Origin: Leptobrachium leishanense
Lineage: Eukaryota; Chordata; Amphibia; Anura; Megophryidae
Direction: 5' to 3'
Assembly (NCBI GenBank): GCA_009667805.1
Contig: CM019075.1
Location: forward strand, 13,531,738 to 13,595,737
DNA: 64,000 bases
Shown here: one piece after another, positions 1 to 64,000 of the stretch
How the letters are laid out: the number at the start of each line of letters is the position of its first letter
Numbering within the stretch: position 1 is the stretch's first letter
Program-made: the position numbers and the translations under genes
The notes under the pieces: generated by a model
The model's database searches: none
Seen by the model: only the letters and a program-made list of their open reading frames with translations
Told to the model about the DNA's origin: nothing

Positions 1-634
1 CTCCCCCCTACAATCCATCCTGAACGCCTCCGCCAGGCTAATTCACCTCACCCGCCGCTCTGTCTCTGCCGCTCCCCTCTGCGAGTCCCTTCACTGGCTC
101 CCCATCCACTGCAGAATTAAGTTCAAAATCCTTATCCTTACCTACAAAACCCTCACTAACTCAGCTCCCCACTACCTGTCCTCACTAATCACCAAATACA
201 CCCCAGCCCGCTCCCTAAGGTCAAACAGTGACCTGCGCCTAGCTTCTCCCCGCATCACCTCTTCCCATGATAGACTGCAGGATTTCTCACGCACAGCCCC
301 CACTCTCTGGAACGCTCTCCCTCGTACTATCAGACTTTCCCCTAACTTCTCTTCCTTCAAACGCTCCCTTAAAACGTTCCTATTTAGGGAAGCCTACCCC
401 CCCGACTCACTGACGCAACCATCAATCACTCTCACCGTACAGTCCTCTCCTCCTGTTTCCAACCCCAACCCTCCCAGATTGTGAGTTCCTACAGGAATAG
501 GGCCCTCATCTCCTCCTGTACTGTTTGTCAAATGTTGTTCAATATATTGTACTGTAACCCTGTCTATACTGTGCCTATTGTACAGCGCTGCGGAATATGC
601 TGGCGCTTTATAAATAACGAATAATAATAATAAT
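1..634 (+). mobile_element. L2-clade LINE, 3' end (runs in from left edge)
   Basis: The plus strand encodes the C-terminal part of an L2-type reverse transcriptase, including the segments LHWLPIH and [11 protein letters not shown], followed by a 3' UTR. The copy ends in the typical L2 tail 'gctggcgctttataaata' plus a TAA-rich repeat near 634. It is nearly identical to the minus-strand copy at 44226-45600, so both belong to the same young subfamily. The coding part runs to about 470. The 5' part lies outside the window. Confidence 0.85.
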
Positions 635-955
635 GTCTATGCGTTCCAGACTTCAGACTGTGATTGACTGCAAAGGATTTGCAACCAAGTATTAAGAAGG
701 GAAAGTTTGATTTATGATTATTATTCTGTCCCATTACTTTTGGTCCCTTAACAAGTGGGAGGCACATCTGCAAACTACTGTAAGTCCTACACCGTTCACC
801 TGAGTTGGATGTACATACCCTCAAATTAAAGCTGATAGTCTGCAGGTAAAGCACATAGTGTTTGTTTCATTCCAACTCCATTGTGGTGGTGTATAGAGCC
901 AAAGATGTTACAATTGTGTCGATGTCCCAATATTTCTGGACCTGACTGTATATGG
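635..955. mobile_element. Tc1/mariner-like transposon end fragment
   Basis: The non-coding stretch ends in the terminal-repeat sequence 'ccaatatttctggacctgac' near 928-950. Upstream are segments such as 'cccttaacaagtgggaggca'. I recognise this end from Tc1-like elements common in fish and frogs. Only one end is present and there is no transposase. Confidence 0.55.
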
Positions 956-960
956 CGGTG

Positions 961-1118
961 ACCCTAAAAGGACAACCACACACCCTGTATATATGGAGGA
1001 GCCCCTAAAAAGACACCCGTACACCCTGAATGTACAGGAGGGGCCCCTAAAAACACACCCACACACCCTGAAAATATGGAGGAGCCCCTAAAAAGACACC
1101 CGCACACCCTGAATATAT
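961..1118. repeat. Short tandem repeat, about 50-bp unit, 3 copies
   Basis: About three diverged copies of a unit containing 'gcccctaaaaagacaccc' and 'acaccctgaatatat' stand in direct order. No coding role is apparent. Confidence 0.6.
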
Positions 1119-1143
1119 ATATAATTGTTTTATGTAAAATATA

Positions 1144-1250
1144 TGTTCACACATAGTGTTTGTTTCATTCCAACTCCATTGTGGTGGTGTATAGAGCCAA
1201 AGATGTTAGAATTGTGTCAATGTCCCAATATTTCTGGACCTGACTGTATA
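1144..1250. mobile_element. Second copy of the Tc1-like terminal segment
   Basis: This repeats the terminal segment at about 858-952 ('tagtgtttgtttcattccaa' through 'ctgactgtat') with few changes, in the same orientation. The two copies flank the short tandem repeat at 961-1118. This suggests a local duplication or two neighbouring insertions. Confidence 0.5.
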
Positions 1251-1254
1251 TTGT

Positions 1255-1315
1255 CACGAGGTGGGATTTATTGCTACAGGGCGGCATATATTACCACAGG
1301 GTGGGATATATTAAG
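1255..1315. repeat. Left fragment of a 20-bp minisatellite split by CR1
   Basis: Three imperfect units of 'gggatatattnncacagg' type precede the CR1 copy. They match the array that resumes at about 2151, so the LINE landed inside the array. Confidence 0.6.
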
Positions 1316-2150
1316 GGATCAGTCAAATGACAAATGATTTAGGTAAACTAAAAAAATGGTCGGAACTGTGACAATTGAGTTTTAATGTGGATAAGTGCAA
1401 GATAATGCACCTGGGACGTAAAAACCCAAGGGCTGAATATAGAATATTTGATACATCTGAGGGTTGGGATTTAGGGGTTATTATTTCAGAGGATCTAAGG
1501 GTAAGGAGTCAATGTAATAAAGCAGCAGGAAATGCTAGCAGAATGCTTGGTTGTGTAGGGAGAGGTATTAGCAGTAGGAAAAGGGAAGTGCTCATGCCAC
1601 TGTACAGAGCACTGGTGAGACCTCACTTGGAGTACTGTGTGCAGTACTGGAGACCGTATCTCCAGAAGGATATAGACATCTTGGAGAGAGTTCAGAGAAG
1701 GGCTACTAAAATGGTGTACGGCTTGAAGGAGAAAAGTTACCAGGAAAGGCTTAATGATCTTAACATGTACAGCTTGGAAAAAAGACGAGACAGAGGAGAT
1801 ATGATAGAAACATTTAAATACGTAAAGGGAATCCACAAGGTAGAGGAAGGGAGTATATTTAAACGGAAACAAAGTAGCAAAACAAGAGGACATAGTCTTA
1901 GATTAGAGGGGCAAAGGTTTAAAAGTAACATCAGGAAGCATTATTTTACTGAGAGGGTGGTGGATACATGGAACAGTCTTCCAGTAGAAGTGGTAGAGGC
2001 CAAAACAGTAATTGAATTTAAGCAAGCATGGGATAGGCATAAGGCTATCCTAAACAAAAGATAAATCCAGGTAAAGTATCCATGTAATTGGGCAGACTAG
2101 ATGGGCCGAAAGGTTCTTATCTGCCGACATTTTCTATGTTTCTATGTTTC
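1316..2150 (+). mobile_element. CR1-type LINE, 5'-truncated copy 1
   Basis: This copy carries the C-terminal part of a CR1-type ORF2 and a short 3' UTR. It ends in repeated 'tttctatg' octamer-like units, as CR1 tails do. It is truncated on the 5' side after the catalytic domain. Two closely similar copies lie at 29250-31131 and 63379-64000, so the family was recently active in this genome. Confidence 0.85.
1375..2064 (+). pseudogene. CR1 reverse transcriptase C-terminal fragment
   Basis: The open frame of about 229 codons covers the region downstream of the YADD box: DKCKIMHLG, the thumb-like RPHLEYCVQYW block, then LERVQRRATKM and WNSLPVEVV to a stop at 2064. These blocks are typical of vertebrate CR1/L3 ORF2 C-termini. 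The catalytic fingers and palm and the endonuclease are missing, so the product cannot be an active enzyme. A conventional start codon is irrelevant because the copy is 5'-truncated. It lacks the 21-bp internal duplication seen in the other two copies. Confidence 0.85.
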
Positions 2151-2393
2151 TATATTACCACGGGGTGGGATATATTGTCACAGGCGGGATATATTGTCAC
2201 AGGTTGGGATATATTGTCACAGGGTGGGATATATTGTCACAGGTTGGGATATATTGTCACAGGGTGGGATATATTGTCACAGGTTGGGATATATTGTCAC
2301 AGGGTGGGATATTTTGTCACAGGTTGGGATATATTGTCACAGGGTGGGATATATTGTCACAGGTTGGGATATATTGTCACAGGCGGGATATAT
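2151..2393. repeat. 20-bp minisatellite 'gggatatattgtcacaggtt'
   Basis: About twelve units of 20 bp (some 19 bp) alternate between '...acaggtt' and '...acagggt' endings. Open frames here on the plus strand are products of the repeat and not genes. Confidence 0.9.
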
Positions 2394-2404
2394 TAGGATC
2401 AACT

Positions 2405-3045
2405 GAACAGTCGGTTCTTGAATTTCATGTGTTGGAAGCAGGAAAAATGGGCAAACAGATCCGAGTGACTGTGACACGGGAGAAATAGTGACGGCCAGAT
2501 GCCTGGGTCACCGCATCTCCAAAACGGCAAGAGTTGTGTGGTGTTTTTTCCCTGTATGCAGTTATCAGTACCTACCAAAAGTGGCACAAGGAAGAACAAC
2601 CGGTGAACTGGCGTCAGGGTCATGGGCGCCCAAGACTCACTGATGCATGTAGGGAGCAAAGGGGAGCCCGTCTGATCTGATCACAAAGAAGAACGACTGT
2701 GGCTTAAATTGCTGAAAACCCTTATGCTGGCCATGACAGAAAGGAGTCAGCACACACGTGACATGCACCACCTGCCTAGAGATTGCTACAGCACAACGTA
2801 CACCCCTTCATGGCCACAGTGTTCCTGATGACCGTGGCCTCCTTTAGCAGGATAATGCCCCCTGCCACATGGTTTAATCCGTTCAGAAATGACTTGAGGA
2901 ACATGACAACGAGTTCAAGGTGTTGCCTTAGCCTCCAAATTCCCCAGATCTCAATCCGATCGTGCATCTGTGGGATGTGCGGGAACAATGCCCCAATCCA
3001 TGGAGGCCGAACCAGAGAACCTACAAAAAATATCTATGGAACCAC
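2405..3045 (+). mobile_element. Tc1-like transposon, left part, internally deleted
   Basis: Degenerate Tc1 transposase sequence is read on the plus strand. Recognisable blocks are 'gtcagggtcatgggcgccca' (2613-2632) and 'cccagatctcaatccgatcg' (2942-2961). The latter encodes the catalytic PDLNPI block, followed by a HLWDV-like block. The sequence jumps from the N-terminal region to the catalytic region near 2760-2800, so several hundred bases of the original are missing. Stops and frameshifts abound. The 3' part lies beyond the foldback element, at 5325-5510. Confidence 0.75.
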
Positions 3046-3128
3046 TATCTGAAAATAGTGATGCCTACAGGATGGGAGACAGAGTATCCAACATGGGAAC
3101 AGGGATTAAACCCATCAAAATATAATTA

Positions 3129-5322
3129 AAGAGGTAAGGAGGAAGGACCCCCTTACTGAGGTATGGGTACCCCAAAATAGGTAGAATATATTTTATTAGT
3201 TGTCAAATACAAAAATAAATAAAAAACACACGAATGTTAGCAATAATGAAAAAATGAGTAGATAGAGCTTCAAAAGTAGGTGATAGATGTAGAATACATA
3301 TCAAGCTAGCATGTATATAAATCTTGCTAGATAGTGGTATATAGAGCCGATGCGTCAGTTTGACCAGCACCGCCATTATAGAAAAAGGCCAGTATAGCAC
3401 ACGAGAAAAATACAAATATGATTGGCAACACACAGAGAAATGGGAATCCTTAAGTTGCCCTGGATCTTGTATAATTGCTGGGCTGTCCTTATATATATAT
3501 ATATATATAGCTCATAATAAATTCCAGGTGAGAGATAATTATCACAGCATTGAACACAATGTCAGTTCAAAGAAAAAGGTGTGGGTAATTGGTACGTGAA
3601 TTAATCAAGCTTTACACAGTATGGATAATGGATACGGAACAAGTAAACCACCGGCAGCAAAGCAGGCAGAGTCACCCCTAGAAATACAATATAGAATCAG
3701 TGAGGCACGTAAAATGAAAACACCAACATGCCAGACCTTCATATATACCGAGACAATAGAGGTATAATCAATCTCTAGATCACCCTGGAATCTGTATGAT
3801 TTCTAAACTGCCCCTGAATATGAATAGCTGGTAGACTCCAATGTGTGCAGTAACCGCAAGATAGTTATAGCGGTATGGCTAGCATAGAAGGACAATTGAC
3901 CAAATATCCACCTACAGCAAAAATCAACTGTTAAAATCAGACAAACATACCTTTAGGGTGTGCTCAACGCACGTTTCGCCGTCATGACACACGGCTTCCT
4001 CAAGAGCTAATGATGTTCCAAAGAACAAAATACTCCATATTGACCAACTTGTCCCAGGAAGTGACCAGTAGTAATTATGAGTGTCACCCGAGACTAATGC
4101 CCCATCGATTAGATGTTTGTAATGGGTCCATATAAGCTTACCAATAACTAGCTTGTTATCCATCATACTTCATAAGGGTTCCAGGTCCCCATATCAGCCC
4201 AGGCTGCGATGGCATCCCCCTATGATCCATATCCAGGATCGATCTAGAGATAGCTGGGATTTCTGCCCAATCGAGCCTGTTCTCACTACACGCCGATCCG
4301 GCGTGTATTTTTATTTTTACATGAGCGCACAAAGGACGCTTCATCAGGTCACATGTCCTCTCAGCAGCCAATCCACACATGTGCCGGTAACTAGGCAGCA
4401 ACTTCCTGTGGCATTGCCGTGCTGAGATGGTCAGTCGTGATAGGACTGAATGGACCATGTGACCACCCGGCACTATACCAGCACAATCGTACGAATCAGT
4501 AGAATATGATTAAATGAAGGGAATTAGAGCTATTCCATCATGCCCATGCTCATTATGATGACATTTAACCTCTTCGGGACCAATGACGTAACTGTTCCGT
4601 CATAAATGCATTGACTTTAAAGACCCATGGTCCTTAAGGATCCTTAAAAATACAGATTGTAGGGTGATCTAGAGATTGATTTGGTATTATACCTCTATTG
4701 TCTCGGTATATATGAAGGTCTGGCATGTTGGTGTTTTCATTTTACGTGCCTCACTGATTCTATATTGTATTTCTAGGGGTGACTCTGCCTGCTTTGCTGC
4801 CGGTGGTTTACTTGTTTCGTATCCATTATCCATACTGTGTACTGCTTGTTTTAGACACATACCAGTTACCCACGCCTTTTTCTTTGAACTGGCATCACGG
4901 TCATTGCTCTGATAATTATCTCTCATCTGGAGCTTATTATGAGCTATATATAGGGACAGCCCAGAAATTAAGTTATACGAGATCCAGGGCACCCTAGGGA
5001 TTCTCATTTCTCCGTGTGTTGCAATACACATTAGTATTTTTCTCGTGTGATATACTGGCTTTTTTCTATAATGGCGGTGCTGACGCATCGGGTCTATATA
5101 CCACTATCTAGCAAGATTTATATACATGCTAGCTTGATATTTATTCTACATGTACCACCTGTGTTTGAAGTTATATCTACAATTTTTTTCATTATTTAAT
5201 TTTTTTCATTATTGCTAATATTTGTGTGTTTTTTATTTATTTCTGTATTTGTATTTGACAACTAATAAAATATATTCTACCTATTTCAGGGTAAGGGTGG
5301 TCCTTCCACCTTTTACCTCTCA
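3129..5322. mobile_element. Long-inverted-repeat (foldback) DNA element
   Basis: A left arm at about 3129-3785 and a right arm at about 4662-5322 are inverted copies of each other. For example 'cagaccttcatatataccga' at 3743 recurs as its reverse complement at about 4700, and 'tagaatatattttattagtt' recurs near 5265. The arms are about 650 bp and the loop about 880 bp. The loop holds further short palindromes and no recognisable transposase. The element sits inside the Tc1 copy whose halves are at 2405-3045 and 5325-5510. Open frames in the arms mirror each other and are not genes. Confidence 0.75.
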
Positions 5323-5324
5323 AA

Positions 5325-5510
5325 CCACAGAAGTTGCATGATTTAAAGAATCTGCTGCTAATGTCTTGGTGCCAGATACCACTGGACTCGTTTAGAGGGC
5401 TTGTGGAGCCCATGCCTCAACACATCTGAGCTGTTTTGGTCACATAAGGAGGGGGGGGGGGGTCTATATATATTAGGAAGTGAATTTTAATGTAGTGATA
5501 CACCTATTGA
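5325..5510 (+). mobile_element. Tc1-like transposon, right part
   Basis: The segment encodes the C-terminal end of the same Tc1 transposase type ('ctaatgtcttggtgccagat', 'gagctgttttggtcacataa') and then the element's 3' non-coding end. It continues the left half at 2405-3045. A poly-G run at 5451-5462 interrupts the 3' end. Confidence 0.7.
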
Positions 5511-5554
5511 AACATTCCGTTTTCTAGAGTTCCACAAGGCTGAAGATCTTATGG

Positions 5555-6023
5555 TACAGATACATGGTTCATGCTCTTGTCATTTCGCGACTTGACTACT
5601 GCAACTCGCTCCGTATTGGCCTCCCCAACTCCCGTATTGCCCCTTTACAATCTGTAATGAATGCAGGGGCCAGGCTTATTTTTCTCACTAAACGCACCTT
5701 GCGTACCTCCCCACTCTGCTGGTCCCTCCACTGGCTTCCTGTACCTCCCCCCTCTGCCAGTCACTTACTCACACATGATTGAATCTGCTTCTATGACCCC
5801 ACCATTCCCAAACCACTGGCACTAATGATCCTGCTATCTAGTGAAATTCCTTTTGTCTTCCTCAACCCCAATCCCTCTAGACTGTAAGCTCCTATGAGCA
5901 GGGCCCTCTACACCTCTTGTTTACATCCTATGTCCGTTTATATGTATTCCGTTCCCTTTGGTTACTGTAAAGCGCTGCGGAAACTGTTGGCGCTATATGA
6001 ATGATGACAATAATAATAATAAT
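5555..6023 (+). mobile_element. L2-clade LINE, 3' fragment, second subfamily
   Basis: It encodes [14 protein letters not shown] and nearby L2 C-terminal blocks, then skips directly to the 3' UTR through an internal deletion near 5755. It ends in 'gttggcgctatatgaatgat' plus a TAA repeat. It is closest to the nested L2 copy at 33249-39525. Confidence 0.8.
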
Positions 6024-6629
6024 GAATTTACTTTGCTAAAACATCAATATCACTTGCAGTTGCCAAACTTCTCTGATTTGTAAGCAAATACTTAGCAGAA
6101 TGGGCTGTTTTTTTTTAATATACTTCTATTAATAAGAAAAAAATCTCTTAGACAGACTGTTGGGTATGTTTTACTTCCTGTCTGATGGAAGCGTGAAGAA
6201 ACAATTGAACGTAATGAGAATCATGGACAGTTTTTGAAGCTGCCCCGTAAAAACACACTCCACACATGCTCAGTCTGCACCTTTTAATAATTTTCTGAAG
6301 TCACCCATTTACTTTCCTTATGGACAATTGGGCACATTTGTGCTTTAAAAGTCCCAAATGACCAATGTTTGACATGCGTGCAATGTTTTTAAATACGAAG
6401 GTGACCTGAAAATGTGAAAAAAGACCATAATCCACCTAACGTCATAAAGCAACGCAAGGATCAAATATCCGTAAGTGGATAGTATGAAACTATGGCCAGT
6501 TGTAAGAGTTGAGGTCTTGTGCCTCACCATCTTCAAACACCACCAGCCACCACTGCAGTTGAGTAGTACTACTCACTGACAACTCAATTGTTTGTGTACA
6601 GAGCCTTTAGTGAAGTGCGTGGTATAGAC
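6024..6629. other. No gene or recognised repeat
   Basis: The stretch is AT-rich and apparently unique. Open frames are short and lack family features. Confidence 0.5.
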
Positions 6630-6755
6630 CAGGGGTGCTCAGCCTTGGCCCTCCATATACTTTGAAACCCGATCTCCTATGGTACGCAGCCACCCATTAG
6701 GTCAAAAGAGCCTTGTGGGACATGTATTTGCGAAACTTCTGGAGGGCCAAGATAG
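6630..6755. mobile_element. hAT-like MITE remnant
   Basis: Inverted segments 'ttggccctccatatactttg' and 'aaacttctggagggccaaga' face each other, and the left side starts 'caggggtgctcagcc'. This resembles hAT/Charlie-type termini. No target duplication is clear. Confidence 0.35.
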
Positions 6756-9167
6756 ATCTCCATTGGTTTATACTGCACCTTGTCTGAGTGACTGACACTG
6801 CAATTCTCTCTCCTCCGTAGTATTTCCCCATCTTTAAAGATATATCTTGACCCCCCAACATCATTCTTAAAAGAAGACCTGATGAGTTTGAGCGTGTTAA
6901 AAACCCGGTGGGACTGAAACATTGTTGCTGTTATCGTTGACAGTTCCATAAATTAAAAAGGCAAATTCTTGGACCAAATGAGTGCCAGTTCATTCCTTTA
7001 TTCTGCATGTCTTTGTGGATCAGCCACCTTAGAACACTGTGCACCATTTAGTGGATCACACCCTATTGTTGTGAGTGCCATTTCCTGTTCTTTTTTTTTG
7101 CAGTTACAGGTTGAGATGGTTGACCTCTTATGTTTACCGATACTCTACAATGATGACAATTGGTCCTTAAAGGAGGATGCATATTGTACATACATATATA
7201 TATAAATAAATTAAAACCATGTGATCATTTTCAGGGCATTATATATTACTTAAATAAAAGCATTTGGGGCGAGGAAATTATTTTCCTGGGAAGTGGAATT
7301 AGGTTTTGTAGAGTCCTATAAAGTTCAGTGATTATGAGATACGCAGTGTAATCCTGCCACTAATACGCCAAGCTTTATTAAATCTAATCCCCTTTTTGTA
7401 GAACTCCATATCATGGAGGGAGGTAATACCATCCAAACCCTTTATAGTTTGCTTCCTAACAAACCTGGCGCATAGATTAGCGTGTCGAGGGGTTTAGATG
7501 AAGGACTGGGGTTAAACTGGGTTCACGTACTGTCCCAGCAGCAATGAATTTAAAGGAAACGATACAAGAAGCCGAAACGACTTTTCCTAGAAGACGCCAG
7601 AGCAAATGTTGGAGAATTGCAAGAGAAATGAAGCATTTTATACCAAAATAATTGTCTTGGAAAAATATGTCTGCTCCGGAAGTCCTTAAGGATGGCTATT
7701 GTGCTCTAAAATTTGCAATTCTCCACCAAGGAACTGCTTTATTTATCTGGTAACACCGTTTTACTTCATTTTATGGTCTGACTGGTGACCGCCGTCCACT
7801 CCGTCGCACCTTAATAAACACGTAGTTCCTCCACTCGGCAGTTTGATGAGCAGAGTCTACTCCTTGCTTTGACAGAAGAGAAAAAAAGTGCTAAAAGAAG
7901 CCTTTATTATTCAATGTCAGTTTCCTGCAATTATTATATTTAATAGCACACCTTCAAATTAAGGTGAAAACAGTCAGATTGAGATGAAATAATTGGGCAG
8001 TAAATGTTGCTGTCACTCCTGTGGAATGACGGATGTGAACTGTAATTTATACTGGAAAATGACACATTCTGTCATTGTTCTGCAGAGAATGACATCGCTG
8101 TCACGTAGAGAAACCCTGAGTATTACCAGGACAGATTTTACATTGATCATGGAGGTGGTAGGTCAACGGTTTCCCCTTGGACCCCTGCCCGGATTACGGT
8201 GGCAGAAGGCTGCTACAGCATGATGGGAGCTGTAGTACAACAGTGTTTTGGGAGAGATCTATTCCCAGACAAAACTCTTTGATCTCTTAATTACAGAAAT
8301 GAGGGCAATTTATTCCAAAGTAAAAGAGAAGCAGGTCATGACAGGACAAGCCAAGAATATCAACGAGGTTTGTTGTTGCCCTCGTTTAGTCATTTGCAGG
8401 CATGTAGTGACTGGAGAGGATTAGGCAACTGGGGCAAGGATGTTGACCGAGGAGATCTAAGCATCTCCCCAACAGGCCCATATAGTGCTACTCTAGTGCT
8501 GACCCAACCTGAGGACTTTTCTGACTGCTCAGCAGCCCCATTTTTGTGAAAATGACCTGCACCATTGGTGATCTGGATGTTTCTAAATGCAGCAAAGCTC
8601 TTGCGTTTCCAGGAGCATCAGATGCCAGGAGGTGCAATATTAGCGGTACCTGTCCGATTAGTTAGATGCCCATCTGGGGATCTTTCCCCAGACCTCCAGA
8701 CCCCATTCTTGCCTGAGCGTACTGGGAAGTCCCTGATCCTGATGTGATAAGGACTGACAGATAAATGAATGGGTGGTTGATTGGTCTACCAAAATATTGA
8801 TTATCGAACTGACCAAACGTCTCCTTTTATATCCAAATGTACTTTGCAGGTTGCTATTAAAGGGCACCTGTTATCAATGTTATATTACTTTTATAAATAG
8901 CAGATAAATGTGTTTGTGCAAGCCGTCAATGCGTTACTATTTTCTTTTCAATGGCCTTTGTTTATAACTCTGAAATGTACATTAAATGTTTATATATTAT
9001 TTTATAACTCAATGCGTTTTTTTGACCTTTTCATAGTTTTTTAATCACTGTTACATTTCAGTGTATTAACTGGACTTAAATTAGAGGTCAAATCCTGAAA
9101 AAAGATGAGGAAACTTACCATGATTTTCATACTCCCTATGAACATTTTTACATGCACATATATATGT
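6756..9167. other. No supported gene
   Basis: I see no family-level coding signal, RNA gene or clear repeat boundary here. The open frames (for example 7993-8223) have no recognisable domain. Confidence 0.5.
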
Positions 9168-9892
9168 AACTTATACAGTGGTGTCACAAGGGGGGTGCAG
9201 ATCGCCCCCAGGTTCCGTTCTCTATGGGGTGACACCATCAGGCAAGAATACTGACAATCTAACCCTTTGGCTGCATTGAGGGGGCAATCTGCCTTCCTGG
9301 AAGTGGGACCATGCCTTGGGACCTCCTTCCACCCACTAACTTTATGGTGCATAGGCATGATGATGATGCCAGAAAGGGGACCTCACCCGGCAAGCTGGAC
9401 ATTCCCTATGGAGGAGCCACATGGGTCCTATGGACCCTGTATCTCTAGAACCATAGCATGTAAATGGGCAAGTGAGGTATCGTTAGAAAAGCCAGAGCAT
9501 GGCTTTTCCAGTTATACCAAACATGACCAGGTTGTCAGTGGTGTATTTAGGTTTTGTGCTGCCCTACGCCTGACTAAACTCGTGCACCCCCTAATTTAAA
9601 TTTGACACACCCCTTCCTGTCAAGGGCACACCTCTTCCTGGTTAATCCCCACCCTTCCTCTTTAAGCTCCACCTTTTCCTCTTAGAGCTCCGCCTTTTTC
9701 CTCTCTTTATATTAAAAGTGGATACCAAGTGCCTACTTGTCTATTTTGTATACCATTTCAAATGTATCTATTGAGATAAAGAAAATTATGAAATGTTTAA
9801 ATTCAAGCATTTTTACAAAGAACAGCCACGTATGTCAAGTAAACGGGATCACAGCCGCTCTAATTGGTTGAACAATAAAATCCACAGAAACG

Positions 9893-10400
9893 TGCACTGC
9901 ATATGAGCGTATCACAGAGCTGCACAGCAATAAAACCCACAGAAATGGCACTGTGTATGAGCATATCAGAGCTGCACATCAATAAAACCCACAGAAATGT
10001 GCGGTGTGTATGAGCGTATCCCAGAGCTCCAGGGCAATAAAACTCACAGTAATATGCAGTGGGTATCACAGAATCCACAGCAATAAAATTCCCAGCAATG
10101 CACTGTGCAGTGTGTATGAGTGCATCATAATTCACAGCAATAAAACTCACAGCAATGCAATGTGTGGTGTGTGTCAGCGTATCAGAATCCACAGCAATAA
10201 AACTCCCAGCAATGCAATGTGTGGTGTGTATGAGTGCATCAGAATTCACAGCAATAAAACTCACAGCAATGCAATGTGTGGTGTGTGTCAGCGTATCAGA
10301 ATCCACAGCAATAAAACTCACAGCAATGCAATGTGCGGTGTGTATGAGTGCATCAGAATCCACTGCAGTAAAACTCCCAGCAAACCGAGTGTATATGAGC
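9893..10400. repeat. 57-bp minisatellite with a two-unit higher order
   Basis: Units contain 'cacagcaataaaactcacag' and 'gcaatgcaatgtgtggtgtg'. From about 10100 onward two variants alternate ('gtgtcagcgtatcagaatcc' and 'gtatgagtgcatcagaattc'), giving a 114-bp higher-order unit. Because 57 is a multiple of three, long open frames arise on both strands. They are not genes. Confidence 0.85.
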
Positions 10401-10565
10401 ACACAGCAATTATGCTGTGGAGCCATCTTGTCAGCAGTGGGGTGCCACTGTCAGAGGGTGCACTGTAGCTTTGATTCCCTTCCCGGTGGGTGTTCAGTCC
10501 AGAATAGAGTCTGTGTTAACGAAAGGGCGGGCAGCTGCGCGCGTGCGTTTCACGTGGTTCAGCCA

Positions 10566-11095
10566 GTCATGTGGTACTGAGACTCAGAGAAATGGCAGTG
10601 AAATGCCCTGATGTTCGGTGGTTTCAATCAGCAGGTTTATTCAGGTGAACCTCATCGGTTTCAATGTTAAAAATATTCCCGTTTTTATGCAATATCTAAT
10701 AAATCATTTATTATTTTAATCTGCAGTAAAAAGTCTTTACTTATTGATTTTTTTTTAGTACCTTTTAGTCATTTTTCAGATTTTTTGGCAAAATTCCCCC
10801 CTTTTTTTTAATAGCGGTTTTTCTTTTTTCTGTAACAGAACTTTTTATTATCAATCATAGGATCTTATATGTAAATTCCAGACATTTTTGTTCAGTAGTT
10901 CTTTTGAAAACAGCAGGCCACGGGTTTGCGGTGGCAGCATTCAGCGGCCGACTCCATGCACTTTGGGGACCCTGCGGTGAAAGGTGAATTCACTGCAGGG
11001 TGGGGAAATTTTATTCTCCTAAGTGCAGGGAACTACAGAACACCAAAAAGTTGGCGTCATTTCGGTGCTCTGTGAGTAACCCATTTAGTGGTGAG
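10566..11095. mobile_element. Remnant of the CAGGGTTATTC MITE family inside hAT copy A
   Basis: It shares 'caatgttaaaaatattcccg' and 'tctgcagtaaaaagtcttta' with the full-length MITEs, and ends in 'gtgctctgtgagtaacccat'. The same remnant sits at the equivalent place in hAT copy B (about 35050-35630), so it was present before that hAT family spread. Confidence 0.6.
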
Positions 11096-11329
11096 GTTTT
11101 TTGCTGCCCCTTGGAAAGTGAAATTGAAAGTGTAAATTAGTGAAATCTCAATGTATCCTTCCTGGTAAAATACTTTGCAAAAGTAAAAAATAAAAAAAAA
11201 CATTTTTTTTTTAGGGCTGGGGCTACCCACTGCGGGCCGCCGCCCCCTGGAAAGTGCCGCCCCAGGCCTGGGCCTAGTCGGCCTAGGCCAAAATACACCA
11301 GTGCAGGTTGTATGTAAAAATCTATACTA

Positions 11330-11735
11330 TAATTGAGTAAGGCTTGGCGTGTCCGTCGCCAAGCCTTACTCTGTGCATGCGCGCGCAACCAGCGGCGGTT
11401 GGTTGCGCGCGCATGCAACCGCCGCGGCACGAGCCGGCTGTGCGCTCACCGCGGCGGTTACAAGATGCACACAGCAGCCGGGTAGAGGCTGCGCTCGCAG
11501 CCTCTACCCGGCTGCCGCGCGCATCCATCCCCGAGCGGCGAAGGGAAAGTTCCCTCGCTTCCGCTCTTTGAAGGACCCAAGCCGCGGTCACGTGACCGCG
11601 GCTTGGGTCCTTCAATGACCGGAAGCGGGGAAACTTTCACTTCGCCGCTCGGGAAGGTAAGTATGAGGAGCTCATGGGGCGGCTGTCCGAATGCCGATAG
11701 AGCATTCGAACAGCCGCCCCATGTCTGGTCTGGGG
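11330..11735. repeat. Cluster of consecutive GC-rich hairpins
   Basis: Six palindromes follow one another. The arms are 11335-11349/11357-11371; 11375-11390/11401-11416; 11417-11427/11449-11459; 11475-11492/11497-11514; a perfect 44-bp palindrome at 11570-11613, itself inside an imperfect hairpin of about 120 bp (11531-11653); and 11673-11694/11702-11723. CpG and GCGC motifs are dense, unlike the AT-rich surroundings. Confidence 0.9.
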
Positions 11736-11744
11736 TCTGAGCTG

Positions 11745-12195
11745 GGGGGCATATAGCCATGAGAGGTGGGGGGCAAATATCCGAGAGGTGGGGGGCAAAT
11801 ATCCATGAGCTGGGGCATATATCCATGAGAGGTGGGGGCCAAATATCCACGAGCTGGGGCAGTATCCACGTGCTGGGGCAATATCCACGAGCTGGGGCAG
11901 TATCCACGTGCTGGGGCAGTATCCACGAGCTGGGGCAGTATATCCACGAGCTGGGGCAGTATATCCACGTGCTGGGGCATATATCCATGTGCTTGGGCAG
12001 TATCCACGTGCTGGGGCATATATCCACGTGCTGGGGCAGTATATCCACGTGCTGGGGCAGTATATCCACGTGCTGGGGCATATATCCACGAGCTGGGGCA
12101 TATATCCACGAGCTGGGGCATATATCCACGAGCTGGGGCAGTATATCCATGAGCTGGGGCAGTATATCCATGAGCTGGGGCAGTATATCCACAAT
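11745..12195. repeat. 20-23-bp minisatellite 'ggggcatatatccacgagct'
   Basis: About twenty units vary between 'ggggcatatatccacg', 'ggggcagtatccacg' and 'ggggcagtatatccacg', followed by 'agct' or 'tgct'. All frames on both strands read open as a side effect. Confidence 0.9.
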
Positions 12196-12954
12196 AGACT
12201 GCCCTCTGGGCAGGCGTTCCACCTTGTAGAAACATAAATAAGTAAAATTAAAAATGTCCTTTTTTCTTCCTTGTTTTTTCTTCTAAAGTTGCACTGTTGG
12301 TCACTTTTCAAACATAAAGTGAACAATAATGTTGCACTAACTCACCATCTCATTTCCCATGTCGTCATCAAGTGTGCAGACGATAGCAAAATGTGTTATT
12401 ACGCATTGTTCCACCACGCACTGCAGCGTGGAAACTTTAGAACCCTGCATCTCTAATCTTTACACCGCACAAGGGCAAGTGAGATGTCATTGGAAAGGTC
12501 AGAGTCTGGCTTTTGGAATGCTACCAAATGTGACAATGTAACATGTAAAATAGAAAAATTAAAAAAAATATGCAAAATTTACTTTTTTCTCTGTTCTAAG
12601 ACAGTGGCCAGGGGCAGACTGACAACTAATGGGGCCCCCGGGCAATAGGAGGTCATGGGGCCCCCTTGTTCTGCACCCACAGGAGGCTACACCTATAAAA
12701 AAAAAACACCCCCTACAACGCAACACCCACATGTACATTATTGTGCTAAAGAATTCATTTCTGAACTCCTAAAAATAACCTTTTTGAAAATCCACTTGGA
12801 CCCAGCAGCGAATTGTGCCCCCCCTCCATACTTACAGATGGCCACCGCACTGCTGCAGCAGCCATCAGCCACTCATTGCAGCTAATGCTACACCCCGGCA
12901 CAGAAAATCCCTGTGGAAAATGCGGAAACTGCCGATCACTTTAACAGGTACTGT

Positions 12955-13125
12955 AGAATCCTGACACACTGCACATTACAGAGCTCCATAGAAATAAAAC
13001 TCCAAGTAATGTGCAGAGTGCATGAGCGTATTACAGAGCTGCACAGCAAAAACCCTCACAGTAATGTGCAGTGTGTATGAGTGTATCACAGAGCTCCACA
13101 GCAATAAAACCCACAGTAATGTGCA
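12955..13125. repeat. 55-58-bp minisatellite, 3 units
   Basis: Three units of the same 'acagagctccacagcaataaa' family seen at 9893-10400, 17701-18056 and 33905-34265. Confidence 0.75.
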
Positions 13126-13590
13126 GCTCACACATGGATATATATTGCCTCAGCAGCTCACACATGGATATATATTTCCCCCAGCAGCTCAAACATGGAT
13201 ATATATTGACCCCAGTAGCTCAAACACGGATATATATTGCCCCCAGTAGCTCACACATTGATATATATTGCCCCAGCTCACATATGGATATATAGTGCCC
13301 CAGCTCACACATGGATGTGTATTGCCCCAGCTCACACATGGATGTGTATTGCCCCTGCTCAAACATGGATGTATAGTGCCCCAGCTCACACATGGATGTA
13401 TATTGCCCAGCTCACACATGGATGTATAGTGCCCAGCTCACACGTGGATGTATAGTGCACAGCTCACACATGGATGTATATTGCCCAGCTCACACATGGA
13501 TGTATATTGCCCAGCTCACACATGGATGTATATTGCCCAGCTCACACATGGATGCATAATGGCCAGCTCACACATGGATATATACTGACC
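13126..13590. repeat. 24-29-bp minisatellite 'cagctcacacatggatgtat'
   Basis: About seventeen units of variable length share 'gcccagctcacacatggat'. The core is the reverse complement of the core of the array at 11745-12195. Confidence 0.9.
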
Positions 13591-13647
13591 CCAGCAGCGA
13601 TTTTGTAAGGGACCACGGCGGCGCACTAAGAAACCGCCTCATCGGCG

Positions 13648-13783
13648 GCGCTCCAGCGTGCCTTCCTGGGCCCCACGTGCACCCTGCATTGATTGCCGCC
13701 CCCCCACGTGATGTGCGCACTTCATGTGGGGGGTGGCATCAATGCAGGGTGCACGTGGGGCCCAGGAAGGCACGCTGGAGCGC
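13648..13783. repeat. Long GC-rich hairpin, arms about 64 bp
   Basis: The left arm starts 'gcgctccagcgtgccttcct' and the right arm ends with its reverse complement 'aggaaggcacgctggagcgc'. The loop is only a few bases, around 'tgtgcgcac'. It sits just inside the right end of the hAT at 12609-13855. Confidence 0.9.
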
Positions 13784-14364
13784 CACCGCCGTGATCACTT
13801 ACAAAACCGGGCCCTCGGGCAGCGCCCGAGTGCCCGATGGGTCAGTCCGCCCCTGGCAGTAGCATTATGTGCTTAATGGTTATAAAACAAGCAATTCCAC
13901 TACACTAACTCACCTTCTCGCTTCCAGTGACGGGAGCAATTGGGGAGGTGATGGCACAATGCACTAAAATGCACTTGTCCATCTAGATCACAACCTGCCT
14001 CACCGCTGCAAGGAGATTGGGGTCTTTTGGACCCCCGTATCTTCATTCATTACACCCCACAAAGTCAAGTTAGGTGTAACTGGACATGTCAGAGTCTGGC
14101 CTTTCCAATGATACCAAACATGTCCGTGTACAATCTTAAAGAAGCAAAACAAATTTTAGTTTTTTTTGCTGCATAGCAATGGCATTGGCCATTTGTCACG
14201 TATAAAATGAGCAATACCACTGCCGTTACTCGCCTTCTCATTTCCCACGCCGGGAGCAAGTTCAGTGTTTTATACATAGTCATATTATTCATAAAACACA
14301 TTCCTCCCAAACACAAGTGAAAATTTGTGGGGGGTTTTCAGTTTGGGTTACAATAATTTTTTTT

Positions 14365-14562
14365 GAGAAAGGATTTTATCAGGTAGGATACATTGAGATT
14401 TCTCTCGTTTTCAAGTATGTCCTGGGCGGCGGGTCTGTACTGTTAGGTGTCTTTCCCAAGGACACTTACTGGAGAGGTGCTCTATGCTGGGATCGAACCT
14501 GTGTCTCCACAGGCTCTCTCCACGCAGAGCAGTGATGTTACCTCTACTCCACCCAGCCGGTA
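14365..14562 (-). mobile_element. tRNA-derived SINE
   Basis: On the minus strand a tRNA-like head contains a B-box-like 'ggttcgatccc' (near 14490) and segments such as 'gcgtggagagagcctgtgga'. A unique body ('agtaagtgtccttgggaaag') and the 3' end 'ctcaatgtatcctacctgat' follow. 3' ends of the same family occur at 11136-11180, 30200-30252 and 35690-35750, and a diverged relative at about 60905-61235. Confidence 0.65.
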
Positions 14563-14817
14563 TAATTAAATGATTTCTCAGAAAAATGCAGTAACATGTT
14601 TCCAGTGCAATTTCTTTTTCACAAGAGTGTCCCATAGAATATATAACCCCAAAGGTTTGGATGATAATATGTGAAAAAATAATTTTACACGCTGTTAATT
14701 ACTGAAATCTAAATGAAATTTTTTTTGTTACGGCATTGTGCCGCAACATAAGGTATACGCAAAATAATGACATGTTTTGTATCTGACAAGTCTGCTGAGA
14801 AAAAGGATATATAATTT

Positions 14818-15543
14818 GGGCTCTATTAACAGCTTCGCGCAAAAGCGCACGCGCAGCGCTATTTATTTGTGCGCAGCGTTAAATGTTAACACGTGTAAAT
14901 TAACTCTGGTATTACAATCCGAGCGCATTTATTCATCCGTCAAAAAATAATACGCGTAAAAAAGACGCGCATTAACGTTGCGCGCAGAAATCGGTGTGCG
15001 GACTGTTTTTTCAAGCTATTCAGCCAATCTGAATTAAGAACCACAATTGTCTCCCGTTCAGTTTTTTCTCCTGTCAAAATCAATCTGTGTATATATGCTG
15101 CAGCAATAATAAAAGCACGCACAACCTCTCCATTCTGTTGGTTTGGGTATGTGTAGAATGTGTAACTATACGTTGATGCGTATTGTTTTTTTCATGCTGG
15201 TGTATTTGGGTTCGGCCAGGACGTTCAGATTTGCCGTTAACACCAGCTTTTCAAAGACGTTAAAATTATGCGCGCAAATGTTGCCCGTTAAATTTTGCGC
15301 ATAGATTGTAATACCATCCGCGTACCAGCGCACAAACGCATTTGCGTTCATAATGTTAAGTATAAGACGCGCAAAGTACATTACGCTCACAAAGGGTTCG
15401 CGCAGGTTCACCCGCGGTAGACGTTAACACGCATTTTTTGCGCAGATATTGTAATACGACGTTTTGCGCGAATGCTTTTGCCCCTCACGTTAATGCGTTT
15501 TTGCGCACGCGAAAAATTGTGCGCAAAGAGTGTAATAGTGCCC
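14818..15543. mobile_element. CpG-rich Harbinger-like MITE
   Basis: The ends are 'gggctctattaacag' and, reversed, 'gggcactattacact'. The 3-bp flanks are TTT on both sides (14815-14817, 15544-15546). The subterminal regions are crowded with GCGCAAA, GCGCA and ACGTTAA motifs on both strands. No transposase. A 3-bp duplication and GGG termini suggest PIF/Harbinger, but the superfamily is inferred. Confidence 0.6.
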
Positions 15544-15925
15544 TTTGTGTGGGTCCTATAATAAAACTTCAAAACGTGTTTAAACATGATGAGCACAAAA
15601 CGGTGAAAATGAGCTCAGCACATGGGGGTGAAATGGCTCGGCAGTGAAGGGGTTAAGCGTTAAGAAGTCCTTTACATTTTGCTAGCTATTATTGTCATCT
15701 CATTCAGTGTTATAAGGGAGTTCTGATTTATGAGTAACAGTCGTTAAAAAAAAGTAGTAAAACTCAGGGGTGGGGGTGGGGGGGTGACTCCATGAGTTAC
15801 CGCAACGGGTGACACCAACCCTAGTGACGCCACTAAACTTATATAAACACTACATATCATATATATATATAATTAGATATATCACACTCAGGTGTGCACA
15901 ACAATGAATATTCCACACACAGATA

Positions 15926-16701
15926 CAGAGGGTTATTCAGAGAGTGACCAGTGAATTTCCCCATACGGTGCAATTTCATGGCCATTCGGCTATTCAGAAA
16001 GCCAAATATTTGCAAAATGCCAGCCAAATACGGCGACCCTTTGGCAGCAGTGAAATCCCCCATAAAGAAGTGATGGTTAATCTATTCAGAGACACCGAAC
16101 AGCAGAGAAATGTCAATGAAATGCCCTGAGGTTTGGTGTTTTCATTCGGCAGGTTTATTCAGGCGAATCCCATAGGTTTCAATGTTAAAAATATTCCCTG
16201 TTTTTATTAAATATTTATTCAGCCGTTTATTCTTTTAATTTGCAGCAAAAAGTCTCTTTATTTATGTTTTAGGATTTTCCATTTTTCAGAATTTTTCAGC
16301 AAAATGTTTTCTCCGATTTCTTTTTTCTTTCTATAGCAGACCTTTATATTATTATTATTCATATGACCTTTTTATGTTAATTCCACGCATTTTCATGCAG
16401 CAGTTCTTTTGAAAACGCCTTTTAAAAGTCGCAGGGTTTTATTTGTCTTTTTTTTTTACCCCGTTCGGCGACTTTTTTTTCCGGCGGCTGGTCTGTTCGG
16501 CTGGTCGTCGGCTTTTTTGGGTCGATTTGGAGGTTTTGCAGGGTTTTTTGATTCGTTTGACGGTTCGATTCGCCACATTTTGGGGACCCTGTGGTGAATG
16601 CTGAATTCACCACAGGGCCGGCGAATCAAACTCACTGATGTGCAGCGAACAGGAGAGCACCAAAATGTTGGTGACATTTTGTTGCTCTCTGAATAACCCT
16701 G
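15926..16701. mobile_element. CAGGGTTATTC-family MITE, diverged subfamily
   Basis: The left end is 'cagagggttattcagagag' and the right end 'ctctctgaataaccctg', flanked by ATA on both sides (15923-15925, 16702-16704). The internal segment 'tcaatgttaaaaatattccc' is shared with the other family members. Confidence 0.75.
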
Positions 16702-16725
16702 ATAGTGTACAAACCACACATACAC

Positions 16726-17525
16726 AGAGCAGATTACAAAATACACATATACGGAGCACACCGATATATACAGAGCACATACAAAAAAAATACACATATA
16801 CGGAGCACACGATATATACGGAGCACATACAAAATAAATACACATATTCGGAGCACACCGATATATACAGAGCACATACAAAAAAAATACACATATACGG
16901 AGTACACCGATATATGCACAGCACATACAAAAAAATATACACATATACGGAGCACACCGATATATGCACAGCACATACAAAAAAATATACACATATACGG
17001 AGCACACCGATATATACAGAGAACATACAAAATACACATATACGGAGCACACAGATATATACAGAGCACATACAAAATACACATATACGGAGCACACAGA
17101 TATATACAGAGCACATACAAAATACACATATACGGAGCACACAGATATATACAGAGCACATACAAAATACACATATACGGAGCACACAGATATATACAGA
17201 GCACATACAAAATACACATATACGGAGCACACAAATATATACAGAACACACATATACAGAGCACACAGATATATACAGAGCACATACAAAATACACATAT
17301 ACAGAGCACACAGATATATACAGAGCACATACAAAATACACATATACAGAGCACACAGATATATACAGAGCACATACAAAATACACATATACGGAGTACA
17401 CAGATTTATACAGAGCACATACAAAATACACATATACAGAGCACACAGATATATACAGAGCACATACAAAATACAAATATGCAGAGCACACAGATATATA
17501 CAGAGCACAGATATACACAGAGAGC
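16726..17525. repeat. 45-bp minisatellite
   Basis: About 17 units contain 'tacacatatacggagcacac' and 'agatatatacagagcacata'. The unit is 15 codons long, so frames of 200-370 codons are open on both strands. The composition (Y/I/H/T or C/V/Y repeats) follows from the repeat and does not indicate genes. Confidence 0.92.
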
Positions 17526-17700
17526 ATTTATAGCGCAAAATTTATTTTCACAGATCTTGGTTACTTTTTTGGGATGTTTCAGGGGCGTAACTATCAGGGG
17601 TGCAGAGTATGCCATCACCCCCGGGCCCTTGAGTCCGTGGGGGTCCACACTCACCTATATTTTATATATATAATAATTTTTTTAATTTATTTTATACTTA

Positions 17701-18056
17701 TGTGTGAGTTTTACTTTGGAGCTCTGGGATACACTCATACACACCACATATTACTGTGAGTTTTATTGCTGTGGAGCTCTGTGATATGCTCATACACACT
17801 GCACATTACTGTGAGTTTTACTGCTGTGGAACTCTGTGATACGCTCATACACACCGCACATTACTGTGAGTTTTATTGCTGTGGAGCTCTGTGATATGCT
17901 CATACACACTGCACATTACTGTGAGTTTTACTGCTGTGGAACTCTGTGATACGCTCATACACACCGCACATTACTGTGAGTTTTACTGCTGTGGAGCTCT
18001 GTGATACGCTCATACACACCGCACATTACTGCGAGTTTTATTGCTGTGGAGCTCTG
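17701..18056. repeat. 55-bp minisatellite, left block
   Basis: Six units of 'gtgagttttattgctgtgga' + 'gctctgtgatatgctcatac', the reverse complement of the family at 9893-10400. The array continues at 19680-19910 after the L1-like insert. Confidence 0.88.
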
Positions 18057-19679
18057 TTTTTTTGTTTTTTTTATATATTGACAATTTTTATTTTGTAAAT
18101 GAGTCATCATACAATTAAGTAGAAAGTGAGGGCCTCGCAGGGCAGCACAGATTCATCTATAATGGCACAGCTTAAAGAAAATAACAAACACAGTCATCCA
18201 GATAATCAGCCAAAAATGGCCTCGCAGGGCCAAAGCGTGTCATCTTAAAAGAAAGCAAAAATGCAAGACAAGTCTCAAAAACCTCATATAGGTAAAATAC
18301 AACAAAAGTGTCCACAGCAGAGCGTAAAAATGTTCTGAAATGTCAACTAGAAGTTGGCTAAAGACGGCTAATATAATGAAGGGGGAGGGAAAAATCAAAA
18401 AAATATATATATATAAAAATGTCCCCAGATGGCACAAAAAAGAGGGGATAGGGGGAACTCTAAAGGGGAAAAGACTCAGCAAAGCAAAAATGTCAAAAAC
18501 AACAAAAAATAAATGTATGGGGGGTATTCAGCAGGCCAGAGCAAGCCAGGAACAGCAATCGGCAGGCAAACAGCAGGAAGTTGATACAGGTCTCCTCAAC
18601 CCGTATCCAGCAGGAACGTGGGGCAGGAAACGTCCTCAGGCCTATACGTGCCGAAACGGGTGGTTCGGGCGCCCAGCAACCAGGCCTCTCCAGGCGCCCC
18701 ATAGGTTGCAGCACGGGACCAAGGCCGGACCTGCCTCCTCTCAGTGCAAGTCTCGGGCGTCATCACCTGTGCATTTTTCACAGAGGGAGCCACGGCCTTC
18801 AGCTGGATAGCGGCTGGCGCAACAGTGCCCAGACCCGCAGATCTCCCGGTGACTTCCCTCAGTAAGGTGAGAGACTCATCTATTGCCGGCCTCTGGTAGG
18901 GATCCACCGCGGCAGGAGCATCAAAAGCCGCCGACCCTCAGGGCACACAGGACACCAGCTCGTCTCCTTCTGGCGGTTGGAAGAGCAGGCTCGGGATCCC
19001 AGCCTCCATCAGCAGCGTCTCGGCCGAGACGCCTCCCGCATCGTGACACTCTGCAACAGTAGGGGAGCAGGCCTCACCAGGGTGTCGATCCTGGACTGCC
19101 CCGATCACCTCCGTCTTTGGGGTTCTCTCCGCTCGGCCATCCCGCAGTGCCGACATCATCTGGCGCCAGACTCTTTTAGTAAGGGTGCCTTCCGTGTCCT
19201 CCTTCCCCAACAACCGCAAACAGGCCTCCAGGCCTGAGATAAAGGCATCAGCACCTCCAATGGGGGGAGGGGATCTACTCCGCCGGTCTGCATCCGATCC
19301 GCTCGGTGCACTTGCCAGACATCCAGCCATGGCTGTCCGGGGACAGGGGCCCTGTGTCCCCACAGCTCCCAGCCCGGGGTCAGATTGGGCCAACACAGCA
19401 GCACCCCAAGCAAAGACCCAGTTGAAGCCGGGGCAAAGGCCACAAGATGACCACCGGCATCTCGCTGTAGCCACATGGTAGCTGCTATAAAGAAAGTCTC
19501 AGATCCGGAGGTGGGACAAAACAGACTCCGGCCAGCTTGGTTCCACTGGCCAGCCACTCCAGGTCACCAAAGCCAAAAAAAACACTGCAAAAAAGAGGAA
19601 TTAGAGGTCCCAGAAGGTGGCAGACGCGTGGAGCTCCTCTAAAACACGTCTGCCTCCACAAGTAGCCGGCCACGCCCCC
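18057..19679 (-). mobile_element. L1-like retroposed insert in the minisatellite
   Basis: The insert is flanked by GTGGAGCTCTG on both sides (18046-18056, 19680-19690). It begins with a T-rich stretch on the plus strand (a minus-strand A-rich tail). At the other end it starts with the minus-strand 5' sequence 'cgggggcgtggccggct', a type of start I associate with amphibian L1/Tx1-like elements. A minus-strand open frame at 18938-19474 may be an ORF1 remnant, but no domain is recognisable. The polymerase region is missing. Confidence 0.6.
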
Positions 19680-19910
19680 GTGGAGCTCTGTTATATGCTC
19701 ATACACACTGCACATTACTGAGTTTTGTTGCTGTGGAGCTCTCTGATGCCTTCATACACACTGCACATTGCTGTGGAGCTTTGTGCTATGCTGGTACGCA
19801 CTGCACATTGCAATGAGTTAGTTATATTTCTGTTGAGCTCTGTGATATGCTCATACACACCACACATTACTGTAAGGTTTATTGCTGTGAAGCTCTGAGA
19901 TACACATAGT
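19680..19910. repeat. 55-bp minisatellite, right block
   Basis: About four diverged units continue the array at 17701-18056. Confidence 0.8.
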
Positions 19911-20125
19911 GCGCATGACATTACATTAAAAATGGGTTGGACTAAAGAGGTCATAGTGGACCTGGAAAAAATGGGACACTGATTGCCTGGAGTCAACATT
20001 GTGGACCTGGATGGGACCAATGCATTTTGACAGAAGGAGGGTGGGCAAAATATGCTTTTGCCTAGGGTTGGGGTGGGCACCATGGTTCCTGCACCTGGGC
20101 CCTGAGGTTTCTAGTTACGCCTCTG

Positions 20126-20447
20126 GTATGGATGGTACAAGACCTAAGTCACCCTTAATGGAAGCCATAAAATCCTAATAAAATGAGATGGGGCAAAGTG
20201 ATCATGCGCAAAGGTGATGTGATATCCTGAAGGATGCGTGTACGTCTGCAAAAAACAAATGGGGTATCAGCATTGACCCTGTGAAATGGAACTGAAATGA
20301 TCTTGGCTCTCCCGAAACAGAGGGTATTAACAAATCCAAATCACTGCTAGTCTTCATGGAGATAATGGGGGGATAAAGGAGACCCTATGGAGAAATGGAG
20401 AGTAAAGGAACCCACCCCAACCGGCCACTCAAACCCAGTGCGGGACT
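20126..20447. other. No gene or recognised repeat
   Basis: Short spacer between the hAT element and the LINE tail. Nothing recognisable. Confidence 0.5.
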
Positions 20448-20647
20448 CAAATCAAATCAAATCAAAATAAGCTTTATTGGCAGGTCCAAATACATTTTAG
20501 CATTGCCAAAGCATATGGGGAGGAGGGGGGGAGTGGGACATATATATGGGGGGAATGGGCAAGTCCATGGACATTATCAGGGGTAAGGGATAATGTGAAG
20601 GGGGATGGGGGCGAGTCCGTGTTGGGGATTTATAAGTCCAGGATCTC

Positions 20648-23600
20648 TCATGTTCCTCTCAGTCTGTGACATTCTGCGACGTATTGGGCAGATATTTTCA
20701 CCGCCGGCTCCTCTTCTCCCAGTATGATGTGGAGTTTCCTCGTCTCTTCTATAGAGGTGAAGTCCGGGATGAGAGCGGAGAGTCTCTGGAAGTGAGTTTC
20801 CCTCAGTGATGAGTACTTGGGGCACTGTAGGAGGAAGTGGACCTCATCTTCCAGGGCCTCCTGGTCACAATGCTGGCACAGTCTATTCTCCCTGGGATTG
20901 TAGGTCTGTCTATGCCGCCCTGATTCAATTTCCAGGCTGTGGGCGCTCAGTCTGTACCGGCTCAGGATCTGTCTGTCCTTGGGGTCTTGTAGTACCTCCA
21001 GGTATGGGGCCAGTTTGTATTCCCTCTGTAAGGATTGGTAAATGGTGAGTTTCTGGGAGTTTGCTATATCATGTCTCCATTCTCTGATATAGTTTTCCCT
21101 GGAATCGTTAATTAGGGCCTTTATTTGATATTTTGTCAGGTTGCCTTCATGGGCGCTTTGGATGATCAGGGTGGATATGAGTTGTTGCAGCCCACATGGT
21201 TTTGGATGGTCCTTGTTGGCCAGTAGGGCTTTATGGTGGTATGAGTTGAGGCTGCTGATGTTTAGATGGTCCCAGTATGATAGCGCCCTCTTCTGTACTG
21301 CAAGAAGTAAGGGGAGTCTGCCCAGCTCGGCCCGGCAAGCATTGTTAGAGGTGCTCCGATGGACTTGGAGGAGGTGCTTGCAGAATTCCAGATGGAATAT
21401 TTCTGTTGGGCTGGTGTCCCATTTGGGTTGGTCAGGGTAGGTGATGGGGCCCCATACTTCACTGCCATAAAGGAGGATTGGAGCGATGACGCTATCAAAG
21501 ATTTTAAGCCAGACTCTTACAAGCGGTTTTAGTTTGTAGAGGTTTCTCCTGATGGCATAGAAGGTTCTACGCGCCTTGTCTCTTAGGGCCTCTATGGCTG
21601 GTTTGAAACTTCCCGATCGGTTTGTTTCTAGGCCGAGGTATGTGTAGCTGTTGGCTTCATCAAGAGTGCAGTCATTAAGTGTGAAAGAGGAACTCTTGGT
21701 TTTTGCGTTCTTCCTTTGGAAAACCATGACCTTTGTTTTCTTTTGGTTGATGGGTAGTGCCCATGCCGCACTGTATTTTTCCAGCACTTCCAGGCTGTCT
21801 TGTAGACCTCTCTCTGTTGGTGACAGTAATAGGAGGTCATCTGCATACAACAGGAACTTCACCTCGGTGTCATGTAGAGTTAGTCCTGGTGCTGAGGAGG
21901 ATTCTAGAGCTTCAGCCAGTCCATTGATGTAGATGTTAAAGAGGGTTGGACTTAGGTTGCAGCCTTGTCTGACTCCACGAGCCTGCCGGAAATACTCTGT
22001 TCTCTTCCCATTCACCTTTATGCTGCAGAAGTTCTCATTATATGAGCTCTTGATGACGTCATATGTTTTCCCTCCTATTCCACTCTCCAGTAGTTTGAGG
22101 AAAAAGCCTGGGTGCCACACTGAGTCAAAGGCCTTCTTAAAGTCCACAAAGCAAGCAAATATTTTCCCATGTTTTGTATTGTGGACATGGTCCTTGATGA
22201 GACTGTGCAGGGTGTAGATGTGATCTGTAGTGCGATGGTTTGGCACGAACCCCGCTTGGCTTCTGTTGAGGACGTTATGCTGTGTCAGGAAGCTGAGGAT
22301 TCTTTTGTTCTGGATGCTATTGAACAGTTTTCCCAGTGTGCTGCTGACACATATCCCTCTGTAGTTGGCTGGATCATATTGGTCTCCACTCTTATGGATG
22401 GGTGTTATGAGGCCTTGGTTCCATACTTGAGGGTAGAATCCAACGCTCAGGACCAGGTTGAAAACTTTACATATTGCGGCGTGTACTTCTGGAGAGCCGT
22501 GTTTAATCATCTCTGGAAGAATTCCATCCATCCCGCTGGCTTTTTTACTTCGCAGATCTTGAATTTTTTCTGCTACTTCTTGGGGTGTAATGGGTGTATC
22601 TAACGGGTTTTGGAAATCTTTGATTTTTTCCTCCAGTTCATGTAGTCTTCTGATGATGTGTTCCTGTTCCCCAGTTAGCTCCTCTTTGGGAATGTCTTTG
22701 TACAGGCTCTTGAAGTAGTTGAGCCAGATGTTGCCATTTTGGATGTGGAGGTGTTTTTTCTTGGATCCTGAGCCGATTTGACTCCAGGTTTCCCAGAAAG
22801 AGTTATCCTGAAGAGCCTCTTCCAGTTGTTGAAGGTTTTGGGAGATGAGGTTTTGTTTTTTCTTTTTGATCATTTGTTTATAGTTTTTCTGCAGGACACC
22901 ATGTGTGATCCTCAGGTCAATGTTGTCAGGGTCTCTGTGTTTTTTATTTGAGACTGTTTGCAGGTTGTTTCTTAGTGTTCTGCATTCTTTGTCAAACCAT
23001 TTATTGGGTTGTTTATTGGATGATTTCTTGAAGTTGACTTTTTTAATGTTGGAGGTCTCTGCGATGGTGTGTAGTATGCTGTGGAGGTCCTTTGCTGCTT
23101 GGTTCACCCCCTGGGGACTTAGTACATAGGTATGGTTTTGAAAGACTGTTAACTGATCTTTGATGTCGGGTCTGTTGATGACCTCTCTGTAGGCTATGGT
23201 AGAGTGTCTGGTCCATTTGAACGATGGTGGGAGGTTGTACAGTCCGCTCTGATGGGGTTTTAAGGATGGTTTATTTGAGGATTTAATATAAAGCAGTAGT
23301 TGGCTGTGGTCTGACAGGTGTGTTTGTGAGGTGACGGTGAAGGCGTTGATGTGAGTGGAGTAAATATCCGTGATTGCATAGTCGACCACACTGTTTCCTA
23401 CATGGGAGCTTAATGTATACCTTCCCAGAGAGTCTCCCTTGGTGCGGCCATTAAGGATGTAAAGCCCGAGACTCCGACACAAATTCAGCAATTTTCTTCC
23501 ACTCTTGTTGGTTGTATTGTCATAGCTGTTTCTTTGCACCTGTATTGACTCCTGACAGTAGTTTGCGGCTCCCAAAATGTATGTGTTCCCATCTGAGGTC

Positions 23601-24106
23601 ACATAGTCCTTTTCTCTTCCTGTCCTGGCATTGAGGTCTCCATAGAGAAGCACGTGTCCTAGGGACTGGAAGTGGGAGGCCTCACTCTGTACCACCTCAT
23701 AGGTGTCTGTTTTGGAGTATGGAGACTCTGGTGGTGCAATGTAAGCCGCACATAGGAAGATGTCTGACTGAGAGGCGAGGATGGAGCTACTTATTTTTAT
23801 CCAGATGTGGCTGTCTCCTTTCTTGATTGCTTTGATGTTCTCGTGTAGCTCCTCCTTATACCAGATTAATATTCATCCTGAATGGCGACCCTGTTTGATG
23901 CTTTTATCCTTCTGGGCGGGCACAGAAAATTCTCTGTAGCCCACAGGTGTTTGTGGGTCATCCTGTGCCCGGCTCCATGTTTCCATCAGGATTTGTATGT
24001 CCACGTTCTGCAGTCTATGTTTGAAGTCTGGATCATTTACTTTGGATCCAAAGGCTGAAGCATTCAGACCCTGAATGTTCCAGCTACTGATTGTTAGTGA
24101 TGTCAT
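20648..24106 (-). CDS. LINE ORF2: APE endonuclease-reverse transcriptase (one in-frame stop)
   Basis: This would nick target DNA and copy the element RNA into the genome. The frame of 1152 codons runs from ATG at 24106 and is open except for a TGA at codon 78 (23875-23873), probably a point mutation. Visible in order: APE endonuclease motifs SWNIQGL (about residue 8) and METW (about 41), YGDLNAR (about 157) and LSDHSQL (about 230); reverse transcriptase with KKASGMDGI, NYRGI, VDFKKAFDSV, ARGVRQGCNLSP and the catalytic YADD (about 785); a C-terminal Cys/His cluster CQHC...H...C near residue 1090. The active-site boxes look intact. The length is normal for I/Jockey-type ORF2. ORF1 ends 88 bp upstream. 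Confidence 0.92.
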
Positions 24107-24194
24107 TTTATGTGGTTATACCTTGTAATGAGCAAAATTACATGGGACAACCAGGTTGTGGATGGTTGTCATTGTAGTTCATTATGAGATCAAT

Positions 24195-24839
24195 TCACAT
24201 TAATTTGTTGTATAGTGTGCCGAGGAGGGTCCGTATCTCCTCCAAGTCTCTGTTCTGTGGAGGACTTGATGTCCATCTTGGGGCGGGTGGTTTCCGCCAT
24301 TCCTGCCATCTGTTTTGTCCTGTTCTTGGTTTAAATGTGGTGTTCTTGTCTTGGTGTGGTGCGGTTTGAGGTCGTCTTGTGGTGGTTGTTGTTGTGTTAG
24401 TTTGGGTTTGGTTTGTGCCAGATTCTGGGATATGGGTTCTGTTCAGTACAATGTCTTTAAATTCTCTTGCCAGGTGACTCACCCCTTGTTTGTTGAGGTG
24501 TTTGTTATCGTAGAGGTGTTCAGGGGTTATGGAAGGGTGTTGGGCCAGATGAATGTTGGGCTTTGAGCTAGTTTTAGCCGCCAGTTCTGTGTTGATGTTC
24601 TGGATGATGTGGTTCGATATGTCCTTCCTTGGAAGTAGACAGGATAGGATTATTTTGGAGTGGGGGAACTTTTGCTGTGCAGTGTCTGTTAGTTGTGACA
24701 GTTTGTCTGCAATGCCTTTCTGTTCTGTCTGAATGTTGTTCGTACCTGTGTGTATGATGATTTGTTTGGGGTTTGTGAAGTATGGATTTGTGAGGACTTC
24801 CATTGTCTGTTCAATGGTAGCACAATGGATTTTGGTGAC
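24195..24839 (-). CDS. LINE ORF1 fragment with SGNH-esterase-like domain
   Basis: The open frame continues upstream of the ATG at 24803 to a TGA at 24842-24840. It shows IIIHTGTNNIQ, matching SGNH-hydrolase block III (Gly-x-Asn), and about 90 residues later DNKHLNKQGVSHLA, matching the block V Asp-x-x-His pair. The block I GDS serine region would lie further upstream and is not present in this frame, so the domain is truncated. The C-terminal third is Thr/Pro/Arg-rich and low in complexity. ORF1 proteins with an esterase domain are known from CR1, L2 and related LINEs, where a role in RNA or membrane handling is proposed but unsettled. The direct link to the ORF2 on the same strand supports a single element. 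Confidence 0.75.
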   Translation of the reverse strand, partial: VTKIHCATIEQTMEVLTNPYFTNPKQIIIHTGTNNIQTEQKGIADKLSQLTDTAQQKFPHSKIILSCLLPRKDISNHIIQNINTELAAKTSSKPNIHLAQHPSITPEHLYDNKHLNKQGVSHLAREFKDIVLNRTHIPESGTNQTQTNTTTTTTRRPQTAPHQDKNTTFKPRTGQNRWQEWRKPPAPRWTSSPPQNRDLEEIRTLLGTLYNKLM

Positions 24840-24870
24840 TCACCGTAATGGGCCCTGGTCTTGTGAGCTG

Positions 24871-25375
24871 CTGCCTTTTTTCTTTTCCTTTTTTTTTAGT
24901 GGGGGCAGGGGGCAACACTTTTATGTTCCACAGGGACTGGCCGAGTCCCCACTTTGTGTGCTGAATATCATTCTATTATTTAGATATACGGATTCCCTGG
25001 ACTCAAATTTACACCAGATTAAGATTAAAACATTGTATTCTTTAGGAACAAGTTTACAGACAGTCCGGAAAGAAAAGGTGTAGGGAAAGGGGGGAGGGGT
25101 GTAGTTACCTTCTAATAATAATTAGCAATCATTACTGTTATAATTACTACTGCAATGAATACAATGTAGCCGCGTCTACTGTAATGTCAGCAGGTATAGT
25201 TGGGTATATGAGCACTAGATGGCAGCAGCGGGCCCTTCTTTTTATCTGCGCGTATCTAGGAATCTACAGTACTTTGTTACCTTTATGTATTATTTGTGTA
25301 TAGATGGTGGTAAATTACTTTTTATATTATATTTATTATATTTTCTTAATTTAAAAAAAAAAATGCTTTTGATAT
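24871..25375. other. No supported gene
   Basis: AT-rich, with no recognisable domain or repeat boundary. Confidence 0.5.
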
Positions 25376-25378
25376 TTA

Positions 25379-26249
25379 TAGGGTTATTCAACGAGATTCA
25401 AAAAGTCACCGCACGTTCGGTGACCTTTCGTTCTCTTCAATTCGGTGCAAATCGGCATTCCCATTTTGGCGACCCTGCGGTGTATTCAGCAAGCACCACA
25501 GGGCTGTCAAAGTGCAGGGAAAAGCTGCCGAAAACGTTTGCGAAAACCCGGTGAATGCACGCCGAAAACATGCAAAAACATCTGGATTAACCCATCGAAC
25601 ACGCCGGAAAAACCCGAGCAGGAGCCGATCACAGCGCAGCGAAGCCGCCGGAAAAAGCCGAGACCGCAGAAGAGGCAGTGAATAAATTAGAAAAAATTTT
25701 TGCTTGAATGTTTGAAAAGTGAAACGATGTTTGCAAAGAAACTACTGAGCGAAAATGGCTGAAATTTACATATGATCCAATGAATGATAATAAAAGGGCT
25801 GTTACAGAAAAAATAAGTAAACTTAAAAAAAAATCTGAAAAATGCTTAAAATATCCTAAAAAATCTATAAATAAAGAGACTCTTTACTGCAGAATTTTAT
25901 AATGAACGGTTTATTAGATATTGAATTAAAACGGGAATATTTTTAACATTGAAGTCTATGGGATTCTCCTGAATAAACTTGCCGAATTAAACCACCGAAT
26001 GGCAGGGCATTAGGGGAACCTTTCACTGCTGGTTTGTGTTCTCTGAACAGCCGAAGCAGTGCTTCTCTATGGGGATTTCACTGCCCTCGAACAGGCACCG
26101 AACAGGCACCGTATGTTCAGGCAATTCGTCAGGATTTGGCAAACTGCCTGCTCTCTGGATAGCCGAATGGCCAAGAAAGGTTACCGAACGCTGATTTTCA
26201 ACATTCGGTTACCTTTCTCAAGCAATTCGGATCTCTTTGAATAACCCTG
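25379..26249. mobile_element. CAGGGTTATTC MITE, copy a
   Basis: Ends 'tagggttattcaacgag' and 'ctctttgaataaccctg', TSD TTA (25376-25378, 26250-26252). Each end carries a subterminal palindrome: one around 'gtcaccgcacgttcggtgac', the other around 'cgaacgctgattttcaacattcg'. Inside are 'accctgcggtgtattcagc' hairpin sequences and the shared 'attaaaacgggaatattttt' block. Non-coding, so moved by another element's transposase. The 3-bp TA-rich duplications suggest PIF/Harbinger. Confidence 0.85.
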
Positions 26250-26699
26250 TTAGTGGTAATTAATTTTAAGGAGAATATTTTTGCTTTTTATTTTCAACGA
26301 CACAGAAATGCATTGAGTGGAGAAGGAGTGAGGGTGTGTGGGTGCTGGGTCTCAATATAAGCCCCAAAAATTGTAATTTCTAATTTTCCATTGCCCAATA
26401 TTTAGTTTACATTATATTTTATTTTTTTTGCCTCGAATTTGTCCCTGATAATTTTTTGTAAAGCAGCGTGTAACTAGAGATCTATAGACTGCATGTTCAT
26501 TGGATTGTAATAATATATAACTGGTGAGTTGATGGCGAGTTACTGCATCTTGCCATTTCATGAATACACTGCATGATTTGCTGCGTGCACATTCTATACA
26601 GCAAGCCGAGAACACAGAAATGATTTTATATACATACAATGTACCAGCACTCTCGTAATGGTGATGGAATGCCCAGGTGCCAAAGTCCAATAGAAAAAA
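26250..26699. other. No supported gene
   Basis: AT-rich spacer with no recognisable coding or repeat signal. Confidence 0.45.
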
Positions 26700-26935
26700 A
26701 TATATATAACGATATTCTGAACGCACTCCGGGACCTGAATAAAATCAAGTTTATTATCAAATCATATAAAAAGCAGATGTTTTGGCCCCACACATAAGGT
26801 CCTTGATAAAGGCCTGGTGTGGGGCTGAAACGTCGGCTTTTTATATGATTTGTTAATATGATTTGATTATATGATTTAATAATAAACTTTATTTTATTCA
26901 AGTCCCGGAGTGCGTTCAGAATATCGCTATTTAGA
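26700..26935. mobile_element. Foldback MITE with a 'gaaacgtcgg' loop
   Basis: The arms 'gatattctgaacgcactccg' (26702) and 'cggagtgcgttcagaatatc' (26906) are inverted copies. The centre has the facing segments 'ggccccacacataaggtcct' and 'aggcctggtgtggggctgaa'. Confidence 0.7.
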
Positions 26936-26964
<29 letters not shown>

Positions 26965-26966
<2 letters not shown>

Positions 26967-27190
26967 CACGAGTATAGCAGTACGTGGTGATACCTTTTTT
27001 ATTGGACTAACGTTACATTTATAAAACAAGCTTTCGAGAGTGTATCCGCTCTTCCTCAGCTCTAGAAGAAGAGCAGTTACAATCTCGAAAGCTTGTTCTA
27101 CAAATTTTACATTAGTCCAATAAAAAAGGTATCACTACGTTCTGCTATACTCGTGATTTTGGCATCTGGACTAACACGGCCTATTGAATT
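26965..27190. mobile_element. Foldback MITE, second hairpin
   Basis: The arms 'taccttttttattggactaa' and 'ttagtccaataaaaaaggta', and 'acaagctttcgagag' against 'ctcgaaagcttgt', form a near-perfect hairpin with a short loop around 27055. A TA dinucleotide run (26938-26962) separates it from the preceding MITE. Confidence 0.7.
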
Positions 27191-27475
27191 ATAGATATAT
27201 ACCAGGATGACAACATTCAACCTTTCTAAGCATAGCGGGCGGGTGATTCTCAAGTCAAAGAAATGCATACTTACCAGGAGGAGAGCACAACAACTAATAT
27301 ATTTCAAGAATTTAACAGTAGCTCATACATTTAAAGATTTTAACCCGTTAAATATTCAAACAACTCTTAAAGGGCCACTACCACCAAAAAATGAAATGTC
27401 CTTATTGTCTTTATTTATGTTGCTGATATCTTACATGTGATTTGTTTTTCTCTTGTTTGTTTAGTTAAGAAAATA

Positions 27476-27975
27476 TGTTCCTCTATATGTGACTGGGCAC
27501 ATCCATTGTGTGATATTTTCCTCTATATGTGACTGGGCACATCCATTGTGTGATATTTTCCTCTATATGTGTCACTGGGTGCATCCATTGTGTGATATTT
27601 TCCTCTATATGTGTCACTGGGTGCATCCATTGTGTGATATTTTCCTCTATATGTGTGACTGGGCACATCCATTGTGTGATATTTTCCTCTATATGTGTCA
27701 CTGGGTGCATCCATTGTGTGATATTTTCCTCTATATGTGTCACTGGGTGCATCCATTGTGTGATATTTTCCTCTATATGTGTCACTGGGTGCATCCATTG
27801 TGTGATATTTTCCTCTATATGTGTCACTGGGTGCATCCATTGTGTGATATTTTCCTCTATATGTATCACTGGATGCATCCATTGTGTGATATTTTCCTCT
27901 ATATGTGTCACTGGGTGCATCCATTGTGTAATAGTTTCCTCTATATATGTCACTGGGTGCATCCATTGTGTGACA
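27476..27975. repeat. 42-bp minisatellite
   Basis: About twelve units of 'cactgggtgcatccattgtg' + 'tgatattttcctctatatgtg'. Forty-two is a multiple of three, so all the long frames here are repeat artefacts. Confidence 0.92.
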
Positions 27976-28470
27976 TTTTGTATCTTTCCATCACTTGCTC
28001 CTCACTGTGTGTCTTTGGCCATAGAATGGAGTAAATGGGTCAGTCACCGACTCACATCATTGTATTGTGTGGGTTGTATTCAAAGGAAATCACCAGGGGG
28101 TAGATTAGTAATATTTTAAGCTCCCTGTTTTATCTCATTCAGCTGCCAGCTCTTATTTCTGGTAGCCTAGAGAACACAATACACCCTCTGCTACCTTATC
28201 TAAACATTCTCTCCGCCACCTCATTAACTGTTAAATGCTGTATAAGACACAAAGTAAAACTCACCATAATATTTTGGTAAATGTTGCATCATGGAAAAAA
28301 TCCCCAAAATGGAAACAGACTAAAACCTATATTTATTTTTCCTTTTTACATGCAACTACTTCAAATAAAGAAATAATCTCAGCAGCGTGTGTTTTATAAT
28401 GTGTTTTATAATATGTTTTTTTGTAATGCACAAGTAATCTAGTTACATCTTATGTACGTGGTAGCGTGCC

Positions 28471-28547
28471 TTTAACCCTTTCAAGAGTTTAACACTCTAT
28501 TGCTATATCTTGTTATATAAATTGTTAAACTCTTGAAAGGGTTAAGA
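28471..28547. repeat. Perfect-arm hairpin
   Basis: 'ttaaccctttcaagagttta' faces 'taaactcttgaaagggttaa' across a loop of about 30 bp. It lies at the inner edge of the right arm of the element at 27245-28680. Confidence 0.85.
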
Positions 28548-28680
28548 GTTGTCAGAATATTTAAAAGGTTAAAATCTTTAAATGTATGAGCTACTGTTAA
28601 AGTATTTGTATGAGTTGGTGTTTCCCTCCCCCTGGTTTGTTACATGTGCATATTTTATTTCTTTATAAAACACATTTATT

Positions 28681-29249
28681 GGAAGAGAGGAGAGATAGCA
28701 TCTCAATGAGTGAGCTAAATCCAAGTCTTAAACCGGAGTAACCACCCAAGGTACACAAGGTTTTATCGTTTGTAACTATAGGCAGTGAGGTTCTACCATA
28801 TCAGTCTGAAAAGCACAGACAGAAATATCTCCAGGAGACTTATTTTAGGCTCAGCATAGGGAGCATAGGGAATTAATTCACAGGGTTGACATAATGCCCT
28901 GGAGCAATGTCTTCTCACCTAGGCAATAGTTACCCATGTCCGTGTGATCTGTAATTAAAGGTTCTGTGCAAAATAGTCCACAGCCTCCCACCTTATCCTC
29001 TCTGCCCTCAGACCAGCAGCGTTGTAAAAGTGCCAGTGCTCTCCTATAAAGAGAGCGTTTATAATCATTTTAACCCCTTCAGTACCAAGTAGTTTTTGTT
29101 GAAAGAAAAAAAAATGTCAAAACATTTATTTGAAACATGGGCTGTAATGTTAACAAATATAGAGTACAAACACAGACATATCGTACAGAGATATATACAA
29201 AAAATGAATCTAGTGAAAATTTACTCATTTTTTTTATATATCTTTAGTA
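28681..29249. other. No supported gene
   Basis: No recognisable coding or repeat signal. Confidence 0.5.
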
Positions 29250-31042
29250 TGTCTTATTGCTGATGACACAAAGATTTGCAACACGGTTGACGTTCCTGGA
29301 GGGATCAGCCAAATGACAAATGATTTAGGTAAACTAAAAAAATGGCCGGAGCTGTGGCAATTGAGTTTTAATGTGGATAAGTGCAAGATAATGCACCTGG
29401 GGCGTAAAAACCCAAGGGCTGAATATAGAATATTTGATACATCTGAGGGTTGGGATTTAGGGGTTATTATTTCAGAGGATCTAAGGGTAAGTAGTCAATG
29501 TAATAGAGCAGCAGGAAATGCTGGCAGAATGCTTGGAAATGCTGGCAGAATGCTTGGTTGTGTAGGGAGAGGTATTAGCAGTAGGAAAAGGGAAGTGCTC
29601 ATGCCACTGTACAGAGCACTGGTGAGACCTCACTTGGAGTACTGTGTGCAGTACTGGAGACCGTATCTCCAGAAGGATATATACATCTTCGAGAGAGTTC
29701 AGAGAAGGGCTACTAAAATGGTGTACGGCTTGAAGGAGAAAAGTTACCAGGAAAGGCTTAATGATCTTAACATGTACAGCTTGGAAAAAAGACGAGACAG
29801 AGGAGATATGATAGAAACATTTAAATAGGTAAAGGGAATCCACAAGGTAGAGGAAGGGAGTATATTTAAACGGAAACAAAGTAGCAAAACAAGAGGACAT
29901 ACAGGGTTATCCAAAGAGATCCGAATTGCTTGAGAAAGGTAACCGAACGCTGAAAATCAGCGTTCGGTTACCTTTCCTGGCCATTCGGCTATCCAGAGAG
30001 CAGGCAATTCGCCAAATCCTGGCGAATTGCCTGCACATACGGTGCCTGTTCGGTGCCTGTTCGAGGGCAGTGAAATCCCCATAGAGAAGCACTGCTTCGG
30101 CTATTCAGAGAACACAAACCAGCAGTGAAAGGTTCCCGAAATGCCCTGCCATTCGGTGGTTTAATTCGGCAAATTTATTCAGGAGAATCCCATAGGCATA
30201 CTTGAAAACGAGAGAAATCTCAATGTATCCTTCCTGGTAAAATCCTTTGCAAATAGGCTTCAATGTTAAAAATATTCCCGTTTTAATTCAATATCTAATA
30301 AACCGTTCATTATAAAATTATGCAGCACAAAGTCTCTTTATTTATAGATTTTTTAGGATACTTTAAGCATTTTTCTGAATTTTTTTATTTTTTTTAAAAG
30401 TCCAATTTTTATTTTTTTACTTTTACTTATTTTTTCTGTAACAGCCCTCTTTATTATCATTCATTGGATTTTATATGTAAATTTCAGACATTTTCGCTCA
30501 GTAGTTTCTTTGCAAACAGCGTTTCTTTTTCACAGATTCATACAAACGGTTTTGCTAATTTATTCACCTCCCTCGTGTGCGGTCTCAGCTGCTTCGGCTG
30601 CGTGCGATCGGCTCCTGCTCGGGCTTTTTCCGTGGTTTTCGCAGGTTAATCCAGATGTTTTTGGGGGTTTTCTGCGTGCATTCGGTGGGTTTTGCGGTTA
30701 GTTTTCGTCAGGTTTGCGGCAGCTTTTCCCTGCAATTCGGGGACCCTGTGGTGCTTGCTGAATACATCGCAGGGTCACCGAAATGGGATCGGCAAAAGGA
30801 ACCGAATTGAAGAGAACGAAAAGTCACCGAACGTGCGGTGACTTTTTCGAATCTCTTTGAATAACCCTGATAGTCTTAGATTAGAGGGGCAAAGGGTTAA
30901 AAGTAACATCAGGAAGCATTATTTTACAGAGAGGGTGGTGGATACATGGAACAGTCTTCCAGTTGAAGTGGTAGAGGCCAAAACAGTAATTGAATTTAAG
31001 CAGGCATGGGATAGGCATAAGGCTATCCTAAACAAAAGATAA
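29250..31042 (+). pseudogene. CR1 reverse transcriptase fragment, interrupted
   Basis: It encodes ADDTK followed by the same C-terminal blocks as copy 1 (DKCKIMHLG, RPHLEYCVQYW, LERVQRRATKM, then after the MITE WNSLPVEVV and a stop at 31042). It carries a 21-bp direct duplication (around 29514-29555) that adds seven residues, shared with copy 3 but absent from copy 1. A TAG at about 29826-29828 and the MITE break the frame. Confidence 0.85.
29902..30869. mobile_element. CAGGGTTATTC MITE, copy b (inside CR1)
   Basis: Ends 'cagggttatccaaagag' and 'ctctttgaataaccctg', TSD ATA (29899-29901, 30870-30872). The empty site is visible in CR1 copies 1 and 3 ('gaggacatagtcttag'). The orientation is opposite to copy a. 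A SINE 3' fragment lies inside at 30200-30252. Confidence 0.92.
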
Positions 31043-31317
31043 ATCCAGGTAAAGTATCCATGTAATTGGGCAGACTAGATGGGCCGAAAGGGTCTTATCT
31101 GCCGACATTTTCTATGTTTCTATCTTTCATTTATCCTTCACAGAAATATCCCTGGGTTGAAAGGTTGTAATCTCTAGATGACTTCCCTTACCTGGCATTA
31201 TCAGCATACAGGCAGAAATGGCCTTTGTGTCAGTAAATCTGCTGCAGACAGATAATAAAATGGTGAGATCTCCTGCTTATGGGGATTTGTAGTGATCAGA
31301 ATGAGATTATTAGCATT

Positions 31318-31965
31318 GTGATATCTGTATGTGCTGCATAATGCCTGCGTATGTTAATTACAGCAACACCTTGTTTCTGTATGTGCTGCATAATGCCGGT
31401 GTATGGCAATTACAGCAACACCTTGTATCTGTATGTGCTGCATAATGCATGTGTATGGCAATTACAGCAACACCTTGTATCTGTATGTGCTGCATAATGC
31501 CTGTGTATGTCAATTACAGCAACACCTTGTATCTGTATGTGCTGTATAATGCCTGTGTATGGCAATTACAGCAACACCTTGTATCTGTATGTGCTGCATA
31601 ATGCCTGTGTATGTCAATTACAGCAACACCTTGTATCTGTATGTGCTGTATAATGCCTGTGTATGGCAATTACAGCAACACCTTGTATCTGTATGTGCTG
31701 CATAATGCCTGTGTATGTCAATTACAGCAACACCTCGTATCTGTACGTGCTGCATAATGCCTGTGTATGGCAATTACAGCAACACCTTGTATCTGTATGT
31801 GCTGCATAATGCCTGTGTGTGGCAATTACAGCAACACCTTGTATCTGTATGTGCCGCATAATGCCTGTGTATGGCAATTACAGCAACACCTTGTATCTGT
31901 ATGTGCCACATAATGCTGTGTATGGCAATTACAGCAACACCTTGTATCTGTATGTGCCGCACAAT
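31318..31965. repeat. 52-bp minisatellite
   Basis: About twelve units of 'caattacagcaacaccttgt' + 'atctgtatgtgctgcataat' + 'gcctgtgtatgg'. In the middle, 'tatggcaatt' and 'tatgtcaatt' variants alternate, together with 'gctgcata'/'gctgtata', hinting at a 104-bp higher-order unit. Confidence 0.92.
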
Positions 31966-32346
31966 GATCCGGTTTTGAGGGGTACAGAGAGTGCCGGCTG
32001 TTGAAAGTCATGTACCAAGCACTGCAGCCTGGGTGTCACCAGCTTCAATATTTCATCATTCCTTTCCCATGAGTTGTTGCCCCACTCTATACTTTTCTAA
32101 TGTGATTTATTTAGTGATTACAATGTTCTTCAATCCAGTAATTATTAGATGTATGGTATGTTGTTGAAGAAATCTGCTTTGCCACGGCCGCCCTGACCGC
32201 AATGAACCCAAACTATCTCTGTAATACCATTGAGCGTGACGCTGTGCCTGTAGGTGGATGGCCTTTCTTCTTGCGGTTTAAATTCAGTCCCACCAATTGC
32301 ATCCTGTACATAAAATTCACTTTTCTCATCCAACTTTCTTCACTAT

Positions 32347-33248
32347 CAGGGTTATTCAAAGAGATCCGGATTGCTGGCGAAAGGTAACTGAATGCTGAAA
32401 ATCGGTTACCTTTCCTGGCCATTTGGCTATTCAGAGAGCAGGCAGTTTGCCAAATGTTGGCGAATTGCCTGCACATACGGTGCCTGTTCGGTGCCTGTTC
32501 GAGGGCAGTGAAATCCCCCATAGAGAAGCAATGCTTCGGCTATTCAGAGAGCAAAACCCAGCAGTGAAAAGTTGCCGAATTGCCCTGCCATTCGGTGGTT
32601 TCAGCCAACAGGTTCATTCAGGCGAATCACATAGGCTTCAATGTTAAAAAAATATTCCCGTTTAATTCAATATCTAATAAACCGTTGATTATAATATTCT
32701 GCAGTAAAAAGTCTCTCTATTTTTAGATTTTTTTAGGATCTTTTAGGCATTTTTTTGGATTTTTTTGCAAACTTTTCTCTTCCGTTTTTTTTTTTCTTTA
32801 AAATGTTTTTTCTTTTTTCTGTAACAGCCCTTTTTATTATCATTCATTGGATCTTATATGTAAATTTCAGACATTTTCGTTTTGCAGTTTCTTTGCAAAC
32901 AGCGTTTCACTTTTCAAACAATCAAGCATACTGCTTTTTTTTTTCACTCCATTTGTCTGCGTTGTCGGTTTTTCCGGCGGCTACTCTGTGCTGTGATCAG
33001 CTCCTGCTCGGGTTTCTCCGGCGTCTTCAGTGGGGTTAATCCAGATGTTTTTGCGGATCTCAGTGTGCCTTCGCCGGGTTTTGCGGTGTGTTTTCGGCGA
33101 CTTTTCCCTGCATTACGATGGCCCTGTTGTGCTTGCTGAATACACTGCAGGGTCGCCGAAACAGGATCGCCAAATTGCGCCGAATTGAAGAGAACAAAAA
33201 CACGTTATTGAACGTGCGTGACTTTTCGATTCTCTTTCAATAACCCTG
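32347..33248. mobile_element. CAGGGTTATTC MITE, copy c
   Basis: Ends 'cagggttattcaaagag' and 'ctctttcaataaccctg', TSD TAT (32344-32346, 33249-33251). Same orientation as copy b. Confidence 0.85.
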
Positions 33249-33904
33249 TATAAATTTATGCTCTGGTCCTACAGCTCTGCCCTCTTTCTAGCCAAGAAGT
33301 CATATTATATGGCCCTCATACCCAAACCGCCTGTTTGGCGTGTTCAACTCCCTTCTCCGTCCTGCTGTGGCAGTTCCTCACACTGACCTCAATGCCGAAG
33401 ACCTAGCGTGCTTTTTCACAGCAAAAATCGACACAGATAAGAATTGAAATCTCAACAATGCCGTTATCACCCATGCAGGAAGATGTTAATCATGTCGATC
33501 CTCACATGTTTAACTCGTTCCCTTCTGCGACTGAACAGAGGTCTTCAAGTTATTACAATCCTCTCATCCAGTGGTGTATTTAGGTTTTGTGCTGCCCTAG
33601 GCCTGACTAAACTCGTGCACCCCCTAATTTAAATTTGACACACCCCTTCCTGTCAAGGGCACACCTCTTCCTGGTTAATCCCCACCCTTCCTCTTTAAGC
33701 TCCACCTTTTCCTCTTAGAGCTCCGCCTTTTCCTCTCTTTATATTAAAAGTGGATACCAAGTGTCTACTTGTATATTTTGTATACCATTTCAAATGTATC
33801 TATTGAGATAAATAAAATTATGAAATGTTTAAATTCAAGCATTTTTACAAAGAACAGCCACGCATGTCAAGTATACTGGATCACAGCCGCTCTAATTGGT
33901 TGAA

Positions 33905-34265
33905 CAATAAAATCCACAGAAACATGCACTGCATATGAGTGTATCACAGAACTGCACAGCAATAAAACCCACAGAAATGGGCACTGTGTATGAGCATATC
34001 AGAACTGCACAGCAATAAAACTCACAGTAATGTGCAGTGTGTATGAGCGTATCCCAGAGCTCCAGGGCAATAAAACTCACAGTAATATGCAGTGTGTATC
34101 ACAGAATCCACAGCAATAAAACTCCCAGCAATGCAATGTGCGGTATGTGTGTCAGCGTATCAAAATCCACAGCAATAAAACTCCCAGCAATGCAATGTGC
34201 GGTGTGTATGAGTGCATCAGAATCCACTGCAATAAGACTCCCAGCAAACCGAGTGAATATGAGCA
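33905..34265. repeat. 55-60-bp minisatellite in hAT copy B
   Basis: About six units of the 'cagcaataaaactcccagca' family, fewer than in copy A. Confidence 0.85.
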
Positions 34266-34509
34266 CACAGCAATTATTTATTCTATATTTACCGGCCTCC
34301 GTCTGCGGTAGGGCTGTGTGCAGAGTCAGCAGGGACAGTATACGGACTCAGGAGGAGGTCCCTCCAGGCAATGTTAGGATCGCGGCTGTGCCTGTGCGTG
34401 GAGCCATCTTGTCAGCAGTGGGTTGCCACTGCCAGAGTGTGCACCGTGGCTTTGATTCCCTTCCGGTGGGTTTTCAGTCCAGAATAGAGTGATTGTCCGT
34501 GTTAATGAA

Positions 34510-34612
34510 AGGGCGGGCAGCTGCGTGCGTATCACGTGGTTCAGCCAGTCAGGTGGTACTGAGACTCAGTATCACCTGACTGGCCGGACCGCGTGACACG
34601 CACGCAGCCTCA
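34510..34612. repeat. GC-rich hairpin in hAT copy B
   Basis: The arms 'gcagctgcgtgcgtatcacg' and 'cgtgacacgcacgcagc', and 'cagccagtcaggtggtactg' facing 'tatcacctgactggccgg', fold back across 'agactcag'. Confidence 0.7.
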
Positions 34613-35958
34613 CCAGGAGCCAGGCAGCTCAATGACAAATTTCTATCACTGCAGTGCTGGTTAAGGAAAGGTCCACTTTAAACAGCAGTAAGCAGACAGG
34701 GCTTCATATTCTGCTGATAAACCCCCCCTTTACCTGCAATTTACTGTCATCTTCTCTCTCTGCACACAAATCACATCCCCCTCCCCTCTCCTAGAGCTGC
34801 TGCGGGGCAGGGCAGGAGCTATGGAGGGAGGAGAGGGGGATTTTTATTCTATTCGATTTTATTCCGTATGCAAACACCCTGCGCCGCTGCTCGTTGTTTG
34901 AGAACACAGCTCAAAGCTGACACACAGTGACAGTGGCACCTCCTAGTACCCCCTAATGACACTTAAATAATCACTGGTACCTGGGGCAGCCCACCCTCCG
35001 CCACTCCCCTAAGTACACCACTGCTCTGTGATATGCTCACACACAAGTTTGGCTAACTGCCAGCAAGTACGGTGCTGTTTGAAGGCAGTGCAAATCCCCA
35101 TAGAGAAGTAATGGTTAATCTATTCAGAGAACACCAAACAGCAGAGAAATGGCAGTGAAATGCCCTGATGTTCGGTGGTTTCAATCAGCAGGTTTATTCA
35201 GGCGAACCCCATACCTTTCAATGTTAAAAATATTCCCGTTTTTATGCAATATCTAATAAACCATTTATTATTTTAATCTGCAGTAAAAAGTCTTTGATTT
35301 TTTTTTAGTACCTATTAGTCATTTTTCAGCAAAATTCCCCCCCTTTTTTTTTTAATAGCGGTTTTTCTTTTTTCAGTAACAGAACTTTTTATTATCAATC
35401 ATAGGATCTTATATGTAAATTCCAGACATTTTCGTTCAGTAGTTATTTTGAAAACAGCAGGCCACGGGTTTGCGGTGGCAGCATTCAGCGGCCGACTCCA
35501 TGCACTTTGGGGACCCTGCGGTGAATGGTGAATTCACTGCAGGGTGGGGAAATTTTATTCCCCGAAGTGCAGGGAACTACAGAACACCAAAATGTTGGCG
35601 TCATTTCGGTGCTCTGTGAGTAACCCATTTAGTGGTGAGGTTTTTTGCTTCCCCCTGGAAAGTGAAAGCCTAGGCCTTGCCTACCCAGGACATACTTGAA
35701 AATTAGTGAAATCTCAATGTATCCTTCCTGGCAAAATACTTTGCAAAAGTAAAAAAAAATAAAAATAAATAAATTTAAGGGTGGGGCCACCCAGTGCGGG
35801 CCGCCGCCCACTGCAAAGTGCCGCCCTAGGCCTGGGCCTAGTCGGCCTAGGCCAAAATACACCACTAGTCTCATCCCACTACTTCTCTCTGCTGATCCCT
35901 CTTGACCTCTCTGCCGCCTTCAATACAGTTGACCACTCACTCCTCCTTCAATCTCTTA

Positions 35959-36859
35959 CAGGGTTATCCAAAGAGATCCGAATTGCTTGAGAAAGGTAAC
36001 CGAACGCTGAAAATCAGCGTTTGGTTACCTTTCCTGGCCATTCGGCTATCCAGAGAGGAGGCAATACGCCAAATCCTGGCGAATTGCCTGAACATACGGT
36101 GCCCGTTCGGTGCCTGTTCAAGGGCAGTGAAATCCCCATGAAAAAGCACTGCTTCGGCTATTCAGAGAACACAAACCAGCAGTGAAAGGTTCCCCTAATG
36201 CCCTGCCATTCGGTGGTTTCATGCGGCAAATTTATTCAGGCGAATCCCATAGGCTTCAATGTTAAAAATATTCCCGTTTTAATTCAATATCTAATAAACC
36301 GTTCATTATAAAATTCTGCAGTAAAGAGTCTCTTTATTTATAGATTTTTTAGGATATTTTAAGCATTTTTCTTATTTTTTTTTTATTTTTTAAAAGTCCG
36401 ATTTTTTTTTTGATTTTTTTTCAGTTTACTTATTTTTTCTGTAACAACCCTTTTTATTATCATTCCCTGGACCTCCTGTGTAAATTTCAGACATTTTCGC
36501 TCAGTAGTTTCTTTGCAAACAGCGTTTCAATTTCACATTCATACAAACGGTTTTGCTAATTTATTCACCTCCCTCGTCTGCGGTCTCGGCTGCTTTGGCT
36601 GTGTTCGGCTCCTGCTCAGGCTTGGTTTTCGGCAGGTTTATCCAGATGTTTTTGTGGCTTTTCAGCTTGCATTCGGTGGGTTTTGCGGTTAGTTTTCGTC
36701 GGGTTTGCGGCAGCCTTTCCCTGCAATTCGGGGACCCTGTGGTGTTTGCTGAATACACAGCAGGGTCACCGAAATGGGATCGGCAAAATGAACCGAATTG
36801 AAGAGAACGAAAAGTCACCGAACGTGCAGTGACTTTTCGAATCTCTTTGGATAACCCTG
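35959..36859. mobile_element. CAGGGTTATTC MITE, copy d (inside L2)
   Basis: Ends 'cagggttatccaaagag' and 'ctctttggataaccctg', TSD TTA (35956-35958, 36860-36862). L2 coding sequence continues on either side. Confidence 0.9.
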
Positions 36860-37175
36860 TTAGTGATATAAGCCTTCAAGGTACTGTTCTTTCATGGTTC
36901 TCTTCCTACCTGTCCCAATGATCATTTAGGGTTTCACTTGCAGTAAGTACCTCCTCCCAGCAGTCTGTCTCTGTTGGGGTGCCTCCAAGGTTCAGTACTG
37001 GGCCTTCTTTTTTTTTCGATCTACACTGCCTCTCTAGGCAAACTGATCAGCTCCTTTGGATTCCAGTACCACCTATACGCTGAGACACTCAAATATACGT
37101 CTCCTCCCCTGATCTCTCTCCGGTTCTTCTGGCTCGAGTCACTTGCTGTCTCTCCGCCGTCTCGAATTGGATCAA

Positions 37176-38003
37176 GTCACTGTCACATTTTCCCTGGTTT
37201 TGGCCGCACCCCCTGGTGGTGAAGGGCCTCCATGTCTGTTCTTCCGTTTGGTGTTTGGCTGTGCTGTCTGGGGCTGATCTGGGTTTCTGTTGTGATCTCC
37301 TGGTCTGGGGTCACATGGCCCAGTCACACGGACCCACTCCCTATATATATCCCAGCAGCACAAAGCCTCATTGACCATTTGTAGAGTTCCATGGTGGTTC
37401 TGATTCATGTATTCTGTTCATAGTTCCTTGTTCACACGTTGCTGAAAAGCTTCAAACCAGTATCTGGTTTTGACTCTTGGTTTTCGTTTCTGGACATTCT
37501 CTAGTCTATTTCTCTGTACCCTGTATCGAGCATCTTGATTTTCATGTGTATGACCTCAGCGTGTTCTCTGGATTTCACTATTGCTTGTTCCCTGTATCAT
37601 TGTATGCCAGTTCAGTTGCCAACCTCTGCTTGTTATGACCACTCCTATGTTTCATGTTTTATGTATCTTGTCTGTCTTAGTTTAGCATACTCAGAGGCCA
37701 CATACCAGGACCTCTTCAGTATAGAATATCTGCCTGTCTTGTTAACCCTTGCTCCTCTTGTCCCCCTTGCTCCGTTATTTCTTTGTGAGGGTTTGTTAGA
37801 TAGAAATCATTCCCAGCATAGGGATCCCTTTAGTTTTCTTCCTGGCCCTCCTGTCCCTTGTGTCTCAGTCTTGTTCCTGCATAGCCCTGGAATCTGTATT
37901 ATTGATCTGTCCTGTATCAAGTCAGCAGCTCCTCTGCCTAAAGAGCTACACTCCTTGTTCCAAGCCACCACGATGGCCCAAGCGGGCGCCTATCGTCACA
38001 ATC
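37176..38003. mobile_element. Possible gypsy-type LTR fragment inside L2
   Basis: A non-L2 block begins near 'tgtcacattttccctggttt' and contains a TATA-like 'ctatatatatcccagcagca' (37342-37361). It ends near 'gcgcctatcgtcac'. The L2 segment encoding LSAVSNW is present on both sides (about 37146-37173 and 38008-38032), so the junction carries a duplication of about 30 bp. That is unusual for an LTR insertion and may reflect rearrangement. Confidence 0.35.
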
Positions 38004-38311
38004 ACTGACTGTCTCTCTGCTGTCTCAAATTGGATGGCTTTCCACTTCCTTAAAGTCAATCTTGCCAAAACTGAAATTCTCCTTAATCATCCCTCCAAGA
38101 AAAACGCAATACCACCTGTCTCTATACGAGTAAATGGAACGCTCATTAGCTCGACGCCTCAGGCTCGCTGCCTTTGTGTCGCTTCGATTCTGACCCAACG
38201 TTCTCTCCCCACATCCAGACAATGACCAAATCCTGTTACTTTCAACTCAAGAGCATTGCCCGCGTCCGCCCCTTTCTGACGCAAGATACCGCAAAGGTGC
38301 TGGTTCATGCT

Positions 38312-38769
38312 TGTCAGGGATCTGTACCATTGTGTGTGCAAGAACTGTATCTGCATGTGTGCATCCATGAAAAGTGCTGCCTCAGCCAAACCAGCACTCA
38401 AAGGGGTTAACCAGTGAAGCACAATCACAAACACACCAACACCCTCCTGCCTGTCAATAAAAGAGAAGCTGTGTACCTTGACTTTGCATTACAAGTCAAT
38501 CCTCTGTACCGTGCTGACCTATTCTGAGATCCTCCTGATAACTGTGTACCAGACCCTGCTTTACCCACCGACCTTGCCTCCTTGCTGCCAGCCACTGATC
38601 ACGGACCGTCCTGACTATTCTCCCTGATTTACCCTTTTGTACTGCGCCATGGACTCTTACCAGTGTCAGCCAGCCTCTCTTCAGGTACAACCTGCATATT
38701 CCTGCCTAAAGGGCTCTAACCCCTCGAACTTGGGTCCCACCACGGCGTATGCCAGGTACCACCCTGACA
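38312..38769 (+). mobile_element. Solo LTR (gypsy-like)
   Basis: 458 bp beginning 'tgtcagggatctgtacc' and ending 'ggtaccaccctgaca' (TG...CA with a short inverted repeat), flanked by a perfect 5-bp duplication ATGCT (38307-38311, 38770-38774). An 'aataaa' at about 38456 fits the R-region poly(A) signal. There is no internal region, so this is a recombination product. The gypsy assignment is inferred from the termini. Confidence 0.85.
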
Positions 38770-39525
38770 ATGCTCTTGTCATTTCATGACAAGATAACTG
38801 CAACTCGTTCCTTATTGGCCCCAACTCCTGTATTGCCCCTTTGCAATCTGTAATGAATGCAGGTGCCAGGATTATTTTTCTCATAAACGCACCTCACGTA
38901 CCTCCCCCCTCTGCCAGTCCCTCCATTGGCTTCCTGTACATTTCAGGATACAGTTTAAAATACTGACGCTCACGTTCAAATCACTCAATAACTCAACCCC
39001 TCGTTACATGTCTTCGTTACTCCGCAAGCTTGTCCCGTCTAGTCAACTCCGTTCAGCAGGTGATCTCCGCCTGTCATCTTTCTACACCTGCACTGCCAAC
39101 TCTCGCCTCCAAGACTTCTTAAGGGCAGCTCCGGTCCTGTGGAAGGACTTGCCTCGCCCTATCCAACTCTCCCCTGTTCTTCAGGCCTTCAAGAAATCCC
39201 TCAAAGCCCATCTCTTCAGATTAGCGTACCACATCACTGATGCAAATCATCCCTCTGCTCACCTACTCACACTTGATTGAAGCTGCTTCTATGGCCCCAC
39301 CATTCCCGAACCACTGGCCCTAATGATCCTGCCGTCCAGTAAAATTCCCCTTGTCTTCCTCAACCCCAATCCCTCTAGATTGTAAGCTCCTATGAGCAGG
39401 GCCCTCTACACCTCTTGTTTCCATCCTATGTCTGTTTATCTGTATCTCGTACCCCTTGTTTATTGTAAAGCGCTGCGGAAGCTGTTGGCGCTATATAAAC
39501 AATGACAATCATAATAATAATACCT

Positions 39526-40022
39526 TGTGGCCATCAAAACATATAAACAATTGTTAAACTAAGGACTAAATTGGGCCCTTCAAATGTCAGGCAGTAATGG
39601 GGACACAGGCTGCTGTGGCAGCGGGTTGACCATGGGTGTTTTGTGGATGGGGCCAAAAGGTTCTGCTGCAATTGGTGAAATATCCATAGAAAGTGTGTGC
39701 TTGGCCACTCACGGAGCAGAGTCTTTTTGCCTCTGCTCTGATCTGTACAGTGACGGTTTATGGAACAGTTTGTGGCATTTGGCAGTCCCATGCCATTGGA
39801 TAGTTGTCTTTTTTTCCACCATGGCCGCCCTGGCCCTGCCCAGTGCTACCTTCTGATGAGCCTTGTGCCTTCACATTTTTGTGTCTCTCCTATATCAAAA
39901 TACCGGAAGGTAGAAATGCTCCTCAGTCTGGATTTGGTTGACACCTAGGCCTATTTCAACCTGCACATCTAGCACTTAGACCAGGGACCTTAAAAATTAT
40001 TCAAAACAGAATGATCTAAAGC
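39526..40022. other. No supported gene
   Basis: Open frames here have no recognisable domain. Confidence 0.5.
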
Positions 40023-40155
40023 AGGGGAGTCAAAATCATGACCCTCTCATATGTTGGTGTCCAACAATTCCCAGAATCCTGTGAAAGCTGTAGCTGGCCA
40101 GGGAATCATGGGAGATGTAGCTCAAAAACATCTTGGGGGGTGGTGTTTGAGAGCC
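40023..40155. mobile_element. Short hAT-like MITE
   Basis: Left end 'caggggagtcaaaatcatga', right end 'tttgagagcccc', with the flanks 'gatctaaag' and 'gatctaag'. Facing segments such as 'caacaattcccagaatcctg' and 'cagggaatcatggga' are inverted relatives. Confidence 0.55.
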
Positions 40156-40792
40156 CCGATCTAAGCCTTTTTTTTTTCGTTACTTCATATTCCAAATGAT
40201 TGGTCATTGTTATTTATGTCATTCGTTGATGATTGCCCATAATTTTGGTTTTGGCCCGTCCACTCCTATATACCAGTAACACGTTTCTATACAGCTTTTA
40301 TGTGGTTTCCAACATGGCTGGACTTACATCAACACAGGAGCCAGTAAAAAGAAAACATGGGAGCAAAGTACATATTTCAGGAGTTGGACAATGTTTTGTG
40401 TAGAATAATCTAAAAACTGTAAAAGGCAGAGGTAACTTCTTGAGGTCTGCAGCGTTTTACAAGACCTTCATTGACCTTTCTCTGAATCTTTGACCTGTAG
40501 CATACTTTGACATGTCAGCAAGTTTATTATGTCCCTGCTAGAGACACCACAACACAATTGTGTTCTTCATTTTTGTATTATGTCTTTAAAATCAAATGTG
40601 ATTAATTGAAAATAAAAAAGTTAAAAGTCTCATAATTCAAATTTATTAGTGAAAATCTGTAGAGCCCCTAAACCTAATCAACACAATACTGATTCATGTG
40701 ATCGTCTAAGCAAGAAAACAAACCATTTTTCTAACTGTATTGTAATTGACATACGTAAATTGTGAGCACAGTGCATTTTTGTACATATAATC

Positions 40793-40798
40793 TTTATT
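40793..40798 (-). terminator. Poly(A) signal AATAAA of the S100-fused gene
   Basis: AATAAA on the minus strand, about 98 bp after the stop codon, predicts cleavage near 40775 and a very short 3' UTR. Confidence 0.75.
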
Positions 40799-40895
40799 AT
40801 TCAATTATATGTTCTCATAAGATGCAGGCTCACAGCATGATAATAAGACTATTAAAATACGTTATCATTGCATTCTATGCAGAGGACGAGGTGGG

Positions 40896-42860
40896 TTAAT
40901 CTTCCCAAGGGTTCTTCTTCTGGCTGGAGAAGTGGTACTGGTACTGGTAGAACTGTTGCTGTTGGTGTTGCTGTGTCTGCTGAGGTTGCTGCGTTGGATT
41001 TTGATCAGCTGGATTTTGTTCTTGTTTGTTTTGACTATAGGGAGGCGGCAGTGGGGAAAATTGATATTTCTGGCCCTGCTCCTCTTCAGGTTTTTGAGGT
41101 GGATGTACGGCCTGTTGATAAAACCGTTGAGGTTGGTGTGATTGCTGGGTTTGATCCTTTTCTTCTTGCTTATTGGCAGGCGTAGGTGTAACTTTCTCTT
41201 GTTGTGGTGTTTGATCTTTACACTGGGGCTCTACAGAAGGCTTGGGAGCAACACAACCTGATTGGGCTTCGTCTTTACTTTGAGGTTCTACTGGAGGCCT
41301 TAGTGAGACATGGACTGGCTGAGCTCCTTGGTCTTTGCTTTGAGGCTCTATGGGAGGTTTCGGTGAGACATGGACTGGTTGAGCTCCTTGGTCTTTGCTT
41401 TGGGGAGCTATGGGAGGTGTTGGTGAGACATGGACTGGTTGAGCTCCTTGGTCTGTGCATTGGGGTGCTATGGGAGGTCTTGCCGAGACATGGGCTGGTT
41501 TAGCTCCTTGGTCTGTGCATTGGGGTGCTATGGGAGGTGTTGGCGAGACATGGGCTGGTTTAGCTCCTTGGTCTGTGCATTGGGGTGCTATGGGAGGTGT
41601 TGGCGAGACATGGGCTGGTTTAGCTCCTTGGTCTGTGCATTTGGGTGCTATGGGAGGTGTTGGTGAGACATGGGCTGGTTTAGCTCCTTGGTCTGTGCAT
41701 TGGGGTGCTATGGGAGGTGTTGGCGAGACATGGGCTGGTTTAGCTCCTTGGTCTGTGCATTTGGGTGCTATGGGAGGTGTTGGCGAGACATGGGCTGGTT
41801 TAGCTCCTTGGTCTGTGCATTGGGGTGCTATGGGAGGTGTTGGCGAGACATGGGCTGGTTTAGCTCCTTGGTCTGTGCATTTGGGTGCTATGGGAGGTGT
41901 TGGCGAGACATGGGCTGGTTTAGCTCCTTGGTCTGTGCATTGGGGTGCTATGGGAGGTGTTGGCGAGACATGGGCTGGTTTAGCTCCTTGGTCTGTGCAT
42001 TGGGGCTCTGTGGGAGGTTTTGGTGAGACATGGACTAGTTGAGCTCCTTGGTCTTTGCTCTGGGGCTCTATGGGAGGTGTTGGTGAGACATGGACTGGTT
42101 GGGCTCCTTGATCTTTGCTTTGGGGCGCTACACAAGGTTTCGGTGTTACTTTGTCAGGCTGAGGCTCTTGGTCTTTGTGTTTTGGGTCCAAATAAGGTTT
42201 TGGTGTTACACAATCCAGTCGTGATCCTTGATCTTTGTTTCGGGAATCTGTTGGTGGTTTGGAAGCTACACATTCTGGATGAGATGCTTGGCCTTCATCC
42301 TTTTGCTCTTTTGTTATTGTTGGCTTGCACTTGCCTGAATCTCCTGGTCCTTGGGTTGCATCATGTTGTTCTTTGTACTGATCCTTCACCTTATCATCTT
42401 TTGCTGGTGGTTGGTCCTGTTGCAGGCTATATTTTGGAGGCTTTTCCTGTCCTCCTCTTCGGGGATCTGTTTGTGTCGAGCTCTGCACTGTTTCAACTTC
42501 TTTACACTTGTTGTCGTCATCCTTAGACACATCCACACCACTTCGATTTGACCCTACAGAAACTTTGGTACTTTGGTCTGTAGGTTGCTCCTGTGTGCTC
42601 TGGTCACATTTTGGATACACTGGGCTCTGGTAATACTTAGGTGGAGGGTCTGGATTGCTTCCTACTGGCTTTACATCAGGTGTTTGTGTGCCCCCTGGTT
42701 TTTGCTGACACGACGTATCCTCTGTCGCGTGCACCACTTTGTAGTAAGCTTTAAATACTTTACAAAGAAGATCGCAAAACTCATTGAAGTCAATCTCTCC
42801 GTCATTATTGTCATCGAGGATTTTAAGTAAGGTAGAGATGGTCTGGGGATCCTTTGGGTT
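40896..42860 (-). CDS. Exon 3 of the S100-fused gene: EF-hand 2, repeats and tail
   Basis: The acceptor is 'taatccttcttccag' just upstream of 42860, and the first codons encode [15 protein letters not shown]. The exon is one uninterrupted frame of 654 codons to the stop at 40898-40896. In S100-fused genes the last exon holds the second EF-hand and the whole repeat region, as here. The S100 part ends at about residue 87 (KVFKAYYK). A spacer with several 'KPP' and Lys-Asp-Gln motifs leads into the repeats. Confidence 0.9.
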   Translation of the reverse strand, partial: NPKDPQTISTLLKILDDNNDGEIDFNEFCDLLCKVFKAYYKVVHATEDTSCQQKPGGTQTPDVKPVGSNPDPPPKYYQSPVYPKCDQSTQEQPTDQSTKVSVGSNRSGVDVSKDDDNKCKEVETVQSSTQTDPRRGGQEKPPKYSLQQDQPPAKDDKVKDQYKEQHDATQGPGDSGKCKPTITKEQKDEGQASHPECVASKPPTDSRNKDQGSRLDCVTPKPYLDPKHKDQEPQPDKVTPKPCVAPQSKDQGAQPVHVSPTPPIEPQSKDQGAQLVHVSPKPPTEPQCTDQGAKPAHVSPTPPIAPQCTDQGAKPAHVSPTPPIAPKCTDQGAKPAHVSPTPPIAPQCTDQGAKPAHVSPTPPIAPKCTDQGAKPAHVSPTPPIAPQCTDQGAKPAHVSPTPPIAPKCTDQGAKPAHVSPTPPIAPQCTDQGAKPAHVSPTPPIAPQCTDQGAKPAHVSARPPIAPQCTDQGAQPVHVSPTPPIAPQSKDQGAQPVHVSPKPPIEPQSKDQGAQPVHVSLRPPVEPQSKDEAQSGCVAPKPSVEPQCKDQTPQQEKVTPTPANKQEEKDQTQQSHQPQRFYQQAVHPPQKPEEEQGQKYQFSPLPPPYSQNKQEQNPADQNPTQQPQQTQQHQQQQFYQYQYHFSSQKKNPWED

Positions 42861-45800
42861 CTGGAAGAAGGATTAAAGAGACACCCATTTAATGAAGTCA
42901 CATGATGTTTTGATGGATTATTCAGTCATAATGACACCATGCAGAATATTCCCAAATTAAACTTTTCTCGAATATACGTATAAACATATTATATAATGAA
43001 ATCTAATTTTATCTTATTTTTACAGCTTAGTAAAATGGTCAACAGTGGCTGTTCTATGATTCCTGACGACCCCCTAATGGAGAGCTGGATAAAAATCCAT
43101 CAGAAAAACGGGAAAAGAGAGTAAAAGTGAGTGTTTTTTTATTTCATGGAGACCCAACTTTATCTTATCATCTTCTTCCAACTCTCTGTGCAAAATTATT
43201 ATGGCCATTGTGTCCATTCATGATGTAAAGCAGCAGCTAGAACATGTGTCCCTGGGTGTCATCAACCACTCAAGGTTTGGAGACTCCATATTTGGTTGAA
43301 CAACAGATCGGTCCAATTTTAAATGCAGCGGGCTATAAAAAGGTACTTAATTTACTATATATCATTTTTATGTCAGCTAGAGTCTGTATGACACTTCAGA
43401 TATACTAGCTAGTGCAAAACCACCAATATTTTGTACGTCTTCATGGTAAAAGAAATGAATTGATTGAGCATATAAAAACGATTGATCTGTTTTTTCCATC
43501 AAGACCATTAATTGTCTCCATCCCTAAAAGAGTGTGTTTATATATACAGTTTATATACACACATACCGGGGTCAAGTCCTAAAAAATTAAGTTTGGGAAC
43601 TCACCAAGATTTGTCTCCCAATTAGCACTTATCATCTTGCACTTAACATAAACACACCCTCAGAAGTGATATATTTATGTGTATATATATATATATAATG
43701 TGGATTTTAGCATAAATATATGATAAATCGTATATTTATTGTGACTTAACAGGGAAAGATATGATTGAACACCTGAATACAAGCTTTACAGCAGTGTGTG
43801 GGACCAATGGAAACTCAGTTCCTTCTGCAAACATAGTGGAGGAACTGTGATCCTATGCGTTCCCCTGGACTTGACCCCTGGATATATATAGATATCTATA
43901 GATATAGACATTCAGATGCACACGGAGACTTAATTGCAGAATAAAAAAATGTATTGCATGGATCAACGTTTCAGTCTCGTCCGGGACTTTTTTCAAGACT
44001 GTTCTTGAGAAAGTTCCCGTAAGGGACTGAAGCGTCGAACCATGCAATCATTTTTTTTTTATAATTATATATATTTTTTTATAATTAAGTTTTAACATTT
44101 TTTATTCTGCATTCAAGTCTTCGCGTGCATCTGGATTTTCTTCTACATACATAACTATGCAGCCAGAGTTGCACCGAAGCATATATATTTGTTTAGTTAT
44201 TGTATACTGAGTGCAGGGTTATATATTATTATTATTATTCTTTATTTATAAAGCGCCAGCATATTCCGCAGCGCTGTACCATAAGCACAGTATAGACAGG
44301 GTTACAATACATTGAACAACATTTGACAAACAGTACAGGAGGAGATGAGGGCCCTATTCCCGTAGGAACTCACAATCTAGGAGGGTTGGGGTTGGAAACA
44401 GGAGGAGAGGACTGTAAGGTGAGAGTGATTGATGGTTGCGTCAGTGAGTTGGGTGGTAGGCTTCCCTAAATAGGAATGTTTTAAGGGAGCGTTTGAAGGA
44501 AGAGAAGTTAGGGGACAGTCTGGCAGTACGAGGGAGAGCGTTCCAGAGAGTGGGGGCTGCGCGTGAGAAATCCTGCAGTCTATCATGGGAAGAGGTGATG
44601 CGGGGAGAAGCTAGGCGCAGGTCGCTGTTTGACCTTAGGGAGCGGGCTGGGGTGTATTTGGTGATTAGTGAGGACAGGTAGTGGGGAGCTGAGTTAGTGA
44701 GGGTTTTGTAGGTAAGGATAAGGATTTTGAACTTAATTCTGCAGTGGATGGGGAGCCAGTGAAGGGACTCGCAGAGGGGAGCGGCAGAGACAGAGCGGCG
44801 GGTGAGGTGAATTAGCCTGGCGGAGGCATTCAGGATGGATTGTAGGGGGGAGAGGCGGGACAGAGGGAGGCCAGATAAGAGATTATTGCAATAGTCAAGT
44901 CGGGAGATTACCAGGGCGTGTATGAGTTGTTTTGTGGTGACAGCGGTAAGAAATGGCCGAATTCTGGAAATATTACGCAGTTGGTATCGGCAGGAGGAGG
45001 AAAGAGACTTGATGTGGGGGATGAAGGAAAGAGCAGAGTCAAGTGTAACTCCAAGACAGCGAACTTGGTTTGATGGGGAGATGGTGATACCCTCCACCGT
45101 GATAGAGAAGTCAGGAGGTGGGGAGGCATTGGAGGGAGGAATAAGTAGGAGCTCAGTCTTTGACATGTTGATCTTTAGGTGGTGGGAGGCCATCCAGGAG
45201 CAGATGCCAGATAAACAGTCACTGACTTTTGAAAGGACAGGGGGAGAGAGATCAGGGGTAGAGAGGTAGATCTGAGTGTCATCAGCGTAGAGGTGGTAAT
45301 TAAAGCCAAAGCTGTTGATGATTTTGCCCAGGGAGGAGGTGTAGATGGAAAAGAGCAGAGGACCAAGGACAGAGCCTTGAGGTACACCAACAGATAGAGG
45401 CAATGAGGAGGAGGAGTCACCAGCAAAGGACACACAGAAGGACCTGTTGGATAAATAGGAGTCAACCCAAGCAAGTGCAGTGTCACCGAGACCCAGAGAG
45501 TTGAGGGTCTGTAGAAGGAGGGGGTGGTCAACAGTGTCAAAAGCAGCCGAGAGGTCAAGCAGGATGAGAATAGAATAGTGGCCGTGTTTTTTAGCAGTTT
45601 TATATATATATTTTGCTTTCTGTACTACACTGTTAAGGCTTGGTCTGTATCTATTACATGCTATTGTATAAGCAATCAAAGTAACGCTGTAACATAAAAT
45701 AACATGGAGCAGCATAGTCCTATAGGAAGTTAATGAAACTGTACAAAGGTTAGAATTCCATTAAACATCTGATTATATATATATATATAATTTCTATATA

Positions 45801-46610
45801 AACCCCCAGAAAAATTCATACACCTATAGCTGTTCTAGATAATTCTTTCTTGATGAATATACATGTTGCGATTGGTTCAGGAATTGACACATAATTGCAA
45901 ATGAGTCATTTTTTCTCTCAAATGAAACCATTAGCGACCAGGTTTACTTTCCCAGAAATGTCCTATCGGGGTGGATATAGCAATGGTCATAAAGATCAAT
46001 GCTGATGATCTATCACTAGCCGCAGCTTACCCGACTCCGGCGCTGAAGGCACCTCCATGCTCGTCTTCCGTTGGCATCACTTATTGAGGGTCGTCACTCA
46101 GTGCCCTCAGCAATGACGCTGACTTTCTGACTTGGCAGTCAGCGCATCGGGAGTCCCTCAGCTGCCTGGAATGAGCAGAGGGATGTCCTGGAGGACAGAT
46201 CTTTCCCTCAGGCAGCATATCAAAGGAGGTGATTGACAGCAAAACTTTGACAGGGAATATTTCCAAATATTGATGTTCCTGTATACGTGTGTTTAGCAGA
46301 AAACCACATATAAAAGAGTGATTCCCTGTCAAAAGAGCCCAACTTGTGGTGGGCATGATGAGTGCACTTTAACACTTGCATATATACGACATCATAAGGG
46401 AACACTCAGTAATGTAGTAGATAAACATATTAACATATAATTACGTGTTATTGTATACTTTATCATTGTTACCTTGATCACATCAGAAAATTCATTCTGA
46501 ATGAGCTGGTTTAATTCCGCCTTGTTCAGCTTCTGGTGGCTGCAGTCCTTCTGGGCGTAATTATTGAACACCACCATGATGTCTTCCATGGCATAAAGGA
46601 TCTTTCCCAT
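40896..46610 (-). CDS. S100-fused-type (cornulin/trichohyalin-like) epidermal protein, 700 aa, spliced
   Basis: Coding exons 46610-46473 and 42860-40896 join in phase 0 to give 700 codons. Residues 1-46 form the S100 pseudo-EF-hand ([16 protein letters not shown]). Residues 62-73 are a canonical calcium loop, [12 protein letters not shown], with all ligand positions filled. Then come a Pro/Lys/Gln/Asp-rich linker, 14 tandem 20-residue repeats ([16 protein letters not shown] type) and a Gln-rich tail ending NPWED. There is no signal peptide or membrane segment. The S100 head + repetitive tail + exon layout is that of filaggrin, trichohyalin and cornulin, which bind calcium and are cross-linked by transglutaminase into the cornified envelope. 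The many Gln and Lys residues would suit that, but the role is inferred. The tail is unlike any one member, so no symbol is given. Confidence 0.9.
41280..42118 (-). repeat. 60-bp coding repeats (14 units)
   Basis: Units of 60 bp encode 20 residues. The central units are almost identical and alternate between endings APQ and APK (plus-strand 'tggggtgct' versus 'ttgggtgct', for example at 41641, 41761 and 41881), giving a 120-bp higher-order unit. Outer units ([12 protein letters not shown] type) are more diverged. The opposite strand is also open through the array by chance. Confidence 0.95.
43905..44135. mobile_element. Foldback MITE in intron 2
   Basis: 'cagatgcacacggagactta' faces 'aagtcttcgcgtgcatctg'. 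The centre has 'cgtttcagtctcgtccggga' facing 'cccgtaagggactgaagcgt'. It has the same general design as the hairpin at 26700-26935. Confidence 0.65.
44226..45600 (-). mobile_element. L2-clade LINE, 5'-truncated, in intron 2
   Basis: On the minus strand the copy runs from RT motif A to the 3' UTR and a TAA-rich tail at 44226-44240. It lies on the same strand as the host gene, inside its second intron. It matches the copy at 1-634 very closely. Confidence 0.92.
44441..45600 (-). pseudogene. L2 reverse transcriptase fragment, open frame
   Basis: About 385 codons of L2 ORF2 without a stop: [17 protein letters not shown] (motif A), [14 protein letters not shown] (motif B), [13 protein letters not shown] (catalytic YADD), [10 protein letters not shown], then the L2 C-terminal blocks [18 protein letters not shown] and FREAYH to the stop. 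The endonuclease and the N-terminal RT part are missing through 5' truncation, so it is not functional alone. The intact frame indicates recent insertion. Confidence 0.9.
46473..46610 (-). CDS. Exon 2 of the S100-fused gene: start codon and EF-hand 1
   Basis: The full exon is about 46630-46473. The acceptor is 'caatttttctccag' before 46630, and the start ATG at 46610 sits in 'caatcatgg'. It encodes exactly 46 codons ([20 protein letters not shown] to FSDVIK) and ends at the donor AAG|GTAACA (46472-46471 = GT). The helix-loop-helix with the 14-residue pseudo-EF loop is the S100 signature. A single S100 coding exon of about 46 codons ending in phase 0 matches the family. Confidence 0.9.
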
Positions 46611-47686
46611 GATTGCAGAAGGAGTGTGATCTGGAGAAAAATTGAATAATATATAAGAATATAGGGTGTATGGTAAATCATGCTTTTAAGAGTTACCCTC
46701 AACAGGAACGACCGTCATATTCGACACCCTGGGTTTTGGGTGGCAAAGTGACCCTAACAAATTATGTTTTTCAAAACTGTCAATGCGGAACGGATCAGCA
46801 TCTGAAATTGGGGGCTGTGCGTCTGCTCGGGGCAAAAATATCGGAAAGGAGTCCAGGAGATGAGCACATTCTCCACTGACCAAACCAAGAGGTCCCTGAC
46901 TGAGGTGAGACTCGTCTCACTGCAGAAGCTATGAGCCTGAGAGATGCCTGAGAGATGCCGAAAAGGACATTTTGTTTCTACCCTCTCTATCTACATATCC
47001 GACGCTCCATATTTCAAATTAATTTTTAAGGAAGAAATTCCCGTAACTGTGCAGTAAATTAACCTGCTGGACAAGTCACAAGAAAGAATTTGAAGCCGGT
47101 CCTCTTCACGTATCCTCCAGGATTCTAGGAGTGATTCAGATGTTGTCAAGACTTTTAATTCCCCATATAAAGCTATTCACTCAATAATTTTATGTAAGAC
47201 CTTTAAGCCTTGGAGTTGTAACCCGCCTATCCCCAATTAAATCCATAGCATGGATTCTATATGCTTCACGGCCATAAACCCCATTTAGAAAACGAAACAG
47301 CAGAGATATAGGTTTGGAACCCATATATACATGTTTGGGGTTTTTCTGAAACATTAAATTTGGTTTAACAATTTATAAAACCTTTTGAGCTGACGCGTTT
47401 TACTTGTGCTATATATGAAGGTTAACAGCATTAGGGAGTTGTTGTTTTTTTCATCCTTTCCAACGATATAGCCAAACCTGTTAGCAATCCGTATTACCAT
47501 AAAGAGAGCATCTGCTAAATCAAAGCCCCATCACGTCTGTGGTAGATCTGGAAGTATTTGCACCCCCAGAACGATGCATAAAACATTTCCCCTCTATTTG
47601 TATTAAGTCCAGCATTTTAGATATTTAGCATTGAGGCTTGGACACCTCATAAAGAGACCCAAGTGTTAGGCAACCCCTGGACTTAC

Positions 47687-47720
47687 CTCGTCCACTAAGG
47701 TGCCGATGGAGAAAGAAGAA
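47687..47720 (-). other. Non-coding exon 1 of the S100-fused gene (predicted)
   Basis: A strong donor GACGAG|GTAAGT lies at 47687/47686, about 65 bp downstream of a TATA box. S100 and S100-fused genes typically begin with a short non-coding exon. The transcription start near 47720 is inferred from TATA spacing, giving an exon of roughly 34 bp and an intron 1 of 1056 bp. Confidence 0.7.
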
Positions 47721-47744
47721 CTGAACAGATTGGAAAAACTTTAC

Positions 47745-47751
47745 ATTTATA
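47745..47751 (-). promoter_or_regulatory. TATA box of the S100-fused gene
   Basis: TATAAAT on the minus strand in 'gctcctataaatgtaaag', about 31 bp before the predicted start and about 65 bp before the exon 1 donor. Confidence 0.7.
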
Positions 47752-47778
47752 GGAGCTCCGTGTCCTAATTTCCGATAG

Positions 47779-47796
47779 GAGGTAACACGTTACCTC
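47779..47796. promoter_or_regulatory. Palindrome upstream of the TATA box
   Basis: 'gaggtaacacgttacctc' is a perfect 8-bp inverted repeat with a 2-bp spacer, 28 bp upstream of the TATA box. It could be a dimeric transcription-factor site. No specific factor is claimed. Confidence 0.45.
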
Positions 47797-48230
47797 TTTT
47801 CAAGTTTCTCTCCCAACCCAGACCAGTTCTACTAGAAGAATCAATTAAAGCAGAACTGCCCAATATGAGACAGCTTGGCACACCCTGGTTCTTTATCAAA
47901 CACACCCTGCCACCTCCAGCTGGTCATCAAGGTCTCTCAGGGCACGGGCTCTCCTCCAGTTTAGCCCCTCAGATTAATTTAACACCTCCTCATTACCTTC
48001 TTAGAATAGCTACTGGTGGACCATGGAGAGTTTCCGAGTGGTGCCCTCCTCTTAAAGCATTGCAGGTCTAACCTGACGGGCCATTTGCATTGTGCATTTA
48101 ATGACTTTTATATGAATCAGCATCACAGCGTCGACCTGTTTTTGATGCTCTTCGTATGTCACCTGCATCAAAATGCAAAGAAGCTGGTCGGGCCAGTTCC
48201 CCAGATTCCAGATCTTGTGTCACGTACAAA

Positions 48231-48566
48231 TTACTGGATAATTAAGAATAAGTGACATGCATTCACCAAGATGTTCTCCTCGTTCCAGTTATTAAAGTTG
48301 GCCACCCATCGTGTATGTGAGGTGACACATCGAGAGTTTGCTCCGTGCAAGGTCATGGTGATCTTGGCCAGATTAAACTCGTAAATCAGAGATTTTGAAT
48401 CTTGAAGTATAGGAAAAATTGGTAGTAAAACTGTTCGGATGTGGCCAAGAGGCTTCAGTTCGATCAGACCCCAGGCTCTTCGGAAGTTATCTACTAAAAC
48501 CTTGTAGAGAGCGATGTATGTGGAATGTATTGAAGTTCTAGCCTCTTTGACAGACACCTTGTTCAT
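48231..48566 (-). CDS. Hypothetical open frame, unrecognised
   Basis: The ATG at 48566 opens 111 codons (MNKVSVKEARTSIHS... to NACHLFLIIQ). The residue mix is protein-like and not repetitive, with a Trp/Asn-rich end (WVANFNNWNEENIL). I recognise no family, signal peptide or clear membrane segment. It lies about 0.5 kb upstream of the S100-fused promoter on the same strand, with no obvious splice context. It could be a transposon remnant or chance. Confidence 0.2.
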   Translation of the reverse strand: MNKVSVKEARTSIHSTYIALYKVLVDNFRRAWGLIELKPLGHIRTVLLPIFPILQDSKSLIYEFNLAKITMTLHGANSRCVTSHTRWVANFNNWNEENILVNACHLFLIIQ

Positions 48567-49499
48567 TGTCTCTTTTTATTAGACTTTCGTGTTTGCACTT
48601 GCCATAATTTCACTTGTATCGTTTCTGTCAGGGCTTGAGATATGGCAGCCTGGGGAGTGAATAATGAGCTGCACTTGTCTGAAATCATCAACATTTTGAG
48701 CTTTTATTTGGTGATCACGTTAGTGATCTTCAGTGACCCAGATTTGCTGCAGTATCATGGAAAATTATGGAGCATCACGACATCCATCAGGTGTCACACT
48801 GCCACATTAAAGCACCTATTGCCTGTATTTATAAGGAAGTTATGGGCACGTGATTGTAAGACATGCCACGGGTGGGGTTGTACTTGCAGGAGAGGAGCCG
48901 TATTCCCTCCTTGGATTACAGTTATCCTCGTAAATCTTGTTTTTCTTAATCGTGTGCCTTAGTTTTGAGTTTAAGAGCAAACCGTTTCTTTTTTTTAATT
49001 ATAAATTTCAGGGTTCTGTACATTGTAAACTTACTTGATACAGTGTCATGTTTACCGTCCAATCAGAAAGAACAATTAGAATGAGGACTGTCCCTGGCAA
49101 TCATTGGACAATACAATTTTTGACCCAATAAAGCAAATACAAAGGGAGGCCCAAAAGTAAGGTTTAAATCAATGAAATAATGATGTAAAACCTAATCCTT
49201 TTAATACTTGTAAAAAAAAATTAATATCCCCACAGACGATCACCGAGACACAAAAAGGTGGCAATGGTCAGCATGTAGAATTTAAAATGTCAGAGAGGAT
49301 AAAACAAACCTTTTTGCTCTACCAGTTTCATTGTGGTTTATCTGTGAAACAGTGCTTTGACCACCTCAAAACCCATCTTGGTGATGAAGCCCCAAAGTCT
49401 CCAGAAGGTCCTCAAGTAGCTTAGCAGATTCAAGTCTGGACACTTTGACGTCTGTAATGAACCAAGTGAGGGAAGGTCCTGTGCATCCATAGGTGAGAC

Positions 49500-50605
49500 T
49501 AGGGGTGTAACTACCAGGGGTGCAGCGGGTGCCAGTGCACCCGGGCCCCTGAGTCCGGGGGCCCACAACCGGGTGGGTGGGGGTCCCGGACTGGCCCTGC
49601 TTGCCACACACAGGGGTCAGGTACCTGGTCTCCCGTTTGATCGGCAGCGTGTGGGATCAAACTTCCACACGCTGCACCAGAGGTAAAGGCCCTGCCGGGG
49701 GTAGAGGAGGAGGAAGAAGAGGACAGCTGCTCACATGGGGACGTGGTGGCCCCACCCCTTCCCCCTCCACAGCCATGCAAAGCAGAGCCTCTCCTGCTGT
49801 GCCGGAAGTGTCCAGCACGTGCAGGGAGGGGAAGTGGAGAGAGTGGAGACCATACTTACCTATGGTAAGTATGTAACAAGCTGGGGTGGGGTGTTTGTGT
49901 GTGTGTGAGTGAGCAGAGGATGTGTGTGTGTTTGCAGGGCCACCATCAAGGGGTACAAGCATTAATATGGCATGGGGCCCTGTGGAGGGGGGTTCCCTGG
50001 CTGGCTAATTACTGGGGGTCTGATACTGGCTAAATTCTGGGGTTCTGATACTGGCCAATTACTGGGGGTCTGATACTGGGTAATTACTGGGGGTCTCTGA
50101 TACTGGCTAATTACTGGGGGTCTGATACTGGCTAATTACTGGGGATCTGATACTGGCTAATTACTGGGGATCTGATACTGGCTAATTACTGGGGATCTGA
50201 TACTGGCTAATTACTGGGGGTCTCTGATACTGGCTAATTACTGGGGGCCTGATACTGGCTAATTACTGGGGTCTCTGATACTGGCTAATTACTGGGGGTC
50301 TCTGATACTGGTTAATTACTGGGGGTTCTGATCCAGGCTAATTACTGGGTGCCTGATACTGGCTAATTACTGGGGTCTGATACTGGCTAATTACTGTGGG
50401 TCTCTGATACTGGCTAATTACTGGGTTCTGATACTGGGGGTCTGATATCTGGGGCTCACGCGAGGGTGGGTCTTGAAGGCGCGGGGCGTACTGGTACACC
50501 CCGCTGACTTCAATGGCCCGCTTCGGCCCCTCCCCACAGCCGACGAGGGGGGGGGCCTTCATGGATTTTTGCACCAGGGCCCTGAGGTTTCTAGTTACGC
50601 CTCTG
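49500..50605. mobile_element. Non-autonomous hAT ('caggggcgtaacta' family), copy 2
   Basis: Left end 'taggggtgtaactacc', right end 'tttctagttacgcctctg', flanked by a perfect 8-bp duplication GGTGAGAC (49492-49499, 50606-50613). The interior is GC-rich at both ends, with a 25-bp minisatellite between. Confidence 0.93.
49975..50450. repeat. 25-bp minisatellite 'ctggctaattactgggggtc'
   Basis: About eighteen units of 'ctgatactggctaattactg' with a variable G run and an extra 'tc'. Confidence 0.92.
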
Positions 50606-51427
50606 GGTGAGACCATAAAGTCATGGTGGCCAAGGTGAAGGACTTTCTGTTTCTGAAACCCCAAACCATTCTTACAAAGCTTGTGAAAGAATTCAACATC
50701 CCAAAAAACTGTCAAACTCATTCTTACACTGTGACAATGTCCCGGCACATCAAGCCTTGTAGAAGTTGGAGTTCACTGGATATCCTTGAAGATATTTGGT
50801 AGGCATTCCCAGACCTGGCCCCTAATGACTTTGTTTGTGCCCCAAAATCAAGAAATTCACAAGAATTAAACCTTAGAAATCTGTGAAGACATCATTCAAG
50901 CTGTCCAAGAGCAGTTGGTTATGTTGACAAAGGATGACTTTCGAGGGTGTTTTGAGAAGTGGGTGCAACGCTTAAAAAACTGCATGTAGTTTGGCAACAA
51001 TTACGTTGATGAATGGTGAAAAAAACAAGCTTTCTTTTGGAGCAGAACAAAATGAGTGAACATGATTATTTCTTTGATTTTTAACCTTCATCTTGGAGCG
51101 TCTCCTCGTCTAAGAGAAGCTCAGTGTTCCCTCAACGTAGGGCATGAGCTCACCAACTACTTCTTTTGGGCTGAATTTCAATAAAAAGAAAATAGATTTA
51201 TTGTCACGTTAAGATTAATGGATTTGAACTTGAAATATATAACAGTCCCTTGTTCCCACCACCCCACCCATTCCCAAGGAAAAGTTGACATGACCAGTTC
51301 TACCGATTTCATAACCATAGGGTTCTGTTCTGCAACGACTGACTGAGGTATCTGTTTGTATACCGAAAAGCTGTTATTATTATTTTGATGTATGGTCAAG
51401 TCCAAGGAATCCATACATAACAACCTA

Positions 51428-52302
51428 CAGGGTTATTCAAAGAGATTCGAAAAGTCACTGCACGTTCGGTGACTTTTCGTTCTCTTCAATTCGGTTCCTT
51501 TTGATGATCCCATTTCGGTGACCCTGCGGTGTATTCAGCAAGTACCACAGGGTCCCCGAATTGCAGGGAAAGACTGCTGCAAACCCGACGAAAACTAACC
51601 GCAAAACCCGGCGAATGCTCGCCGAAAACCCGCAAAAACATCTGGATTAACCCACTGAAAACCACAGAAAAACCCGAGCAGGAGCCGATCACACGCGGCG
51701 AAGCCGCCGGAAAAAGCCGACACCGCAGACGAATGGAGTGAATAAATTAGAAAAACTGTTTACATGAATGTTTGAAAAGTGAAACGCTGTTTGCAAAGAA
51801 AGTACTGAGCGAAAATGTCTGAAATTTACATATGATCCAATGAATGATAATAAAGAGGGCTGTTACAGAAAAAATAAGTAAACTTAAAAAAAATCGGACT
51901 TTTAAAAAACCAAAAATTCTGAAAAATGCTTAAAATATCCTAAAAAATCTATAAATAGAGAGACTCTTTACTGCAGAATTTTATAATGAACGGTTTATTA
52001 GATATTGAATTAAAACGGGAATATTTTTAACATTGAAACCTATGGGATTCTCCTGAATAAATTTGCCGAATTAAACCACCGAATGACAGGGCATTTCGGG
52101 AACCTTTCACTGCTGGTTTGTGTTCTCTGAATAGCCGAAGCAGTGCTTTTTCATGGGGGATTCACTGCCCTCGAACAGGCACTTGGATTTGGCGAATTGC
52201 CTGCTCTCTGGATAGCCGAATGGCCAAGAAAGGTTACCGAACGCTGATTTTCAGCGTTCGGTTATGTTTCTCAAGCAATTCAGATCTCTTTGAATTACCC
52301 TG
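51428..52302. mobile_element. CAGGGTTATTC MITE, copy e
   Basis: Ends 'cagggttattcaaagag' and 'ctctttgaattaccctg', TSD CTA (51425-51427, 52303-52305). Same orientation as copy a. Confidence 0.88.
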
Positions 52303-52305
52303 CTA

Positions 52306-53276
52306 GTGTTTAATAGGTGTTTCCTTCTTAGTGAAGGTCTATACGGGGCACACGGTAGACTTTTGTTCAGAAAATGAATGATGTGGGAGTCTCTGAACTT
52401 AATCAGTATTGTAGGAAAGTTTTCTTTCCAGTAGTTCTAAGAATCAGTTGCAGTATAGAAGACGTTCTCGGGCATTGAGTGTATCCTGTGATCATGACGT
52501 TTGGTGGCAACTTCAGGTTCTGTTTAAGAGTTTGGTTAGAATAGATCTCAACTATTCACGATCACAGGACCAGTCCCAAAAGTACAGGTCTGCCTCCTCT
52601 GTATAAAACACGTACGACACTTAAACAGATATTCACTATGTGCCATTGTTGTAACTACGGAAAAACATTGTTGATCCAGAGAGAAGAAGAAACCTCCACT
52701 GGCAGATGAAGTTAATGAATGATGAACAACACTGAACAATGCCACCAGTGTTATTATTGCGTAACTCGTGTAAACTGAGTAAACTCGTGTAAACTAGACA
52801 AGACTGACACAACACATGCAAAAACTTACGCAATCCACGTAGGGCAGCAACTATGGTGGGAATACCAGTAAAAAGCCCATCGAAGCCTATGCTGAGCATT
52901 ACGAAAAAATAAAGCAGGAGCCAACTTCGGAGAACTCCAGTAGCAGTTCACCAAACAGGGAACTCCTGAGATTTCTGTTGTAGAGAATCCCGAACTCGCC
53001 GATCTTAAACTACTGTGCTTTCATTGAAGGAGCGGTAGTCACTAATTAACTCTCCCTTGTTTTTTATCAATAATTGCATGTTCAAGCTTAGATGTAGACG
53101 TAGTCGATGAAGTCCTGTAGAATGAAACTTCTGTGAGATCACAACACCCTGGAGTGTGATTCTACCCAGCAGGGGGTGGATGTGGGAAGGCAAGAGGCTG
53201 ATCGCCCCGAGTGACATGTCAGGAGGGTCAGCAGCGGGTGCTTGATGACCCATCATTGCTGGTGTCCATTTTTGTT
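52306..53276. other. No supported gene
   Basis: Mostly unique sequence. A minus-strand hydrophobic frame near 52831-52960 ends at a GTAAGT donor-like site but has an in-frame stop. Confidence 0.45.
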
Positions 53277-53279
53277 ATA

Positions 53280-53884
53280 CAGGGTAATTCAAAGAGAATC
53301 TAAAAGTCACCGCACGTTCGGTGACTTTTCATTCTCTTCAATTCGGTACGATTTGGCAATCCCATTTTGGCGACCCTGCGGTGTATTCAGCGAGCACCAC
53401 GGGGTCTTACGTAATGCAGGGAAAAGTCGCCGCAAACCTGCCAAATACTCCCCGCAAAACCCAGGCGAATGCACACCGAAACCCGCAAAAACATCTGGAT
53501 TAACCCCGCCAAAGACGCCGGAGAAACCCGAGCACAGCGCAGAGCAGCCGCCGGAAAAAAACGACACTGCAGGCGAATGGAGTGAAAAAAAAAAAGAGTT
53601 TGCTTGAATGTTTGAAAAGTGAAACGCTGTTTGCTAAGAAACTACTGAGCGAAAATGTCTGAAATTTTCATATAAGATCCAATGAATGATAATAAAAAGG
53701 GCTGTTACAGAAAAAAGAACAAACGATTAAAGAAAAATTTAAGAAAATCGGCAAAAAAAATCCCAAAAAATGCTTACAATACCCCAAAAAATCTATAAAT
53801 AAAGAGACTTTTTACTCCAGAATATTATAATCCAGGGTTTTTTAGATATTGAATTAAAATGGGAATATTTTTAACATTGAAGCC
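53280..53884. mobile_element. CAGGGTTATTC MITE, copy f (truncated)
   Basis: Left end 'cagggtaattcaaagag' preceded by ATA. It runs to 'tttttaacattgaagcc' at about 53884 and then stops, lacking the other end. Confidence 0.85.
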
Positions 53885-54239
53885 GTCTGACGAGACAGAA
53901 TTGGAACGAGGAAGCTTACGCAATTTCCCTGTTTAAGAAAAAGTAGAAAGTTGGGAGGAGTTACAATTGGTTCCCCTTTTGTTTTAGGATTATCGCTGGT
54001 ATTGGGTCTCGGTGGCAGATAACAGAAAGGGGAGGGGCAGGGGTAATAAAAAAGGGAAAGCAAGAGACCGAAAAATCAGTCTAACCTTTTTATTTTTCCC
54101 ACCCTGTTTTTAGGTTACTGCCTGTTTACCGAGTCGAAAAGGTCACGTCGTCAGAGAGCAGCTTGACCACGGATAGGGGCAAATGAATTGGTGATTCTGC
54201 CAGTCATTTCAAGACCGCCCGTGTGTTCCCATATGGAGT

Positions 54240-54560
54240 CATACCATGTCGCAGGAAGCCGGTTGGTGTTTTTGCGGCCAAAGCTGGTGGTTTGCTTTAG
54301 ATATGGGCATGGTTAGTTGAGGTGCAGTCAGGTAATTTCACCATGTTACCGCCAGCTGGTGGTTTTGCGGCCAAAGCTGGAGGATTGTATTGGCAGTTAC
54401 TTCGGCTGGTGGTTTTGAGGCCAAAGCCGGGGGGATTGTTTTTGAGTAAAGACATGGTTAGTTGAGATGCAGTCAGATAATCTCACCATGTTACATGAAG
54501 CCAGCTGGTGGTTTTTGCGGCCAAAGCTGAGGGATTATATGGACTGTTACTTTGGCTGGT
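54240..54560. repeat. About 144-bp tandem repeat, 2-3 units
   Basis: 'catggttagttgag' recurs at 54309 and 54453, with 'agctggtggttttgcggcca' and 'aagctg' after each. Confidence 0.65.
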
Positions 54561-54574
54561 GAAATATGCGGCCC

Positions 54575-55670
54575 TGGCACGTGGAGAGGCGTTAGAGGGG
54601 GGAGGGTCTGTAGGTTAGGGGGTCTGTGTGGTGGTTTTTTGGCCAAACACAGGTGCTCCTGTTTTGCAGATCCTCTCGGCCTGCTATCTGCTATAAAGAG
54701 AGCAGTGTGTGGTCGCGCTAGCTTAGCGCTGTCTAAGGATTGTGTTTGCTGCATTTACTTGTTGTGGCCACCAGAGGGAGACAGGGGCAATATGGACTAT
54801 GCTGGACACAAATGGAACTACAATTTCCATCGTGCATGGCGGTGGAGACAGGAAGTGGGTGGCAGGGAGAGGAAGGATGTCCGCAGCCTCGTGCGGAGGA
54901 GAGGCAGAGTGAGGCGAAAGGTGGAAGACGCACGTGAGACTGCCAAGGATCGTGACCAGGCCGGAGAGCAGGCGCTGCCTGGCGGGTGCTGGAGATCTGG
55001 ACAGTGACTTTGCAGAGACCTTCCTATGCACCGCCGAGAGGTTTGCACAGAAATTTAGTTCCGGTTGGACCCCGAGTAAGGAGACCGCGATGATCCATTG
55101 GGATTGCAGGCGGTAGGCCGTAGTTTCGCATTGTGGAGATCGGACAAGCAAGAGAGCTGATCCGGTGGCACAGAGTCCCAGTGATAAAGCAGAGAGACAT
55201 CCTTGATCGGGCAGTGGGACAGATTGCGGGACACCCAACGGATGGGTGAGAGGCCTTCCAGGCCGCAAAATTCCAAGTATAACAAAGCACGCTGCATTAT
55301 TGTCCAAATCTACAGGGCCCCAACGTGACTAGTCGAAGATTTGCTCATTTCATTCACTGGCCAGTTGAATACAGTACCCGGGTACCTGAGATCATACACA
55401 CACCTTTTTGAGACATTACTTTCACGGGACTTACACTCCAGAACTGAAGGGGGTTAAACTTTTCTTTTACCGCCGCGTGTTTTTTCCCGCATTACGAAAT
55501 CCTGTCATTCATATACCGTATCTACATTATATATGCTGCTTTATTGGGATCAGTAAAGTATATAATTTATAAAATCCACAACAGTGCTGGTGTATATTTA
55601 TTCCCTAGTGCGGTGAGACTAACCCGAGGTTAATTCAGCGGCTCCTCCGGGGGTGAGCGCTACAATTATT
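54575..55670. other. Unassigned GC-richer block, possibly LTR-like
   Basis: It contains a TATA-like 'ctgctataaagagagcag' (about 54689) and overlapping open frames on both strands with no family resemblance. It ends near an A/T-rich segment with 'cagtaaagtatataattt'. Together with the tandem repeat at 54240-54560 this could be an LTR, but no terminal duplication was found. Confidence 0.25.
54768..54780 (+). promoter_or_regulatory. CTCF-like motif
   Basis: 'ccaccagagggag' matches the CTCF core consensus except at one position. A motif match alone does not show binding. Confidence 0.3.
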
Positions 55671-56839
55671 ATTATTATTATTATTATAGATTCTGTACAT
55701 ACTTATGAAATCCATTTAAATCAGTATATGCTTCTTTTCGGTCCCTCTCCAGATCTTGGTCTCTCTCTTTCCAGCTCCAATGTTATCACCTAAAATCTGA
55801 AATTCCCTTGTCGATCTTTTTAATTTATGAATAAACCTCAGTGCTTCCTGGGCCTGCACACGCGTTATTATTCAGGACGTTTGCTGAGTGCCTGTTTGGG
55901 ATTATCATTAACGTGGTTGGTATTATTTCAGAGCCACCAGTGCCGTGTGACACATTTACAAGGTCCTGGCCCTGCGATCCCTTTCATTGTGTTGGGCCTG
56001 GGCTTTTATTATCTGCTTAAACACAATCTTATTGTGTAACACCTAACGAGCGGTTTCACCTAATCCTGGAGGATTTCTAAAATTGGTGTTGGGTTAGAGC
56101 AGAATTTCCTGTTTCGATCTTTTTATATCTATTTTATTATGTGTCACTGTGCTTTATAGGTCTCTGGCCGTGTCCCTGTCTGACAAGAGTTTGTTTTAAT
56201 ATTTCATTAAGAAGCCGTCTTATGGTAACTGAGTGAGCGCTTAATATACAGTCTACCTCTATCAATCTACATCTATCTGTCCGTCTACCCTGTTCGTCTT
56301 TTGTTCACGTCTGTGTTGTCATCTGTCTCACTCTCCACCCACCTGTCTATCCGGCCTTTAGATATAGAGAATACAATATCCACCAGCCAGTTTGTCCTGC
56401 AGATTTAAGACATGGACCATCTTTATGCCTGTCAGCTGGACAGGTGATTTATATACAGTGTGAAATCAGGATTGTCTGTGAATTGAGTAAAGCGCTGGTA
56501 ATTTTTGTATAGTTTAGGTGTTGTAAACACTCCCCTTTTCTCCCTCGGCGCTGGGCTGCTCCGCCTCTTCGGCTCAGGGCTTCCGAAATACGGAAGTCCC
56601 TGCAGCTCCTTACACAATTTGTGTAGGGTACGTAAATTGAGCAGCGCACACTGCACAGATTGTGTATTGCTCGGCACTCGAATACCTTCGAATGCATGTT
56701 CTGTACCAATCCTCGGCTGCTGTCTCCCAGAACACAGAGTATGATGCCAGCATAATATATATTGTATATAGTCCTTCTGTATCATCTTTATTAAGTTATG
56801 TTTTGTTCAGATTTGTTTATGTTCTAATGTAGTAAACCC
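55671..56839. other. No supported gene
   Basis: A TTA microsatellite (about 55666-55687), then unique-looking sequence without a recognisable gene. Confidence 0.45.
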
Positions 56840-57365
56840 TTATCTACTTATCGTGTACAGAGCTGTGAAATCTGCTGGTGCTATATAAATAAAGCAGGGC
56901 TCAAAATTTCAAGTCCCAAGCTACTAACCAGGCCATAAGAGTTACTCGCCACCAGTTGCTCCACCTAACCCCTACCCAGCCCTTAACTCCGCCCCTAAAC
57001 CCCCCCTTAAATTATCTTATGAAATTACACTATTCTGAATAAAACCTTTAACAAAGTTACAAAATTAACATTAATACCCAGACATCAGAGCCCAGTGTGA
57101 GCAGAGCGAGGAGGCAGGGTAGCTCCTCTCAACCCCCCTGCCAGTGACCGAGACAAGCTGGGTCAGGTTAGGCAGCTGGTCCCTGCCACCGTGCAGCCTG
57201 GGGAAGGAGCGGCTGCACGGTGGCACTGCCGGAATACACAGCACAAAATAAAATATTGTGAAGCCTGCGTGTGCATTTCCACTCGCCCTCACTTAATTTC
57301 CACTCGCCAAATGCGAGTAGGCGAGTGGAAAATTTGAGCCCTGAATAAAGCATAATAATATAAAT
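56840..57365 (+). mobile_element. L2 3'-end fragment carrying a hAT
   Basis: 'tctgctggtgctatataaat' at about 56871 is an L2-type tail. Its A/T repeat resumes after the hAT as 'aataaagcataataatataa'. Confidence 0.55.
56896..57343. mobile_element. Short hAT ('cagggctcaaaattt' type)
   Basis: The ends 'agggctcaaaatttc' and 'gaaaatttgagccctg' are inverted repeats. AATAAAGC flanks both sides (56888-56895, 57344-57351). Subterminal 'ccactcgcc' motifs repeat near the right end, and a hairpin 'ccaccgtgcagcc'/'ggctgcacggtgg' lies in the centre. Confidence 0.85.
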
Positions 57366-57439
57366 ACATAAATTGGGGTGAAATTGTTTTTCTTAAAAGT
57401 GTACATAATCAGGTCTGTGTTAAAATCTCCAAGAAAAGA

Positions 57440-58500
57440 GGGTCTAGCCACCGACATTTTGGTGCTCTCTTCTTCCCTGCACTTCAGGGATTCAGATTTC
57501 CCGACCCTGAGGAGAATTCAGCATTCAATGCGGGGTCCACGAAGTGCAGGGAACGGATCCGAAAATCACTGAAAACCACCGATAAGCCGCCAATATGATC
57601 CAAAACACCACAGAAAACCTGATGAACGTACCCGACGATCTGCCGCAAACCAGTCGTACACGTCCGAAAAAAGCCGACGATCCGCCGAACACAGCGCCGA
57701 CCAGCCGCCAGAAAAAGAAGCAATATTTTTTTTTTAAAAAAAAAAAAAACGGAGAAAAAACTTGCCGGAGAATGCCTGAAAAAATCCTTTAAAAAAATAA
57801 AGAGACTTTTTGCGGCAAATGAAAAGAATAAATAGTTTAAAAGATATGTAATAAAACCAGGAATATTTTTTTTCTGAATTTTTTTTTATTGAAAAAGTAC
57901 ATATAGATACAGGAATACAACGAAGGTAGAGACGTACAACAAATATATCAATGTCAGAATCAGCTAGCAAATCATCAGGAGGGAGGGAGAGGTTGGGGGC
58001 CGGGATATATGCCCTACAGGAAGCGGCATTCCTGGCTCGCTCAGGCACGCCAAAGGAGGACCCAAAGCCATGGAAGGGGCCACGGGGTCGGGAGATCCAG
58101 GGCAATTAGGACACACAGGGCCATGGTATCTGGCACACCTGAACAATCCAAAAAATCACAAAATAATAATAATAATATTAAAAAATACCCAACTCACCCG
58201 AATGACCCTGACAAAACGGGAATATTTTTAACATTGAAGCCTATGGGATTCGCCTGAATAAACCTGACGAATGAAACCACCGAACAGCAGGGCATTTCGG
58301 TGTCTGTGAATAGATTAACCATTGCTTCTCTATGGGGGATTTCACTGCCATCGAATAGGCACCGTATTTCGCTGGCAATCCGCAAAAAAATTGTCGAACT
58401 GCCTGCTCTCTGAATAGCCGAATGGCCATGAAATTGCAACACACGGGGAAATTCCTTGTTCGGTGCAATTTTGGGGCCATTTCAGCTCTCTGTGAATAAG
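57440..58500. mobile_element. Relative of the CAGGGTTATTC MITE, diverged
   Basis: 'gacattttggtgctctcttc' at the left and 'cagctctctgtgaataaggt' at the right resemble the ends of the copy at 15926-16701. It shares 'aaacgggaatatttttaaca' and 'ccgaatgaaaccaccgaac'-like segments. An L1-like insert splits it. Confidence 0.65.
57871..58212 (-). mobile_element. L1-like 3' end inserted in the MITE
   Basis: A T-rich start on the plus strand (a minus-strand A-rich tail), flanked by near-identical copies of 'aaaac(c)(a/g)ggaatattttt' (about 57853-57870 and 58213-58229). Non-coding. Confidence 0.6.
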
Positions 58501-59442
58501 GTGCAAGAGATGAGGTGAACCCTGCTGGAACGAGCTTATAATGTAAGATCTACCTGCCCGTATTCATTTGTATCTTCCTGCCTTATATTGGAGGTATTTA
58601 GGGTGGGATTCAATGTGCTGCCAAAATCCCATATTTAATGCAGGGAGGGGAAATATCCCTTTAAATTGTGGGTGGGGGAGCTGATGCAATCCACGAGCTG
58701 ACATGTAAAGGGTGGGGGACATCAAGGAGATTGAGCAAGAAACTAAAAACAAAGCTCTAATAAGCCCGTGTTGGCCACGAGTCTGACGATTCCGATATCT
58801 CACGGTATCGTATGTTCGGAGATATGGACGCGGCTGTCGTGACTGCCTAATGGGTCATTCTGTTGGCTTTTAAAATAAGGTTTAATAAATCCAATCCAGT
58901 AAAAACAACATTCTAGTAAATTTAGTCATTACTTATTTCCGGCCTAGGATGAGTTGGTCTTCTTCAGTAGCATTCAGTAAACAGCAGACGTCTGAGACGC
59001 ATGGTGTGACTGTCGGCCTCACTCAGGGGTACAAGCTCAGGTGGCTCCGAATTCTCATATTTATTGATAAAAAGTCTTGATTATTTTTATATGCTCCTCC
59101 GTTAGGGTTCACGCTGTGATACATAGACAGACGCAAAGTATGTTCTTGGGACTCGGTGTGTCTTTAGTAAGGAATTTATGTTGTAAAAAACAAATGAAAA
59201 AAACTAAATGAGGCTAAAACGCCAGGGGACTGGGAGGTTGAGTTGTGATTGCATTTGGACTAATTGTGTAAATCATAGCACAGTGACACATGACTCAAAT
59301 ACCCGGGAATGGTAAGACGACTGGGCGTAATTAAATGCATGTTGCATTAATCATATTGAGAGCTAGCTCCCTAATTGATTGCTTGAATATTCATTGTCAA
59401 CCGTACTACGTACATTACAAGAAAATATTCTGATGTCTTTAA
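58501..59442. other. No supported gene
   Basis: No recognisable coding or repeat signal. Confidence 0.45.
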
Positions 59443-60236
59443 GATATATACACTGTCTGGCCAAACAAAAAGTCACACATCTGGTTTTCGCGCCTTTTGT
59501 TGTGATTGTGGCAAGCTTTCGCAGCGGCATACTGTCGATAAGCTCATGCAATGTCACAGCATTTATTCCCATATAGAGTCTCATTAATTTGTGGCCAAGG
59601 TCTTGTATTGATGATGGGAGAGTCGCGGCGCTGCGTAAAGTCTTCTCCAGCACATTATCTCAAAGATTCTCAATGGGGTTAAGGTCTGGACTGTGCGGTG
59701 GCCAATCCATGTGTGAAGATGATGTCTCATGCTCCCTCAACCACTCTTGCACAATTTGAGCTCAATGAATCCTGGCATTGTCATCTTGGAATATGCCCGC
59801 TGTGCCATCAGGGGAGAAAAACCCATTGATGGAAAAAAATCTGCTCATTCAGTATATTCAGGGAGTCACATGACCTAATTTTTTGGGCACATACCATTAC
59901 GGAACCTAGACCTGACTCACTGAAGTCACCCCAGATCATAAAAGGCTTGTATGGGAGGTGGTGATTTTTTTTTTTGGCTTGGCAATGTATCTTCATGTCA
60001 TATTTTCGATTATATTCAAGGGAAAGGAAGCTGGTCTTCCATCACACTTTGAGCTTTTGGGTAATCAACAGTTTTTGTTTAATTATATTATCTTCTTCGT
60101 ATACGATTCTGTTTTGCAAAGAAGTCGTTCAGAAATTTTGCCAAGGTATCCAATGGTGAATGTCTACGATTTTCTGAAGGCTATAAATGTCATATCTCCC
60201 AGTGTCTACTAACAACAAGCATCCTTACATACCCAG

Positions 60237-60877
60237 TGTCACTCCCAAGTAGGGTCAAGGGAAGAGGTGCATGAACCCAAAGGCTAAGGTCCAAGGCAAG
60301 GTGCAAATGGATGATCCAAAATTCAGGTCAAAGGGGTGCCCGAGGTCAGGGCCGGCAGCGCGGAAGCAAGTGAAGGAGAGAAGCGAAAGGTTTGATACAC
60401 AGTAATTCAAAAGAGCTTCTAAGGAACAGATCCAATCAGGAGGGATACTGTAACGATGCTGAAGCAGTGAAGGAATGGCAGTCTGGCAGTTTATATACTG
60501 GGAATAAGGTGGACGCGCCCCCCCCCAATGCAGACAAGTCCCATCCGAGGATACCCAGCAAGGCCACGCTCGTACCTCACGTCCCCAGTGTCTTCAAGGG
60601 CTTCCCTGTCTCCCAGCACCATTTTGGGATTCCCTGCCTGGGACAACGTGGCGGCAGGCTGTGTGTTCCGGCGCGTCTGTCCACTTATGGAGCCTGTCGG
60701 ATGCCGGTGCCGCAAGCGTTGCCACATCAAGACCTGCCTGAGGAGGAATGTCCCCAGCCGGTGCAGGGAGCCCAGAGTCCAGCTGCTGCAAGGTTTGCGC
60801 ATGAGACCGGCCACCCGCCGCGGGAGAAGTCTGCGCCAGACTTGGGTCCCAGGATCCCCTCATGGTAGGCCGTGACA
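60237..60877 (-). mobile_element. Solo LTR (gypsy-like), minus orientation
   Basis: 641 bp with ends 'tgtcactcccaag' and 'ggtaggccgtgaca' (TG...CA). Flanks CCCAG (60232-60236) and CCCAC (60878-60882), 4 of 5 identical. On the minus strand a TATA-like 'cagtatataaactgcc' (about 60490) supports the orientation. The open frames here (for example 60392-60868) are incidental. Confidence 0.7.
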
Positions 60878-60904
60878 CCCACCTACATCAGAATATGAGC
60901 TGGA

Positions 60905-61235
60905 TCGTGTAGCATCTCTGCTCAACAACTGTAGAGAAATTAGTTTGAATCCCAGTCAGTACACCCCACCAGTTCTTCTCTGCTCTATACCCATGGAGAA
61001 GTTGATTGCTGCCTCACAACTGTGGAGACGCAGGTTAACCTCAGCAGGACATCTCTGCGCTGCAACTATGTCTGCAACAAAGCAGATTCTGATCCCTGTC
61101 AGAAACTATCACCAGTAAGTGTCCTTGGGCAGGACACCTAACCATATGTTTTTGCTTACCACACAATGGATATATCCCAGTACATACTTGAAACCTCAAT
61201 GTATCCCATCCTGGCGAAACATTTTTCTATTCAGC
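60905..61235 (+). mobile_element. Diverged tRNA-derived SINE sequence
   Basis: B-box-like 'gtttgaatccc' at about 60951, the body 'agtaagtgtccttgggcagg' and the tail 'cctcaatgtatcccatcctg' match the SINE at 14365-14562 in reverse order. Two tRNA-like heads may be present. Confidence 0.5.
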
Positions 61236-61870
61236 TACAGAGAGACACTGTTCTAGTTGGTTGTCCAGTTCGTCAAGGATTGTTTGCTGCTGTCTTGTTT
61301 CAAAATTTTCGACTCGCGCACACCCATATATATTGGACCGGCATCACCAGTTACACATCCGCGACAGAGAACATCACCATATGACCGCACCCTCTCCTCC
61401 ATCCTGCGTCCATACCTCCTAATGTTGAAAGGTGTGCTGAGGTGTTGTCTCAGGGTATACAGGGCAATCTGGACATGGACACCAAGCTCAAGGTGTGTCA
61501 GCCATACCCTCCTATCAAGGCCTAAGTGATCGTCAGAGCTTGCTGCAACACTTGTGCACAGATGACCACCTTGACGTTTCACTATTGGCGATCCTTTCTG
61601 AGTGACAGCAGCCTGATCTGCATATGGAATAGTCTTCTCTGTAATGGCACCATTGAGCTAAAGCCTTGTGAGCCTTGAACTTGTCCCACCGTAGGGTAGC
61701 CAGGCCACTACAGCTGTTGCTTGTTCTCAGGACCCTCTCAAAACCTTGTTTTAGCCGTGTTCTCCTCTGCCCCATTTTGTCTTGATGCACATGATACCTC
61801 GTGGGCCGTCTTAGCGACATGAATAAAAATGCCACAAGTGTCAGATTAAAGGTCACAGGTAGCTTCTCTC

Positions 61871-63378
61871 TGGTTGTTTGGTGCCTTTGAGCCTAGTTAT
61901 ATATTACTCTGCGTGTTTTCCAACTTAATGATCATTTGATGAATTTGTAATACGACCTGGGTGAAAGCTATATTTAAAACCTGGGAGAGGCATCACCTGG
62001 GTACATCAGGGTGTGGGATACATCTTCTACTGACCAAGCCTTCCACCCATACCTCCTAATGATGGTGTTGCACAAGGATATATTCTTTACCATTGTTTCT
62101 TCATCCGTTTGATCCTCATGGGCGGGTTTAGTGCTTTGTTGATAAAGCTAAAAGAAATGTCAGCTCAAAGCCAGTGAACTTGTTATGTGCTTTAATTATA
62201 TCCGTGTGCCTACTTTATACTCCCCTGACTGTAATCCACTCTATAGTTGATTGATTACTTTGTGAAAGGATCTGAATAAATATCTGTGAAACACGTGAAG
62301 GGGCATCATCAGTTATGTTACAAGGGCTGGGCATGTCTCCTTATGACCACACCACCTCCTCCATCCTGCATGCACACCTCCTAATGTTGAGTGGTCCACA
62401 ATTGTGTGTTCCCGGAGGGATCTTACTATTTATAAAAATGCTATGAATGTCCCGTTAACCCCTTCGCTTTTGAGCCATTTCACCTGTGTGCTGAGGTCGT
62501 TTTCACCATGAATTATCCGTCACATTTAAACCCTATCCGAAGTCATATTTTATAGCAGAACCCAGACAACGTGTATATCGTTCTTTTCAGTGGGCTCGGC
62601 TGATTCATAATATGTTATTACCATGTGTAAAAGTCACGTCATGTCAGAATGCTACATAAAGAAACCATGTAAATTTTTTATTTGGATTTTTATCAGGATC
62701 AGTGCAGGAGTCCGCAACCTTTGAACCTCAAGAATTTTGGAACTACATTTCCAGTGAGGCTCCACGATCCTAATGAGTGACTGAGCATCATCTGAGATTT
62801 AGTGTTAAGGTTCCTGACCGCTGATTTACAGAGCGTAAATTTATTTTTCCACATTTTATCATCCAGTCCTTTGTGACTATATATTGTGATAAATAAAATC
62901 AGAGATGGGGGGCTTGTTACTACCTTTTTTTTCTAAGGCAATAAGTTATTTTAATCAAAATTGGAGAAAAAAAAACCACTACATTTTCATAGAAGAAAAA
63001 CACAGGGATTTCAGCAAAGATTGATATTAGGGGTGATGCCCGAACCAGTCCAAAACTGGAATCGCCAGTGCCGGAAACGCAAATAACCGGATTTGGCAAA
63101 AAAAAAAAAAAACGAGATGATGAGAATTTAGATGAATAAAACTATTTATTTACAAATTAAATATCAAACAATAAACGCCCGACGCGTTTCGTCTAAAAGA
63201 CTTCCTCAAGGGCAGTAATAATATGCAATGTGTCAAATAAAAGAATATAAAATACAGACTTCCCATCATGCCTTTTATCATCACTAAACAGTTTCTATTG
63301 GTTACTTCATTAGCTATGGCGCTTTCCTTATATGGACATTCATTATTAGCTCTGTCTCTACTCCCATAATCTTCTTGT
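61871..63378. other. No supported gene; diverged local repeats
   Basis: The phrase 'catacctcctaatg' recurs at about 61410, 62047 and (as 'cacacctcctaatg') 62368. A segment 'gacgcgtttcgtctaaaaga' + 'cttcctcaagg' at about 63180 resembles the loops of the foldback MITEs elsewhere in the window. Confidence 0.4.
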
Positions 63379-64000
63379 AGTCAATGTAATAGAGCAGCAG
63401 GAAATGCTGGCAGAATGCTTGGAAATGCTGGCAGAATGCTTGGTTGTGTAGGGAGAGTTATTAGCAGTAGGAAAAGGGAAGTGCTCATGCCACTGTACAG
63501 AGCACTGGTGAGACCTCACTTGAAGTACTGTGTGCAGTACTGGAGACCGTATCTCCAGAAGGATATAGACATCTTAGAGATAGTTCAGAGAAGGGCTACT
63601 AAAATGGTGTACGGCTTGAAGGAGAAAAGTTACCAGGAAAGGCTTAATGATCTTAACATGTACAGCTTGGAAAAAAGACGAGACAGAGGAGATAGGATAG
63701 AAACATTTAAATACGTAAAGGGAATCCACAAGGTAGAGGAAGGGAGTATATTTAAAAGGAAACAAAGTAGCAAAACAAGAGGACATAGTCTTAGATTAGA
63801 GGGGCAAAGGTTTAAAAGTAACATCAGAAAGCATTATTTTACTGAGAAGGTGGATACATGGAACAGTCTTCCAGTAGAAGTGGTAGAGGCCAAAACAGTA
63901 ATTGAATTTAAGCAGGCATGGGATAGGCATAAGGCTATCCTAAACAAAAGATAAATCCAGGTAAAGTATCCATGTAATTGGGCGACTAGATGGGCCGAAA
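63379..64000 (+). mobile_element. CR1-type LINE, copy 3 (runs off right edge)
   Basis: It encodes the CR1 ORF2 C-terminus (MLGNAGRMLGCVGRV, RPHLKYCVQYW, LEIVQRRATKM, a stop at 63954) followed by the start of the 3' UTR. It has the same 21-bp duplication as copy 2 and a 3-bp deletion in the 'FTEKVDTW' segment. Confidence 0.9.

Follow-up and report, generated by a model that had tools for sequence, protein, structure and literature searches.

The window analysed here, a stretch of 64,000 nucleotides on contig CM019075.1 of the frog Leptobrachium leishanense, carries on its minus strand a predicted gene of the S100-fused type, hereafter gene A. A TATA box (TATAAAT) at 47745..47751 is followed by the noncoding exon 1 (47687..47720), which ends at 47687 before the donor GAG/GTAAGT and presumably begins some 30 nt downstream of the TATA box. 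Exon 2 (46473..46630) consists of 20 nt of 5' UTR and, from the ATG at 46610, of exactly 46 codons for the S100 pseudo-EF-hand; its acceptor and its donor (GTAACA after 46473) can both be read in the sequence. The 3.6 kb intron 2 (42861..46472) contains a LINE-type reverse transcriptase ORF (44441..45760, minus strand; RVT_1 4.6e-28), which lies outside the gene product. The coding part of exon 3 (40896..42860), preceded by a pyrimidine tract and CAG, comprises the second EF-hand and a tail of 613 residues and ends with a TAA stop codon at 40898-40896; a polyadenylation signal AATAAA is located at 40793..40798. The canonical EF-hand loop of 12 residues (42780..42815) is the sole match to the EF-loop pattern in the six frames of the window. 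Thus, every signal named in the original prediction, from the TATA box to the AATAAA, is present. The predicted protein comprises 700 amino acids and its tail is rich in Pro, Gln, and Lys.

The TATA box and the donor of exon 1 are 65 nt apart, which is within the 60-90 nt rule applied to amniote single-coding-exon (SEDC) genes (PMC4245816). Such TATA-to-donor pairs alone are not above chance, as the locus contains four and 12 shuffles contained between none and four. The exon 1 call is based on the distance, the donor, and a sequence block common to gene A and the neighbouring gene SFTP_C. In gene A this block, AATTAGGACAC (11 bases, 47760..47770, minus strand), starts 19 nt upstream of the TATA box; SFTP_C carries an identical copy, which starts 18 nt upstream of the TATA box of that gene. 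Three occurrences of the 11-mer were counted in 215 kb. When the promoter stretches of both genes were aligned, none of 1000 shuffles aligned as well, and over 400 bases 7 of 300 did. A pattern of the block followed by TATAAAT at 4-12 nt has three matches in 3.54 Gb, two of which, those at A and C, follow necessarily from the pattern having been drawn from these genes, and a backwards control pattern has the same genome-wide count of three.

A profile was made from 19 reference heads (7 human SFTPs and 12 S100 proteins, one of the 19 sequences fully checked), leaving out the window. Exon 2 was found at 1.4e-11 and exon 3 at 1.4e-10; among the 2082 ORFs of the window exactly these two were picked (next ORF at 0.43), and no further S100 exon was found by this search. 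Pfam S_100 scores 49 bits on exon 2. On exon 3 alone Pfam reports EF-hand matches, all below the curated cut-offs, and at E up to 0.01 no domain besides these weak EF-hands. Pfam searches of 18 window ORFs returned the exon 3 EF-hands, again below cut-off, and reverse transcriptase twice; weak sub-cut-off matches to GDSL, DNA_pol3_delta, and DMRT5_DMB were also seen, and nothing more. Searches for Rfam families and for tRNAs gave no matches, and none of nine pattern matches to viral contigs was confirmed.

SFTPs, the proteins of the filaggrin family, have been delimited by a coding sequence that continues for more than 400 nt beyond the S100 domain and encodes no further domain (PMC9365767). 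In gene A the predicted tail amounts to 1839 nt and follows an N-terminal S100 domain with a canonical second EF-hand, in an SFTP exon plan predicted from the splice and promoter signals. An ordinary S100A protein was ruled out, as 613 more codons follow the second EF-hand instead of an early end.

Two paralogues adjoin gene A, SFTP_B (2157 residues) at 29 kb and SFTP_C (2402 residues) at 74 kb. Both have kept open frames and all three genes have the 46-codon exon 2. Genome searches with the heads of A, B, and C returned A+B+C, C+A, and B+A and no other gene. A fourth SFTP was not seen with these three head queries; the S_100 search gave 34 matches, many of them on other contigs. The tails of the three paralogues have no detectable sequence in common. 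SFTP_B supplies 333 Lys and 377 Gln; its Lys content is 15.7% and its aliphatic index 31. The tail of SFTP_C is almost uncharged, with 659 Gln and 5 Lys where about 90 Lys are expected from the base make-up; SFTP_C has 0.5% Lys and an aliphatic index of 98.7.

The expected synteny with S100A genes was confirmed: the three SFTPs are situated between S100A10/A11-like and S100A13/A1-like genes, in the predicted EDC location. The S100A10-like gene has a best PDB match of 143 bits, the next different natural S100 scoring 84. For the S100A11-like gene the best PDB match reaches 105.6 bits and exons for a second S100 domain adjoin, so that the locus is probably a single two-domain gene, like the S100A11 of X. 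tropicalis and Rhinatrema, for which two S100 domains have been published. The S100A13-like gene matches at 45.7 bits and the S100A1-like gene at 58 bits, the latter ranking behind a two-domain S100A4 chimera in the PDB search. Synteny with PGLYRP, also suggested beforehand, was not borne out. A genome search with PF01510 (E up to 0.001) gave three matches, on contigs C3 and C9, and none on the contig of gene A (C13), and a PGLYRP motif search of the window and the 215-kb locus gave only matches judged to be due to chance. It has been proposed that EDC genes arose via an S100A-PGLYRP fusion (PMC4245816), and the absence of a PF01510 match from this contig touches on this proposal.

The original prediction took the gene, should the host be a frog, to be early or independent in origin, and we considered whether an S100 gene and a repeat exon had fused independently in amphibians, the likeness to amniote SFTPs being due to convergence. 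The profile margin of the head is compatible with such an origin: the SFTP model beats the S100 model by only 3.6 bits for gene A versus 32-52 bits for human SFTPs, so that the gene A head is almost equidistant from both models. The SFTP_C head likewise has a narrow SFTP preference (FLG2 141, S100B 139), and in a PDB search with the gene A head filaggrin (53.7) is outranked by S100Z (56 bits) and by two S100 chimeras. A protein database search with the head gave one candidate and none at 0.01 or below; this database seemingly holds no vertebrate relatives. On the other hand, when scored against the gene A head, all human SFTPs but TCHHL1 (six out of seven) outscore all 12 S100 proteins, TCHHL1 being the lowest of the 19. 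A tree places the gene A head with the seven SFTPs apart from the 12 S100s at 93/85, and with all three paralogous heads this grouping reaches 96/88. In the latter tree A, B, and C also group by themselves (93/89), as do the human SFTPs; the split of the seven human SFTPs from the amphibian head or heads plus the S100s is found at 47/80 with A only and at 89/91 with A, B, and C. S100G falls weakly on the SFTP side in both trees (66/71 and 72/66). The head thus probably belongs with SFTPs instead of S100A proteins, weakly so by profile margin. The tails that share nothing would fit separate fusions; the identical 46-codon exon 2 of the three genes, their position among the S100A genes, and a published phylogeny in favour of a common origin for the SFTPs of amphibians and amniotes (PMC9365767) speak against them, and we regard an amphibian-only fusion as improbable.

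An early or independent origin is consequently unsupported, given the head grouping, the synteny, and the SFTPs already described: according to PMC9365767 these occur in all main land-vertebrate groups including frogs, with two in X. tropicalis and three in axolotl, and their expression is predominantly in the skin in a caecilian. The premise that such genes are known mainly from amniotes fits the view of 2014 (PMC4245816), which was revised later. Nor does the Pro-rich tail depart from known S100-fused tails as had been supposed, since a P/Q/K bias is on record for amphibian SFTPs (PMC9365767, PMC8348711), which makes gene A one of a known kind and not an independent invention.

A slightly less probable alternative is that gene A is a pseudogene, a decaying or never-expressed SFTP whose frame is open by chance and by recent amplification of its repeats. 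The tail contains a tandem array (41305..42130, minus strand; period 60 bp, 13.8 copies, 94% matches) of 15 in-phase units of 20 residues in a row, plus one further unit. Among the 15 repeat units 18 synonymous and 46 nonsynonymous codon differences were counted versus 47:127 possible, so that no purifying selection is visible. However, exon 3 is open for 654 codons, the longest frame after order-1 shuffling (1000 shuffles) being 308 codons, splice and poly(A) signals are present, the upstream block is common to SFTP_C, and the paralogues have open frames as well. The array itself is likely to expand and contract through unequal exchange in whole codons.

That an SPRR/involucrin-like SEDC gene merely lies beside an unrelated S100 exon and was joined to it on paper is hardly credible: the tail is Pro/Gln-rich with short units and caecilians have SEDC genes (PMC9365767, where none are reported in frogs), but the second EF-hand and the tail are read in a single open frame without a break inside the same exon, the 46 codons of exon 2 lead in phase into exon 3 as they do in SFTP_B and SFTP_C, and gene A as predicted has neither a single coding exon nor lacks an S100 head. 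A search of 302 kb of the locus brought up no convincing SEDC gene, which does not prove that none exists. ORFs of biased composition numbered 13 in the window (no acceptor required), 6 in 215 kb (strict acceptor rule), and 18 in 13450001-13753700 (laxer acceptor rule). Inspection by eye assigned these to minisatellites, to SFTP exon 3 read in another or an antisense frame, and to exon 2 of SFTP_C; the few remaining ones were short and unconvincing. This result, the SFTPs, and the S100A11-like exons for two S100 domains fit an amphibian host. A search with the frog skin peptide signal PF03032 gave no match, and neither did its controls.

Taken together, gene A is very probably an unbroken filaggrin-family gene whose product likely toughens the outer skin layer, an additional member of a class of which amphibian genes were known before. 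It has the exon plan, the S100 head, the repetitive tail, and the EDC place in common with human filaggrin, trichohyalin, repetin, and cornulin. The tail make-up differs, being Pro/Gln/Lys in gene A and Arg (10.8%) and His (10.2%) in filaggrin (PMC8348711). SPRR and involucrin have a similar Pro/Gln/Lys-rich tail, presumably suited to transglutaminase, but possess one coding exon without an S100 head. By size and make-up, gene A and X. laevis SFTP1.L and SFTP1.S are all short frog SFTPs with more Lys than Arg. Mlitz et al. 2017 is reportedly a further source on the latter two. The X. laevis SFTP1 proteins have 480-570 aa, 11-15% Lys, an aliphatic index of 50-62, and an Arg bias of 0.012-0.036 according to PMC8348711, whereas the respective values for gene A are 700 aa, 9.1%, 44.7, and 0.111; the 20-residue repeat, with Cys in 12 of 16 units, is a further difference. 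SFTP_B resembles SFTP2.L and SFTP2.S in size and Lys content (2220-3075 aa, 17-18% Lys, aliphatic index 16-27 for X. laevis SFTP2; PMC8348711). The make-up of SFTP_C is unlike all four published X. laevis SFTPs and is neither of the SFTP1 nor of the SFTP2 type.

The promoter of gene A would direct skin-specific transcription, the paired EF-hand head would dimerise and bind Ca2+ when differentiation raises Ca2+, and the presumably disordered Pro-rich tail would present Gln, Lys, and Cys (87, 54, and 19 in the last 611 residues) to transglutaminase and disulfide linking. The cluster would add Lys and Gln from SFTP_B and almost only Gln from SFTP_C. With this division the three products would be cross-linked mutually or with keratins and not alone, and SFTP_C, practically devoid of Lys, could be linked to partners only. 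Amphibian skin has a single cornified layer (PMC11816140). We suggest, with more doubt than confidence, that this layer is a three-part copolymer of neighbouring SFTPs with divided cross-linking chemistry (SFTP_B with Lys and Gln, gene A adding Cys, SFTP_C as Gln donor linked to partners only), A and C being driven by one common promoter block, and that the diversity which amniotes have in SEDC-type genes is reached here by SFTP tails alone. A syntenic EDC with three SFTPs is now placed in this amphibian genome, and its neighbouring paralogues illustrate that tails can be wholly unlike although heads and exon plan stay constant. The near absence of Lys from SFTP_C and the block upstream of A and C bear on how amphibian skin makes its envelope.

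The C-terminal motif QQxKQPSQWPxQxxK of amniotes is absent from gene A, whose score for it is equalled or exceeded by 1409 of 2000 shuffles. Two observations on the C-termini were made post hoc: SFTP_B ends with WPWQ, which fits the WPxQ of this motif, and all three proteins have a tryptophan among their final 13 residues (joint chance 0.0002 by shuffling).

The S100-fused-type gene of the window, SFTP_A, is a predicted gene on the minus strand, and every part of the original prediction could be confirmed directly from the sequence: a TATA box at 47751-47745, a first exon ending at 47687 and followed by GTAAGT, a second exon at 46630-46473 in which the ATG at 46610 opens a stretch of exactly 46 codons, a third exon starting at 42860 and carrying the EF-hand loop, the stop codon at 40898-40896 and an AATAAA at 40798-40793. 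The predicted product has 700 residues and consists of an S100 head of 87 residues and a repetitive tail of 613 residues. When 2082 window ORFs were searched with a profile of 19 reference heads, the window head left out, exons 2 and 3 were the sole matches with E < 0.4. As judged from the sequence, the gene call is sound. Intron 2 contains a reverse-transcriptase ORF (44441-45760, same strand as the gene), and the stretch that follows it resembles the terminus of a frog L2 element.

Of the reference heads, 7 S100-fused-type proteins (SFTPs) and 12 S100 proteins, filaggrin was verified in full against 4pcw, S100P and S100A4 in part. With the SFTP_A head, trichohyalin, hornerin, repetin, cornulin, filaggrin and filaggrin-2 all outscored every S100 protein, and TCHHL1, the seventh SFTP, scored lowest of all 19. 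In a tree the head was placed with the SFTPs (93/85). The SFTP model beat the S100 model by just 3.6 bits, and among the PDB matches filaggrin came after two S100 chimeras and S100Z. Given this small margin and this ranking, the head by itself is suggestive, and the assignment is decided by the locus.

The window is part of a 92-Mb contig (C13) in the 3.54-Gb genome. A genome search with the SFTP_A head identified two more genes of identical plan on the same strand, SFTP_C (C13:13480822-13498717, minus strand, open, 2402 residues; exon 3 at 13487889-13480822, frame open for 2356 codons) and SFTP_B (C13:13608659-13623525, minus strand, 2157 residues; exon 3 at 13614991-13608659, frame open for 2111 codons). 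Exon 2 has 46 codons in both, as in SFTP_A. A TAG that shows up inside some matches is, judging from the sequence, most probably the splice acceptor bordering the exon. Genome searches with the paralogue heads found no fourth SFTP: the SFTP_C head returned SFTP_C and SFTP_A, the SFTP_B head SFTP_B and SFTP_A. When all three heads were put into a tree, SFTPs including these heads were separated from the S100s (96/88) and the three heads formed one group (93/89). Against the SFTP reading, both trees also set the human SFTPs apart, from the three heads in this one (89/91) and from the SFTP_A head in the earlier one (47/80).

The order on C13 is S100A10, S100A11-like exons for two S100 domains, which we read as one gene, SFTP_C, SFTP_A, SFTP_B, a further S100, an S100A13/A16-like exon (name unsure), S100A13 and S100A1 (opposite strand). 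These S100 names are the best PDB matches, chimeras excepted. S100A11 genes with two S100 domains have been reported from X. tropicalis and Rhinatrema (PMC9365767). Synteny with S100A genes is present, the SFTPs being flanked by S100A10/S100A11-like and S100A13/S100A1; for PGLYRP there was no match on C13. No convincing single-coding-exon (SPRR/involucrin-like) gene was seen in the 302 kb of locus examined. By its gene content the locus is the epidermal differentiation complex (EDC), and by exon plan, tree and locus the window gene is an SFTP, a new member of a family already known. Outside the EDC, S_100 matches cluster on contig C1 (10 at 502.4-503.2 Mb, 5 at 74.8-75.0 Mb), perhaps a lineage expansion.

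SFTPs have been published for all major land-vertebrate groups, not for fish (PMC9365767). Taken with the two S100A11-like domains, the lack of a convincing SPRR/involucrin-like gene in the 302 kb and of a PGLYRP match on C13, their presence is consistent with an amphibian from the branch of frogs and salamanders. A frog is the likely host, as the genomes of salamanders far exceed 3.5 Gb. The frog-peptide family PF03032 gave no match, in a search in which no control gave a signal. An early or independent origin and a Pro-rich tail unlike known S100-fused tails had been proposed; frog SFTPs and their Pro/Gln/Lys bias are already in print (PMC9365767; PMC8348711), so SFTP_A is not an early gene in any new sense, and an independent origin is not supported. 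The cluster is more interesting than the single gene, with a lysine-free SFTP_C beside a lysine-rich SFTP and an upstream block common to SFTP_A and SFTP_C.

The SFTP_A tail contains 18.4% Pro, 14.2% Gln, 8.8% Lys and 19 Cys (its last 611 residues hold 87 Gln, 54 Lys and all 19 Cys). Its repeat array looks young and homogenised, always by whole codons, and no sign of purifying selection was found among 15 repeat units. The SFTP_B tail (2068 residues; 377 Gln, 333 Lys) is Lys/Gln/Thr-rich with a 47-residue repeat. The SFTP_C tail (2313 residues, repeat lags 104, 12 and 4) has 659 Gln, 3 Cys, 1.1% charged residues and 5 Lys, whereas about 90 Lys would be expected from base make-up alone. For X. 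laevis SFTPs the published values are 11-18% Lys and an aliphatic index of 16-62 (PMC8348711); SFTP_A and SFTP_B are near them in make-up, whereas SFTP_C (0.5% Lys, aliphatic index 98.7) lies outside. We found no description of such a lysine-free SFTP in the open-access article text that we covered.

No common sequence was detectable among the three tails. PW occurs within the last 10-11 residues of all three unlike tails, and a W among the last 13 residues in 3/3 has a shuffling probability of 0.0002, for a pattern noticed post hoc; a conserved C-terminal element is possible. SFTP_B ends in WPWQ, which agrees with WPxQ in the C-terminal motif of amniote EDC proteins.

The block AATTAGGACAC starts 19 nt (SFTP_A) and 18 nt (SFTP_C) upstream of TATAAAT; the SFTP_C TATA box and donor had already been listed before it was noticed. 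Two of the three occurrences of this 11-mer in 215 kb are these promoters. The promoter alignment was better than 1000/1000 shuffles over a short stretch and better than 293/300 over 400 bases. Genome-wide, the pattern derived from both genes had one further match in 3.54 Gb and the backwards control three, therefore the block-TATA pattern is simply rare. The shared block lends support to the predicted first exons of SFTP_A and SFTP_C and suggests that the two genes are controlled in common. No comparable site was found within the 16.5 kb examined upstream of SFTP_B exon 2. TATA-to-donor pairs by themselves are at chance level (4 observed versus 0-4 in 12 shuffles). An extra TATA-to-GGTAAG pair lies at C13:13520435 (minus strand); no fitting second exon was found for it, and its donor region CCTTAGTGG..GAGGTAAG matches SFTP_A exon 1, with 0/1000 shuffles equally good.

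SFTP_A would be expressed late in keratinocyte differentiation, its EF-hand head binding Ca2+ and dimerising, and its disordered tail would offer a Gln/Lys/Cys ladder for transglutaminase and disulfide links. For caecilian EDC proteins, transglutaminase cross-linking was deduced from Gln/Lys content, and skin-predominant expression was found in a caecilian (PMC9365767). Frog SFTPs have been argued not to have the composition that would be expected of keratohyalin granule proteins (PMC8348711), and X. tropicalis TGM genes are on record (PMC11152450).

Elsewhere in the window, a LINE-like stretch on the minus strand comprises a reverse-transcriptase ORF of 1074 codons (20648-23872) and an upstream ORF of 214 codons (24195-24839), whose GDSL-like match stays below the cut-off. 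Long minisatellites, built from basic units of 21-52 bp, lie at 11745-12192, 13124-13595, 16720-17517, 27473-27979, 31322-31966 and 50001-50437; several of them have more than one open frame and can be mistaken for repetitive proteins.
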